From Clostridia bacterium (GTDB lineage: Bacteria > Bacillota > Clostridia > TANB77 > RGIG9151): a stretch of DNA of 50,353 nt. The stretch covers positions 1-50,353 of the forward strand of contig JAGBIO010000010.1 of NCBI GenBank assembly GCA_017934955.1, given 5' to 3'. Numbering within the stretch: the stretch's first letter is position 1; each line of letters begins with the position of its first letter. Below, in pieces: positions 1 through 50,353 of this stretch. The position numbers were made by a program, and so were the translations under genes. The notes under the pieces are model-generated. The model made no database searches and was not told the DNA's origin. It worked only from the letters and a program-made list of their open reading frames with translations.

Positions 1-2
1 GG

Positions 3-368
3 GGTTCTGACCTTGCAAACCTGTACGAACTCTTCCTCTGGTACGCGTACCGGATAGCGAAGGGTTTGTGGACTCTCGAGTACGTCTGTGATGACAGCTC
101 GAGCGCCGGTAACTACTGGAATTCTCCGGATGCTTCGCATGGATTTGAAGTGAGCGGTAGGCGGAAGGTCGGCGGATTTGCCGACGGTGTAGGCAACACC
201 TATAAGATAGTTAGCCATAATGAGGGTTTCGTGGCGTGTGGTGGTCACTTCGTCTGTACTGGGGTCGACTCTTCTGCGGCGAGAGTAAACTACTATGATC
301 ATCCTTACTACGCTTACCACTGCATCGGCTCTGGGGTTCTCGTGCTTAGGGGTAGCACTGCCCACTGA
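3..368 (+). CDS. C-terminal part of an unidentified protein, cut by the window edge; lectin-fold-like
   Basis: The reading frame is open from the left edge to a TGA at 366-368, so about 121 C-terminal residues are visible and the true start lies outside. The family is not recognised with certainty. The tail is rich in Tyr, His, Gly, Ser and Cys and ends in a Gly-x-x-Val-Leu-x-Leu-Arg-Gly pattern, loosely like the final strand of C-type-lectin or formylglycine-enzyme-like folds. Those folds also carry the variable regions of diversity-generating retroelements. The segment is much richer in G and C than its neighbours and uses many NNC codons (TAC, GAC, CAC, CTC, GGC), which suggests foreign origin or A-directed mutagenesis. 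A strong terminator follows directly. No reverse transcriptase or template repeat is in the window. Confidence 0.45.
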   Translation, partial: GSDLANLYELFLWYAYRIAKGLWTLEYVCDDSSSAGNYWNSPDASHGFEVSGRRKVGGFADGVGNTYKIVSHNEGFVACGGHFVCTGVDSSAARVNYYDHPYYAYHCIGSGVLVLRGSTAH

Positions 369-379
369 TGCCAACTTTT

Positions 380-416
380 AAGAGGCACTAAACTTCGGTT
401 TAGTGTCTCTTCTTTT
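380..416 (+). terminator. Terminator hairpin with TTCG tetraloop
   Basis: Arms of 14 bases at 380-393 and 398-411 pair with one G-U wobble around a TTCG loop, followed by a T-rich run. It ends the gene cut by the window edge. A hairpin just after a lectin-fold gene is also a feature of DGR target genes, but the T-run favours termination. Confidence 0.8.
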
Positions 417-422
417 GCCTTA

Positions 423-449
423 ATGGTAGGGGACGCCGTCCCCTACCAT
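423..449. repeat. REP palindrome ahead of the RAYT gene
   Basis: A perfect inverted repeat with 13-base arms and a single central C. The core is TAGGGGACG facing CGTCCCCTA. Related palindromes lie inside the following gene and after it. An in-frame ATG falls inside this palindrome but has no ribosome site and is not the likely start. Confidence 0.85.
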
Positions 450-485
450 TATTTGTTGAAAATTATTGCGGATCGAAGGAAAAAA

Positions 486-1043
486 ATGTATAATTATCTT
501 GAAAATTCCAAAAAAGAGGTGAGTTATATAGGATTAGCAAAGCGAAAAAGGAATCGATTGAAGGATTATGATTATTCGCAAGATGGTGCTTATTTTATAA
601 CAATTTGTACAGAAGATCATAAGTGTATTTTATCACAAATCGTAGGGGACGGCGTCCTCAACGTCCCGAAAGTAGAATTGACTGAATGTGGCGCTATTAT
701 TCAAGGGCAGATTTGTTTGATGGAGGATAGATATGAGCTTGTTAAGATTGAAAAGTATGTTATTATGCCAAATCACTTGCATTTTATCATACGAATTTGT
801 AATTCATTAGAAGTTTGTATAGTCGGGACGTCGAGGACGCCGTCCCCTACTAATGCATTAATTCCTCAATTTGTATCGACGTTGAAGAGGTTTTGCAATG
901 TAAAGTATGGAAAGAATATTTGGCAACGTTCTTATCATGATCATATTATTCGAGGAGAAAACGATTATCAGATGATATGGGATTATATTGAAAATAATCC
1001 GGCAAAGTGGAGAAAGGATTGTTTTTATAAAGAAGAAACATGA
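486..1043 (+). CDS. REP-associated tyrosine transposase (RAYT, Y1/HUH family)
   Basis: A 185-residue single-strand DNA transposase of the TnpA/RAYT branch of the IS200/IS605 superfamily. It carries the HUH-type metal motif His97-Leu-His99 in MPNHLH. The C-terminal stretch DYQMIWDYIENNP (from Asp160) holds the candidate catalytic tyrosine. The ATG at 486 is chosen because an AAGGA site lies just upstream and the earlier in-frame ATG at 423 sits inside a palindrome. RAYTs mobilise or maintain REP palindromes. Here the gene is flanked by REPs and also encodes two of them in frame, at residues 53-61 and 113-122, as an inverted pair. The reading frame is intact. Family assignment is firm; activity is not known. 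Confidence 0.88.
   Translation: MYNYLENSKKEVSYIGLAKRKRNRLKDYDYSQDGAYFITICTEDHKCILSQIVGDGVLNVPKVELTECGAIIQGQICLMEDRYELVKIEKYVIMPNHLHFIIRICNSLEVCIVGTSRTPSPTNALIPQFVSTLKRFCNVKYGKNIWQRSYHDHIIRGENDYQMIWDYIENNPAKWRKDCFYKEET
642..668. repeat. REP copy inside the RAYT coding sequence (first)
   Basis: 27 bases beginning GTAGGGGACGG. Its reverse complement matches the copy at 824-850 at 26 of 27 positions. It is read in frame as residues 53-61 of the transposase. Confidence 0.85.
824..850. repeat. REP copy inside the RAYT coding sequence (second, inverted)
   Basis: 27 bases ending CCGTCCCCTAC, identical to the copy at 1050-1076 downstream of the gene and inverted relative to 642-668. It is read in frame as residues 113-122, between the HUH motif and the C-terminal tyrosine helix. 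Confidence 0.88.
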
Positions 1044-1049
1044 GAAAAG

Positions 1050-1076
1050 CGGGACGTCGAGGACGCCGTCCCCTAC
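1050..1076. repeat. REP copy downstream of the RAYT gene
   Basis: Identical over 27 bases to 824-850 in the same orientation. It starts six bases after the RAYT stop codon. Confidence 0.88.
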
Positions 1077-1095
1077 GATAGAGGAGACTTATTGA

Positions 1096-1160
1096 AAAAT
1101 GTAAAATTCACTTGACATTTTGGATGCTCTATGGTATTTTTAAAATGTAAAGTGCATTTT
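1096..1160 (+). promoter_or_regulatory. Promoter and probable autoregulatory operators of the XRE gene
   Basis: TTGACA at 1112-1117 and TATTTT at 1135-1140 are 17 bases apart. Two dyads bracket the promoter: AAAATGT..ACATTTT at 1096-1121, which covers the -35, and AAAATG..CATTTT at 1142-1160, at the transcript start. The word AAAATGTAAA is also directly repeated. This fits binding by the XRE protein encoded just downstream; the link is inferred. Confidence 0.65.
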
Positions 1161-1181
1161 ACTTTCTGAGGTGGTGATTTT

Positions 1182-1379
1182 TTGGAGAACAGAATAAAGG
1201 AATACAGGAAAAATCTAAAAATAACGCAGGATGATTTGGCGAAGGCGGTGGAGGTTACGCGGCAGACAATTATTTCTTTGGAGAGCGGGAAATATAATGC
1301 GTCGCTTCAGCTTGCGCATAAGATTGCAAAGTATTTTCATGTGGCGATTGAGGATTTATTCATTTTTGAGGAGGAGTAA
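1182..1379 (+). CDS. XRE/Cro-type helix-turn-helix regulator
   Basis: A 65-residue protein made only of a Cro/C1 helix-turn-helix: TQDDLAKAVEVTRQTI is the turn and recognition helix, followed by SLESGKYNASLQLAHKIA. This is the YozG-like small DNA-binding type with no sensor domain. It begins at TTG with GAGGTGG eight bases upstream. The next gene, a membrane protein, starts three bases after its stop, so the two are co-transcribed. Such pairs of a tiny repressor and a multi-pass membrane protein are common in Firmicutes, and the membrane partner is thought to influence the regulator. The dyads around the promoter suggest self-control. Confidence 0.9.
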   Translation: MENRIKEYRKNLKITQDDLAKAVEVTRQTIISLESGKYNASLQLAHKIAKYFHVAIEDLFIFEEE

Positions 1380-1381
1380 AA

Positions 1382-1792
1382 ATGGAATTTTTAAAGAAAC
1401 TGAAAGTTAGATTTTATACGGCGATTGTTTTTATCGTTTTAGGTTTAGTGCTTATTGCAGTGGGGTTGATGAATGCTACGGAAATGGCTTCGTCTTTTGG
1501 TTTAATGTTTGTGGTTATAGGGATTGCGAGAATTATTCAATATAAGCGAATTACGAAGGATGAAGAGTCGCTTCATCAAAGAGAAGTGGCGGAAAATGAT
1601 GAGAGAAATGTTATGGTATGGACGAAGGCGAGAAGTTTGGCTTTTTCCATATATATCATGATCACGTGTTGTGCGATTGTTGTATTGTATCTGATGAATA
1701 TGACGTCGATTGCACAGATTGTGGCATATAATTTGTTTTCCTTTATTTTAATCTATTGGGTTTGCTATTTTATTATCAGTCGTAAATATTAG
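1382..1792 (+). CDS. Four-helix membrane protein, partner of the XRE regulator
   Basis: 136 residues with four hydrophobic segments at about 12-30, 37-52, 87-106 and 113-133. A charged cytoplasmic loop (RITKDEESLHQREVAENDERN) lies between helices two and three. The DER..x..A spacing in that loop resembles DUF2178-like membrane proteins that travel with small XRE regulators. No enzyme motif is visible. It is coupled to the regulator upstream and followed by a repeat element and a terminator. The function is unknown; a role in controlling the regulator is inferred from pairing only. Confidence 0.75.
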   Translation: MEFLKKLKVRFYTAIVFIVLGLVLIAVGLMNATEMASSFGLMFVVIGIARIIQYKRITKDEESLHQREVAENDERNVMVWTKARSLAFSIYIMITCCAIVVLYLMNMTSIAQIVAYNLFSFILIYWVCYFIISRKY

Positions 1793-1804
1793 AACGTAAA
1801 GATG

Positions 1805-1976
1805 GTTACTATTCAGACTAAAATCTTATCTCTTTCGGAAAATATCGTCAAAAAGCGGTTTGTAGGGACACAATTCATTGTGTCCTAATTCTAATATTCG
1901 CCTATTCTGCGGACACAATAAATTGTGTCCCTACAGTGGTTGCGCCTTCTCTATAAATTTAAGTCTGGACTGTAAC
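1805..1976. mobile_element. MITE-like repeat element (copy A) with nested palindromes
   Basis: The left end GTTACTATTCAGACT and right end AGTCTGGACTGTAAC are inverted repeats of each other with few mismatches. Nested within are two self-complementary halves, 1861-1885 and 1911-1935, which begin TGTAGGGACAC and end GTGTCCCTACA. The stem is of the ACAAT/ATTGT type. No coding capacity. This and the following terminator fill the 318-base gap. Confidence 0.75.
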
Positions 1977-1980
1977 AAAA

Positions 1981-2023
1981 AAAGAGTAAAATTCTGAAAA
2001 AAATTAGAATTTTACTCTTTTTA
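1981..2023. terminator. Bidirectional terminator
   Basis: Perfect 15-bp stem (1981-1995 with 2006-2020) around a 10-base A-rich loop, with A and T runs on both sides. It ends the XRE/membrane transcript and insulates the methyltransferase gene. Confidence 0.85.
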
Positions 2024-2110
2024 CGCTTTCATATTACCATAAAATCAGCTTTTTTTCAAGACTTGTAATGAAGTTATATTCAATGTATTAAGAATAAGAG
2101 GTGATAAAAA

Positions 2111-3022
2111 ATGGAAGAAAAAAATATGACGGCGTTGGTGAGTTGTTTTGCGAGGGCATACCATTACAAGAATAATACTTGCCGAATATTTTGTGACAGT
2201 GTTGCGGAAAAAATCTTGAGGGAGGAGGAGTATCAGGCAATCGCTTTTCAGATGACAAACGGGATTCAATTCTTTTGTCCGGGTTTCGTCGGTACAAAGG
2301 AAGAGGCGTTACGCCGGATTGTGGATCATCAGCTGTCTCCGTCGGTATTGGGGCGGAGTGCTTTTTGTGAAAAAGCGTTAGCGAAGGATGTGAAAGAAGG
2401 GTGCAAACAGTATCTGATTTTTGCGGCAGGGTATGATACTTTTGCTTACAGAAATGAAGAGGATAGTTTGAAGGTATTTGAAATTGACCGAAAAGAGATG
2501 ATTGCAGATAAGCAAAAGCGGTTAAACGAAAGATGTATTGATGATTCCGGCGTAGAGTTTATTTCTTGTGATTTTACGCAGGAAAATTGGTACAATGCGG
2601 TAATTCATAGCAATTACAGGCAAGACCAAATTTCTTTTAGCAGTTTGCTTGGAATCAGTTATTATTTAACAAAAGAAGAATTTCGTAATATGATAAAAGC
2701 GATAGCGAATATGGTTTGCGAAGGAAGTCGGATTGCTTTTGATTATCCGACTGAAGAAGAGGGAAAGGAATCTAAGGTAAATCGGGAATTGGCGAGTGCA
2801 GCGAAGGAGAGTATGAAGGATAAATATACGAAAAATGAGATAGAAGAAATTTTAGCGAGTCAGGGGTTTGCTGTTGTGGAGGATTTGGGCGATAAGGAGA
2901 TGACGGCGCAGTATTTTGCAGATTACAATGCGCAAACTTCCGATAAAATGAAGGCACCTGTCGGGGTTCATTATTGTTTGGCGGTAAAGAAAAAAGGTAT
3001 TGACTCTCCCTTTAGGGGATAG
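2111..3022 (+). CDS. SAM-dependent methyltransferase, leucine-carboxyl/polyketide O-methyltransferase family (COG3315)
   Basis: 303 residues with the layout of the PPM1/COG3315 class I methyltransferases. There is an N-terminal helical cap, then a glycine-rich SAM motif in LIFAAGYDTFAYR (about 104-116), an acidic residue ending strand two in FEID, and a CDF motif after strand three. These enzymes methylate carboxylate or hydroxyl groups of small molecules or peptides; the substrate cannot be read from sequence. The ATG at 2111 follows GAGGTG with good spacing. Its last codons overlap a MerR-type promoter for the next gene. It stands alone, with no biosynthetic neighbours. Confidence 0.82.
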   Translation: MEEKNMTALVSCFARAYHYKNNTCRIFCDSVAEKILREEEYQAIAFQMTNGIQFFCPGFVGTKEEALRRIVDHQLSPSVLGRSAFCEKALAKDVKEGCKQYLIFAAGYDTFAYRNEEDSLKVFEIDRKEMIADKQKRLNERCIDDSGVEFISCDFTQENWYNAVIHSNYRQDQISFSSLLGISYYLTKEEFRNMIKAIANMVCEGSRIAFDYPTEEEGKESKVNRELASAAKESMKDKYTKNEIEEILASQGFAVVEDLGDKEMTAQYFADYNAQTSDKMKAPVGVHYCLAVKKKGIDSPFRG

Positions 3023-3030
3023 ATTATGAT
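3000..3030 (+). promoter_or_regulatory. MerR-type promoter with 19-base spacer
   Basis: TTGACT (3000-3005) and TATGAT (3025-3030) are separated by 19 bases, the over-long spacing typical of promoters activated by MerR-family proteins. A dyad CTCCC-TTTA-GGGGA fills the spacer. It overlaps the end of the methyltransferase gene and leads into an orphan effector-binding domain. Confidence 0.7.
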
Positions 3031-3044
3031 AATTTTGGGAGTCG

Positions 3045-3356
3045 ATGAATTATTTAGATGGGGAGTTTAAGGATAAGGATATCAAGATAAGGTATGTCCA
3101 AGCGGTTGAAAAGGAAGGCGTTTCAAATGAGACGATAAAGTTTGAGAGATTAAAACCGGTAAATGCGGTTTGTATTTATCATAAGGGAGCGTATGATACT
3201 TTAGGAGAGGCGTATGGGTTTATTATGAAATATATCGAGGAAAACGGGTATGAGATGGTGGAGCTTCCGAGAGAAAGATATATTGATGGTATTTGGAATA
3301 AGGAGAATGTCGAAGATTGGTTGACAGAGATTCAGGTGCCGGTAAAGAAAAAATAA
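3045..3356 (+). CDS. GyrI-like/BmrR-type effector-binding domain, probable remnant of a MerR regulator
   Basis: 103 residues matching only the C-terminal drug-binding half of BmrR-like regulators (AraC_E_bind/GyrI-like fold). Examples are the VCIYHKGAYDTLGEAYGFI core, the following YIEENGYE and the terminal EIQVPVKK. The N-terminal helix-turn-helix and coiled coil are missing, yet a promoter with MerR spacing sits just upstream. The simplest reading is an internal deletion that left the promoter and sensor domain. The alternative is a genuine stand-alone SRPBCC/GyrI-like binding protein, a type that exists. Start ATG 3045 has a weak GGGAG site. Family call is firm; whether it is functional is open. 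Confidence 0.75.
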   Translation: MNYLDGEFKDKDIKIRYVQAVEKEGVSNETIKFERLKPVNAVCIYHKGAYDTLGEAYGFIMKYIEENGYEMVELPRERYIDGIWNKENVEDWLTEIQVPVKKK

Positions 3357-3397
3357 AAAGGCTTAATTTAGATGAAATTTATGCATATTTCCCTTCG

Positions 3398-3432
3398 TTC
3401 TGTAAAAACTACTTTTGACAAAAATTACAGAA
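3398..3432 (+). promoter_or_regulatory. Inverted repeat upstream of the CBS gene
   Basis: TTCTGTAA at 3398-3405 faces TTACAGAA at 3425-3432, ending 12 bases before the start codon and just ahead of the ribosome site. It could be an operator or an RNA hairpin near the ribosome site. A TTTGACA lies between the arms but has no convincing -10 partner. Confidence 0.4.
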
Positions 3433-3444
3433 TGGAGGGTATTT

Positions 3445-3873
3445 ATGAAGATAAAGGAGATTATGAATACGGATTTAAAGTGGGTAACTCCGAATACGGA
3501 TTTGAAGAAAACCGCAGAAATTATGGAGAAGTATGATGTGGGTGTTGTGCCGGTTTGCAACGATAATAAAGTGTTGCTTGGCATGGTGACGGACCGTGAC
3601 ATTGTCATTCGTAATATTGCGCTTGGAAAGGATCCGGAAACGACGTTGGTAAAGGATATTATGACGGAAAATGTAAAAACAGGAACTCCGAATATGTCTT
3701 TGGATGAAGCCTGTGATGCGATGTCGGAATGGCAAATCAGAAGATTGCCGATTGTTGACCATGAGGAAAAATTGGTTGGATTGGTTTCTTTAGGGGATAT
3801 CGCGTTGGATTGTGACTTCGATATAGAAGTTTCGCAATGTTTGTGTGATATTTGTGAATGCAGAGACGAGTAG
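3445..3873 (+). CDS. Two-CBS-domain protein (Hrp1/YhcV-like)
   Basis: 142 residues forming a Bateman pair. CBS1 covers about 1-60 (IKEIMNTDLKWVTPNT..VVPVC..LLGMVTDRDIVI). CBS2 covers about 68-128 (VKDIMTENVKT..RRLPIVD..LVGLVSLGDIA). Such stand-alone pairs bind adenine nucleotides or act as stress-linked sensors. The tail is unusual: QCLCDICEC puts four cysteines in the last 15 residues, a possible metal or redox site. The start at 3445 has GGAGGG at the right distance. It is a single gene with its own terminator. Confidence 0.88.
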   Translation: MKIKEIMNTDLKWVTPNTDLKKTAEIMEKYDVGVVPVCNDNKVLLGMVTDRDIVIRNIALGKDPETTLVKDIMTENVKTGTPNMSLDEACDAMSEWQIRRLPIVDHEEKLVGLVSLGDIALDCDFDIEVSQCLCDICECRDE

Positions 3874-3877
3874 CTTT

Positions 3878-3933
3878 AATAAAGGGAGAATAGCATAAGT
3901 TATCTATAGCTTATAATATTCTCCTTTTATTAT
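3878..3933 (+). terminator. Terminator of the CBS gene
   Basis: 15-base arms at 3878-3892 and 3917-3931 pair with one wobble. The 3' arm is T-rich. A near copy of the 3' arm (ATTCTC..TTTTATTA) reappears at 4154-4169 on the far side of the repeat element. Confidence 0.7.
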
Positions 3934-3969
3934 TTAAACGATATCTTTCTATAATAATAGTACAAACGT

Positions 3970-4153
3970 TGTAGGGACACAATTCATTGTGTCCACGGAA
4001 TAGGCAGAATGAACTTCATTTGTGAAAAAAAGGCAGAATAGCATTCATGTTGTCTAAAGAAATATCCGTAGATGCGTAGAATTAGGACAGCATGAATGCT
4101 GTCCCTACAATGATTGTGCTATTATTGCAGGAGATTATAGTATGAACTGTAAC
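3970..4153. mobile_element. MITE-like repeat element (copy B), chimeric halves
   Basis: The left half (3970-3994) has the ACAAT/ATTGT stem, but the right half (4085-4109) has the AGCAT/ATGCT stem. The two halves therefore pair with each other only at the outer TGTAGGGACA ends. The right terminal repeat AGTATGAACTGTAAC lies at 4139-4153. The left terminal repeat is not clear. It occupies the gap before mfd. Confidence 0.7.
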
Positions 4154-4183
4154 ATTCTCTCTTTTATTAAAATCAAATATTCA

Positions 4184-4212
4184 TTGGCAGAAGGAAAATT
4201 TTGTGATAGAAT
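4184..4212 (+). promoter_or_regulatory. mfd promoter, predicted leaderless transcript
   Basis: TTGGCA at 4184-4189 and TAGAAT at 4207-4212 with a 17-base spacer. Transcription would begin at about 4219, the A of the mfd start codon. No Shine-Dalgarno site lies at a usable distance. Confidence 0.55.
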
Positions 4213-4218
4213 AATCGC

Positions 4219-7200
4219 ATGAATAAATTTTTAGATATTTTAAATACGTCAAAAGTATATAATCAAATCATTAGCAGCGCGCAGCAGGGTTCGGTTTTTG
4301 TGAATGGAATGACGGCGGAGATTCGCAGGCATTTTGCTTGTTCGATGGCGAAGTTTTTACATAAGCCGTTTGTGTTTGTGGTTCAAAATGAGAATGTGGT
4401 GGCGGATACGCTTTCGGATATGAAGTTTTTTTGTGGGGAGGATGTTGTTTATTTTCCGGAAGAAAATACGCGTTTGTCATTAGGAACGAAGAGTAAGGAT
4501 ATTTACATTGAGCGTGCGAAGATTTTTGAAAGTTTATTGAAAGGGAAAACTCCTAATTTAGTGATAAATTACGGGGTTTTATTGAGTTGCTTTGAACGTC
4601 TTTCGGATATTCGCAAAAAGGTTATGGGTTTTCAAATCGGAAAGAGTTATGATCTTGAGAAAGTGGCGGAACAGTTGACAGCTGCCGGGTTTGAGCGTGC
4701 GGATATTGTGGAGGGTGTCGGACAGTTTGCGATTCGTGGGGGAATTTTGGATGTTTTTTCGCCGACTTCGGAGTTCCCGGTGAGAATTGAGTTTTTTGAT
4801 GATGAGGCGGATTCGATTCGTTTGTTTGATCCGGTGACGCAGAGAACGATTGAGCAGAGAGAGGCGGCGGATATTTTCCCGGTGAAAAATGATTCCGGTG
4901 AAGATGCGTCTTTTTTGGATTATTTGGCGGAAAACTATTTGGTGTTTTTGGAAGAACCGCAGCGTTTGGTGGATAAGATTGAGAGTAATTTGTTTGAGAT
5001 AAACGAAAGAGTGGAAAAGGAAGAAGAAATTCCGACGAAAATCTTTATGCGAGAGGAGATTTTTTCGGGATTGTTAGGGCGAAATGCGATTTTTTTATCG
5101 ACGTTGGATTTGAAGTTAAAAGAATTTGCTCCGGTGATGAAGTATTCTTTTATGAGTCGGGAAATTGCGGGTTTCGGTAATTCTTTCGAAAATTTACTGA
5201 AGAATATTGAAGAATGGAAACAGAATAAATATCGGATTATTTTGTTGGCGGGAAATGACGTAAAGGGAAAGAATATCGTAAAGGAATTGACGGATGCGGG
5301 ATTAGATTGTCTTTATATTGAGGAATTAACGCGTCTTCCGAATGAGGGCAGTATTTATGTGACGAAGGGCGAAATTTCAGCGGGGTTCGAGTATCCGGAT
5401 GTTAAGACAGTGGTCATCAGCGATATTGAGATGTTCGGAAGAGAGAAGAGAAGAACAAGAAGTGTCGCAAAAAAACAAGGAATCCCGGTTCAGGTAGATA
5501 ATTTAAAAATCGGCGATTATATTGTGCATAATAAGCATGGTATCGGGATTTATATGGGGATTGAGACGCTAAACGCCGGTGGTGTGGTAAGGGATTATAT
5601 TAAAATCGGTTATGCGAAGGAGGATACGTTATACATTCCGATTGACCAGTTGGATAATGTGACAAAGTATGTGGGTGCCGATGGAAAAGTGCCGCATATT
5701 AACAAGATGGGCGGTCAGGAATGGGCGAAGACAAAGGCGAGAGTAAGGGCCGGATTAAAGGATGTTGCGGATAATTTGGTGAAGCTGTATGCGAAGCGGG
5801 AAATGTCTAAGGGATTTGCTTTTTCACCGGATACCGTTTGGCAGAAGCAGTTTGAGGAGAGCTTTATTTACGAGGAAACTGAGGATCAGTTACGGTGTAT
5901 TGAAGAAATTAAACGGGATATGGAACGAACGCGTCCGATGGATCGACTTCTTTGCGGAGATGTGGGATATGGAAAAACGGAAGTGGCGATTCGCGCGGCG
6001 TTTAAGGCGGTAATGGATGGAAAACAGGTTGCTTATCTTGCACCAACGACGGTTTTGGCGTCACAACATTATCATTCTTTTGTAAAGAGAATGGCGGATT
6101 ATCCGGTTAAAATTCAGGTTTTAAGTCGTTTGAGATCGCCGAAGGAACAGAAGGAAATCTTAAAACGGTTGAAAACCGGTGAAATCGATATTTTAATCGG
6201 TACGCATCGGATTGTGCAGAAGGATGTTATTTTTAAAGATTTAGGGCTTCTTATTATTGATGAGGAGCAGAAATTCGGTGTTATGGCGAAGGAACAGATT
6301 AAGATGATGCGGGAGAATGTGGATGTTTTAACGTTAACAGCGACACCGATTCCGAGAACTTTACACATGTCGATGGTGGGAGTGAAGGACGTAAGCGTGA
6401 TTTACGAGCCGCCGGCTAATCGAAGTCCGGTACAGACGTATGTGTTTGAGTATGATCGCGGAATTATTCGGGAAGCGATTACGCGTGAATTGGAGAGAAA
6501 CGGTCAGGTTTATTATCTTTACAATCGTGTGGAAGATATTGAACGAGTGGCGTTTTTAATTTCGGAGGAAATTCCATGGGCGAGAGTGACGTATGCACAT
6601 GGAAAGATGTCACCGACAGAATTGGAAAACATTATGTTGCAGTTTGCCGAGGGCGAGTTTGATGTTTTGGTTTGTACGACGATTATTGATTCCGGCGTGG
6701 ATATTCCGAATGTGAATACGATCATTATTGAAAATGCGGAGAATTTAGGCCTTTCACAGTTGTATCAGTTAAGAGGAAGAGTGGGACGTGCGGATCGAAT
6801 TGCGTATGCTTATATTACTTATCGAAGAAATAAGGTGCTTTCCGAGGTTGCAACAAAGCGTTTAAATGCGATTCGGGAGTTTACCGAGTTTGGTTCGGGT
6901 TTTAAAATTGCGATGCGGGATTTGGAAATTCGAGGTGCCGGTAATTTAATCGGAGCAGAACAGCATGGGCACATGGATGCGGTTGGATATGAGACGTATT
7001 GCAAGATTTTAGAGAGTATGATTAAGGAGTTGAAAGGGGAGAACCCGGTCGTTGAGGAGGAAGAGGAAGTTCAGATTGATTTGAGTGTGAATGCGTATAT
7101 TCCGGAAAAATACATTCGAAATGAAGTGCAGAAAATGGAAATGTATCAGAAGATTTCGAAGATTTCGGATGAAGATATGCTTAGAGATATGATTGATGAA

Positions 7201-7551
7201 TTAACCGATCGCTACGGAGATATTCCAAAAGAGACGATGCGGTTATTGGCGATTGTGGAATTAAAGTACCTTGCAAAGGCAATTCAAGTTTTTGAGATTG
7301 TTGGGAAAAATTCATATAAAGGAACTTTCGGGACGGATAGCGAAATAAAAATACAGTTGAGTTTTCAAAAAAATGCGCAGATTGATATGGAGTCACTTAG
7401 TGCATTAATAAAAGGATTTAAGAAGGGAAGAATGTTGTTTTCGGCAGGAGAATCGCCATATCTTACGTTTTATTGTGATGATTCGGAGGATGAATTGTTA
7501 AAAAATATTAAATTTGTGTTACAAAACATAAATTTATTGAAGAAAGATTGA
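4219..7551 (+). CDS. mfd: Transcription-repair coupling factor Mfd
   Basis: 1110 residues. Mfd displaces RNA polymerase stalled at DNA damage and recruits UvrA. Order of parts: UvrB-like N-terminal region, RNA-polymerase interaction domain starting near KIGDYIVHNKHGIGIYMGIE (about 430-490), then a RecG-like helicase. The helicase has Walker A GDVGYGKTE at 580-588, DEEQ at 681-684, TATPIPRTL, and the translocation motif region with RGRVGR. The C-terminal TRCF domain includes VNAYIPEKYIRNEVQKMEMYQKI. Length is slightly short of the usual 1150-1180. The start matches the family N-terminus but lacks a ribosome site. The foldase gene follows 53 bases downstream and may be co-transcribed. Confidence 0.97.
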   Translation: MNKFLDILNTSKVYNQIISSAQQGSVFVNGMTAEIRRHFACSMAKFLHKPFVFVVQNENVVADTLSDMKFFCGEDVVYFPEENTRLSLGTKSKDIYIERAKIFESLLKGKTPNLVINYGVLLSCFERLSDIRKKVMGFQIGKSYDLEKVAEQLTAAGFERADIVEGVGQFAIRGGILDVFSPTSEFPVRIEFFDDEADSIRLFDPVTQRTIEQREAADIFPVKNDSGEDASFLDYLAENYLVFLEEPQRLVDKIESNLFEINERVEKEEEIPTKIFMREEIFSGLLGRNAIFLSTLDLKLKEFAPVMKYSFMSREIAGFGNSFENLLKNIEEWKQNKYRIILLAGNDVKGKNIVKELTDAGLDCLYIEELTRLPNEGSIYVTKGEISAGFEYPDVKTVVISDIEMFGREKRRTRSVAKKQGIPVQVDNLKIGDYIVHNKHGIGIYMGIETLNAGGVVRDYIKIGYAKEDTLYIPIDQLDNVTKYVGADGKVPHINKMGGQEWAKTKARVRAGLKDVADNLVKLYAKREMSKGFAFSPDTVWQKQFEESFIYEETEDQLRCIEEIKRDMERTRPMDRLLCGDVGYGKTEVAIRAAFKAVMDGKQVAYLAPTTVLASQHYHSFVKRMADYPVKIQVLSRLRSPKEQKEILKRLKTGEIDILIGTHRIVQKDVIFKDLGLLIIDEEQKFGVMAKEQIKMMRENVDVLTLTATPIPRTLHMSMVGVKDVSVIYEPPANRSPVQTYVFEYDRGIIREAITRELERNGQVYYLYNRVEDIERVAFLISEEIPWARVTYAHGKMSPTELENIMLQFAEGEFDVLVCTTIIDSGVDIPNVNTIIIENAENLGLSQLYQLRGRVGRADRIAYAYITYRRNKVLSEVATKRLNAIREFTEFGSGFKIAMRDLEIRGAGNLIGAEQHGHMDAVGYETYCKILESMIKELKGENPVVEEEEEVQIDLSVNAYIPEKYIRNEVQKMEMYQKISKISDEDMLRDMIDELTDRYGDIPKETMRLLAIVELKYLAKAIQVFEIVGKNSYKGTFGTDSEIKIQLSFQKNAQIDMESLSALIKGFKKGRMLFSAGESPYLTFYCDDSEDELLKNIKFVLQNINLLKKD

Positions 7552-7604
7552 AGATAATATATAATATTTTATATTGAATAAGAATTTGTTTTGGGAGGCT
7601 ATAT

Positions 7605-8615
7605 ATGAGTGCTAAAAAAGTAGTGGGAACCGTTTTGGGAATTACAGCGGTAGTAATCAGTATTATTGCGGTAGTTGTCGGACTTATATATATTGATAAA
7701 AATAATTATGTATTTAAGATAAACGGAGAGAAAGTGACGAATTCAGAATTTACTACTTATTTTAAGTTACAGAAAAACATGATGGAGCAGGAATATGAAG
7801 CGGAAAACGAAGGAAAGTCCGGCGAAGAGGTTTGGAGTACTTTGATTGATGACGCTCCGGCAATTGAAACGGCAAGAGACAGTGCAAAACAAAGTATTAT
7901 CGATACAAAAGTAAAGCTGCAACAGGCGAAGAAAATGAAGGTTGCTTTGACATCGGAGGAAAAAGCAAATATCAGAACGTATGTTAACTATAATTCGTCA
8001 AATATTTTAGCAGCTTATGATATCACGTTGGATGAATTAATCAAAATAAACGAAGATGCTATATTGATTGGAAAATTGGAAATAGAGTTATATAAGCAGA
8101 CCGATCATACGGGACATACGCATGGAAAAATTGATATAGAGGCTTATGAAAAAGGTGAAACGGTCGGTGAAAAAACATATGATTCAAGACATATTTTATT
8201 TAAGACTACCGGTATGACCGATGCCGAAAAGGAAGCGGTAAAACAGAAAGCAGAAGGCGTTCTTACCAGAGCAAAAAATGGTGAAGATTTTGCAACGTTG
8301 GCGAATGAATTTAGCGAGGATGAGGGTTCTAATACAAACGGCGGATTATATACCGGTACCGGAATGGGGGATTTTGTTTCGGAATATGAAAATGCTGCCC
8401 TTTCTTTACAGGCAGGGGAGATTTATCCGGAGTTGGTAGAATCTACATTCGGTTATCATATTATTAAGCTTGAGGCTTTCCACGACGGCGATGGCTATCT
8501 TACAAATGAGGAAACTGCTGATGTTTTGGCTTTGGAATTTGAAGAACAAGCTAAAGTTTGGTTAGAAAATGCCGAAATAATACTTAATGAACAGCAGTAT
8601 AATTTATTTCAATAA
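7605..8615 (+). CDS. Membrane-anchored parvulin-type peptidyl-prolyl isomerase (PrsA-like foldase)
   Basis: 336 residues. One N-terminal membrane helix (about 6-29) without a lipobox anchors it outside the membrane. A SurA/PrsA-like helical chaperone region follows. The parvulin domain at about 193-290 shows SRHILFKT, FATLANEFSEDEGSNTNGG, FGYHIIKLE. It should help fold exported proteins at the cell surface. Unlike Bacillus PrsA it is not a lipoprotein. A His-rich linker, DHTGHTHG at 167-174, sits just before the isomerase domain and is repeated in the next gene's product. The ribosome site GGGAGG is clear, and a terminator follows. The paralogue downstream suggests tandem duplication. Confidence 0.88.
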   Translation: MSAKKVVGTVLGITAVVISIIAVVVGLIYIDKNNYVFKINGEKVTNSEFTTYFKLQKNMMEQEYEAENEGKSGEEVWSTLIDDAPAIETARDSAKQSIIDTKVKLQQAKKMKVALTSEEKANIRTYVNYNSSNILAAYDITLDELIKINEDAILIGKLEIELYKQTDHTGHTHGKIDIEAYEKGETVGEKTYDSRHILFKTTGMTDAEKEAVKQKAEGVLTRAKNGEDFATLANEFSEDEGSNTNGGLYTGTGMGDFVSEYENAALSLQAGEIYPELVESTFGYHIIKLEAFHDGDGYLTNEETADVLALEFEEQAKVWLENAEIILNEQQYNLFQ

Positions 8616-8625
8616 GGAAGAAACA

Positions 8626-8650
8626 AGGGCGCAATGAGATGCGCCTTTCT
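8626..8650 (+). terminator. Terminator between the two foldase genes
   Basis: AGGGCGCA (8626-8633) pairs with TGCGCCTTT (8640-8648) around a six-base loop, followed by CTGTTT. Short, GC-rich stem. Confidence 0.7.
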
Positions 8651-8702
8651 GTTTAAGAAAGAATAGAAAATAAATTAATTTAGCGAAAGAGGAGAGGGTA
8701 AG

Positions 8703-10205
8703 ATGAAGATTGGAAAAATTTTGGGTTGTGCCGGTATCGGTATGTGTGTGATGATGGGAAGTTGTTTTGCATTTTCGGATTTACCGACAACACACTGGGC
8801 TTTTGAAAAGGTAACGCAAATGCAGGAAAAGGGTTTGATTTCCGGATTTGAGGATGGAACGTTTCGTCCTTCTGTTGCGGTGAATCGTGAACAGACAGCG
8901 TCGATTTTAACAAATGCTTTTGATTTGAAATTGAAAGCAGGTTCAGCAAATCAGTTTAATGATGTGCCGAGTACACGTTGGTCAAAATATGCAATTGATT
9001 TAGCAAGTCAGTATTTACCGGGTTATGAAAATGAGGATGGGACTTTTGATTTTCAGCCGTCGGAAGAAACATCGCGTATTGATGTAGCGAAGGCAATTGT
9101 AAAAATTTTAAATTTAGAAGATACAGAGGCGGATTTATCCCTTCTTGAAAACTTTGCAGATAAGGATACGTTTAAAGAAGAAGATAAGAAATACATAGCT
9201 CTTGCGGTAGAAAATAAGATTATGAGCGGGAAGGATACCGGTTTTGATCCTTATGCTTCTTTAACAAGAGCAGAAATTTGTACTTTGGTGTATAACGTAT
9301 TTACAAATCAGGCGGTAACCGAAGAACAGAATTCGGAAATTGTTTTGACCGTAAACGGAGAAGAGGTATCTGTAAAGGATTTTGAATTGTATTTTAAGTT
9401 ACAAAGAAAATTATGGGAACTTTATATGGGAAGCGAGAATATTTGGAATTTAGATTCTGATGGAGATTCTTTATATAATATCGCAAAGAATGCTGTAAAA
9501 GAGGATATTGTATTAAGTCGTGTGAAGTTACAGAAGGCGAAAGAATATCAAGTTGCTTTGGGGGAAGCCGAACAAAAAGAATTAGAGGATTATATACAGA
9601 CCGAGGAAGCCAAAAAAATTTGTGAATATTATGGAATTACAACAGCGGAAATGCTAAGAATTAATACCGAAACGGCAATTCTTTCAAAGTTTTCCGATGA
9701 GTTGTTTGCTAAATTAGATCATACCGGACATAATCACGGTGATTTGAATGAGAAGGCACAGAAGGTATCTTATGACGTAAGACATATTTTATTCTCTACA
9801 ACCGGAAAGACAGAAGCAGAGGCGGAAGAAATCAGAAAAACGGCGGAAGAGGTATTAAATCAAGTTAAGGCAGGAGAAGATTTTGCGACACTTGCGACAA
9901 AATACAGCCAGGATTATGGCTCTGCGGCAAACGGAGGCCTTTATCAAAACATTCAGAAAGGACAGTTTGTAGAAGAGTTTGAAAATGCAGCATTAGCTTT
10001 AAATGAAGGCGAAATGACAGATGAATTAGTAGAGTCTTCTTACGGTTATCACATTATTCGTTTAGAAAAGAAAAATGTGCAAGAAGTTGATTTAACCGAA
10101 GAAGAGAAAAATGAAATTATTATGGAAGATTTTGATAGAGAAGCGAAAAAATGGGTTAGTGAGTCAAATGTGGAAGTAAATGAAACATTATATAATAAGA
10201 TTTAA
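8703..10205 (+). CDS. SLH-domain parvulin foldase
   Basis: 500 residues: signal peptide (1-23, cleavage near CFA-FSD), three S-layer homology repeats (about 24-85, 86-150, 150-205; motifs THWAFEKV..GFEDGTFRP, TRWSKYAID..DFQPSEETSR, FKEEDKKYI..GFDPYASLTR), then a SurA/PrsA-like region and a parvulin domain (about 355-455; VRHILFSTTG..YGYHIIRLE). SLH repeats bind secondary wall polymers, so this foldase should be held in the outer wall layer while its paralogue upstream is held in the membrane. DHTGHNHG at 339-346 matches the His linker of the paralogue. The start at 8703 follows GAGAGGGTAAG. The fusion of SLH and isomerase is unusual. Confidence 0.9.
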   Translation: MKIGKILGCAGIGMCVMMGSCFAFSDLPTTHWAFEKVTQMQEKGLISGFEDGTFRPSVAVNREQTASILTNAFDLKLKAGSANQFNDVPSTRWSKYAIDLASQYLPGYENEDGTFDFQPSEETSRIDVAKAIVKILNLEDTEADLSLLENFADKDTFKEEDKKYIALAVENKIMSGKDTGFDPYASLTRAEICTLVYNVFTNQAVTEEQNSEIVLTVNGEEVSVKDFELYFKLQRKLWELYMGSENIWNLDSDGDSLYNIAKNAVKEDIVLSRVKLQKAKEYQVALGEAEQKELEDYIQTEEAKKICEYYGITTAEMLRINTETAILSKFSDELFAKLDHTGHNHGDLNEKAQKVSYDVRHILFSTTGKTEAEAEEIRKTAEEVLNQVKAGEDFATLATKYSQDYGSAANGGLYQNIQKGQFVEEFENAALALNEGEMTDELVESSYGYHIIRLEKKNVQEVDLTEEEKNEIIMEDFDREAKKWVSESNVEVNETLYNKI

Positions 10206-10217
10206 TTTTTGAATAAG

Positions 10218-10256
10218 AAGTGATGGATAGCAGTAATGTTGTCCATCACTTTTTAT
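10218..10256 (+). terminator. Terminator of the SLH foldase gene
   Basis: AAGTGATGGA (10218-10227) pairs perfectly with TCCATCACTT (10242-10251), followed by TTTT. The rest of the gap to spoVT holds no clear element; a convincing forespore (sigma-G) promoter was not recognised. Confidence 0.8.
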
Positions 10257-10377
10257 CAAAAGATACAAGATTATATTCTGACCGGTGACAAAATAAATTG
10301 CAAATTTATGTATAAAATTGTCGCTTTTTATAGATACTACTACTAATTGAATTATTTCGTTAAGGGGGTAGTAAAAA

Positions 10378-10929
10378 TTGAAAGCAACCGGTATTGTAAG
10401 AAGAATTGATGACTTGGGAAGAGTGGTAATTCCTAAAGAAATAAGAAAAACATTAAGAATCAGAGAGGGAGATCCTCTTGAAATATTTACCGATAAAGAT
10501 GGAGAGGTAATATTGAAAAAATATTCTCCGATTGGAGAATTAAGTGAATTTGCGGTACAATATGCGGAAACATTGGCAAAAACAAGCGGACATATTGCTT
10601 GCATAACCGATAAAGATTCCGTTATTGCGGTTTCAGGGGCGCCCAAAAGAGAATTCTTAGATAAAAACATCAGTTATGAATTGGAAAAAATCATGAATGA
10701 CAAGACAACTTGGGTGGTAAAGAATTCTACCGAAAAAAGGGTTCCGATTTTTAACAATGAAAATTTGGATAAGTATTATGCGCAAGTAATTTCTCCAATC
10801 GTTTCAGAAGGAGATACCATCGGCTCGGTTGTTTTAATGGCAACGGATGCTGCTTCTCAGATGGGAGATGCAGAAGTGAAATTGGCACAATCTGCTGCCG
10901 GTTTTTTAGGAAAACAAATGGAACAGTAA
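10378..10929 (+). CDS. spoVT: Stage V sporulation regulator SpoVT
   Basis: 183 residues. The N-terminal AbrB swapped-hairpin DNA-binding domain (1-52; GIVRRIDDLGRVVIPKEIRKTLRI) is followed by a C-terminal GAF-type sensor (about 56-180), the SpoVT architecture. In Bacillus it tunes forespore genes and spore coat and germination properties, under sigma-G. It starts at TTG with AAGGGGG seven to nine bases upstream. Its position after mfd and a foldase gene matches the mfd-prsA-spoVT order seen in many clostridia and bacilli. It supports a spore-forming host. Confidence 0.95.
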   Translation: MKATGIVRRIDDLGRVVIPKEIRKTLRIREGDPLEIFTDKDGEVILKKYSPIGELSEFAVQYAETLAKTSGHIACITDKDSVIAVSGAPKREFLDKNISYELEKIMNDKTTWVVKNSTEKRVPIFNNENLDKYYAQVISPIVSEGDTIGSVVLMATDAASQMGDAEVKLAQSAAGFLGKQMEQ

Positions 10930-10931
10930 AG

Positions 10932-10964
10932 AAAAGCTGCAACGGTTAGTTGCAGCTTTTTTTA
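10932..10964. terminator. Bidirectional terminator between spoVT and pgsA
   Basis: A perfect 12-bp stem (10932-10943 with 10949-10960) and five-base loop, with A and T runs on both sides. It serves the two convergent genes. The pgsA stop codon lies inside it. Confidence 0.9.
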
Positions 10965-11476
10965 ATCTGGTTTATATAATTGATGAGGTACATGATAAAG
11001 GAAAAGAACAACGAGATAATTGCTAAAATAAACAATGGCAAGGTGTAGTTTTGCAATATCGGTATGCTTGGTGAGAGCATAGAGGCGATGATTGCCAAAA
11101 ACAGCAATACCGTTGAAAGTTTACCAAACCATTTGGAAGGGACAATAATATCTTTTCTTAGTAGTTTAATACAACCGAGTCCCATGAGCATTTCTTTTAG
11201 GAAAAAGATTGGCGGAATCCAAAAAGGGATAATACCGAGTACCCATAAACCGATAATTGCGGTAAATTGTAACAATTTGTCCGCTAAAGGGTCCAAAATT
11301 TTTCCGAAATTTGTAATTTGATTATATTTTCTTGCAATATAGCCGTCTAAAATATCAGTAACGCTTGCTAAGACGTAAATGATGATAGCAACCGTAAAAT
11401 TTCTTTGCATTAAGAAGATTCCCATAACCGGGACTAACGCAAATCGAATTAATGTTAGAATATTCGGTAAGTTCAT
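10946..11476 (-). CDS. pgsA: CDP-alcohol phosphatidyltransferase, phosphatidylglycerophosphate synthase
   Basis: 176 residues from the second ATG (complement of 11474-11476). That start has GAGGT at good spacing and gives the family N-terminus MNLPNILTLIR. It transfers phosphatidyl from CDP-diacylglycerol to glycerol-3-phosphate, the first step to phosphatidylglycerol. The signature DxxDGxxAR..G..D..D is complete: Asp41, Asp44, Gly45, Arg49, Gly58, Asp62, Asp66. Five to six membrane helices follow from the hydrophobic profile. It lies 17 bases after clpE and shares its transcript. The pairing with clpE has no obvious functional reason. A cardiolipin-synthase-type paralogue of the same family cannot be excluded. 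Confidence 0.9.
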   Translation of the reverse strand: MNLPNILTLIRFALVPVMGIFLMQRNFTVAIIIYVLASVTDILDGYIARKYNQITNFGKILDPLADKLLQFTAIIGLWVLGIIPFWIPPIFFLKEMLMGLGCIKLLRKDIIVPSKWFGKLSTVLLFLAIIASMLSPSIPILQNYTLPLFILAIISLFFSFIMYLINYINQIKKSCN

Positions 11477-11493
11477 AATAAACCTCATTTCTG

Positions 11494-13755
11494 CTAATCC
11501 TTTAAAGTAAAGGTAAACTCTTGATTTACAAAATCTACATAGATAATTTTATCATTTAAATTTTCACGCTTCAATAGCATTTCCGCAATCTTGTTTTCGA
11601 TGTTTTTCTGAATAGCACGACGAAGCGGTCTTGCACCGTATTTTGGGTCATATCCGATTGTAACAAGTTGTTCTTTGGCGGAGTCGGATAGTTGGATGGA
11701 TGCATGTAAATGCTTCATATCGGAATTGATTTCCTGAGTCATTAAATCAACAATTTGTGTAATTTCCGGTTTCGTTAATTCGTTAAACACAAGAATTTCA
11801 TCCAAACGATTTAAAAATTCCGGTTTGAAGTATTCTTTTAATGCTTCTATAATGCGCGCTTCGTTTGATTCCGTAGTTTGATTAAAGCCAAGGGTAGAAG
11901 TGGCACCGGTCCCTGCATTTGAGGTTAATATAATGACGGTATTATCGAAATTTACGGTTTTTCCTTGACTGTCTGTTAATCTACCTTCATCTAAAATTTG
12001 AAGAAGAATATTAAATATATCAGCGTGCGCTTTTTCGATTTCATCAAACAGAATAACAGAATAAGGATTTCGTCTTACTTTTTCGGTAAGTTGCCCGGCT
12101 TCATCGTAGCCGACATATCCCGGAGGGGCACCGATTAATTTCGATACGGCATGTTTTTCCATAAATTCCGACATATCAAAACGAATAATAGCGTTTTCAC
12201 TGGAGAAAAGCTCAGTTGCCAACGCTTTTACCAATTCTGTTTTACCGACACCGGTAGGACCGACAAAGATGAAAGACGCAGGACGTTTTCTGTTTCGAAG
12301 TCCGGCGCGATTCCGACGAATGGCATTTGCCAAAGTGGTAACAGCTTTATCTTGTCCGATAATTCTCTTATGAAGAGCCGTTTCTAAGTTTAATAATTTT
12401 TCTGATTCGGTTTCATTTACCTTTTTCGCCGGTATTTTTGTCCAAAGCTCAACTACGCCGGCTAAATCTTCCGGAGTAACAATGGCTTTTTTGATTTTTT
12501 TCTCTAAAGTCTCAATTTCCGCCAACAAAGTACATTCCTTTGTTTTCAAATCTGCTGCTTTTTGGTAGTCTTCAATGGAATCTGCAGAAACAGCGGATTC
12601 TTTTTCTTCCTGCACACCGCGTAATTGCGCTTTTAATATTTCTAATTTTGCGAGCGGTTTGTTATTGAGGTTAATTCGAGAAGAGGCTTCGTCAATTAAA
12701 TCGATCGCTTTATCCGGAAGAAAACGGTCATGAATATAACGTTCTGACATAGAAACAGCTGCTGATAAGGTTTCCTTTGGAATGGTTACCTTGTGAAATT
12801 CTTCATAATATGGTTTTAAAACTTGCAGAATTTCTAAAGTTTCTTCCTGCGTTGGTTCTTCCACCATGACAGGTTGAAATCTTCTTTCTAAGGCAGTATC
12901 TTTTTCGATGTGTTTTCGATATTCCTTTAAAGTCGCAGCACCGATTACTTGAATTTCTCCGCGAGATAATGCCGGTTTTAAGATATTCGCCGCATTCATA
13001 GCACCTTCTGCGTCTCCGGCACCTGTAATCATGTGAAGTTCGTCGATGACTAAAATGACATTTCCGGCATTTTTCGCTTCCTCAATGATACTTCTCATAC
13101 GCGATTCAAATTGACCGCGGAATTGCGTTCCGGCAACAACCGCAGTGATATCCAATTGATAGATTTCATGATTGAATAGTTTCGGCGGAACCTTTTTTTC
13201 CACAATTCTTTGCGCCAAAGCTTCCGCGATGGCGGTTTTACCAACGCCGGGTTCACCGATTAATACCGGATTGTTTTTGGTACGACGATTTAAAATTTGA
13301 ATGGTACGTTCGATTTCTTGATTTCTTCCGGCGATTTTATCCAATTTATTGTTTTTGGCAAGTTCGGTTAAGTTTGTCCCGTAAGTGTCCAAAAACTTTT
13401 TCTTTTTGCTGTTTTTCTTTTCTTGTACTTTTACAGTGGAATTTTTGCTTTCATAGCTTGTATTTCCATCCTCCGGACCGCCAAATAACTTACTGAAAGC
13501 ACCGAAAAACGATTTATCGTCGGCAACCATTGAATCCCCTTCCTGCTGCATGGAGTTTAAAAAATCTTCCATTTCACCGGTGAGATTTTCGAGTTCTTCT
13601 TCGGAAATACCGCTTTGAAGAAGCATATTATTAAGAGGATCGATTCCTCTTTTTTTCGCACAGTTAAAGCATAACCCTTCTGTTTCTTGCTTTCCGTTTA
13701 CCATCTTGGTCATAAAGATAACAGCAAGGTTTTGATTACATTCTGAACATAACAT
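11494..13755 (-). CDS. clpE: ClpE-type AAA+ unfoldase (Clp protease ATP-binding subunit)
   Basis: 753 residues. An N-terminal zinc ribbon (Cys3, Cys6, Cys29, Cys32) replaces the ClpC N-domain, which marks ClpE. AAA-1 has Walker A GEPGVGKT at 167-174 and the VIDELH box. A short UVR-like coiled middle region (about 390-420, [14 protein letters not shown]) follows. AAA-2 has Walker [10 protein letters not shown] near 495-503, FDEIEKAH, and an LGF tripeptide in TLGFNQ, the type of loop that docks on ClpP. It should feed misfolded proteins to ClpP. Adjacent genes do not include ctsR, mcsA/B or clpP. Promoter and ribosome site (AAGGAG) are clear. ClpC is the main alternative name; the zinc ribbon argues for ClpE. 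Confidence 0.92.
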
Positions 13756-13791
13756 TGTTGTAGTCTCCTTTTTTCAAAAGTTTCAATATAT

Positions 13792-13819
13792 ATTATATAG
13801 TATTTTTAAGGCAGGTCAA
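13792..13819 (-). promoter_or_regulatory. clpE-pgsA promoter
   Basis: On the minus strand, TTGACC (complement of 13814-13819) and TATAAT (complement of 13792-13797) are 16 bases apart. A full CtsR heptad pair is not evident; only a GGTCAA half-site overlaps the -35. Confidence 0.7.
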
Positions 13820-13924
13820 TAAATTCAATATTAAGTTTTGGTAACAAAAAATGGAGATAAAGGGGATTTGAGGCAAAAGTATTTTGAAATGGTTATGCCG
13901 GTTCACATAACTTTGAAAATTGTG

Positions 13925-13953
13925 TTGAAATGTTTTCCGAAATGTGGTAAAAT
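13925..13953 (+). promoter_or_regulatory. Promoter for the hypothetical gene at 14003
   Basis: TTGAAA at 13925-13930 and TAAAAT at 13948-13953 with a 17-base spacer. Confidence 0.65.
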
Positions 13954-14002
13954 AGTAAGGAATCACGAAAGAACGATATGAGTATTGTTAGGGGGAGTAC
14001 CT

Positions 14003-14335
14003 TTGCAGTTTAAGGAGGAACTGCTAAGTGCGGCAGAAGAGATTTATACGAATCAAGAAAATAAACGAAACCAATTTTTTCGTCGAATCCAAAATCATGC
14101 GATTGAGCAGGTAAAGAATGGCTATACGGCTTTTCGAGTCGGTAGCTTAAAGCAGGAAGAAGAACGATATTTGGAAGAATGGGGAAAGAGTACGAATGCG
14201 GATATTCAATATATTTGCTTTACTTGCTTTACCTCTGAGAAAAAATATCGTGCCAAACAATATTTGGTAAATTTGAATGCGCTTGTTCAATTGGATTATG
14301 AGTCGGAAGGAAAACTATTGGTAATTTCCGATTAA
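14003..14335 (+). CDS. Hypothetical soluble protein, 110 residues
   Basis: The family is not recognised. The protein is charged and mostly helical in its first 70 residues (KEELLSAAEEIYTNQENKRNQFFRRI). Two cysteines are in YICFTCFTSEKK, and a beta-like end (KLLVISD) follows. No signal peptide or membrane helix. The TTG at 14003 is preferred over the upstream TTG at 13985, because AGGGGGAG lies five bases before it. It has its own promoter, runs divergently from clpE, and is followed by a repeat element and a terminator. Base use is like the neighbours, so it is probably a real resident gene. Confidence 0.65.
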   Translation: MQFKEELLSAAEEIYTNQENKRNQFFRRIQNHAIEQVKNGYTAFRVGSLKQEEERYLEEWGKSTNADIQYICFTCFTSEKKYRAKQYLVNLNALVQLDYESEGKLLVISD

Positions 14336-14383
14336 AATCTATTAAACTTTAGACTATATCTTTAAAATAATAACATAATTTAC

Positions 14384-14452
14384 TGTAGGGACAGCATTTA
14401 TGCTGTCCACAGAAAAGGCAGAAAGCAGGACAGCATGAATGCTGTCCCTACA
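14384..14452. mobile_element. Palindromic repeat element (copy C)
   Basis: Left half 14384-14408 and right half 14428-14452, both with the AGCAT/ATGCT stem, outer ends TGTAGGG and CCCTACA. The left flank (ACTATATCTTT..) resembles that of copy B. The right flank (GGTTGCGCCATCATTGCAGGA) resembles the right ends of copies A and B. Outer terminal repeats are eroded. Confidence 0.8.
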
Positions 14453-14491
14453 ATGGTTGCGCCATCATTGCAGGAAGCTAATACAATCTGT

Positions 14492-14519
14492 AAAAAAGCA
14501 CCGGTTTGGTGCTTTTTTC
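14492..14519. terminator. Terminator
   Basis: AAAAAAGCACC (14492-14502) pairs with GGTGCTTTTTT (14508-14518) around GGTTT. A and T runs on both sides make it bidirectional in form. Confidence 0.85.
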
Positions 14520-14521
14520 TA

Positions 14522-14550
14522 TTGAATCATAAAAATGAAAATGTTATGAT
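14522..14550 (+). promoter_or_regulatory. Promoter of the small membrane/TauE operon
   Basis: TTGAAT (14522-14527) and TATGAT (14545-14550), spacer 17. Confidence 0.65.
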
Positions 14551-14587
14551 AAAAGAAAGTATATTTATAGATAAAGGGTGAGAAACT

Positions 14588-14698
14588 ATGAAAGAAGAGA
14601 AGAAAAAAGCGATTGCGAGAATTATTGCGTTTATTATTGTATTGGCATTTGCGGCGACGGGCGTGGGAATGTTGGGAGTGTCGATGTTTTTTAATTAA
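14588..14698 (+). CDS. 36-residue single-pass membrane peptide
   Basis: Begins MKEEKKKAIARIIAFIIVLA and continues with a Gly/Ala-rich hydrophobic end, MLGVSMFFN. It has a basic, charged start and one membrane helix. AGGGTGAG sits at a proper distance before the ATG, a promoter lies upstream, and the next gene begins nine bases after its stop. It looks like a DUF4044-type small Firmicute membrane peptide, but the name is uncertain. Its role may be structural or regulatory to the transporter pair that follows. It is a good candidate to be missed by automatic annotation. Confidence 0.7.
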   Translation: MKEEKKKAIARIIAFIIVLAFAATGVGMLGVSMFFN

Positions 14699-14707
14699 AG
14701 GAGTATT

Positions 14708-15046
14708 ATGGTAGTTTTTTTAGGACTGATTGCGGGATTTATTAACGGGTTGTTCGGATCCGGCGCCGGTATGATTGTGTTGCCGGGTCTTGTTTCTGTT
14801 TATGGCTTTGACAGTAAAAAGGCAAGGGGAACGTCGTTGTTTATTTTGATTGCGGTAAGCATCATTACGGCGTTTTTTTATGTGAAAAACATAGCGGATT
14901 ATCAAGCATTGTGGTTTATTACCGTCGGAGGAATTACCGGAGGAATTTTAGGGGCGAATTTTGTTAAAAATATCCCGGATAAATATATAAGGATAATTCT
15001 TGCGGTTATTATGATTGTAAGCGGTATCAGAATGCTTTTAGCTTAG
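14708..15046 (+). CDS. Half-size TauE/SafE-type membrane permease, first half
   Basis: 112 residues with about four membrane helices. The N-terminal motif GLIAGFINGLFGSGAGMIVLP matches the GxxxGxxxGxGGGxxxxP signature that opens each repeat of the TauE/SafE (YfcA) family. Members export sulfite, sulfonates or other organic anions, and full-length ones have two such repeats in about 240-260 residues. This gene has only one repeat, and the next gene supplies the other, so the two products probably assemble as a heterodimer. AAAGGAG precedes the ATG at good spacing. Confidence 0.85.
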   Translation: MVVFLGLIAGFINGLFGSGAGMIVLPGLVSVYGFDSKKARGTSLFILIAVSIITAFFYVKNIADYQALWFITVGGITGGILGANFVKNIPDKYIRIILAVIMIVSGIRMLLA

Positions 15047-15059
15047 AGTGTGAGGAAAA

Positions 15060-15437
15060 ATGATTCATTTTATTTGCGGAGCGGTTTCGGGAGTTCTGAC
15101 GGGACTCGGTGTCGGCGGCGGTTTAGTATTGATCGTTTTGCTGAATTATCTTAGTTCTTTTAATCAATTGGAGATTCAAAGTTTTAACTTGCTGTATTAT
15201 ATACCGACGGCGATTTTTTCTTTGTTTATTTATTCCAAGGAAAGAAATGTCGATTACAAGGTTGGTGTGACTTTTATTGTGATTGCTGCGGTGACGGCAA
15301 TTCTTGGGGCAAATATGGCGCATTTTATCGATGTGGCACTGTTGAAAAAGTTATTTGCAGTGTATCTTTTATTGATAGGCGTTTTAATGCTTATTCAAAA
15401 GAAAAATTTGGTTTCGAATAAGAAAAGTGCTGAATAA
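15060..15437 (+). CDS. Half-size TauE/SafE-type membrane permease, second half
   Basis: 125 residues and about four membrane helices, opening with ICGAVSGVLTGLGVGGGLVLI, the second copy of the TauE/SafE glycine signature. It starts 13 bases after the stop of the first half, with GAGG upstream. Both halves begin with their own glycine motif, ATG and ribosome site. This argues for a genuine two-gene transporter and against a frameshift in one gene. The basic C-terminal tail faces the cytoplasm. The last codons and a few bases beyond are duplicated on the other side of the repeat element downstream. Substrate unknown. Confidence 0.85.
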   Translation: MIHFICGAVSGVLTGLGVGGGLVLIVLLNYLSSFNQLEIQSFNLLYYIPTAIFSLFIYSKERNVDYKVGVTFIVIAAVTAILGANMAHFIDVALLKKLFAVYLLLIGVLMLIQKKNLVSNKKSAE

Positions 15438-15612
15438 GGGTATTGTTGGCGTTACTATGCAGACTTAAATTTATGGAAATGGCATAAATAGTGTAGGGAC
15501 AGCATTTATGCTGTCCACAGAAAAGGCGGAATGCAGGACAGCATGAATGCTGTCCCTACAAGGCTTTAGCGAAAATAATAAGTTGGTAAGTGCTGAATAG
15601 GGTATTGTTGGC
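15425..15612. mobile_element. Repeat element (copy D) flanked by a 25-26 bp direct repeat
   Basis: The left terminal repeat GTTACTATGCAGACT starts at 15451. Nested palindromic halves lie at 15492-15516 and 15536-15560 (AGCAT/ATGCT stem). The sequence at 15425-15450, which covers the end of the permease gene, is repeated at 15588-15612 with one base missing. The left copy directly abuts the GTTAC end. The usual right terminal repeat is not seen. The duplication is far longer than a normal target-site duplication. Confidence 0.75.
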
Positions 15613-15633
15613 TGATTTTGAAAGATTTTTAGC

Positions 15634-15662
15634 TTGACAATGCCTTTTTTTGTTACTATAAT
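15634..15662 (+). promoter_or_regulatory. Consensus sigma-A promoter of sigH
   Basis: Perfect TTGACA (15634-15639) and TATAAT (15657-15662) with a 17-base spacer, the strongest promoter match in the window. Confidence 0.88.
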
Positions 15663-15696
15663 GAAGTTATCATTGCAACGGAGTGAGGTGCTTAAA

Positions 15697-16350
15697 ATGC
15701 TGCAACCGGAACAAAACGAACCGAATAACGATAAATTGATGGACGAAGCACTTTTGATGCAGATAAGAAACGGCGATAATGAAGCGCTGGAAAGTTTGAT
15801 TAATAAATATAAAAATTTTGTGCGTTCTAAAGCAAAGACTTACTTTTTAATTGGGGCGGACAAGGAAGATATTGTCCAAGAGGGAATGATTGGACTTTTT
15901 AAGGCGATTCGTGATTTTAAGGATGATAAGTTAGTTTCTTTTAAGTCTTTTGCAGAAATTTGTGTAACTCGTCAAATTATTACAGCGATAAAAGCGGCAA
16001 CACGTCAGAAACATATGCCGCTGAATTCGTATGTTTCTTTGAGTAAGCCGATTTTTGAGGATGACGGGGAAAGAACTTTGATTGAAACCATTAATCATGA
16101 TTCGGTTTCGGATCCGGAACTTTTATTTATCAGTAAGGAAGAAGTAACTCGAATCGAGGATAAGATTCATGAAGTGTTGAGTCCTTTTGAAATGGAAGTG
16201 TTATATGCGTATTTGCAGGGAAAATCATATCAGGAAATTGCGGCTGTTTTGAATAAAGAAGTGAAGTCGGTAGACAATGCTTTACAGAGAGTAAAAAAGA
16301 AAACGGAAAAATGTTTAAATGATAAAAAAGAGAATAATTGCATAAACTAA
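15697..16350 (+). CDS. sigH: Sporulation-type sigma factor SigH (Spo0H)
   Basis: 217 residues. Region 2 carries LINKYKNFVRSKAKTYFLIGADKEDIVQEGMIGLFKAIRDF, almost textbook SigH, and region 2.4 continues with RQIITAIKAATRQKHMPLN. Region 4 is the helix-turn-helix SYQEIAAVLNKEVKSVDNALQRVKKK. In Bacillus SigH drives early sporulation genes at the end of growth. The ATG at 15697 is chosen because it follows GAGGTG and because the earlier in-frame ATG lies inside the promoter. The usual rlmB/yacP/rpmG/secE neighbourhood is absent. Confidence 0.92.
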   Translation: MLQPEQNEPNNDKLMDEALLMQIRNGDNEALESLINKYKNFVRSKAKTYFLIGADKEDIVQEGMIGLFKAIRDFKDDKLVSFKSFAEICVTRQIITAIKAATRQKHMPLNSYVSLSKPIFEDDGERTLIETINHDSVSDPELLFISKEEVTRIEDKIHEVLSPFEMEVLYAYLQGKSYQEIAAVLNKEVKSVDNALQRVKKKTEKCLNDKKENNCIN

Positions 16351-16352
16351 AG

Positions 16353-16388
16353 GATAACTTGAATTTAGAATTCGGTTATCTTTTTTTG
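16353..16388 (+). terminator. Terminator of sigH
   Basis: GATAAC..GAATT pairs with AATTC..GTTATC across a small internal loop, followed by eight T. Confidence 0.7.
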
Positions 16389-16410
16389 GTTTATTTGCAT
16401 TATTTGAGCT

Positions 16411-16579
16411 TTTGAACTGTTACTATTCAGACTTAAGTTTATAGAAAGGCCATAAATAGTGTAGGGACAGCATTTATGCTGTCCACAGAAAATGCGGAAT
16501 GAAGGACAGCATGAATACTGTCCGTACAATGATTGCCTCAATATTATAGGAAATATAGTCTGAAATGTAACTTTGAACT
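16411..16579. mobile_element. Complete MITE-like element (copy E) with 8-bp target duplication
   Basis: The element at 16419-16571 (153 bp) begins GTTACTATTCAGACT and ends AGTCTGAAATGTAAC, inverted to each other at 13 of 15 positions. TTTGAACT directly flanks both ends (16411-16418 and 16572-16579). Nested halves at 16460-16484 and 16504-16528 carry the AGCAT stem with one stem change. It has no coding capacity, so it must be mobilised in trans. It lies between sigH and the promoter of the next gene. Confidence 0.85.
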
Positions 16580-16601
16580 TAACGAGGGATGTTTTTAAAA
16601 C

Positions 16602-16630
16602 TTGACCGATAGAAATTAAAATGATACAAT
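16602..16630 (+). promoter_or_regulatory. Promoter of the COG3581 gene
   Basis: TTGACC (16602-16607) and TACAAT (16625-16630) with a 17-base spacer, 31 bases after the repeat element. Confidence 0.75.
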
Positions 16631-16653
16631 ACAGATATTTCGAGGTGGAAAGA

Positions 16654-17910
16654 ATGGAAGAAAAAAGAGTAATTTTTACAAAAGAAATGAAGAAGACCCA
16701 TAAAATATTGATTCCTTCTATGGCGCCGATTCATTTTAGTATATTAAAAGAGATTCTTTTGACAGAAGGATATGATTGTGAACTTTTAACCAATCAGGGA
16801 CATTCTGTGATTGAAGAAGGATTAAAGTATGTTCATAATGATACTTGTTATCCTGCCCTTTTGGTAATCGGGCAGATGATAGATGCGTTAAAAAGCGGAA
16901 AATACGATTTGAATAAAGTTGCTTTGATTATTACTCAAACAGGTGGAGGATGTAGGGCTTCCAATTATATTCATATGCTGAGAAAGGCTTTGAAAAAGGC
17001 AGAATATGATTATATTCCGGTTATTTCTCTTAACTTATCCGGTTTAGAAAAGAATAGCGGATTTAAAATGACGTTTTCTATGTTAAGAAAATGTTTGGCG
17101 GCAGTGGCTTACGGAGATATGCTCATGTTGCTGTCCAACCAGTTAAGACCTTATGAAGTAAATAAGGGAGAATCCGATCGATTGGTTCAAACTTGGATAA
17201 AAAAGATTACCGATAATTTTGATGAGGGAAAAGGCATCAAGATTGTTGAAATGGCCGGAATTATGAAGGCGATTGTTAAGGATTTTTCGAAAATAAAAGT
17301 AGAAAGAGCACCGAAGGTAAAAGTTGGAATTACCGGAGAAATTTATGTGAAATATGCGAAACTTGGAAATAATAATTTGGAAGAGTTTTTAGCTGGGCAG
17401 GATTGCGAAGTGATGCTTCCGGGAATGCTTACTTTTTTGATGTTTAAAATGGATAATCGTTTGGAGGATATCCGTCTTTACGGTGGCAGTAAGGTGAAAA
17501 AAGTTGCAGTAACCGCTTTGTTAAACTATGTAAAGAAGATTGAAAAGGAGTTTATCGATGCTGTCCATCTTAACAAAGAGTTTATTGTGACAAAGGGTTA
17601 TGCGCATATTAAATCCTTAGTAAAAGGCGTTATCGGTTATGGTAATAAAATGGGAGAAGGTTGGCTTTTAACGGCTGAAATGTTGGAATTTATAGAGGAT
17701 GGCTATCCGAATATTATTTGTACGCAACCCTTTGGATGTCTGCCGAATCATATTTGCGGAAAGGGCATGATTCGAAAATTGAAGGAACTTCATCCGGAGG
17801 CAAATATTGTTCCGATTGATTATGATGCAAGTGCGACAAAAGTTAATCAGGAAAACAGAATAAAATTGATGCTTTCGATTGCAAGGGAAAAAATAGATAA
17901 GACGAAATAA
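16654..17910 (+). CDS. COG3581-type protein related to 2-hydroxyacyl-CoA dehydratase activators (DUF2229-like)
   Basis: 418 residues. The sequence matches the C-terminal module of the large acyl-CoA dehydratase activase-related proteins. Conserved cysteine sites are NDTCYPALLVIGQM, TGGGCRASNY and CTQPFGCLPNHICGKG, which could hold an iron-sulfur cluster. In many clostridia this module is fused behind an ASKHA ATPase activase domain and a second COG3580 module; here it stands alone and no ATPase partner is nearby. The ATG at 16654 (GAGGTGG upstream) is chosen because 16621 lies within the -10 region. It precedes ftsY by 21 bases, so both may share the promoter. The biochemical role is unknown. 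Confidence 0.8.
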   Translation: MEEKRVIFTKEMKKTHKILIPSMAPIHFSILKEILLTEGYDCELLTNQGHSVIEEGLKYVHNDTCYPALLVIGQMIDALKSGKYDLNKVALIITQTGGGCRASNYIHMLRKALKKAEYDYIPVISLNLSGLEKNSGFKMTFSMLRKCLAAVAYGDMLMLLSNQLRPYEVNKGESDRLVQTWIKKITDNFDEGKGIKIVEMAGIMKAIVKDFSKIKVERAPKVKVGITGEIYVKYAKLGNNNLEEFLAGQDCEVMLPGMLTFLMFKMDNRLEDIRLYGGSKVKKVAVTALLNYVKKIEKEFIDAVHLNKEFIVTKGYAHIKSLVKGVIGYGNKMGEGWLLTAEMLEFIEDGYPNIICTQPFGCLPNHICGKGMIRKLKELHPEANIVPIDYDASATKVNQENRIKLMLSIAREKIDKTK

Positions 17911-17931
17911 ACGATAAAGGGGATAGAATTT

Positions 17932-18828
17932 GTGTTTTTTAATAAGTTTAAGGAAAAAATGACGAAGACGAAGGAAGCGTTTTCTGAACGCGTAAATTCA
18001 TTGTTTTCGGTGTTTACCAAAGTCGATGAGGAATTTTTGGAAGAATTGTTGGAAATATTGATTTATTCCGATGTGGGAGTGACGACGGCGGAGTTTGTGA
18101 TTGATGAACTCCGGGAAAGAATTAAAAAGAAACGCTTGACGGAAGCGGATGATGTAAAGAATGAGCTGAAATTAATTTTAGAAGAGATTCTACAATCAGA
18201 AAATTCCGAAGAGGAAGAAAAAAAGACAGTAATTCTTGTGGTTGGCGTTAACGGCGTCGGAAAAACCACGACTATCGGAAAATTAGCGAATTATTTTGTT
18301 CGAAATCGGAAAAAGGTTCTTGCCTGTGCGGCGGATACTTTCCGCGCGGCGGCGGTGGAACAATTGACGGAGTGGATGAATCGTTCTAACGTAGAACTTG
18401 TGAAAAAGGAAGAGGGAACAGATCCGGCTTCTGTTGTCTTTGATGCGACTGTTCGTGCTAAAGAAACAAAAGCGGATATTTTGATTTGTGATACGGCAGG
18501 AAGGTTACATAATAAAAAGAATTTGATGGATGAATTGATGAAAATCAATCGTATTATTGACAGAGAACTTCCGGAATATCACAAAGAAGTGTATTTGATT
18601 TTGGATGCGACGACAGGTCAAAACGGCGTTAATCAAGCGAAGTCTTTTTTGGAGGCTACGGGGGTTACCGGAATTGTTGTAACCAAATTGGATGGAACGG
18701 CTAAGGGTGGAATGCTTTTTTCTGTCTTGAAGGAATTAAATATTCCGGTGAAATATGTCGGATTGGGCGAAGGAATTGACGATATTGAAAAATTTGATAC
18801 AAAGAAATTTGTAGAGGGCATTTTATAA
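17932..18828 (+). CDS. ftsY: Signal recognition particle receptor FtsY
   Basis: 298 residues. The receptor GTPase docks ribosome-SRP complexes at the membrane. After a short amphipathic start (FFNKFKEKMTKTKEAFSERV) come the N helical bundle and the G domain: G1 GVNGVGKTT from 105, DTFRAAA, DTAGR, TKLDGTAKGG and the closing GLGEGIDDIEKFD. The acidic A domain of E. coli FtsY is missing, as is normal for Firmicutes. It starts at GTG with AAAGGGG upstream. The usual smc-ftsY-ylxM-ffh order is broken: neither smc nor ffh is here. Confidence 0.96.
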   Translation: MFFNKFKEKMTKTKEAFSERVNSLFSVFTKVDEEFLEELLEILIYSDVGVTTAEFVIDELRERIKKKRLTEADDVKNELKLILEEILQSENSEEEEKKTVILVVGVNGVGKTTTIGKLANYFVRNRKKVLACAADTFRAAAVEQLTEWMNRSNVELVKKEEGTDPASVVFDATVRAKETKADILICDTAGRLHNKKNLMDELMKINRIIDRELPEYHKEVYLILDATTGQNGVNQAKSFLEATGVTGIVVTKLDGTAKGGMLFSVLKELNIPVKYVGLGEGIDDIEKFDTKKFVEGIL

Positions 18829-18842
18829 AGGAGGCAGTTGCT

Positions 18843-21602
18843 GTGCATATTTTTAAGTTGTTTGATAAAAGCGACAAGAATAAAATACGAAAAGGCTTTA
18901 TTGCAGGTGGAATTGCATTTCTGCTTGTGGTTGCGGTAATTACTTTTTTTCAGATAAGAACGCAAGTGTTGGAAATTGCTGAGATTGGTGCGCAATACAC
19001 CGGTATTTATTGGACAAACATGATGGTAAAATATCTTACGATGTTGGGAGCTTTTATTGTAATTTATGCGGTAACGTATTTGACCAACAAGGTAATTTCG
19101 AAAAATTTATTGAAGTTTTTTAAGGAGGAAAATGTAGAACCGATTAAACTTCCCAATAAATCGATTTCTTTTTTTGTGGCATTGGTGGCAAGTTTCTTTG
19201 TAAAGGATTTTTTAGCGAGAAACATTTTGGTTTATATTAATTCGACAAGTTTTCAGTTAAATGATCCCATTTTCTTTAAGGATATCGGGTATTATATGTT
19301 TCAACGTCCGTTTTTGATGGATTTGTGCAATTTCTTGAAAGGACTGAATTTAGCGGTAATTGTGTATTCTTTAGGATACTATGTATTGGTGTTTGGAGCG
19401 TGCTTTAACGGAATTTTGTTGTCATCCTTGAAAAAGAATAATGTAGTGAAGCACAACTTAATTAATATAGTTATCTTTTTCTTGATTTCCGCACTTACTT
19501 ATTGTTTTACCATGGAAGAATCTTTATTCGGAATCTTTAGCAGTGGTTTGGTGGGCGCCGGTTATACCGATATCAATATTATGATGAAAGCCTATAAAAT
19601 CGCAACATGGTTGATTATTGCGGTTGTGTTGGTGGCATATGTTTTCATTGAAAGAAATAAAATAAAAAAGGCGATAATTACAATGGCAATTGTTCCTGTT
19701 TTTTGGGGCGTTGTTTATGTTATGGTTTGGGGAACACAGTTTTTTGTAGTTACTCCGAATGAATTTGCAAAAGAGTCGGAATATATCGGTTATAATTTAA
19801 GAAGTACGAAACAGGCTTATAATATTGATGCGGAGGAAGTAAGATTTCCGGTAAGTGCTGATTTGACAGAAAGCAGCTTACTGAATAATGCCGGGACAAT
19901 CGATAATATCCATATTACAGATAAAGAAGCGACATTGAAGGCGTTAAATCAGAGTCAAGCAACAAGAGGCTATTATGCTTTTAACGATATTGATGTGGCA
20001 CAATATGATATTAACGGAAAGTCAACAACGGTGTATATCGGTGCCAGAGAAGTGGATACAAAAGATATGAATTATATCAATCGTACTTTCCAATATACAC
20101 ATGGCTTAGGGGTTGTTATGAGTCCGGTAAACGATGTTGATAAGAACGGTGAACCGCAGTTTATTTTGAGCGAATTGAAGCCGGAACCTTCTTACGGGAA
20201 TATTAAGATTACACAGCCGAGAGTTTATTTCGGAGAGACGACGGATAATTATGCGATTGTAAATGCAATTGATATTAATGAAATCGATTATCCGGAGGGC
20301 GACAAGAGTGTTGAAACCCGTTATACCGGAAATGCCGGAATTCCGATGACTTTCTGGAATCGGTTGTTGATGTCAATTCGAAATGCAGATGTTCAGATGT
20401 TGGTTTCGGGGTACATAAATTCAGACAGTAAATTACTGATGAATCGAAATATTATTGATCGTGTTGAAAAAATAGCACCGTTTATTCGTTTTGATGAAGA
20501 TGCTTATATGGTGGTAAATGACGAGGGTCGATTATTCTGGATTATTGATGGATATACGCTTTCTGCCAATTATCCGTATGCGGAGTATTTTGAAATTGAA
20601 AGTAAAACACCCGGATTGACAGAAAAATACAACTATATCAGAAATTCCGTAAAAGCGGTTGTAGATGCTTATAATGGAGATGTAACGCTGTATATTACCG
20701 ATCGTCGTGATCCGATTATTATGGCTTATAATAAGGCATATCCGGAATTATTTGCGGATCTTGATACAGAAACAATTCCGGCAGATATTCAAAAGCATTT
20801 GAGATATCCGTCTCTTTTATTTAAGATTCAAGCGGAAAAATTGGAAAAATATCATGTAACGGATGTTAGTACGTTTTATAAGGATGAAGATGGCTGGAAT
20901 ATTGCGGCACATAATACCGGTAGTGTAATTGAAGATGTAAAGCCGTATTATACATATATTAAGATTCCGAATTTAAATGTGATGGAAAATGTTTTGATGA
21001 TTCCGTATACACCGCAGGGAAGAAACAGCTTAACATCTTGGCTTGCAGTAAGGGCAAACGGGGAAATGTTGATTTATACCTTCCCGAAAGATTCCAATGT
21101 CCCGGGAACGTTTCAGTTAGATAATAAGATTGATCAGGATACGCAAACCGCAAAAGATCTTAACTTAGGTGGCGGAACGCGTGTTACGAGGGAAATAACG
21201 GTATTCCCGGTAGATAATTCTTTATTATATGTAGAACCAATTTATATTGAAGCGGTAAATGAGGATGCTGTCCCGCAATTAAGAAAAGTGGCAGTATCTT
21301 ATAACAACAATCTTGCGATTGCCAATACTCTGGAAGAGGCTTTGCAGCAGTTAATGAGTAATGCAACGGGAACGATTCGAATAGAAGTTACCGATGAAGT
21401 TACGTTAAGTGATACGATTGAGAATACCATTAATGCGTATATACAATTAAAACAAGCATCGCAAGTCGGTTCGTGGGAAGAATTCGGAAAGCAAATGATG
21501 AAGTTAGAGGAATATATTAATAAGTTAAATGAACAGAAGGGACAGTTGGAAGCCCCTTCAACGGATGAAGTTGTTCTTCCTGAGCAAACAGTGGTACAGT
21601 AA
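18843..21602 (+). CDS. UPF0182 family large membrane protein (COG1615)
   Basis: 919 residues. About seven membrane helices lie in the first 310 residues (first at about 18-38). A large extracytoplasmic region follows, carrying the family's conserved stretches such as YNIDAEEVRFPVSADLT, YTHGLGVVMSPVN, QPRVYFGE and WLIPYTP-like YTPQGRNSLTSWLAVRANG. The acidic C-terminal tail has coiled-coil character. The function of UPF0182 proteins is unknown; they are widespread in actinobacteria, cyanobacteria and clostridia. It starts at GTG, 14 bases after ftsY, with AAGGAGG upstream, so it belongs to the same transcript. Length agrees with the family. Confidence 0.9.
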   Translation: MHIFKLFDKSDKNKIRKGFIAGGIAFLLVVAVITFFQIRTQVLEIAEIGAQYTGIYWTNMMVKYLTMLGAFIVIYAVTYLTNKVISKNLLKFFKEENVEPIKLPNKSISFFVALVASFFVKDFLARNILVYINSTSFQLNDPIFFKDIGYYMFQRPFLMDLCNFLKGLNLAVIVYSLGYYVLVFGACFNGILLSSLKKNNVVKHNLINIVIFFLISALTYCFTMEESLFGIFSSGLVGAGYTDINIMMKAYKIATWLIIAVVLVAYVFIERNKIKKAIITMAIVPVFWGVVYVMVWGTQFFVVTPNEFAKESEYIGYNLRSTKQAYNIDAEEVRFPVSADLTESSLLNNAGTIDNIHITDKEATLKALNQSQATRGYYAFNDIDVAQYDINGKSTTVYIGAREVDTKDMNYINRTFQYTHGLGVVMSPVNDVDKNGEPQFILSELKPEPSYGNIKITQPRVYFGETTDNYAIVNAIDINEIDYPEGDKSVETRYTGNAGIPMTFWNRLLMSIRNADVQMLVSGYINSDSKLLMNRNIIDRVEKIAPFIRFDEDAYMVVNDEGRLFWIIDGYTLSANYPYAEYFEIESKTPGLTEKYNYIRNSVKAVVDAYNGDVTLYITDRRDPIIMAYNKAYPELFADLDTETIPADIQKHLRYPSLLFKIQAEKLEKYHVTDVSTFYKDEDGWNIAAHNTGSVIEDVKPYYTYIKIPNLNVMENVLMIPYTPQGRNSLTSWLAVRANGEMLIYTFPKDSNVPGTFQLDNKIDQDTQTAKDLNLGGGTRVTREITVFPVDNSLLYVEPIYIEAVNEDAVPQLRKVAVSYNNNLAIANTLEEALQQLMSNATGTIRIEVTDEVTLSDTIENTINAYIQLKQASQVGSWEEFGKQMMKLEEYINKLNEQKGQLEAPSTDEVVLPEQTVVQ

Positions 21603-21660
21603 GATAAAAGAGAAAATGGCTATTGCCTCGAAAGTTGTGGTGTTTTGACAGTTACTTTTG

Positions 21661-21686
21661 CGTTCGGAAGCTTTTGCTTTCGGACG
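21661..21686. repeat. Hairpin between the UPF0182 gene and lepB
   Basis: An 11-bp stem (two wobbles) around a TTTT loop, beginning CGTTCGGAAGC. It is embedded between GTTACT and GCATACAGACTTAAA, fragments resembling the left end of the MITE-like family. There is no T-run right after the stem, so termination is doubtful. Confidence 0.45.
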
Positions 21687-21738
21687 TGGGAGTGCATACA
21701 GACTTAAAACCGGAAGATTTTTATAAGGAGGAATAGAT

Positions 21739-22401
21739 ATGGAAGAAGAAAAAAAGGAAATTCAAAAGGAAACAAAAGAAAAAAGAGAGAAGGAAAAGTC
21801 AGTGTTGGGCGAAATTTGGGAATGGACCTATTGTATTTTTTTGGCAGTTGTTATTACATTGTTGGTAAAAAACTTAATTTTTAGTACGACAATTGTACGA
21901 AAAGAATCGATGGTTCCGACGTTACAAGATGGAAATATATTGATTATCGAACGTTTAGCGCAAGTAATGGGGAAACCTCTTAATAGAGGAGATATCGTGG
22001 TTGTGGAGGCGCCTCAACAGTCAACGGTTGCAGAAGATGGTATGCGGTATGCGTATTATCCGGAAGACAATGTTGCTCAAAAATTTATAAAGCTTTTTTC
22101 TAAAACTTTGTATATTAAGAGAGTAATCGGCTTGCCGGGGGAACATTTGGTAATCGACGGCGATGATATTTATATCAACGGAGAAAAGCTTGATGAGCCT
22201 TACACCAATCCGGATCGTGAAAAGTTCCCGCCGGAGTATGATATGGATATTACCATTCCGGAGGGGTATGTTTTCTGTGTGGGAGACAATCGTGACAGAA
22301 GCATGGATTCGAGATATTTTGGTGTGATTCCGATTGATAAAGTAGAGGGAAAAACTTCTTTTCGACTTTTTCCATTTAATAAATTCGGAAAAATAGAATA
22401 A
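21739..22401 (+). CDS. lepB: Type I signal peptidase
   Basis: 220 residues. It cleaves signal peptides of exported proteins. An unusually charged cytoplasmic tail (about 1-24, nearly all Lys and Glu) precedes one membrane helix. The catalytic serine is Ser57 in RKESMVPTL and the general base is Lys127 in YIKRVIGLPG. Box E is GDNRDRSMDSRYFG. An insertion between the Ser and Lys boxes (about 92-118) is longer than in minimal Gram-positive SipS. GGAGG lies at proper distance. Probably a single gene or coupled with the membrane protein that follows. Confidence 0.95.
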   Translation: MEEEKKEIQKETKEKREKEKSVLGEIWEWTYCIFLAVVITLLVKNLIFSTTIVRKESMVPTLQDGNILIIERLAQVMGKPLNRGDIVVVEAPQQSTVAEDGMRYAYYPEDNVAQKFIKLFSKTLYIKRVIGLPGEHLVIDGDDIYINGEKLDEPYTNPDREKFPPEYDMDITIPEGYVFCVGDNRDRSMDSRYFGVIPIDKVEGKTSFRLFPFNKFGKIE

Positions 22402-22475
22402 AAACTTGCGAAATATGAGAGATAATGGTAGAATATAATGAGTGAGTTCGAATTTAGACTTATTGGAGGTACTAT

Positions 22476-22886
22476 ATGAAAAAAGTAGATATAGACAAGT
22501 TAGTGAGTAAAGCAATGATTGTAGCGACAGCAATATTGGGAATTATGTTGGGGGCATGGTTAATCCAAGAAGGTTATTTTAACTATAATACGACATTGGC
22601 AATGCACTGGATAACGATTGTGATTAGTGTAATTGCGTTAGTGATTGCGATAGCATTTGTTGTGCTTGGTATTAAAAAAGAGCAGAAGTTTTTTGAACCG
22701 GCTTCGTGGAGTGCGGGAATTGCGATTTTTACAACACTTTTGAAAATTAATTATGAAGTGGGACATGGCTTAAACTTTACGGCATTCGGTAAAAGTTTCA
22801 TGTTTTTCAATGTGTCTATGTATGTTTTAGTGGCTGCATTGATTCTTTATGTTACATATGTGGTCTATAGAATTATAAGATACTAA
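22476..22886 (+). CDS. Hypothetical four-helix membrane protein
   Basis: 136 residues. Hydrophobic segments are at about 14-30, 43-65, 73-90 and 106-130, with a basic loop (KKEQKFFEP) after the second. No conserved catalytic pattern is recognised. TTGGAGG precedes the ATG at good distance. It is followed by a repeat element and precedes the yicC block. Its codon use matches the neighbours. Function unknown. Confidence 0.65.
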   Translation: MKKVDIDKLVSKAMIVATAILGIMLGAWLIQEGYFNYNTTLAMHWITIVISVIALVIAIAFVVLGIKKEQKFFEPASWSAGIAIFTTLLKINYEVGHGLNFTAFGKSFMFFNVSMYVLVAALILYVTYVVYRIIRY

Positions 22887-22939
22887 GAAACAGCATAACG
22901 AAGCTTCATTACTGTGTACAGCTTATTATTTGAAACCAT

Positions 22940-23013
22940 TGTAGGGACACAATTTATTGTGTCCAAGCAGTAGGCGAAAAGTAGAATTGGGACACAATAA
23001 ATTGTGTCCGTAC
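22940..23013. mobile_element. Palindromic repeat element (copy F)
   Basis: Left half 22940-22964 and right half 22990-23013, ACAAT/ATTGT stem, outer ends TGTAGGG and CCGTAC. It lies between the membrane-protein gene and yicC. Longer terminal repeats are not recognised. Confidence 0.8.
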
Positions 23014-23065
23014 GGAGTAAAAGTAATAAAAGAGAAGGCAGTTTCAGGGCAGAGTGGAGGTTATT

Positions 23066-23941
23066 ATGATTAAGAGTATGACCGGATTTGGCAGAGCGGA
23101 ATATGAAAACTGCGGACGAGAATATGTTGTTGAAATTAAGACGATTAATCATCGTTATTCTGATGTGAGTGTTCGAATTCCTCGACAATATTCTTATTTG
23201 GAGGAACTTGTCCGTCGATTTATGACGAAGGCGATTTCTCGAGGAAAAGTGGAAGTCAATATTCAAATTAATTGTTTTGCGGACGACAAAAAACAAATTT
23301 TATTTGACGAGAATTTGATGAAGAAATATTTGGAGGAAGCGAATCGCTTGGAAAAAACGTTGGGTGTGAAGAACGATTTGTCCTTTTGTCGATTGCTTTC
23401 TTTGCCGGAAATCGTAAATGTTTCTTCTGAAACGACGGATGATGAATATGCCGAAGAGTTAAAATGTGCTTTGGAACAGGCGATTGAAAAATTGAATACC
23501 ATGAGGACTAAAGAGGGCGAGACATTGCGAAAAGATATTCTTCTGAAATTACAAGAAATTGAAGAAGAATTTAAGGAAATCTGTAAAAAGGCGGACGATG
23601 TTGTGCCGGAGTACCGAAATAGACTAATAGAACGTTTGAAGGAATTAGAGGCTGATCAATTGGTGGATGAGACGCGTTTGGCAGGGGAAGTTGCGATTTT
23701 TGCGGATCGTTCAGCCATTGATGAGGAAATAGTACGTTTTAGGAGTCATATTAAGCAATTTTCCGACAACTTGGAGTTAAATGAACCCGTTGGGAAGAAA
23801 TTGGATTTTATTGTGCAGGAAATGAATCGTGAGATTAATACAATCGGATCGAAAGCGAATTGCTTAGAAATTACGAATTCGGTGATTACGATAAAAAATG
23901 AGATTGAGAAGGTTAGAGAACAAATTCAAAATATCGAATAA
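23066..23941 (+). CDS. yicC: YicC/YloC family endoribonuclease
   Basis: 291 residues. The N-terminus [11 protein letters not shown] and the C-terminal block [26 protein letters not shown] are the two family hallmarks. Members are RNA endonucleases linked to sRNA turnover and stationary-phase fitness. The ATG at 23066 follows GTGGAGG, so the upstream in-frame ATG is not used. It opens the conserved block yicC-remA-rpoZ-priA. remA begins 14 bases after its stop. Confidence 0.92.
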
Positions 23942-23955
23942 AAGGAGGGATTTGG

Positions 23956-24231
23956 GTGAAACTTATTAATATCGGTTTTGGAAACGTTGTTTCCGCAAGC
24001 AGAGTGGTTGCGGTGGTGAGTCCTGAATCGGCTCCGATTAAAAGAATTATTCAAGAGGCGAGAGATGCAAATATTTTGGTGGATGCCACTTACGGAAGAA
24101 AAACGAGAGCGGTAATTATTGTAGATAGTGGGCATATTATTTTATCAGCGATTCAGCCGGAGACGGTTGCCGGAAGATTGGATGATAAAATTGTTATCAG
24201 CGAAAGCGATGACGAGTTAAGTGATGAATAG
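23956..24231 (+). CDS. remA: RemA/YlzA family regulator (DUF370)
   Basis: 91 residues, with the family signature [25 protein letters not shown] and the basic [21 protein letters not shown]. In Bacillus subtilis RemA is a ring-shaped DNA-binding activator of matrix and osmoprotection genes. It starts at GTG with AGGAGG upstream. In most Firmicutes gmk follows directly; here rpoZ comes next. Confidence 0.94.
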
Positions 24232-24247
24232 AAAGGAAATGGTTTTT

Positions 24248-24457
24248 ATGTTGATTGAACCGGGAATTAATGAATTATTGGAGAAAGCGGACAGCAGATA
24301 TACATTAGTAATCGAGGCTGCTAAAAGAGCGAGACAATTGGCTCAAGGTGCGGAGCCTTTAGTGGAATGCGATTCTAAGAATCCTGTTACGATTGCGACA
24401 CATGAGATTGCAGAAGATAAAGTTACTTATACAAAGACAAAAGTTGGTTTGAAGTAA
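24248..24457 (+). CDS. rpoZ: RNA polymerase omega subunit
   Basis: 69 residues from the ATG at 24248, placed about ten bases after AAAGGA. Earlier in-frame starts overlap remA or lack spacing. The SRYTLVIEAAKRARQLAQG helix is the omega hallmark that latches the beta-prime subunit. The TIATHEIAEDKVTY segment continues the family pattern. It lies 16 bases behind remA, with no gmk between. Confidence 0.93.
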   Translation: MLIEPGINELLEKADSRYTLVIEAAKRARQLAQGAEPLVECDSKNPVTIATHEIAEDKVTYTKTKVGLK

Positions 24458-24469
24458 TAACCTAAACTA

Positions 24470-24519
24470 AAAATACAGCGTTTTATGCAGCTTAATCTTT
24501 GTATGAACCCCTGTATTTT
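24470..24519 (+). ncRNA. Unassigned RNA structure between rpoZ and the kinase gene
   Basis: AAAATACAG (24470-24478) and CTGTATTTT (24511-24519) form a stem that can extend to 11 pairs. The loop of 32 bases contains a further small GC element (GCG..TGCAGC). It may be a processing site, a weak terminator or a leader element. No known riboswitch class was recognised. Confidence 0.35.
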
Positions 24520-24558
24520 AGTCTATTAGCAGTAAAGATTTTAATAAGGGGTGTAGTT

Positions 24559-25164
24559 ATGAGTACAAAAATTGCAATATCAGGTGATTTGGGAAGCGGA
24601 AAAAGTACAATCGGAAGATTGTTTGAAGAAAAGTTTGGGTTTAAGTTTCATTCCGGAGGTTCTATTTTTCGTTCTTTAGCCGGAAAATATAATATGACGC
24701 CGGCAGAATTCAGTAAATATTCGGAAATTCATCCGGAAGTGGATGAAGAGATTGACGGAGAATTAGTAAAGATTTCCGCAAACGATGAAAATATGGCGAT
24801 TGATTCGAGAATGGCTTGGCATTTTGTTCCGGGTTCTTTTAAGTTGCATCTTTTAGTAGAAACGGCGGTAGCGGCAAAGAGAATTATGGATGAAAATCGG
24901 GGTTCGGAGAAGTATCCTACTTTAGAGGATGCCATCAATAAAATTAAGGCGAGAAAAGCGAGTGAAAACAAGCGATATACCGAAAAATACAATGTTAATC
25001 CCGATGACCTTACCAATTATGATTTGGTAGTGGATACGACTTATGCAACACCGGAAGAAATTTGCGATTTGATTGGAAAGTATTTGAGAGAATGGGAAAA
25101 AGGATATGCTTTTCCAAAGATGTGGACGAAAAAGACAGGAGAATGGGAAGCGGTAACTCTTTAA
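24559..25164 (+). CDS. Cytidylate-kinase-like P-loop kinase
   Basis: 201 residues. The N-terminal P-loop ISGDLGSGKST is followed by FHSGGSIFRSLA, the nucleoside-monophosphate binding pattern of the archaeal-type CMP/dCMP kinase (Cytidylate_kin2) group. DSRMAWHFVP resembles the conserved DSR loop, and the basic KIKARKASENKRYTEKY stretch resembles a lid. It should transfer phosphate from ATP to a pyrimidine nucleoside monophosphate; the exact substrate is inferred. The ATG at 24559 has AAGGGG upstream. It sits near the place where guanylate kinase is usually found, but the sequence is not Gmk-like. priA starts 26 bases after it. Confidence 0.8.
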   Translation: MSTKIAISGDLGSGKSTIGRLFEEKFGFKFHSGGSIFRSLAGKYNMTPAEFSKYSEIHPEVDEEIDGELVKISANDENMAIDSRMAWHFVPGSFKLHLLVETAVAAKRIMDENRGSEKYPTLEDAINKIKARKASENKRYTEKYNVNPDDLTNYDLVVDTTYATPEEICDLIGKYLREWEKGYAFPKMWTKKTGEWEAVTL

Positions 25165-25190
25165 TTCCGATGTGAAAAGGAGAGAAAATC

Positions 25191-27179
25191 TTGATTGCAG
25201 AAATTGTTTTAAACAATCCGGCACGTGGGCTTGGAAAAGTTTTTGACTATAAAATCGATGAGAAAAAAAGCGGCACTGTTACAGTCGGACAAATGGTAAC
25301 AGTGCCGTTTGGCGTTGGAAACAGGGAAGAAGTCGGCTTTGTGGTGAAGATAAAGGAGAACAGTGAATTTAAAAGATTAAAGGCGATTACGGAAGCAATA
25401 GATGTTGACTTTGTGTTGGGAGAAAAGGAGTTTGCTTTGGCAAAGTGGATTTCTGAAACATACTATTGTAATTTAGGGGTTGCACTTAATCTTTTTTTTG
25501 TAGATAAAATTAAGGCACGAAAAGAAAAGAAGTTAGAGTTTCCGATAATAAATGATTTTATGCCGACACCGGAACAACAAAAGGCGATTGCTACGTTAAA
25601 TGCTACTTGTGGTGAAGCAGGATTAAAGGAATTTTTGTTGCATGGCGTTACCGGGTCGGGTAAGACGGAAGTATACATACAAGTGATTCGGCATTTTATA
25701 GAAAATGGTTATGGTGCGATTGTTTTGGTACCGGAAATTTCTTTGACACCACAGACGGTAAAACGTTTTGTAGAGCGATTGGGCGATCAAGTGGCGATTT
25801 TTCACAGTCGTTTAAATAAGGGTGAAAAGTATTTAGAGTGGCAGAAGGTGAATTCCGGAAAAGCGAAAGTGGTTGTTGGAGCCCGCTCTGCGTTATTTAC
25901 GCCGGTAAATAATTTGGGTATTGTGATTATTGATGAGGAACATGATTCGAGCTATAAGTCGGGACAGTCGCCGTATTATCATGCAAGAAATGTGGCGGAA
26001 AAGTTGTGTGAATTAAATCATGCGACGTTAGTATTAGGAAGTGCGACGCCGGATATTTCGACGTATTATCGGGCGAAAAGCGGAGATATTTCTTTGATTT
26101 CTTTAAAAGAAAGAACAAATCATCGAGAATTGCCGAAGACGGATATTATTGATATGCGACAGGAACTTGTGGCAGGAAATAAGACAATTTTCAGTCAAAG
26201 GTTATATGAAGAAGTAAAGGCAAATTTGGCGAAGAAAGAACAGACAATATTGTTTTTAAATCGACGCGGTTATTCGACCTTTGTGAGTTGCCGAAAATGT
26301 GGTTTTGTGGCGAAGTGTCGAAATTGCAATATTGCATTGACTTATCACATGGATACCGATAGTTTGAAATGTCATTATTGTGGTGCAAAGTTCCGCAATC
26401 CGACGGTTTGTCCGGTTTGTAAGGAAAAATATATTAAGTATTTCGGAATCGGGACGCAAAAGATTGAAAATGTCGTAAGAAAGATGTTTCCGGAAGCCTC
26501 CGTGATTCGAATGGACTTGGATACGACGACAAAAAAAGATGCTCATGAGCAGATTTTAACGAAGTTTCGGGAGGAAAATATTGATATTTTAATTGGAACG
26601 CAGATGATTGCAAAAGGGCATGATTTCCCGAATGTGACGCTGGTTGGCGTGATGGCGGCGGATACGTCGTTAAATTCCAATGATTTTTATTCGGCAGAAA
26701 GGACCTTTGATTTATTGACGCAGGTCTCCGGACGTGCCGGCAGAGCGGAAAAAAGCGGTCGGGTTATTGTGCAGACTTATGAGAGCGATAACTACAGTAT
26801 TGTTGCTGCGAAAGAACACGATTATGAGAAGTTTTATCAACAGGAGATTCTGTTAAGAGAACAGCTGTTTTATCCGCCGTTTTGCGATATTACTTTAATC
26901 AATATTTCCGGTGAAAATGAGTCAAAAGTGATTGAAGACAGCCGAAGAATTCGTGAGATTTTTGAGGAGTGTTTTAAGGGTAGAGAGGATGTTAAGATAT
27001 TAAAAGAGGTTCCTTCGCCGATTTCCAAGATTAAGAATAAATATCGTTTTCGGATTATTATTAAGAATGATGTGACACGGAAGATAAATGAGGAAGTATA
27101 TGCTTTATTAAACAGCGACAAATTCGATGAGATTGGCAGCGAATTTACCGTTGATTTTGGTCCGATTTCGTTTAATTAG
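25191..27179 (+). CDS. priA: Primosomal replication restart helicase PriA
   Basis: 662 residues, shorter than the usual 720-800, mainly in the N-terminal half. It restarts replication forks by loading the helicase. Walker A HGVTGSGKTEVY begins at 151 and DEEH is at 248-251. The zinc region has paired cysteines (CRKCGFVAKCRNC, CHYCG, CPVC). Helicase motifs V-VI are GTQMIAKGHDFPNVTLVGV and QVSGRAGR. It starts at TTG with AAAAGGAG upstream. A perfect 12-bp inverted repeat lies inside codons 27-39. Downstream, the block is interrupted by a toxin-antitoxin insertion before def. Confidence 0.95.
   Translation: MIAEIVLNNPARGLGKVFDYKIDEKKSGTVTVGQMVTVPFGVGNREEVGFVVKIKENSEFKRLKAITEAIDVDFVLGEKEFALAKWISETYYCNLGVALNLFFVDKIKARKEKKLEFPIINDFMPTPEQQKAIATLNATCGEAGLKEFLLHGVTGSGKTEVYIQVIRHFIENGYGAIVLVPEISLTPQTVKRFVERLGDQVAIFHSRLNKGEKYLEWQKVNSGKAKVVVGARSALFTPVNNLGIVIIDEEHDSSYKSGQSPYYHARNVAEKLCELNHATLVLGSATPDISTYYRAKSGDISLISLKERTNHRELPKTDIIDMRQELVAGNKTIFSQRLYEEVKANLAKKEQTILFLNRRGYSTFVSCRKCGFVAKCRNCNIALTYHMDTDSLKCHYCGAKFRNPTVCPVCKEKYIKYFGIGTQKIENVVRKMFPEASVIRMDLDTTTKKDAHEQILTKFREENIDILIGTQMIAKGHDFPNVTLVGVMAADTSLNSNDFYSAERTFDLLTQVSGRAGRAEKSGRVIVQTYESDNYSIVAAKEHDYEKFYQQEILLREQLFYPPFCDITLINISGENESKVIEDSRRIREIFEECFKGREDVKILKEVPSPISKIKNKYRFRIIIKNDVTRKINEEVYALLNSDKFDEIGSEFTVDFGPISFN
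25271..25307 (+). promoter_or_regulatory. Strong hairpin inside the 5' part of priA
   Basis: CGGCACTGTTAC (25271-25282) and GTAACAGTGCCG (25296-25307) are perfect complements around a 13-base loop and are followed by TTT. The stem is GC-rich for this genome and sits about 80 bases into the coding sequence. Confidence 0.55.
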
Positions 27180-27218
27180 GTTACTTTTATATGGAATGGG
27201 AATAGCGATTTGTACGAT

Positions 27219-27280
27219 ACCGCCTCTTGACTTATATATACATATGAGGTATAATATGTATATATAAGTCAAGAGGCGGT
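27219..27280 (+). promoter_or_regulatory. AbiEi promoter embedded in a perfect 27-bp inverted repeat
   Basis: Arms 27219-27245 and 27254-27280 are perfect complements with an 8-base spacer. TTGACT (27227-27232) lies in the left arm and TATAAT (27250-27255) across the spacer, 17 bases apart. The right arm runs into the ribosome site of the downstream gene. This is the layout of a self-repressing antitoxin promoter; AbiEi proteins are known to bind inverted repeats in their own promoters. Confidence 0.85.
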
Positions 27281-27287
27281 GAGTTTT

Positions 27288-27872
27288 ATGGATAATATCA
27301 AAAAAATAAAAGATATGATAGAAGAAAATGATGGCATTATATATACAAGTCAATTAACAGATAATAAAATGCACAGACAGTATTTAAAAGAACTTGAAAA
27401 CCAAGAATATATAGAAAAAGTTTCGAGAGGCGTATATGCGAAGAAGGGAAAAGAGGTAAATGAATTTTTTTTGTTGCAACAGCGATTTAAGAATGGGATT
27501 TTTTCGCATAATACCGCATTGTATTTTTGGGGACTTACAGATCGAACACCGTTAAAAATAGATATGACTTTTATGGATAATGTGAGAGTAAAAGATGAAA
27601 CAATATTTTCGCATTATCGTAAGCGTGATTTTTATTATTTGGGAATTACAGAGTTAAAATTGGAAGATGGAACAATAGTGAAATTGTATAATCTTGAGAG
27701 AACGATTTGTGATATTATTCGGGACCGGAATAAAGAGGATACACAAATATTCAAAATGGCGTTGAATGGCTATATGAAGCGAAAAGATAAGAATTTACTG
27801 TTGTTATACAGATATGCGAAGATATATGGAATTGAAGGTATTTTAAGACAATATATGGAGGTGCTGGAGTAA
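27288..27872 (+). CDS. AbiEi-type antitoxin/transcriptional repressor without an AbiEii partner
   Basis: 194 residues. The N-terminal winged helix (about 1-55; IIYTSQLTDNKMHRQYLKELENQEYIEKVSRGVY) and the C-terminal AbiEi domain (about 90-194; YYLGITELKLEDGT, YNLERTICDIIRDRN, ALNGYMKRKDKN, YGIEGILRQYMEVL) match the antitoxin of type IV AbiE systems. Normally the gene overlaps abiEii, a nucleotidyltransferase toxin. Here no abiEii follows; a PIN-domain gene with its own promoter does. The ATG at 27288 is chosen over the GTG at 27279 for ribosome spacing. The repeat at its promoter suggests autorepression. The AT-rich locus interrupts the priA-def block, consistent with acquisition. Confidence 0.87.
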   Translation: MDNIKKIKDMIEENDGIIYTSQLTDNKMHRQYLKELENQEYIEKVSRGVYAKKGKEVNEFFLLQQRFKNGIFSHNTALYFWGLTDRTPLKIDMTFMDNVRVKDETIFSHYRKRDFYYLGITELKLEDGTIVKLYNLERTICDIIRDRNKEDTQIFKMALNGYMKRKDKNLLLLYRYAKIYGIEGILRQYMEVLE

Positions 27873-27898
27873 GAAGTATATATAAATACTTGATCTTA

Positions 27899-27926
27899 TT
27901 GAAAAAATGTAATTTTAAGGTATAAT
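27899..27926 (+). promoter_or_regulatory. Promoter of the PIN toxin/antitoxin pair
   Basis: TTGAAA (27899-27904) and TATAAT (27921-27926), spacer 16. It gives the pair independent transcription from the AbiEi gene. Confidence 0.65.
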
Positions 27927-27990
27927 AGTTTTATAGAACAAATTAGTAAGGAAGTTTTATGGTAAAAAAAATATATTGGAGTTGATAGTT

Positions 27991-28467
27991 TTGAAGAAAG
28001 TTCGAGTTTATTTAGATACATCGGTTATCTCTCATTTACAACAAGAAGATGTTCCGGAAAAAGTGGAACAAACAAAAAAGGTATGGGAGATATTACAAAC
28101 CGGAAAATATGAAATTGTAATAAGTGATTTAGTTTTAGCAGAAATAAATGAGTGTAGAGAACCTAAGCGAAGTATGTTAAAAGAATATTTATCAATCATT
28201 AATTATGAAAAAGTTGGAATAACATTAGAAACTGAGGAAATTGCAAATGAAATAATTGCTGAGGGAATATTGGGAGCGAGAAGTTTTGATGATTGTTTGC
28301 ATATAGCTTCAGCAATATTAAGTGATTGTAATATAATTTTATCATGGAATTTTAAACATATGGTGAACATAGATACTATAAATGGAATAAGACGTATAAC
28401 CTTTGCAAAGAGATATAATAATATTGATATATATGCACCGTATGTATTATTAAATGAAAAAGATTAA
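27991..28467 (+). CDS. PIN-domain ribonuclease toxin (VapC-like)
   Basis: 158 residues covering one PIN fold. Acidic positions typical of the nuclease site are visible in VYLDTSVISHL (Asp8), VLAEINE, and RSFDDCLHIASA. The C-terminal ILSWNFKHMVN is a common PIN ending, with NFKHM in place of a final acidic motif. Such proteins cut RNA (often tRNA or rRNA) and are held in check by a small antitoxin. The gene is AT-rich. The TTG at 27991 has GGAG nine bases upstream. A 59-residue partner begins 22 bases after the stop: toxin first, antitoxin second, the reverse of classic vapBC. A truncated homologue lies at 39.8 kb beside a homologous partner. Confidence 0.85.
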   Translation: MKKVRVYLDTSVISHLQQEDVPEKVEQTKKVWEILQTGKYEIVISDLVLAEINECREPKRSMLKEYLSIINYEKVGITLETEEIANEIIAEGILGARSFDDCLHIASAILSDCNIILSWNFKHMVNIDTINGIRRITFAKRYNNIDIYAPYVLLNEKD

Positions 28468-28489
28468 AGATTAAGGAGGGTGACATATA

Positions 28490-28669
28490 ATGACAAAGCC
28501 TGAAATCAGTGAGAATTTTACAATAGAAGATATTCATAAAATAAGAGAATATAATGCAGAAAGAAGAAAAAAATTATCTTTAGAAGAACGATTAAAAGAT
28601 ATAAAAGATAGTGCGGATAAGTGCGAAAAAGACATTGAGATATATCGAAAAAATAAAATGGCAATATAG
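28490..28669 (+). CDS. Small putative antitoxin of the PIN toxin, 59 residues
   Basis: 59 residues, all charged helix: FTIEDIHKIREYNAERRKKL followed by SLEERLKDIKDSADK and a C-terminal IYRKNK. No classic VapB DNA-binding motif (AbrB, RHH) is visible. AAGGAGG lies at good spacing before the ATG. The protein at 39935-40114 has the same length and shares the F-S/T-x-EDI-x-K-x-R-x-YN-x-ER pattern, and it too follows a PIN sequence. The antitoxin role is inferred from gene order and co-occurrence. A strong terminator follows. Confidence 0.72.
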   Translation: MTKPEISENFTIEDIHKIREYNAERRKKLSLEERLKDIKDSADKCEKDIEIYRKNKMAI

Positions 28670-28672
28670 AAT

Positions 28673-28722
28673 AGAAAAAAGCTTCCCTTTTACCTTAATG
28701 AGGTAAAGTGGAAGTTTTTTCT
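28673..28722. terminator. Terminator after the PIN/antitoxin pair
   Basis: A long hairpin (about 28675-28694 with 28701-28720, near-perfect, loop TAATG) bounded by A and T runs. It separates the acquired genes from def. Confidence 0.85.
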
Positions 28723-28828
28723 TTGTAAATTATTTACTAAATTGTAATCGGTTTGCTATAATGAATGTGTATGCGATGATAAGTGATTTAAAAAATTTAT
28801 TTGCAAAGTAGGAATCTTGTAAAATTAT

Positions 28829-28857
28829 TTGCTAAAAATCAAAAAATTTGTTACAAT
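28829..28857 (+). promoter_or_regulatory. def promoter
   Basis: TTGCTA (28829-28834) and TACAAT (28852-28857), spacer 17. It restarts transcription of the housekeeping block after the insertion. Confidence 0.65.
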
Positions 28858-28902
28858 AAAAATGATTATGTATCATATTAAAACTAATAGAGGTGGAAGA
28901 AA

Positions 28903-29346
28903 GTGGCGTTAAGAGAGATACGAATACTTGGGGATGAGATTTTACGAAAGAAATGCCGGAAGGTTGAGAAGATTGATGAAAAAATCTTGGAATTGATTCA
29001 AGATATGAAAGATACGATGTTTGCAAATGACGGAGTTGGAATTGCGGCGCCGCAGGTGGGTGTTTTGAAACGAATTGTGGTCGTGTTAAACGGTAAGAAA
29101 CCGGTTGTTTTAATCAATCCGGTGATTGTTTCAAAAGAAGGTCGTGCGGTGGATTCGGAAGGATGCCTTAGCGTGAGAAAACGGGTTGTGAATGTGGCAA
29201 GACCGACGAAGATTACAGTGACGGCGTTAAATGAGAAGGGAGAAGAAATTACCTTTGAAGCGCAGAATTTTTATGCGAGAGAGATTTGTCACGAAGTGGA
29301 CCATTTGGACGGAATTTTGATTGTTGACCGTGAGGAATGTGAATAA
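28903..29346 (+). CDS. def: Peptide deformylase
   Basis: 147 residues. It removes the formyl group from new N-terminal methionines. The three motifs are complete: GVGIAAPQVG (44-53), EGCLSV with metal-binding Cys88, and HEVDHLDG with His130, Glu131 and His134. It starts at GTG with GAGGTGG upstream. fmt, which supplies formyl-Met-tRNA and usually follows def directly, is absent; rlmN starts 24 bases later. Confidence 0.96.
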   Translation: MALREIRILGDEILRKKCRKVEKIDEKILELIQDMKDTMFANDGVGIAAPQVGVLKRIVVVLNGKKPVVLINPVIVSKEGRAVDSEGCLSVRKRVVNVARPTKITVTALNEKGEEITFEAQNFYAREICHEVDHLDGILIVDREECE

Positions 29347-29370
29347 AGAAAACTTGAAAGGTGAAAAAAT

Positions 29371-30399
29371 ATGAAAAAAAATATCTTTGATTATACTGTG
29401 GATGAATTAACTGACATATATATAAAAGAGTTTAATCAGAAAAAATACAGAGCGGTACAGACTTATAAGTGGGTTTATCAGGAGAATGCGGAAGATTTTT
29501 ATAAAATGAGTGATTTGCCGTTAGAGTTTCGAAAGAATTTAGTAGAGAATTTTGAAATGAACTCTTTAACAAAGGAAGAAGTTCGACTTTCGCCGGACGG
29601 TACGACGAAGTTTTTGTTTAAATTAAAGGATGGCGCTGCGGTAGAGACAGTTTTGATGAAGTATAATTTCGGAAACAGCGTGTGTGTTTCTTCGCAGGTT
29701 GGTTGTCGTATGAAATGCGACTTTTGCGCATCGTCGAAACTTTCTTTTGAGAGAAATTTAACCAGCGGAGAGATTGTAGAACAGATTGTGGCGGCGAGTC
29801 GCCATATCGGAGAGAAGATTTCCAATGTTGTATTTATGGGAATCGGCGAGCCGTTTGATAATTACGATAATGTGATGAGAGCGATTCGTATTTTAAATGA
29901 ACCGCATGGACTGAATATCGGGATTCGCCATATTACGGTTTCGACTTCGGGTTTGGTACCTCAGATTTTGAAATTTGCCGATTCGGGACTTGCTGCAAAT
30001 TTGTCGATTTCGCTTCATGCGACGACGAATGAAGTGAGAGATAAACTGATGCCGGTAAATAAAGCGTATAAGATTGAGACTTTGATGCAGGCTTGTAAAA
30101 AATATATTGAAAAAACAAATCGCCGAATTACCTTTGAGTATGCTTTGATGTATGGCGTAAATGATACCATTCGTGACGCTTGCCGATTGGCGGATTTATT
30201 GAATGGAATGCTTTGTCATGTAAATTTGATTCCGATTAATGCAATTGAGGGCGGAAGCTATACAAGAACGCCGCAAAGTGTTATGATGAATTTTAGAGAT
30301 GCTTTGAATAACCGTGGAATAACGGCAACGGTTCGAAGAGAGCTTGGCAGCGAGATTGATGCGGCTTGCGGACAGTTGAGAAGACAGTATTTCGAATAA
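29371..30399 (+). CDS. rlmN: Dual-specificity 23S rRNA/tRNA adenine-C2 methyltransferase RlmN
   Basis: 342 residues, radical-SAM enzyme methylating A2503 of 23S rRNA and A37 of some tRNAs. The cluster motif CxxxCxxC is Cys112, Cys116, Cys119. VVFMGIGEPFDNYDNV is the GEP-like SAM motif, and Cys333 near the end is the catalytic cysteine of the methyl-transfer pair. N-terminal RlmN-type accessory domain present. Neighbour order def-rlmN-prpC-prkC is as in Firmicutes but without rsmB and fmt. Confidence 0.96.
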   Translation: MKKNIFDYTVDELTDIYIKEFNQKKYRAVQTYKWVYQENAEDFYKMSDLPLEFRKNLVENFEMNSLTKEEVRLSPDGTTKFLFKLKDGAAVETVLMKYNFGNSVCVSSQVGCRMKCDFCASSKLSFERNLTSGEIVEQIVAASRHIGEKISNVVFMGIGEPFDNYDNVMRAIRILNEPHGLNIGIRHITVSTSGLVPQILKFADSGLAANLSISLHATTNEVRDKLMPVNKAYKIETLMQACKKYIEKTNRRITFEYALMYGVNDTIRDACRLADLLNGMLCHVNLIPINAIEGGSYTRTPQSVMMNFRDALNNRGITATVRRELGSEIDAACGQLRRQYFE

Positions 30400-30467
30400 A
30401 ATGAGTAGGATTAATGGACGTTCATACGGATTGAGATAGATAAACAAACCAAAAGAGGAGGTGTGAT

Positions 30468-31193
30468 ATGATTTTTGGTGCATGTAGTCATGTGGGAAAA
30501 GTTCGAAAGGAAAATGAGGACAGTTTTTATATTCCAAGCGAAGGAGATACCGCGAAGTTGTTTTTGATTGCGGATGGAATCGGCGGTCAGAATCATGGAA
30601 AATTGGCATCTATGATGGTAGTAGATTCGATTGTGAAGTTTGTGGTAAGAAATTATTCTGCTTGGGAGAAGAAAGAAACGTTGTTGAATGAGGCGGCGCT
30701 TAGCGCGAATGATTCCATTCGTCGTTTTTCGAAAGAAAGTCCGGAGTTTAACGGAATGGGAACGACGTTGGTATCTATGCTGATGGATGGGCAAGAGGCT
30801 TATATTTCTTATGCGGGAGACAGTCGTTGTTATATGATTCGAAACAATATCATATCACAGTTGACGATTGATAACAGTTATGTGCAATATTTGCTTCAAA
30901 AAGGCGCAATCACGATAGAAGAGGCACAGAATCATCCACAGAGACATTTAATTACGAAAGCGGTTGGTTTGGAAGAAAATTTCTTGCCGGAATACGAAAA
31001 AGTATCGTTGCTTCCGGGGGATATCTTGTTACTATGTACGGATGGGCTTACTGCAATGCTTTCCGATGAGGAAATAATACATATAATACTAAAGAAAAAA
31101 CGGAATATTCAAGGTGCTGCCGAAGAGTTGGTAAAGGCTGCTAATGCAAAGGGTGGTATTGACAATATTACCGCAATTTTAGTGGAGGTGTAG
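30468..31193 (+). CDS. prpC: PP2C-type protein phosphatase
   Basis: 241 residues. PPM-family Ser/Thr phosphatase with metal-binding aspartates in the usual motifs: RKENEDSFY, LIADGIGGQNHGK, SYAGDSRCY, LCTDGLT and GGIDNITAILVEV. It reverses the action of the membrane kinase encoded eight bases downstream and tunes growth, wall synthesis and sporulation. GAGGAGG lies before the ATG. Confidence 0.95.
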   Translation: MIFGACSHVGKVRKENEDSFYIPSEGDTAKLFLIADGIGGQNHGKLASMMVVDSIVKFVVRNYSAWEKKETLLNEAALSANDSIRRFSKESPEFNGMGTTLVSMLMDGQEAYISYAGDSRCYMIRNNIISQLTIDNSYVQYLLQKGAITIEEAQNHPQRHLITKAVGLEENFLPEYEKVSLLPGDILLLCTDGLTAMLSDEEIIHIILKKKRNIQGAAEELVKAANAKGGIDNITAILVEV

Positions 31194-31201
31194 AGTAAAA
31201 G

Positions 31202-33151
31202 ATGGATAACATGATTGGAAAAGTGCTTGGAAACCGATATGAGCTCGTTGAGAAGATCGGCGGAGGCGGGATGGCGGTTGTTTATAAAGCGAAATGCAGA
31301 TTGCTAAACCGTTTTGTTGCTGTTAAGATTTTGCGGACCGATTCGGATATGACAGAGGATTTTATTAAAAGGTTTAAAGTGGAAGCACAAGCAGCCGGCA
31401 GCTTATCTCATCCGAATATCGTTTCGATTTATGATGTCGGAAACGAGGGCGAAATCAATTATATCGTAATGGAATATGTAGAAGGATATACCTTAAAAGA
31501 AGTAATTGCCCAAAGCGGAAAATTGACCTGGAAAGCAACGGTAAAAATTGCGTCGCAGATTTGTGCGGGTTTGGAACATGCGCATAAGAATCACATTATA
31601 CATAGAGATATTAAATCGCAGAATATTTTGGTGAATGAGGAATTGGTAGCGAAGGTAACGGATTTTGGAATCGCACGGGCGTCTTCCAATTCTACCATTA
31701 CTATGGCAGGAAATACCATCGGCTCGGTACACTATTTTTCGCCGGAACAAGCCAAAGGACAGCATACCGATGAAAAGTCCGATATTTATTCTTTGGGAAT
31801 TGTAATGTATGAGATGATTACCGGAAGGTTGCCGTTTGACGCGGATACGCCGGTGTCGGTTGCATTAAAACAAATTCAGGAACTTCCGATTCCGCCGATT
31901 CAGTTGGAGCATGATATGCCGATTGCGTTAAATGATATTATTATGAAGGCGCTTCAAAAGGAACCACGTCTTCGTTATCAGTCGGCGACAGAGATGTTAA
32001 AGGATTTACAAAGTGTTTTGGCAAATCCGGAGAAAACGATTGTGACGGAAAAAAATATCGGTGCGACAACCGTTATGCCGAGTGTAACAGAAAATATGAT
32101 TAATGAGAGAGTAACGAAACCGGCAGTTGTGGAGGATAGAGATATGGGTAGAAAGAAGAAAAGTTCAGCCAAAAATGCGACATCGGTATTTGCATTTTTA
32201 ATAGCGTTAGTGATAGTAGCAATTGTCTTTTTCTTTATTGGTAAAGGTGTTTGGAACGCGATTATCGGTGAGGAAAAGCCGGAAGTTCCGATGCCGACGT
32301 TGGTTGGAAAGACAATTCAAGAGGCCAGAGCGATTTTGGAAGATAAAAATATTGAAATTAAAAGTGTAATTGAACAGACAAACGATGATTATCCAAAGGG
32401 TGTTGTTGCTGTTCAAAACCCGAAGCCGAATATTCACGTTAAAGAAGGCGTTTCCATTGTGGAATTGATTGTGAGTACCGGAAAAGCGGAAATTACGGTA
32501 CCGAATGTGGTAAATTATACACTTGAGGCTGCTAAGGCGGCGTTAGACAAAGAAGAATTGCAATATATTGTTACCGAAGAGGCAAGTGATGAAGTTCCGG
32601 TCGGATATGTGGTAAGAACCAGTCCGGAAGGAGAAAGAACGGTTTCGGCAAGTTCTATTATTTCGATATTTGTAAGCAGTGGTCCTGCGACTAAGAAGGT
32701 TACGATTCCGAATTTTGTAGGAGAAACTTTAGATAAGGCGAAAACGTGGACAGAAGCGAATGGAATTAAGCTTACCACAAAATTTACTTCTAATACTTCG
32801 AAGGCGGAAAATGTTGTTTTACAGCAGAGCATTGCTCCGGAAAGCAGTGTGGACGAGGGAACAGAGCTTACTTTGACGGTAAACAGAAAACAGAATAATA
32901 CTCAGAACAACAATCAAAAGAAGCAGACGATTTATTTGAATTTATCCAATAAAGGTGTGGGAGATGCGGAATTCTTGGTTGAAGTAACAATGTCGGGTGG
33001 CGGCGTTGTGGGTAAGAAGACGATTTACAGTGAGCGTCATACCAATAGTGACGGAGAAATCAGTTTAGACATTTTTGGTCTTGGAGAAGCAATGATTGAA
33101 GTTTATATTGACGGCAGACTGGATTCTTCTCAAGCGATTTTATTAAAATAA
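31202..33151 (+). CDS. prkC: PASTA-domain Ser/Thr protein kinase PrkC/Stk
   Basis: 649 residues. Cytoplasmic kinase domain (about 13-270): glycine loop IGGGGMA, Lys42, HRD at 134-136, DFG at 154-156, and an activation loop with several Thr and Ser. A basic juxtamembrane segment (GRKKKSS) and one membrane helix (about 328-350) follow. Then three PASTA repeats (about 358-425, 426-493, 494-562), a polar linker, and an extra C-terminal beta domain that is not PASTA. PASTA repeats sense peptidoglycan fragments; in Bacillus PrkC triggers spore germination. A terminator separates it from rsgA. Confidence 0.96.
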   Translation: MDNMIGKVLGNRYELVEKIGGGGMAVVYKAKCRLLNRFVAVKILRTDSDMTEDFIKRFKVEAQAAGSLSHPNIVSIYDVGNEGEINYIVMEYVEGYTLKEVIAQSGKLTWKATVKIASQICAGLEHAHKNHIIHRDIKSQNILVNEELVAKVTDFGIARASSNSTITMAGNTIGSVHYFSPEQAKGQHTDEKSDIYSLGIVMYEMITGRLPFDADTPVSVALKQIQELPIPPIQLEHDMPIALNDIIMKALQKEPRLRYQSATEMLKDLQSVLANPEKTIVTEKNIGATTVMPSVTENMINERVTKPAVVEDRDMGRKKKSSAKNATSVFAFLIALVIVAIVFFFIGKGVWNAIIGEEKPEVPMPTLVGKTIQEARAILEDKNIEIKSVIEQTNDDYPKGVVAVQNPKPNIHVKEGVSIVELIVSTGKAEITVPNVVNYTLEAAKAALDKEELQYIVTEEASDEVPVGYVVRTSPEGERTVSASSIISIFVSSGPATKKVTIPNFVGETLDKAKTWTEANGIKLTTKFTSNTSKAENVVLQQSIAPESSVDEGTELTLTVNRKQNNTQNNNQKKQTIYLNLSNKGVGDAEFLVEVTMSGGGVVGKKTIYSERHTNSDGEISLDIFGLGEAMIEVYIDGRLDSSQAILLK

Positions 33152-33156
33152 TTACG

Positions 33157-33186
33157 AACGAGCGAATCAATATTCGCTCGTTTTCG
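33157..33186 (+). terminator. Terminator between prkC and rsgA
   Basis: AACGAGCGAAT (33157-33167) pairs perfectly with ATTCGCTCGTT (33172-33182) around a CAAT loop, followed by TT. It is a candidate attenuator within the conserved block. Confidence 0.7.
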
Positions 33187-33202
33187 GTTGAAAGAGGTGC
33201 GT

Positions 33203-34066
33203 ATGGTAGGAAAAATACGGAAGGCAATCAGTGGATTTTATTATGTGGAGTTTGAGGAAAAGGTATACGAATGTCGGGCAAAGGGCATTTTAAAGAAGAA
33301 TAATATTACGCCGTTAGTAGGTGATTGGGTAGAGTTTGAAGTTTTGTCGGAAAAGGAAGGCAATGTTTTGACGGTCGTAAATCGGAACAACGCTTTGATT
33401 CGTCCGCCGGTTGCGAATGTCGATAAGGTGATTATTGTCGTTTCTTTAAAAATTCCGGAACCTTCTTTACTTTTTATTGATAAGCAATTGGTATTTTTGC
33501 AGAAGATGAATTTAACTCCGGTGATATGTTTGAATAAAACAGATTTGGAAGAAGGAAAAAGCATTTGGGAGATTTATGAGAAAATCGGCTATCGTGTATT
33601 ATTTACCAGTGCGAAGGAAAAAAGCGGAATTGAAGAGTTAAAGAAGGAGATACAGGGAAAGACGGCTGTTTTTGTCGGAAATTCCGGTGTCGGTAAGTCC
33701 AGTTTGACGAATTTGCTGATAAATGAAATGCGAATGGAGGAAGGTTCGCTTAGTAAAATTGAACGTGGGAAACAGACAACGAGGCATTCGGAACTTCTAA
33801 AAGTGTGTGAAGACACATATATTATTGATACGCCGGGCTTTTCGAGTTTTGAGCTTTCCGATATCGAGTCGAAGGAGCTTGCTTTGTTGTTTGCAGAGTT
33901 TTCGGAATATACCGAAACGTGTCGTTATGATGATTGTACACATGTCGGGGAAACGGAGTGCGGAGTGAAGCAGGCTGTGGCGGAAGGAAAGATGGCACAG
34001 AGTCGTTATGAGAGTTTTGTGGCGTTATACCAAAAGCTAAAAGAGGCGGAAAACAGGAGGTATTAG
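33203..34066 (+). CDS. rsgA: Small ribosomal subunit GTPase RsgA
   Basis: 287 residues. A circularly permuted GTPase that checks late 30S assembly. N-terminal OB fold (1-65), then G4 NKTD (111-114), G1 GNSGVGKSS (159-167), G3 DTPG and a C-terminal zinc site (CRYDDCTHVGETECGV). The ATG at 33203 is preferred to the TTG at 33188 because GAGG is at proper distance. The family usually has rpe and thiamine pyrophosphokinase genes next; here an unrelated flavoprotein follows. Confidence 0.95.
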   Translation: MVGKIRKAISGFYYVEFEEKVYECRAKGILKKNNITPLVGDWVEFEVLSEKEGNVLTVVNRNNALIRPPVANVDKVIIVVSLKIPEPSLLFIDKQLVFLQKMNLTPVICLNKTDLEEGKSIWEIYEKIGYRVLFTSAKEKSGIEELKKEIQGKTAVFVGNSGVGKSSLTNLLINEMRMEEGSLSKIERGKQTTRHSELLKVCEDTYIIDTPGFSSFELSDIESKELALLFAEFSEYTETCRYDDCTHVGETECGVKQAVAEGKMAQSRYESFVALYQKLKEAENRRY

Positions 34067-34067
34067 A

Positions 34068-34628
34068 ATGGAAAAAATCACATGGAGAGGCGGAGCGATG
34101 TTGGCGCCGTTACCGGTTTGTTTGGTGACTTGCAGGGACGGGGAGAAAGAGAATGTCTTTACGGTGGCTTGGACGGGAATTTTAAATACGATTCCGGCGA
34201 AGACCTATATTTCGGTGAGAAAGGAACGATTTTCTTATGAATTGATTAAAAATTCGAGAGAATTTGTGTTAAATCTTACAACGGAAGCGTTAGCGAGAGC
34301 GACAGACTTTTGTGGGGTTCGTTCGGGAAGAGATATGGATAAATTTAAGGAGATGCAGTTAAAGACGCAGAAGGCGACGGAGGTTGGATGTCCTTTACTT
34401 AGCGACAGTCCGGTGAATTTAGAGTGTAAAGTGACGGATATCGTGGAGTTAGGCAGTCATGATATGTTTATTGCGGATATTGTGGCGGTAGATGTCGATA
34501 AGAATTTGGTAGATGAGAATGAGAAGCTGAATTTAGATAAAGCAAAGTTAATTGCGTATTCTCACGGAGAATATTTTAAGTTGGGTGAGAAGATCGGAAA
34601 GTTTGGTTATACGGTGAAGAAAAACTAA
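34068..34628 (+). CDS. Flavin reductase-like FMN-binding split-barrel protein
   Basis: 186 residues of the flavin reductase-like/DIM6-NTAB family. It has the NVFTVAWTGILNTIPAKTYISVRKERFSYELI core, the EFVLNLTTEALA strand and the DFCGVRSGRDMDKF loop. Such proteins reduce flavins or serve as small electron carriers. The ATG follows the rsgA stop by one base, and its ribosome site AGGAGG lies inside rsgA, so the two are translationally coupled. The substrate and partner are unknown. The ferredoxin-type protein downstream may be a redox neighbour but is separated by repeats. Confidence 0.85.
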   Translation: MEKITWRGGAMLAPLPVCLVTCRDGEKENVFTVAWTGILNTIPAKTYISVRKERFSYELIKNSREFVLNLTTEALARATDFCGVRSGRDMDKFKEMQLKTQKATEVGCPLLSDSPVNLECKVTDIVELGSHDMFIADIVAVDVDKNLVDENEKLNLDKAKLIAYSHGEYFKLGEKIGKFGYTVKKN

Positions 34629-34648
34629 TGTGAATTGCAGCACTATCT

Positions 34649-34767
34649 TGTAGGGACACAATTTATTGTGTCCATTGAAGAGGAAAAGATAAAAACAGGA
34701 CACAATAAATTGTGTCCGTACAGTAAGAATGAGGCACTATCTTGTAGGGACAGCATTTATGCTGTCC
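34649..34767. mobile_element. Palindromic repeat element (copy G) plus a tandem half copy
   Basis: Full copy: halves 34649-34673 and 34698-34722, ACAAT/ATTGT stem. A half copy at 34743-34767 has the AGCAT/ATGCT stem. Both are preceded by GCACTATCT. The outer sequence was thus copied while the stem type changed. Confidence 0.8.
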
Positions 34768-34807
34768 ATTGAATGAGGGTAAACATATAAAAAAAGGAGA
34801 GAGGAAA

Positions 34808-35923
34808 ATGGAAAAAGCAAAGGTTTATTATAGTGATTTTCGTGCAAGACCGGGATTGAATTTGTTGGATAAGTTGAAGAGATTGATGAAAAAGGCGGGA
34901 ATTGAGAATATTGATTTTGAAGAGAAGTTTGTGGCTATTAAGATTCATTTTGGAGAACCGGGGAATTTATCTTTTTTGAGACCGAATTATGCGAAGGTGG
35001 TTGCGGATACCGTAAAGGAATTGGGCGGAAGGCCGTTTTTGACGGATTGCAATACGTTGTATGTAGGCAGAAGAAAAAATGCGTTGGATCATATTGAGGC
35101 CGCTTATGAAAATGGTTTTACACCATTTTCTACCGGCTGTCAGGTGATTATTGCCGATGGATTAAAGGGAACGGATGAGACGATTGTTCCGATTCATTTA
35201 GAGTACATAAAAGAAGCGAAAATCGGACATGCCTTAATGGATGCGGATATTGTGATTTCTTTGACACATTTTAAGGGACATGAGTCTACCGGTTTCGGCG
35301 GAGCGTTAAAGAATATCGGTATGGGTGGCGGTTCGCGTGCCGGAAAGATGGAAATGCACAGTGCTGGGAAACCTCGTGTTCATAGCGAAAAATGTCGTTC
35401 TTGCGGTGCTTGCAGCAGAATTTGTGCGCATTCTGCGATTTCGTTTGATGAAAATAAAAAAGCGCAGATAGACCATAACAAATGCGTGGGTTGTGGCAGA
35501 TGTATCGGGGCGTGCAATTTTAACGCGGTAAGACCGGTAAATGATGAAACGAATGATATCTTGAATGCGAAAATTGCGGAATATACCTATGCGATTGTGA
35601 AGGACAGACCGCATTTTCATATCAGTTTGGTGATGGACGTTTCTCCAAATTGCGATTGTCACTCGGAAAATGACGCACCGATTATTCCGGATGTGGGAAT
35701 GTTTGCGTCTTTTGATCCGGTGGCTTTGGATCAGGCTTGTGCCGATATGGCAAATCAGCAGGCGGCGTTTAGCAACAGCCATTTAGGGGAACAGATTCAA
35801 AAGGAAGTAAAGGCAGAAGATAATTTCTGTATCAATCACCCGGATACGAATTGGAAAACTTGCTTAGAGCATGCAGAAAAAATCGGATTGGGAACGAGAG
35901 AATATGAATTGATTAAGGTATAG
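34808..35923 (+). CDS. DUF362 protein with two 4Fe-4S clusters
   Basis: 371 residues. A DUF362 domain fills most of the protein (IKIHFGEPGN, SLTHFKGHESTGFGGALKNIGMG, FASFDPVALDQACAD). Two ferredoxin motifs are inserted at about 197-240: CRSCGACSRIC and CVGCGRCIGAC, each with a second-site cysteine further along. It is likely a cytoplasmic iron-sulfur oxidoreductase or maturation factor; the reaction is unknown. The ATG at 34808 follows AAAGGAGAGAGG. The stop is eight bases before pncC, so the two are co-transcribed. Confidence 0.9.
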   Translation: MEKAKVYYSDFRARPGLNLLDKLKRLMKKAGIENIDFEEKFVAIKIHFGEPGNLSFLRPNYAKVVADTVKELGGRPFLTDCNTLYVGRRKNALDHIEAAYENGFTPFSTGCQVIIADGLKGTDETIVPIHLEYIKEAKIGHALMDADIVISLTHFKGHESTGFGGALKNIGMGGGSRAGKMEMHSAGKPRVHSEKCRSCGACSRICAHSAISFDENKKAQIDHNKCVGCGRCIGACNFNAVRPVNDETNDILNAKIAEYTYAIVKDRPHFHISLVMDVSPNCDCHSENDAPIIPDVGMFASFDPVALDQACADMANQQAAFSNSHLGEQIQKEVKAEDNFCINHPDTNWKTCLEHAEKIGLGTREYELIKV

Positions 35924-35931
35924 GTGACGGT

Positions 35932-36402
35932 ATGATAGTGGATTTGATAAATGTTTTGAAAGAACAAAAGTTGAAAATTGCGACAGCAGAGTCTTGTACC
36001 GGAGGCTTGCTGGCAAAGAAGATTACCGATATTAGCGGTTCTTCGGAAGTATTTGATATGGGGTTGGTTTCTTATGCGAATCGAATTAAGCAGGAATACT
36101 TAGGGGTACCTGCGGAAGTGTTGGAAACCAAAGGAGCCGTAAGTTATGAAACGGCAGAGGCAATGGCGCGTGGTATTGTGCGTGCGGCAGATGCGGATAT
36201 TGGAGTCGGAATTACCGGAATTGCTGGCCCGGGAGGAGGAACGCCGGAAAAGCCGGTGGGAACGGTATTTTATGGTTTGTATTTTCGAAGGGAAGAAAAA
36301 CTTTTGGTGGAGGAACTTCATTTAAAGGGAAATCGAGAAGAAATTCGGGAAAGCACGACGAAAATCGTGATAGAGAGAATTTTGAGAGAATTGAGAAAAT
36401 AA
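35932..36402 (+). CDS. pncC: Nicotinamide-nucleotide amidase (CinA C-terminal domain)
   Basis: 156 residues, a stand-alone CinA C-terminal domain. It deamidates NMN to nicotinate mononucleotide in NAD salvage. The catalytic serine lies in TAESCTGGLLAKKITD, and the GITGIAGPGGGTPEKPVGTV loop is the other hallmark. The CinA N-terminal pyrophosphatase domain is absent, as in E. coli PncC. The ribosome site overlaps the end of the DUF362 gene. Confidence 0.94.
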   Translation: MIVDLINVLKEQKLKIATAESCTGGLLAKKITDISGSSEVFDMGLVSYANRIKQEYLGVPAEVLETKGAVSYETAEAMARGIVRAADADIGVGITGIAGPGGGTPEKPVGTVFYGLYFRREEKLLVEELHLKGNREEIRESTTKIVIERILRELRK

Positions 36403-36432
36403 TATGGATACTTCTTCGGATACGTTTCCAAT

Positions 36433-36461
36433 TTGACATAATTAAGAAAATGTTATATAAT
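36433..36461 (+). promoter_or_regulatory. Strong promoter of the Cys-rich protein gene
   Basis: TTGACA (36433-36438) and TATAAT (36456-36461), both consensus, spacer 17. Confidence 0.85.
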
Positions 36462-36534
36462 AAAGATATTGAAAAGCATTTCAATAAAGTCGCGCTATTA
36501 AGAACTTGGAGAAAGAACTGAGGAGGACGTGTTA

Positions 36535-37242
36535 ATGTCAGGATGTAACTGTAAATTCGGCGATTATGTCCGATATATTCCCGAGTTGACGGAATATATC
36601 GTAACACCGGAAGAGTCCGGTTATTCTCACCCGCAAAGTTTCAATCCTTCTGAAAATACATTGTGGAAGGTGTTTTATGAGGAAGAAGGAAATGAGATTC
36701 TCCTCATTAGTGCCCGAAGCATTGGGACTTTGACGTTGGAAGGACAAATCGGTTTTGCAAACGGTGTCGGAGCGTTGAATCGACTCTGTAGCGCGTATGC
36801 AAATCTGAAAGTTGCTGTGGGTGGAAGGAGCATTGGTTGCACCGAAAACAGTATTTCGGAATTGAAGGTCGAGACTTGCTGTTGTGACTGGGTGAAGAAT
36901 GCTTCACCGACGGAAAGACAGCCGTATGACGAGAAAGAATGTGAAGAAGATTTGTCTTGGCTCCGTTGCAGTGGGCTTATGAAAAAGAGCAACCGCTATG
37001 TTTGGTTGGCATCGCGGCATTCGGAAGAATCTCTTTTTCATACCATGCATTTCGGTATGTCGGCTTGGAATGGATGCCGAGATGAGAAGGAAACGGTATG
37101 CTTGTACAAGTCTTATCCGGCCGGAGGGGGTTATAGTTATCGGGCTTCCTACGGTGTAAGACCGGTGATTCGTTTGCGCTGTGATGCGCGGTTTGGTTTC
37201 GGAGCCGGAAGTAAGGAAAGGCCGTATGTCTTTTTGGAATAA
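36535..37242 (+). CDS. Cys-rich protein resembling DUF6273/C-type-lectin-like domains
   Basis: 235 residues, no signal peptide or membrane helix. Twelve or more cysteines occur, including CNC near the start and CCCDW. The C-terminal layout (NRYVWLASRHSEES, then GYSYRASYGVRPVIRL) resembles DUF6273, a C-type-lectin-like module frequent in gut Firmicutes and phages. It has a consensus promoter, AGGAGG and its own terminator, so it should be well expressed. Function unknown; ligand display is a guess from the fold. GC content is a little higher than that of the neighbours. The gene at the left window edge may be of similar fold, but direct similarity is weak. Confidence 0.65.
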   Translation: MSGCNCKFGDYVRYIPELTEYIVTPEESGYSHPQSFNPSENTLWKVFYEEEGNEILLISARSIGTLTLEGQIGFANGVGALNRLCSAYANLKVAVGGRSIGCTENSISELKVETCCCDWVKNASPTERQPYDEKECEEDLSWLRCSGLMKKSNRYVWLASRHSEESLFHTMHFGMSAWNGCRDEKETVCLYKSYPAGGGYSYRASYGVRPVIRLRCDARFGFGAGSKERPYVFLE

Positions 37243-37265
37243 TCCAAAAAAGTAGAAATAAGAGG

Positions 37266-37316
37266 CGAAAAAAATCGTTGTAAGCGTTAAACTTACAATG
37301 ATTTTTTTCGTTTTTA
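37266..37316. terminator. Terminator
   Basis: 19-base arms (37266-37284, 37292-37310) pair with one wobble around a seven-base loop. A- and T-rich bases of the stem end in TTTTT. Confidence 0.85.
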
Positions 37317-37334
37317 AAAAGAAGACACAATCAC

Positions 37335-37407
37335 TGTAGGGGACGGGTTTCCCGTCCCGATGGATTATAGATAATGAAAAAACGGGATGGGAAACCCATC
37401 CCCTACA
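37335..37407. mobile_element. Palindromic repeat element (copy H), compensated stems
   Basis: The left half (37335-37358) has GGGACGGG facing CCCGTCCC; the right half (37384-37407) has GGGATGGG facing CCCATCCC. A C-G pair in one half is a T-A pair in the other, so pairing within each half is kept. The ends are TGTAGGGG and CCCCTACA, the same as in the RAYT-linked REPs. Confidence 0.85.
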
Positions 37408-37474
37408 GTAGATATGCCCGTCTTTTAAGGAGATAGTCTAACTAACCCATCTTTTTATAGTTCATGATATAAAT

Positions 37475-37770
37475 TTGACAAATCTTTACTTTTATGCTAA
37501 TATGGTACTGTTAAAAACGAAGAAGAGAAGAGTAAATAATGGGATAGGTTTCAGAGAGCTTCGGTGGGTGAAAAGAAGTACCAAAGACATTATGGAAGAT
37601 GGTCTCGGAGTTGTGTGGCTGACTACGGTTGTATAGGTCATATCGGGAGTGCCCGTTACAGCACCGGAGTATTTTGTACTCGCTGAGGTTTGTATCGTGA
37701 GGTGCAGACGAATAAAGGTGGTAACACGAAATCTGACTTTCGTCCTTTTCATAGGAAGAAAGTTTTTCTA
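37475..37770 (+). promoter_or_regulatory. Promoter and T-box leader of metG
   Basis: TTGACA (37475-37480) and TAATAT (37498-37503, with TG extension) start a leader of about 290 bases. Stem I carries the AGAGAGC-TTCGGTGGGTGAAAA AG-bulge motif. A candidate AUG specifier is at 37592-37594. The T-box bulge AAAGGTGGTAACACG lies at 37714-37728. The terminator pairs 37736-37745 with 37754-37763 before a T-run. Uncharged tRNA-Met should stabilise the antiterminator and turn on metG. With copy H, this fills the 555-base gap. Confidence 0.92.
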
Positions 37771-37776
37771 TTTTAA

Positions 37777-39711
<1,935 letters not shown>

Positions 39712-39747
39712 GATGTATGTCGATACTTGTTTTGAGGTTCACATAAT

Positions 39748-39776
39748 TTGACGAGCTGCTTGGTTTATGCTATAAT
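39748..39776 (+). promoter_or_regulatory. Promoter of the second PIN/antitoxin locus
   Basis: TTGACG (39748-39753) and TATAAT (39771-39776), spacer 17, now placed just before a truncated PIN sequence. Confidence 0.65.
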
Positions 39777-39786
39777 AATAACATGA

Positions 39787-39954
39787 AATGATTGTGATTA
39801 TATTATATCTTGGAATTTTAAACATTTAGTTAATGTTGATACTATAAACGGAGTAAGAAAAATTACTTTTTCTAAATATAATAAATTTATCGATATATAT
39901 GCACCTATCAATTTATTGAAGGGGGATGAAAGTGATGGAGAAGCCAATTTTTAA
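39787..39954 (+). pseudogene. Remnant of a second PIN toxin (C-terminal quarter only)
   Basis: Read from 39787, the frame encodes DCDYIISWNFKHLVNVDTIN and continues to IDIYAP. It aligns with the last 45 or so residues of the PIN protein at 27991-28467 (DCNIILSWNFKHMVNIDTIN..NNIDIYAP). Everything upstream, including the nuclease residues, is missing, and the promoter is joined almost directly to the remnant. No start codon with a ribosome site is seen. The frame runs past the start of the antitoxin-like gene. Confidence 0.82.
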
Positions 39955-40114
39955 CGATAGTTTTTCTGTAGAGGATATTAGAAAATTACGAGATTATAAC
40001 TATGAAAGAACAAAAGATTTTACAGCTGATGAAATTATAAAAGATATTAGAGAAAAAGCTGCAAATGGTATTGCAAGGTTAGAAGAATTAAGGAAAGAAA
40101 AGAAAGTGGTATAG
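39935..40114 (+). CDS. Small putative antitoxin, second copy, 59 residues
   Basis: 59 residues, same length as the protein at 28490-28669 and clearly related: FSVEDIRKLRDYNYERTKDF against FTIEDIHKIREYNAERRKKL, then a charged helical tail. The ATG at 39935 is preferred because AAGGGGG is nine bases upstream; the ATG at 39926 is too close to it. The reading frame is intact although the toxin beside it is not, so it is a solitary antitoxin. It may still neutralise a related toxin. A terminator follows. Confidence 0.75.
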   Translation: MEKPIFNDSFSVEDIRKLRDYNYERTKDFTADEIIKDIREKAANGIARLEELRKEKKVV

Positions 40115-40126
40115 TAAGTTCGCATG

Positions 40127-40156
40127 AAAGGCTGCTGTTTTTGCAGTCTTTTTTGT
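40127..40156 (+). terminator. Terminator of the second antitoxin gene
   Basis: AAAGGCTGC (40127-40135) pairs with GCAGTCTTT (40143-40151), one wobble, followed by TTT. Confidence 0.75.
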
Positions 40157-40214
40157 TGTATATATTCTATTACTTGCCATGAGCTAAGGTTGAGAAATTT
40201 TTTATGTAGAATAA

Positions 40215-40243
40215 TTGATTTTATCGAAATTTTGTTCTATAAT
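40215..40243 (+). promoter_or_regulatory. dinB promoter with LexA-like box
   Basis: TTGATT (40215-40220) and TATAAT (40238-40243), spacer 17. Within the spacer, GAAATTTTGTTC at 40226-40237 matches the Gram-positive LexA box GAAC-N4-GTTC at seven of eight positions. A repressor there would block the promoter. Confidence 0.68.
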
Positions 40244-40259
40244 GCTTTTGGGTGATGGT

Positions 40260-41471
40260 ATGGAGCGGCAGATTTTGCATGTGGATGTGAATAATGCGTT
40301 TTTGTCTTGGACGGCGCTGGATATGTTGAAGAATGGGGAGAGTTTGGATATTCGGACGATTCCGGCGGTGATTGGGGGAGATGAGAAGTTACGGCATGGG
40401 ATTGTGCTGGCGAAGAGTATGTCGGCGAAGAGTGCGGGAATTGTGACAGGAGAGCCGTTGTATCAGGCGAGGAAGAAGTGCCCTACTCTTCGGGTATTTT
40501 CTTCGAATTTTAAGGTATATCGCGAATATTCAAATCAGCTTTACGAATTGCTTTGTGAATATACCGATAAAATTGAGCGGTTTTCGATTGATGAGTGTTT
40601 TATGGATATGACGGAGTTTTTGCGTGGGCGGAAGTTAATCGATATTGCGTATGAGATTGGCAGGCGTGTGAGAGAAGAACTCGGTTTTACGGTGAATGTC
40701 GGTGTGGCACATAATAAGCTGTTGGCGAAGATGGCGTCGGATTTTAGTAAGCCGGACAAGGTACATACGTTGTTTCGGGAAGAAATACCGGAAAAAATGT
40801 GGAAGTTACCGGTGGGAGATCTTTTTATGTTAGGAAAGAAGACGGTCCCGAAATTGCAACTGTTGGGCATTAAGACGATTGGTGATTTGGCGAGATACGA
40901 TTACCGGTGGATTTGTTATCGATTCGGAAAGTTTGGAAAGATGATTTGGGAGTATGCGAATGGCATTGATACTTCGGAAGTGGTTTCAGAGAAGGAGGCA
41001 CCTAAGGGAATCGGAAATTCGGTGACGTTACCGCGGGATTATGAGAGTTTGGAGGAGCTGAATTCGGTGTTGTTGGCGTTAAGTGAGCAGGTAAGTTTTC
41101 GTTTGCGAAAACAGAAAATGTTTGCGGAGACCGTTAATGTACAGTTACGGACGAGTGATTTTAGGGATTTTTCCCATCAAAAGAAGTTGAATCATGCCAC
41201 TTGTTCGACGAGTGAGATTTATCAAGTGGCAAAAGGAATTTTGGAGGAGATGTACCGTCAGCAGAAAATTCGGCTGATTGGCTTGCGTGTTGATCATTTG
41301 ACGGATAAGCCGATTCAACAGGTTTCGTTGTTTGATGAAAAGACGGTAAATGAAAAACAGGAAAAGTTAGATAAGGCGGTGGATGCGCTAAAACAGAAAT
41401 TTGGTTATGAGAGTGTGATGCGGGCAAGCGGAATGGAGACGAGTCGGATGATGAAGCGGAAGGATGAATAG
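40260..41471 (+). CDS. dinB: DNA polymerase IV (Y-family)
   Basis: 403 residues. Error-prone translesion polymerase. Palm motif LHVDVNNAFLSW with Asp9, and SIDECFMDMTE with the catalytic Asp-Glu pair. The little-finger domain is at about 250-360, and the C-terminal QVSLF is a typical beta-clamp binding motif. The ATG at 40260 is chosen because upstream in-frame starts lie in the promoter. The leader is only about ten bases, with a weak GGGTG site. The spacing to a LexA-like box suggests damage induction. Confidence 0.94.
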   Translation: MERQILHVDVNNAFLSWTALDMLKNGESLDIRTIPAVIGGDEKLRHGIVLAKSMSAKSAGIVTGEPLYQARKKCPTLRVFSSNFKVYREYSNQLYELLCEYTDKIERFSIDECFMDMTEFLRGRKLIDIAYEIGRRVREELGFTVNVGVAHNKLLAKMASDFSKPDKVHTLFREEIPEKMWKLPVGDLFMLGKKTVPKLQLLGIKTIGDLARYDYRWICYRFGKFGKMIWEYANGIDTSEVVSEKEAPKGIGNSVTLPRDYESLEELNSVLLALSEQVSFRLRKQKMFAETVNVQLRTSDFRDFSHQKKLNHATCSTSEIYQVAKGILEEMYRQQKIRLIGLRVDHLTDKPIQQVSLFDEKTVNEKQEKLDKAVDALKQKFGYESVMRASGMETSRMMKRKDE

Positions 41472-41495
41472 ATAATTTTACTAACAGAAAAAATA

Positions 41496-41524
41496 TTGAT
41501 TTTTCTTGTAGAAAATTCGATAAT
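41496..41524 (+). promoter_or_regulatory. recQ promoter
   Basis: TTGATT (41496-41501) and GATAAT (41519-41524), spacer 17. Confidence 0.6.
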
Positions 41525-41578
41525 AGAGTGACAGTTTGATTGGATGGAGTGAATGGCAAAGTTCGGAAAGGGTGAAAT

Positions 41579-43402
41579 ATGGAAGATAAATATGTGGTTT
41601 TGAAACAGTATTTTGGGTATAGTTCGTTTCGGACAGGGCAAGAGGAGCTGATTGACGAACTGGTAAGCGGAAAAGACGTCGTTGGAATTATGCCGACGGG
41701 CGCAGGAAAATCGATTTGCTATCAGATTCCGGCGTTATTGTTTGGCGGAATTACGATTGTGGTTTCGCCTTTGATTTCTTTGATGAAAGATCAGGTCACG
41801 GCGTTAAATCAAGCGGGGATTCGTGCGGCGTTTTTGAACAGCTCGTTAAATGAGAGACAGTATGAAAAAGCAATCGGATTAGCGAAAAGTGGGGAGTATA
41901 AAATTATTTATGTGGCGCCGGAGCGGCTTTTGACGCCTTCGTTTTTGGAGTTTGCAAGAATGGCGGATATTTCTTTGGTTAGCGTGGACGAGGCGCATTG
42001 TGTATCGCAGTGGGGACAGGATTTTCGCCCGAGTTATCTAAAGATTCCGGAGTTTATCCGATGTTTGGCGAAACGCCCTCGAATCGGTGCTTTTACGGCG
42101 ACTGCGACAAATCAAGTGAAGGAGGATATTATTCAATTATTGCAATTAAAAGAGCCGTTTTGTAAAGTAACGGGATTTGATCGGAAAAATTTGAAGTTTG
42201 TTGTGAAGGAGCCAAAAGACCGGTATTCGGAAGTAATTCGTTACATAAAAGAGCATCAGACAGAGAGCGGAATTGTATATTGCTTGACCAGAAAAAATGT
42301 GGAGGAAGTATGTGAACGGTTAGTAGATGACGGCGTTTCGGCGACAAGATATCATGCAGGGTTAAGTGATGAAGAGAGAAGAAAAAATCAGGATGATTTT
42401 ATTTATGATAAAAAGAGCGTTATGGTGGCGACAAATGCGTTTGGAATGGGAATTGATAAGTCGAATGTACGATTCGTGATTCATTACAACATGCCGAAAA
42501 ATATGGAAAGCTATTATCAGGAAGCGGGGCGTGCCGGAAGAGACGGAGAGCCGGCAGAGTGTGTGTTACTTTACGGGAAACAAGATGTTGTGACAAATGA
42601 GTTTTTTATCAGCCATGGACAGGAAAATTCCGAGTTGAGCGAAGAAGAAGCGAAAATCGTGCAAGAACGCGAACGGGAGCGTTTGAAGAAGATGACGTTT
42701 TACTGTCATACCAATGAATGTTTGCGGGATTATATGTTACGTTATTTCGGAGAATACGGCTCGAATTACTGCGGAAATTGTTCGAATTGTTTGACGAAAT
42801 TCCGAGAAGAAGATGTGACGGAGATCGCGAAGAAGATTTTATTTTGTATCGGAGAACTCGGACAGCGTTATGGCTCGGTTTTGGTGATTGATACGCTACG
42901 AGGAAGTGAAAATGCGAAGATAAAAAAATTGCGATTGGAGCGTTATCGCAGTTATGGCGTGTTGGCGGATGAAAAGATCGTGAAAGTAAGGCAGGTTTTA
43001 AATTATTTGTTGTTACAGAATTACTTGGTGCAAACCAATTCGGAATATGCAATATTGAAGCTGACGGAGAAGGCTTTACAAGTTACAGAGGGCAGTAGTC
43101 GGGTGAAAATGAAGTTTGCGGTAGAGCGGGAAGTAAAGGTAGCGAAACGGGAGAAGAAGACTTTGGTTTCGGAAAATCCGGTATTGTTTGAACGGTTGCG
43201 GGAACTTCGAACGGATTTGGCTCGTCGGGAAGGTGTCCCGCCTTATATTATTTTCGGAGATAAAACGCTTCATGATATGTGTGTGAAACTACCGACGGAT
43301 GAGTATCAAATGTTGGATGTGATCGGTGTCGGAGAGGCGAAGCTGATGAAGTACGGAAGACAATTTTTGAGCGTTATCGAAGAATTTGTGAAGTCGATGT
43401 AG
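41579..43402 (+). CDS. recQ: ATP-dependent DNA helicase RecQ
   Basis: 607 residues, full length. Walker A TGAGKS with Lys44, DEAH at 137-140, aromatic-rich loop QWGQDFRPSY, and QEAGRAGRDG. The zinc site is CHTNECLRDYMLRYFGE..CGNCSNC. RQC winged helix and HRDC (about 530-605) follow. It unwinds recombination intermediates and stalled forks. AAAGGGTG precedes the ATG. The stop codon TAG lies within a TGTAG that is the first five bases of a repeat element, so the natural 3' end may have been replaced. Confidence 0.96.
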   Translation: MEDKYVVLKQYFGYSSFRTGQEELIDELVSGKDVVGIMPTGAGKSICYQIPALLFGGITIVVSPLISLMKDQVTALNQAGIRAAFLNSSLNERQYEKAIGLAKSGEYKIIYVAPERLLTPSFLEFARMADISLVSVDEAHCVSQWGQDFRPSYLKIPEFIRCLAKRPRIGAFTATATNQVKEDIIQLLQLKEPFCKVTGFDRKNLKFVVKEPKDRYSEVIRYIKEHQTESGIVYCLTRKNVEEVCERLVDDGVSATRYHAGLSDEERRKNQDDFIYDKKSVMVATNAFGMGIDKSNVRFVIHYNMPKNMESYYQEAGRAGRDGEPAECVLLYGKQDVVTNEFFISHGQENSELSEEEAKIVQERERERLKKMTFYCHTNECLRDYMLRYFGEYGSNYCGNCSNCLTKFREEDVTEIAKKILFCIGELGQRYGSVLVIDTLRGSENAKIKKLRLERYRSYGVLADEKIVKVRQVLNYLLLQNYLVQTNSEYAILKLTEKALQVTEGSSRVKMKFAVEREVKVAKREKKTLVSENPVLFERLRELRTDLARREGVPPYIIFGDKTLHDMCVKLPTDEYQMLDVIGVGEAKLMKYGRQFLSVIEEFVKSM

Positions 43403-43597
43403 AGACAGCATCGAAAAGGCAGGACAGCATGAATGCTGTCTGTACAGAAGGAGCAGTGTAGGGAAAGGTAGGGACAGTGTAGGGAAAGGTAGGGACAGCA
43501 TGAATGCTGTCCGTACGGAAGGAACATTGTAGGGACAGCATTTATGCTGTCCACGGAAAAGGCAGAAAGCAGGACAGCATGAATGCTGTCCGAACAA
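43399..43597. mobile_element. Cluster of palindromic repeats (copy I), rearranged
   Basis: At least three overlapping copies. A degenerate one starts at 43399 in the recQ stop codon and ends at 43446. A tandem duplication follows of a 21-base unit (43454-43474, 43475-43495) containing TGTAGGG twice, with a palindromic half behind it. Last comes a full copy, 43529-43553 with 43572-43596 (AGCAT stem). With the marR promoter, this fills the 312-base gap. Confidence 0.8.
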
Positions 43598-43628
43598 TGT
43601 TTAGAATGTGAAAATTATGTGAAAAAGG

Positions 43629-43673
43629 TTGATTTTTTGTATAAAGCGCGTATAATAGTTCTAAGAAAGAACT
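43629..43673 (+). promoter_or_regulatory. marR-efflux operon promoter and operator
   Basis: TTGATT (43629-43634) and TATAAT (43651-43656), spacer 16. AGTTCT-AAGAA-AGAACT, a perfect dyad at 43657-43673, begins right after the -10 and covers the transcript start. It is a likely MarR operator. Confidence 0.72.
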
Positions 43674-43714
43674 GTTCTGTAAATAAACTAATTCTTTGGA
43701 GGAGGAGAAGTTCT

Positions 43715-44155
43715 ATGCATAAAGAGTTTCTTAGAGCATCGAAATATATTCAAAAGGTATATGATCGATTATGTGAAAAAATTTCATTAAAATATGGGCT
43801 TACCAAATTAGAACTTGCTGTTTTAATGTATTTGGAGGTAAATCCCGATTGCAGTACGGCAAGAGATATTACCATGAATTTTCACATCAGTAAGTCTGCA
43901 ATTTCTCAAGCGATCGATGTACTGATGAAGAAAGGATTCATCTGCGGAAAACAGAATGAGAATGATCGCCGTTATGTATTTTTGGAATTACAGGAATCCG
44001 CAAAAGAAATTTTAAAGGAAAGTGATAAGGTGAATGAAGAGTTTCGGCAGATTGTATCAAAAGGAATTTCAGAGGAAGAATTAGAGGCATTTCAAAGTAC
44101 AGTGAAGCATATGTTAAAAAATATTAAAGAAGCTTCAAAAGAGATTACGGAATAA
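43715..44155 (+). CDS. MarR-family transcriptional regulator
   Basis: 146 residues. The winged helix-turn-helix covers about 35-105: LTKLELAVLMYLEVNPDCSTARDITMNFHISKSAISQAIDVLMKKGFI, then the wing KQNENDRRYVFLEL. It probably represses the efflux operon and itself. The ATG at 43715 has GGAGGAGGAG upstream; earlier in-frame starts lie within the promoter or the repeat cluster. The next gene starts 19 bases after its stop. Confidence 0.92.
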   Translation: MHKEFLRASKYIQKVYDRLCEKISLKYGLTKLELAVLMYLEVNPDCSTARDITMNFHISKSAISQAIDVLMKKGFICGKQNENDRRYVFLELQESAKEILKESDKVNEEFRQIVSKGISEEELEAFQSTVKHMLKNIKEASKEITE

Positions 44156-44174
44156 GAAGGGAATGAGGAAGAAA

Positions 44175-45323
44175 ATGAAAAAAATAAGGTTTGGAATTGT
44201 GATGCTGAGTGCATCTTTATTACTTTCTCCAATCGCTTTGGCGGAGGAGACGGAAAAAGTTGTAACCGAGATGACCTTGGAAGAAGCGATAGACTATGCT
44301 TTGGTACATAACGCTAATATCGTAGATGTCGGAAGATTGGAAAAAGATCAGGCAGATGCGTATGATGATGCCAAGAGAACATATCAGACTTGGAAGAATA
44401 AGTTAAGATTTGACGGCGGTTATTCTTTTGAGACGCCGGCAGATTTTTTGGATTGTTGGGGCTATTCTTATGAAATGGCAGAGTTACAGTATGCAAGTTT
44501 TATCGCAAGCAAAGAGACGGCAGAAAAGACCGTTGCTTATAATGTGATGAAATTAGCGTATACGATTGATGAAGTGGAACGATCGATTCCGCTGTTGGAG
44601 AAAACGGTTGCGAAACAAGAAGATGATGTGAAAATTGCAGAGGTAAAAGTCGGATTGAATATGATTACGCAAAACGATTTGGATTCCGCAAAATCTACGC
44701 TTAGTTCCACAAAACTGCAATTGGAGTCGGTAAGAACGACGTTGGAATCGTTAAAAATCAGCTTGAAATCTTTAATGGGATTTGATGTGTTGCAGGAATT
44801 GAAAATTACTTTGCCGGAATATGAATTTCAAATTTTGGAAGTGGAAAACTTAGCGGAATCCATTGAGGAATCGCTAAAAACAAACAGTTCTGCGATTAAG
44901 GAAAATATCGCTTTTAAGCAGAAAGAGCAGAGTTATATTTTGGCGACACAAACACATTTTATGGAGACACGAGATGCGATTAAGAAGGCAAAAGAGGCTT
45001 TTAGCGATGCAGAGATACGATTAAACAATTCCGTAAATTCTTTGAAAGAAAATTTATTGTTGTTGTATCAACAAGTGAAGACAAATGAGAAAGAGACGAT
45101 TTTGGCAAAAGAAGATTTTGAACAATTAAATCGCAAATATGATCAAATGAAGGTAATGTATGAGATGGATATGATTACCAAACATGATTTTGATGCTTAC
45201 GAAATTGCGGTAATCAACGCGGAAAATACTTATGAAGCGGCGCTGCATGAAAACAGTTTGTTAAATGAAAGATGGAAAATAGCAATAACGGTGGGAGATG
45301 TCGTAGCAACATCTGTACAATAA
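44175..45323 (+). CDS. TolC-like coiled-coil exported protein
   Basis: 382 residues. Signal peptide ends at IALA-EE (about residue 24). The rest is long amphipathic helices with heptads and a TolC-family start (MTLEEAIDYALVHNANIVDVGR). Repeated stretches are VKVGLNMITQNDLDSAKSTL and YEMDMITKHDFDAYEIAV, which correspond to the two halves of the TolC fold. It is shorter than outer-membrane TolC (about 430-470 mature) and a beta-barrel is not evident. It precedes an RND adaptor and pump, so it should work with them, perhaps bridging the pump across the cell wall. The second ATG is chosen (GAGG six bases upstream). Confidence 0.8.
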   Translation: MKKIRFGIVMLSASLLLSPIALAEETEKVVTEMTLEEAIDYALVHNANIVDVGRLEKDQADAYDDAKRTYQTWKNKLRFDGGYSFETPADFLDCWGYSYEMAELQYASFIASKETAEKTVAYNVMKLAYTIDEVERSIPLLEKTVAKQEDDVKIAEVKVGLNMITQNDLDSAKSTLSSTKLQLESVRTTLESLKISLKSLMGFDVLQELKITLPEYEFQILEVENLAESIEESLKTNSSAIKENIAFKQKEQSYILATQTHFMETRDAIKKAKEAFSDAEIRLNNSVNSLKENLLLLYQQVKTNEKETILAKEDFEQLNRKYDQMKVMYEMDMITKHDFDAYEIAVINAENTYEAALHENSLLNERWKIAITVGDVVATSVQ

Positions 45324-45343
45324 TAACTTTGGGAGGGAACAGC

Positions 45344-46564
45344 ATGAGAGGAAAGAATTTAATAATAGGAACATTTTTATGCGGAATGCTTCTTTTGACC
45401 GGATGCGGTGATAAAGATGCGTCGGCAGGTTTAACGGAGAAAGAAGGAACCGCGGTAGAAGTTTCGACGGTTGCTTTAGGAGAAATCGCGACGGAAAACC
45501 GAATTAACGGGCGGGTTGTTTCGGAAAATGAAGTTTCGATTTATTCGCCGATTAGCGCAGAAGTTACGTCGGTAAACGTAAAGGTTGGGGATAAGGTAAG
45601 TACCAATACGGTTTTATTTACGGTAGATAATGAGAGCTTAATGAGAAATTATCAGGCATTAGTGGCTGATTATGATAGAACGAAGGCACTTTATGATCAA
45701 CAAATTGCGTTGGCAGAAAAGTCTTTAGAGGATACGAAAACGATTTATAATGAACAGGTTCGTCAAGCCGAAGTAAGTGCAAGAAACATTCATGCTTTGT
45801 ATGAAGTTGGTGCGGCGACTTCCATAGAAGTGGATAATGTTGATTTTGCTTTGGAACAGGCAAGAATCGGAGCGGATTCTGCTATTAAACAAGCGGAAAT
45901 TACATTGACTTCAACGAAAAACGGCGCTGAAAGTGCGTTAACAAGTATGAAGAACGGAATCAGCGATTCTTGGGATGTAATAGACAAAACTTACGGAAAG
46001 TCAACCATTAACGGAACGGTTACGGCAGTGAATATTAAAAAAGGTGTTATGACTTCGCCGCAAGTGGCGAGCGTTGTTGTTTCTAATAGCGACAAGCAAC
46101 AAGTTTTAGTTTCGGTTTCTGAGACCTTAAAGCCGTTATTAAAAGCGGGATATTCCGTTGATGTTGTCATTTCTGCGATTGGCTCTGAGAAGATAAACGG
46201 CGTAATTGATTCGGTATCTCCAAGTCCGAATGCGATGACATCTTTATATGATGTATACATTAACTTGCCGGAAGATACTCTTTCGACTTCTTTAGGAATG
46301 TTTGCGGAAGTTACGTTCCGTACCAATCGTAAGGAAAATGCGGTTGTTATTCCGACACAAGCGATTTTGACAGATGGAGAAACACAGTATGTTTTTGTAA
46401 CAGAGGATGAAAATACAGCAAAGAAAGTGGTAATTGAGACCGGTTTAGTCGGAAAAGATACGACAGAAGTAACCGGTGGCTTAAAAGAGGGGGATCAATT
46501 AATAATAAAAGGTCAGTCCTATTTGACAGATACCGCTTCCCTAAGAATTGTAGGGAGGGTGTAG
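45344..46564 (+). CDS. RND efflux periplasmic adaptor, lipoprotein (HlyD/AcrA family)
   Basis: 406 residues. A lipoprotein signal LLLTGC (lipobox Cys at about 24) anchors it to the outer face of the membrane. Lipoyl half-motifs flank a helical hairpin: VSIYSPISAEVTSVNVKVGDKVSTNTVLFTVD before, and STINGTVTAVNIKKGVM after. Beta-barrel and membrane-proximal domains (VVIPTQAILTDGETQYVFV) close it. It links the RND pump downstream to the TolC-like protein. The ATG at 45344 follows GGGAGGG. The pump starts three bases after its stop. Confidence 0.93.
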   Translation: MRGKNLIIGTFLCGMLLLTGCGDKDASAGLTEKEGTAVEVSTVALGEIATENRINGRVVSENEVSIYSPISAEVTSVNVKVGDKVSTNTVLFTVDNESLMRNYQALVADYDRTKALYDQQIALAEKSLEDTKTIYNEQVRQAEVSARNIHALYEVGAATSIEVDNVDFALEQARIGADSAIKQAEITLTSTKNGAESALTSMKNGISDSWDVIDKTYGKSTINGTVTAVNIKKGVMTSPQVASVVVSNSDKQQVLVSVSETLKPLLKAGYSVDVVISAIGSEKINGVIDSVSPSPNAMTSLYDVYINLPEDTLSTSLGMFAEVTFRTNRKENAVVIPTQAILTDGETQYVFVTEDENTAKKVVIETGLVGKDTTEVTGGLKEGDQLIIKGQSYLTDTASLRIVGRV

Positions 46565-46567
46565 CGT

Positions 46568-49500
46568 ATGAATATTGCGGAGTTTTGTATTAAAAGAAGA
46601 GTAACGACCATTATGGCATTTATTATGGTAGTCATCTTCGGTATTATGAGTTTTACCTCACTTCCGCTTGCTTTGATGCCGGATATTGAAATTCCGATGG
46701 CATTGGTATTTACAACGTATCAAGCAGGCCCTGAGGAAATTGAAAATTTGGTAACGAAGAAAATAGAGAGTGCCTGTGCGAGCGTTTCGGGTATGGAGGA
46801 GATTTCGTCTTCTTCCTCGGAAAATGTGTCGATGGTTATGGTTTCTTTCGCGGATGGTACCGACTTAGACGAGGCAACGACCAGTTTGCGAGAAAAAATC
46901 GATATGATTAAATCGACGCTTCCGGAAGATGCCGGTGCGCCGACGATTATGAAGATCGATCCGGATGCAATGCCGGTTACGGTATTTTCTTTGAGCGGAA
47001 ATGATTTAAGTGCATTGCAGAAATTGGCAGAAGATACGATTTCTCCTTCATTGGAGAGAATTAACGGTGTTGCGTCGGTTAGTATTTCCGGCGGTTATGA
47101 AAATGAAATTGCGATTGAGACCTATTCTAATCGTTTAGCCGGATATAACTTGACGGTTCCGTATATTGCGCAAATCTTATCGGCGGAAAACATTACGATT
47201 CCGGCCGGAGAAGTAGATAACGGAAATCAGACGTTAAATGTTCGTGTGGATGCGGAATTTAATTCTATCGACGATATTAAAAATGTTTTAATTCCTTTAC
47301 AGACCGGTGGTTCAGTTCGGTTATCTGAAATTGCGGATGTAAGCTTAAAGCCGAAGGAACAGTCTGCGATTGCGAAATTAAACGGCAGCCCTTGCGTAAG
47401 TTTGTCGGTTTCGAAACAGTCCGGCGTAAATACGGTACAGGTTGCCAATAAGATTCGTGAAACGTTAGATGACTTGGCGAAGAAGGATGCGGACATTCAG
47501 TATGAAATCATTATGGACCAAAGTGATTTTATTAATTTGTCGGTAATGTCGGTAACGCAAAACATTGTACTTGGCGTTATTTTAGCGGCGATTATCTTGT
47601 ACATATTCTTGCGTGATATGGGTTCAACAACGGTTATTGCGGTTTCGATGCCGATTTGTATCATTACGGTATTCTTAATTATGAAAGCATTAAATATTAC
47701 CTTGAACTTGATGAGTTTAGGCGGTTTGGCGATGGGCGTCGGCATGATTGTAGATAACTCGATTGTCGTTTTGGAGAATATTTTCCGATTCCATTCGGAA
47801 GGTAAATCCAGAAAAGAAGCTTGTATTGAAGGTTCAAAAGAGGTTGCACTTTCGATTACCGCGTCGACCTTGACAACGGTTGCGGTATTCTTGCCGATTG
47901 GTTTGTCCGGCGGTATGACGGGAATGATGTTTAAGGAATTTACGATTACGATTGCGACTTTGATGTTTGCTTCTTTGTTTATCGCTTTAACTTTGGTACC
48001 GTTATTGTGTTATTACTTGATGGGAAGAGGAAAGACGAAAGCGAGCGTAAAATTAGAGGAAAAAGCGGGAAAAGAACATCGCTACATGAAGAAATACAAA
48101 GAAACCTTGAATTACTTAATTACGCATCGAAAGAAAGCGGTATTGATTTCCGTTTTGGCGATGGTTGGATTCTTGGTATTGATTAGCTTTGCAGGAGTAC
48201 AATTGATTCCGGAAATGGATCAAAGTACAGTTTCGATTACAGCAGATTTGCCGATTGGCGCAAGTTTAGAGGAATGTGAAGAAATCGGCGATAAAGTGGT
48301 AGCTATCGTTACGAATAAGATTCCGGAAATGCTGGAAAGTGTTTCTTACAGCTCCGGAGGAGGCAGTTTCGCTTCGATGAATTCCGGTTCGAATAGTGTT
48401 AGTGTAACAGTAAATTTGGTAGATAAGAATAAAAGAAGAATGTCTACTGCGGAAGTGGCTAACGTATTGAGAGAAGACTTGGCAGATATTGCGGGTGCCG
48501 AAATTTCGGTATCGGCTTCGGGAAGTATGGATATGTCTTCTATCTCGGGAGATGCGATTGCACTAAATATTTCGGGAGATAATTATGAAGAATTGTTGGC
48601 GGTAACGGATGATTTGGTTGAAAAAATTTCGGCTTTACCGAATGCGGTGGAAGTAAAATCTTCTGCATCGGATCAAACCGCGCAAGTAAATGTGTATGTA
48701 AAGCGTGCGACTGCTTCTCAGTTCGGATTAACGGCAGCGACAATCGGCAGTACGGTATATTCGGAATTGTCCGGTTCCTCGCAAACCGAATTAAAGATTG
48801 ACGGGGATGAGATTGATATTAATGTAACCGGTGATACACGTTTTACCGATAGTATCGATGAATTAAAGAATGTCATGATTTCGACTCCTACCGGTGGGGT
48901 TGTACCGCTTGGTTTGGTGGCGGATGTGAAGGTAGAATTGGCTCCGCAGACGATTGTTCGTTCGAATCAAAGCAGAACGATTTCGATTACAGGTAGCAGC
49001 TTGACGGATAATACAATGGCATTGACACAACAGGTAAATGAAATTGTAAAGAACTACAATTTCCCAAAGGGAATTGAAGTTGAGTCAGATGGCGAAGCAG
49101 AGAATATTCAAGAATCCTTTACAAGTCTTACTTATGCCTTAATTGTTGCATTGGGATTGGTATACTTTATCTTGGCAGCACAGTTTGAATCTTTCGTAAT
49201 GCCGGTGATTATCATGTTGGTTCTTCCGTTAGGGTTGATTGGTTCGTTAATTGGTTTGCCGTTAACGGGAAATCCGATTTCGATGCCGGCGTTTATCGGG
49301 GTTATCATGCTTGCCGGAATTGTGGTTAACTCTTCAATTATCTTGGTGGATTATATCAATATCCGTCGTAGCAGAGGCGAAGAGAAAAATACGGCGATCT
49401 TAAATGCGTGTCCTTTGCGTATTCGTCCGGTATTGATGACAACGTTGACGACAATTTTGGGGTTGTTGCCGATGGCGTTTGGTTGGGGCGAAGGTAATGA

Positions 49501-49639
49501 AATGATGGCACCGATGGCGATTGTTATGATTACCGGTATGATTATTTCAACGGTAGTGACGCTGTTCTTTACGCCGGTGTATTATTCGATTTTAGATACG
49601 TTGATTGCGAAATTTAAGCGAAAAGAAACGGAAGAGTAA
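46568..49639 (+). CDS. RND-family efflux pump (AcrB/MdtB-like)
   Basis: 1023 residues, typical length. The N-terminal cytoplasmic start IAEFCIKRRVTTIMAF leads into TM1. Two large extracytoplasmic loops (about 35-330 and 550-860) are each followed by a bundle of helices. TM4 carries the proton-relay motif GMIVDNSIVVLENIF. GGMTGMMFKEFTITIA and the second-half PAFIGVIMLAGIVVNSSIILVDYIN are also conserved. It should export small hydrophobic compounds using the proton gradient. Neighbour genes give a complete MarR-regulated tripartite set. Confidence 0.95.
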   Translation: MNIAEFCIKRRVTTIMAFIMVVIFGIMSFTSLPLALMPDIEIPMALVFTTYQAGPEEIENLVTKKIESACASVSGMEEISSSSSENVSMVMVSFADGTDLDEATTSLREKIDMIKSTLPEDAGAPTIMKIDPDAMPVTVFSLSGNDLSALQKLAEDTISPSLERINGVASVSISGGYENEIAIETYSNRLAGYNLTVPYIAQILSAENITIPAGEVDNGNQTLNVRVDAEFNSIDDIKNVLIPLQTGGSVRLSEIADVSLKPKEQSAIAKLNGSPCVSLSVSKQSGVNTVQVANKIRETLDDLAKKDADIQYEIIMDQSDFINLSVMSVTQNIVLGVILAAIILYIFLRDMGSTTVIAVSMPICIITVFLIMKALNITLNLMSLGGLAMGVGMIVDNSIVVLENIFRFHSEGKSRKEACIEGSKEVALSITASTLTTVAVFLPIGLSGGMTGMMFKEFTITIATLMFASLFIALTLVPLLCYYLMGRGKTKASVKLEEKAGKEHRYMKKYKETLNYLITHRKKAVLISVLAMVGFLVLISFAGVQLIPEMDQSTVSITADLPIGASLEECEEIGDKVVAIVTNKIPEMLESVSYSSGGGSFASMNSGSNSVSVTVNLVDKNKRRMSTAEVANVLREDLADIAGAEISVSASGSMDMSSISGDAIALNISGDNYEELLAVTDDLVEKISALPNAVEVKSSASDQTAQVNVYVKRATASQFGLTAATIGSTVYSELSGSSQTELKIDGDEIDINVTGDTRFTDSIDELKNVMISTPTGGVVPLGLVADVKVELAPQTIVRSNQSRTISITGSSLTDNTMALTQQVNEIVKNYNFPKGIEVESDGEAENIQESFTSLTYALIVALGLVYFILAAQFESFVMPVIIMLVLPLGLIGSLIGLPLTGNPISMPAFIGVIMLAGIVVNSSIILVDYINIRRSRGEEKNTAILNACPLRIRPVLMTTLTTILGLLPMAFGWGEGNEMMAPMAIVMITGMIISTVVTLFFTPVYYSILDTLIAKFKRKETEE

Positions 49640-49732
49640 GATAGAGGTAGTTACAGAGTAAGAAACAGAAGGGAACGTTTATTGGCCTCTTTTCATATAA
49701 TGTAGTAAAATTAATGAATGGAGGTTAAAATT

Positions 49733-50062
49733 ATGTTTGATGAAGAAAACGTAGAGGAATTACATATTCCTGAGGCGAATTGTATTGCGAAAGCGGAGCA
49801 AGCGGCGACGGTTTGTGTGCCGGTGACGGTGACACCGTTTGCGAATGTCGGGAAGATTGTGACGGATTGGTGCGGAAAGCCGGTTGTTTCGTTTAAGAAT
49901 AAACATTGTAAGGGCGTCGAAAACGGAAGTTGTAAGTTTACGATTTCCCAGAGAATTAAGGTACAAATTCCGGTTGAATTTGGTGCGAACACAACAATCG
50001 GCGGAACCTTCGTGGAATGTGAATGTGGTCCTCGCGAGGATGAGGAGCCGTTGGCAGAATAA
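49733..50062 (+). CDS. Small conserved hypothetical protein, Cys-containing beta-rich
   Basis: 109 residues. Acidic ends (MFDEENVEEL at the front, REDEEPLAE at the back) surround a beta-rich core, CIAKAEQAATVCVPVTVTPF, then GSCKFTISQRIKVQIPVEFGA and VECECG. Six to seven cysteines are visible. No signal peptide or membrane helix. The pattern recalls SPOCS/DUF3794-like or spore-surface proteins of clostridia, but this is not certain. GGAGGT precedes the ATG at 49733, which is preferred over 49718. It has its own terminator. Confidence 0.65.
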   Translation: MFDEENVEELHIPEANCIAKAEQAATVCVPVTVTPFANVGKIVTDWCGKPVVSFKNKHCKGVENGSCKFTISQRIKVQIPVEFGANTTIGGTFVECECGPREDEEPLAE

Positions 50063-50066
50063 GAGG

Positions 50067-50101
50067 AAAAAGCACAAGCAGAGATGTTTGTGCTTTTTTT
50101 A
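50067..50101 (+). terminator. Terminator
   Basis: AAAAAGCACAA (50067-50077) pairs with TTGTGCTTTTT (50088-50098), followed by further T. Confidence 0.85.
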
Positions 50102-50120
50102 TTTTGTATAGTACAAACAC

Positions 50121-50285
50121 TGTAGGGACACAATTCGCGGACGTAACACCATGAACGAAGTGAATGGAATGTACGTCCTGTGCAAAGAAACTCCAAGAAC
50201 GAAGTGATTGGGAAGTTTCGACTGCGAATGCTGTCCACAGAAAGGCAGAGAGTAGAATTAGGACAGCATGAATGCTGTCCGTACA
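50121..50285. mobile_element. Repeat element (copy J) with inserted double hairpin
   Basis: It begins TGTAGGGACACAATTC and ends in a normal right half (50261-50285, AGCAT stem). The left palindrome is interrupted by about 80 bases that form two hairpins sharing the loop word GAACGAAGTGA. One is bounded by GGACGT and ACGTCC, the other by GAAACT and AGTTTC. No coding capacity. Confidence 0.7.
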
Positions 50286-50315
50286 AATAAGATTTTTTTC
50301 ATACGATAACAAAGA

Positions 50316-50340
50316 TGTAGGGGCGATTATTAATCGCCCG
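50316..50340. repeat. Palindromic repeat half (copy K), truncated by the window
   Basis: TGTAGGGGCGATTA then TAATCGCCC: the same outer word with a third stem type. The 19-base palindrome is at 50321-50339. The right half, if present, lies outside the window. Confidence 0.7.
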
Positions 50341-50353
50341 ACAGACGTTCTAC

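Follow-up and report, generated by a model that had tools for sequence, protein, structure and literature searches.

A clostridial gene for a RAYT (REP-associated Y1 transposase) carries, in frame within its own coding sequence, an inverted pair of the REP palindromes that are dispersed through the same genome, and the same two sites are filled in deeply diverged homologues. Comparison of these genes shows that the internal pair derives from REPs, keeps its place and orientation, is conserved at the DNA level and has a single type per gene; for the three types tested it also matches the dispersed REPs, and it is largely exclusive with a pair flanking the gene. We propose, with roughly even confidence, that the RAYT gene carries a REPIN-like cognate inverted pair in cis, which would keep the transposase and its target linked. 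That REPs can lie in frame inside RAYT genes is already known from a 2018 report (PMC6006769); within the open-access literature, a second site, a fixed inverted pair, concerted switching of type and an inside-or-outside alternation are apparently new.

The gene belongs to the window, the 50,353-nucleotide stretch of DNA analysed here, and its frame is intact from position 486 to a stop codon at 1041-1043 (Table 1). The encoded protein matches the NCBIfam profile REP_Tyr_transpos (NF047646) with E=1.9e-17 and 63.5 bits, under the curated cut-off of 80, and the Pfam profile Y1_Tnp (PF01797) with E=4e-4 and 21.1 bits, under the cut-off of 23. The nearest solved structure, with a profile E of 2e-13 and a fold E of 7e-7, is 4er8, the E. 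coli RAYT TnpA_REP in complex with a REP hairpin. As the protein combines an HUH motif (H97-L98-H99, in invariant alignment columns), a single candidate catalytic tyrosine (Y161) and a predicted TnpA_REP fold, it is, as judged from sequence and model, a RAYT of the HUH/Y1 kind; like other RAYTs, it is linked to a dispersed GTAG-REP family of its own genome. That genome holds one full match to the protein and one paralogue at 37%.

Table 1. Positions of the RAYT gene, its REP copies and the second-family REP pairs within the window.
Feature	Position	Strand	Basis
"Double foot" REP ahead of the gene, a perfect palindrome that has GTAG/CTAC at its ends	423..449	.	sequence
AAGGA, ribosome-binding-site-like motif ahead of the RAYT coding sequence	476-480		
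RAYT coding sequence, 185 aa	486..1043	+	ORF, NF047646, PF01797, 4er8
In-gene REP, site 1, residues 53-61 (VGDGVLNVP), 1 mismatch to genomic consensus	642..668	+	in frame; alignment
HUH codons H97-L98-H99, flanked by the two in-gene REPs	774..782	+	translation; invariant alignment columns
In-gene REP, site 2, within residues 113-122 (VGTSRTPSPT), equal to genomic consensus	824..850	-	in frame; alignment
Codon of candidate catalytic Tyr (Y161), beyond the REP-bracketed segment	966..968	+	alignment to RAYT family
REP after stop codon, identical to site 2	1050..1076	-	outside gene, 6 bases past stop
Second-REP-family pair	1862-1934	+,-	
Second-REP-family pair	14385-14451	+,-	
Second-REP-family pair	15493-15559	+,-	
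Second-REP-family pair	16461-16527	+,-	
Second-REP-family pair	22941-23013	+,-	
Second-REP-family pair	34650-34721	+,-	

A preliminary description of this DNA had reported a 27-base unit, CGGGACGTCGAGGACGCCGTCCCCTAC, identical at 824-850 and 1050-1076 and inverted with one mismatch at 642-668, a palindrome at 423-449, and in-frame reading of two copies as residues 53-61 and 113-122. All four positions are confirmed, and the codon arithmetic agrees with the frame. Alignment of homologues bears out the accompanying suggestion that these residues are insertions: both stretches are missing from the homologues at loci L041, L043, L050 and L055, and none of the homologues compared has the residues without the palindrome. 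In an AlphaFold2 model (mean pLDDT 79), both stretches fall in loops, residues 53-61 lying between strands 50-53 and 62-65 and residues 111-121 forming a low-confidence loop that follows strand 97-104 and precedes helix 125-141. A search of the 1.57 Mb window genome for the 27-mer yielded 92 sites with at most three mismatches, 48 of them exact, and none for the reversed pattern used as a control. Of these 92 sites, 28 distinct ones were inspected, and the ones among them in long open frames (L007, L015 and L025) lie, by eye, upstream of gene starts. Within the window gene, third-position G+C is 0.88 in the REPs against 0.26 elsewhere. This gene is not a clean example of the inside-or-outside alternation, as there is REP material to either side of it too.

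Within the order, 32 of 388 genomes searched have homologues, and a scan of named genome contigs contributed 80 further loci, mainly from clostridial MAGs but also from Chakrabartyella piscis, Gemmiger formicilis, Ruminococcus flavefaciens and Fonticella tunisiensis. Among the 96 genes analysed, 67 carry a (+,-) pair, two a (-,+) pair, nine a single site and 18 none, and in none of the 96 do the two sites share an orientation. Throughout the 67, site 1 is a forward REP in the first strand/helix A interval and site 2 a reverse REP past the HUH strand; site 1 is occupied in 71 of the 96. The standard pair, in dozens of REP types, is present in 62 of 71 clostridial homologues from the contig scan, a ratio that is no population frequency because the loci scanned were ranked by how closely they resemble the window protein; it is present in 4 of 24 in the order sample, and a broad phylum sample gives a mixed picture. 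A single event behind the two flipped pairs (L035 and L037) was considered and is not demonstrable at a branch support of 33.

These comparisons do not support the earlier statement that REPs normally lie beside RAYT genes and not inside them: internal copies are common in the clostridial relatives found and are published for RAYT subclass 2.4 (PMC6006769). They also divide the earlier proposal of self-insertion, of which the REP derivation and the preserved frame stand and a local, recent accident does not, since the same two sites are filled across deep protein divergence and with concerted types. A recent self-insertion unique to the window genome is rejected, both sites being common to deeply diverged homologues. 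The earlier description also raised self-silencing as a possible outcome; the window gene has kept an intact frame.

The two copies within a gene resemble one another far more than they resemble those of other genes. The 67 paired genes hold 53 distinct site-1 and 52 distinct site-2 sequences, and the sites agree at 21.6 of 23 bases within a gene as opposed to 13.3 of 23 between genes, a correspondence that none of 10,000 shuffles reaches. Six differences separate site 1 of L073 from that of L097, and the identical six are mirrored in site 2; L062 and L090 are separated by 12 changes common to both sites. When the REP columns are left out of the tree, L062, L074 and L090 are close relatives, yet their REP types are unrelated to one another, and in each gene both sites hold the same type. 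Where the copies of a gene differ, 16 stem pairs have changed on both sides, all of them still pairing, as against 2.4 expected if the sides were independent. Across many gut clostridia, both copies switch type in concert, so that enzyme and DNA target appear to be tied to one gene.

The REPs are conserved at the level of DNA. In all 16 gene pairs whose cores are 70-84% identical, the REPs are 84-100% identical, as compared with 44-75% for third positions of shared residues; the DNA of the REPs is thus kept at divergences that have saturated third codon positions. Mean third-position G+C across the genes is 0.69 in REPs and 0.41 elsewhere. Site 2, moreover, is read in two frames, one used by 58 genes and the other by 13, which yield different peptides. 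Because third positions are conserved within the REPs and site 2 occurs in two frames, the encoded peptide is not the conserved object.

For the three types tested, the internal type also corresponds to the REPs scattered through the genome. Counts of three types across a panel of 21 genomes gave 39, 41 and 8 copies of type A in the three genomes whose RAYT bears type A, 13, 55 and 35 copies of type B in the three whose RAYT bears type B, and 21, 13 and 40 copies of type C in the three whose RAYT bears type C, with mostly none or few in the other panel genomes. The exceptions, at 8-62 copies, are type A in G792, G793, G794 and G797, type B in G800 and G802, and a variant of type C in G796; a second RAYT in G794 (L108_1), itself flanked by type A REPs, accounts for the copies in that genome. 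Many dispersed REPs in G787 and G794 form (+,-) pairs with 76-157 bases separating the arms. A derivation of such pairs from the RAYT interior by internal deletion was rejected, as their interiors in both genomes are unrelated to it. In some dispersed pairs the arms differ, by eye, by C[T/C]C in the loop.

Examination of the flanks shows that RAYT genes tend to have the pair either inside or outside. A flanking inverted pair accompanies 14 of the 29 genes that have no internal pair (a count that includes L050, whose A+T-rich match is no REP) and 1 of the 67 that have one (Fisher p=4e-8). Within one clade, L036 has its pair outside and L034 inside, and L033 has one REP upstream and one at site 2. 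Both arrangements coexist in the window genome, where the window RAYT has its pair inside and the paralogue L002 has REPs of a second type at its flanks. Twenty further RAYT places were fetched afterwards; of the 16 that are usable members of the window RAYT family, seven have a flanking pair, seven an internal pair, one (L200) is ambiguous and one (L202) does not fit. The remaining four are a partial gene (L205) and distant RAYTs (L211-L213) that fit neither pattern, as is the case for most of the phylum sample. Counted on well-supported branches, three independent inside-versus-outside contrasts follow the rule and none opposes it, too few for significance. Two related ideas were abandoned: own-type REPs nested around internal pairs are no general rule, any being seen in only 13 genes, and L058 is not an excision scar between two REPs, for its central part is gone yet no single REP remains at the junction. 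At L041, L047, L055, L203 and L204 the RAYT gene stands between inverted repeats, each about 30 bases long, which open with GTAGGGG and lack an obvious palindrome; these are mutually related and recall published RAYT relatives flanked by TIRs.

We interpret the forward GTAG-REP ahead of the HUH codons and the reverse one behind them as a built-in pair, housed in two surface loops that would tolerate it and apparently replacing the inverted pair found around other RAYT genes. REP hairpins in single-stranded DNA are recognised and cleaved by RAYTs, and in E. coli the GTAG is crucial (PMC8266576). The pair may be retained since the system would depend on having its cognate REPs paired in cis, and enzyme and target would then be inseparable by recombination or horizontal transfer. 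Were the recognised REP type to shift, both copies would be rewritten, by REP-to-REP conversion or by selection. The arrangement could also limit itself, as excision between the two REPs would delete the HUH codons and, in the mRNA, the copies are predicted to pair as one long stem. A broader version, in which RAYTs of this family require one cognate inverted pair in cis, the clostridial pair has repeatedly come to occupy two loops of the coding sequence and not the flanks, and types switch wholesale, is put forward tentatively and is the more doubtful of the two. On that version, enzyme and DNA target would be inherited as one unit, with a target type that changes at both sites. The observations bear on how each RAYT stays paired with its own REP family and on why RAYTs persist. 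A coding sequence that bears its cognate REP twice, in dozens of natural types, gives a direct readout of REP-RAYT pairing over many genomes, and because in-gene REPs can be recoded synonymously, they permit a clean test of whether the REPs of a RAYT locus have any role in cis.

A serious rival to this cis-pair reading is neutral insertion with gene conversion, in which old REP insertions in tolerant loops were inherited without function and kept current as RAYT activity or recombination overwrote them with other REPs of their own genome. Both sites are loops in the model, and these loops are evidently tolerant, since their length varies and REPs within them are duplicated in frame (L066, L078 and L096); REPs are also found inside other genes in other bacteria (PMC3733652), and genomic REP conversion could by itself yield concerted types. 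Against this rival, the copies are always inverted and never in the same orientation, the two sites switch jointly even when most of the REP changes, and functionless inserts would not be expected to coincide with loss of the flanking pair. Because the inversion is invariant and flanking pairs are rare where an internal pair exists, we judge a maintained cis pair somewhat likelier than passengers kept by conversion, to which we would give a substantial but minority chance. Counting against the cis-pair reading, in addition to conversion, are that the genes are not evolutionarily independent, with only the three contrasts noted above on well-supported branches, that L211-L213 and most of the phylum sample fit neither pattern, and that the window gene does not illustrate the pattern cleanly.

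A regulatory role, whereby the REPs would hold RAYT expression down through a long stem in mRNA or single-stranded DNA, or through binding of the RAYT to its own transcript or gene, is improbable. Of 65 predicted mRNA folds, 60 join the two sites in a duplex of at least 15 bases, and a 5' UTR structure and small RNAs are reported to regulate the ISPpu9 transposase (PMC8450116); the complementarity of the sites nonetheless follows from the inverted layout and so is no independent evidence, and a flanking pair would demand a single transcript spanning both REPs. It is very unlikely that the REP-encoded residues themselves are needed, for instance to contact REP DNA: although nearly all REP-bearing members have the loops and site 1 starts with Val-Gly, the peptides of different types have little in common, the two frames of site 2 give different peptides, conservation within the REPs extends to third codon positions, and homologues that lack the residues are still intact. 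Chance, or G+C-rich codon runs that resemble REPs, would have local G+C content alone in its favor and is refuted by the genomic count of the 27-mer against its reversed control, and by the agreement of the two copies within each gene.

Among the closest known systems is subclass 2.4 (RAYT group 4), which PMC6006769 describes as abundant in Cyanobacteria and Bacteroidetes, with in-frame REPs inside tnpA_REP genes that lie generally between HuH and Y and are termed peripheral. Site 2 of the window gene fits that description, in that a REP with the frame kept occupies a peripheral loop after the HuH, and "double foot" REPs like the one upstream of the window gene are found there too. We do not file the window protein under this subclass, however, because its HuH-Y distance (62 residues from H99 to Y161) is shorter than the reported median of 88. 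Relative to that account, the clostridial genes add a site before the HuH, the fixed inverted pair, concerted switching and flanking alternation; the two-site pair, the switching and the alternation are unreported in the open-access full texts searched, and Figure S10 of PMC6006769 may show part of this. REPtrons such as that of E. coli TnpA_REP have cognate GTAG-REPs beside an HUH/Y1 transposase, a layout seen in homologues without internal REPs, L002 included, whereas the window-type pair lies within the coding sequence, and genes of this type mostly have no flanking pair. As in REPINs, the window copies (642-668 forward, 824-850 reverse) are inverted, of one type and with GTAG ends outward, and such pairs are dispersed in the same genomes; unlike the unrelated interiors of dispersed pairs, however, the internal pair encloses transposase coding sequence with the HUH codons, and the whole unit with its interior is not multicopy in the window genome, so that the likeness is one of layout only. 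Rickettsia palindromic elements and intragenic REPs (PMC3733652) are likewise short palindromes in frame within proteins, but occur there in many unrelated genes, as opposed to two fixed sites in the REPs' own transposase in most relatives found. That same paper describes REPs within other ORFs and RAYTs flanked by REPs or inverted repeats.

Inspection of individual loci revealed several variations. Two or three in-frame copies of the in-gene REP stand in tandem at site 2 of L066 and L096 and at site 1 of L078. An RAYT-like frame of about 359 residues (L168, G712:C14) has its site-2 region swollen by a long, in-frame, repeat-rich insert that opens with a REP. More distant RAYT-like genes (L157, L160 and L161) carry in-frame GTAG palindromes past the HUH strand, of the double-foot kind in L157 and L160, and the site-2 habit therefore extends past the window clade. 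At L057 (2040-2130), the HUH-codon region and its adjacent REP are repeated directly after the gene, about 90% alike by eye, and a REP may here have been copied along with its coding flank.

The window also holds a second REP family, GTAGGGACA[CA/GC]A..TGTCC, arranged as inverted (+,-) pairs whose starts lie 43-49 bases apart. The paralogue L002 (G000:C22), which is flanked by identical arms, is likely the partner of this family. Across the genome (L003-L032), many copies of the 27-mer (REP-I) lie about 16-20 bases past a reverse REP-II arm with ATT just before them, a mosaic, BIME-like mix of two REP families.
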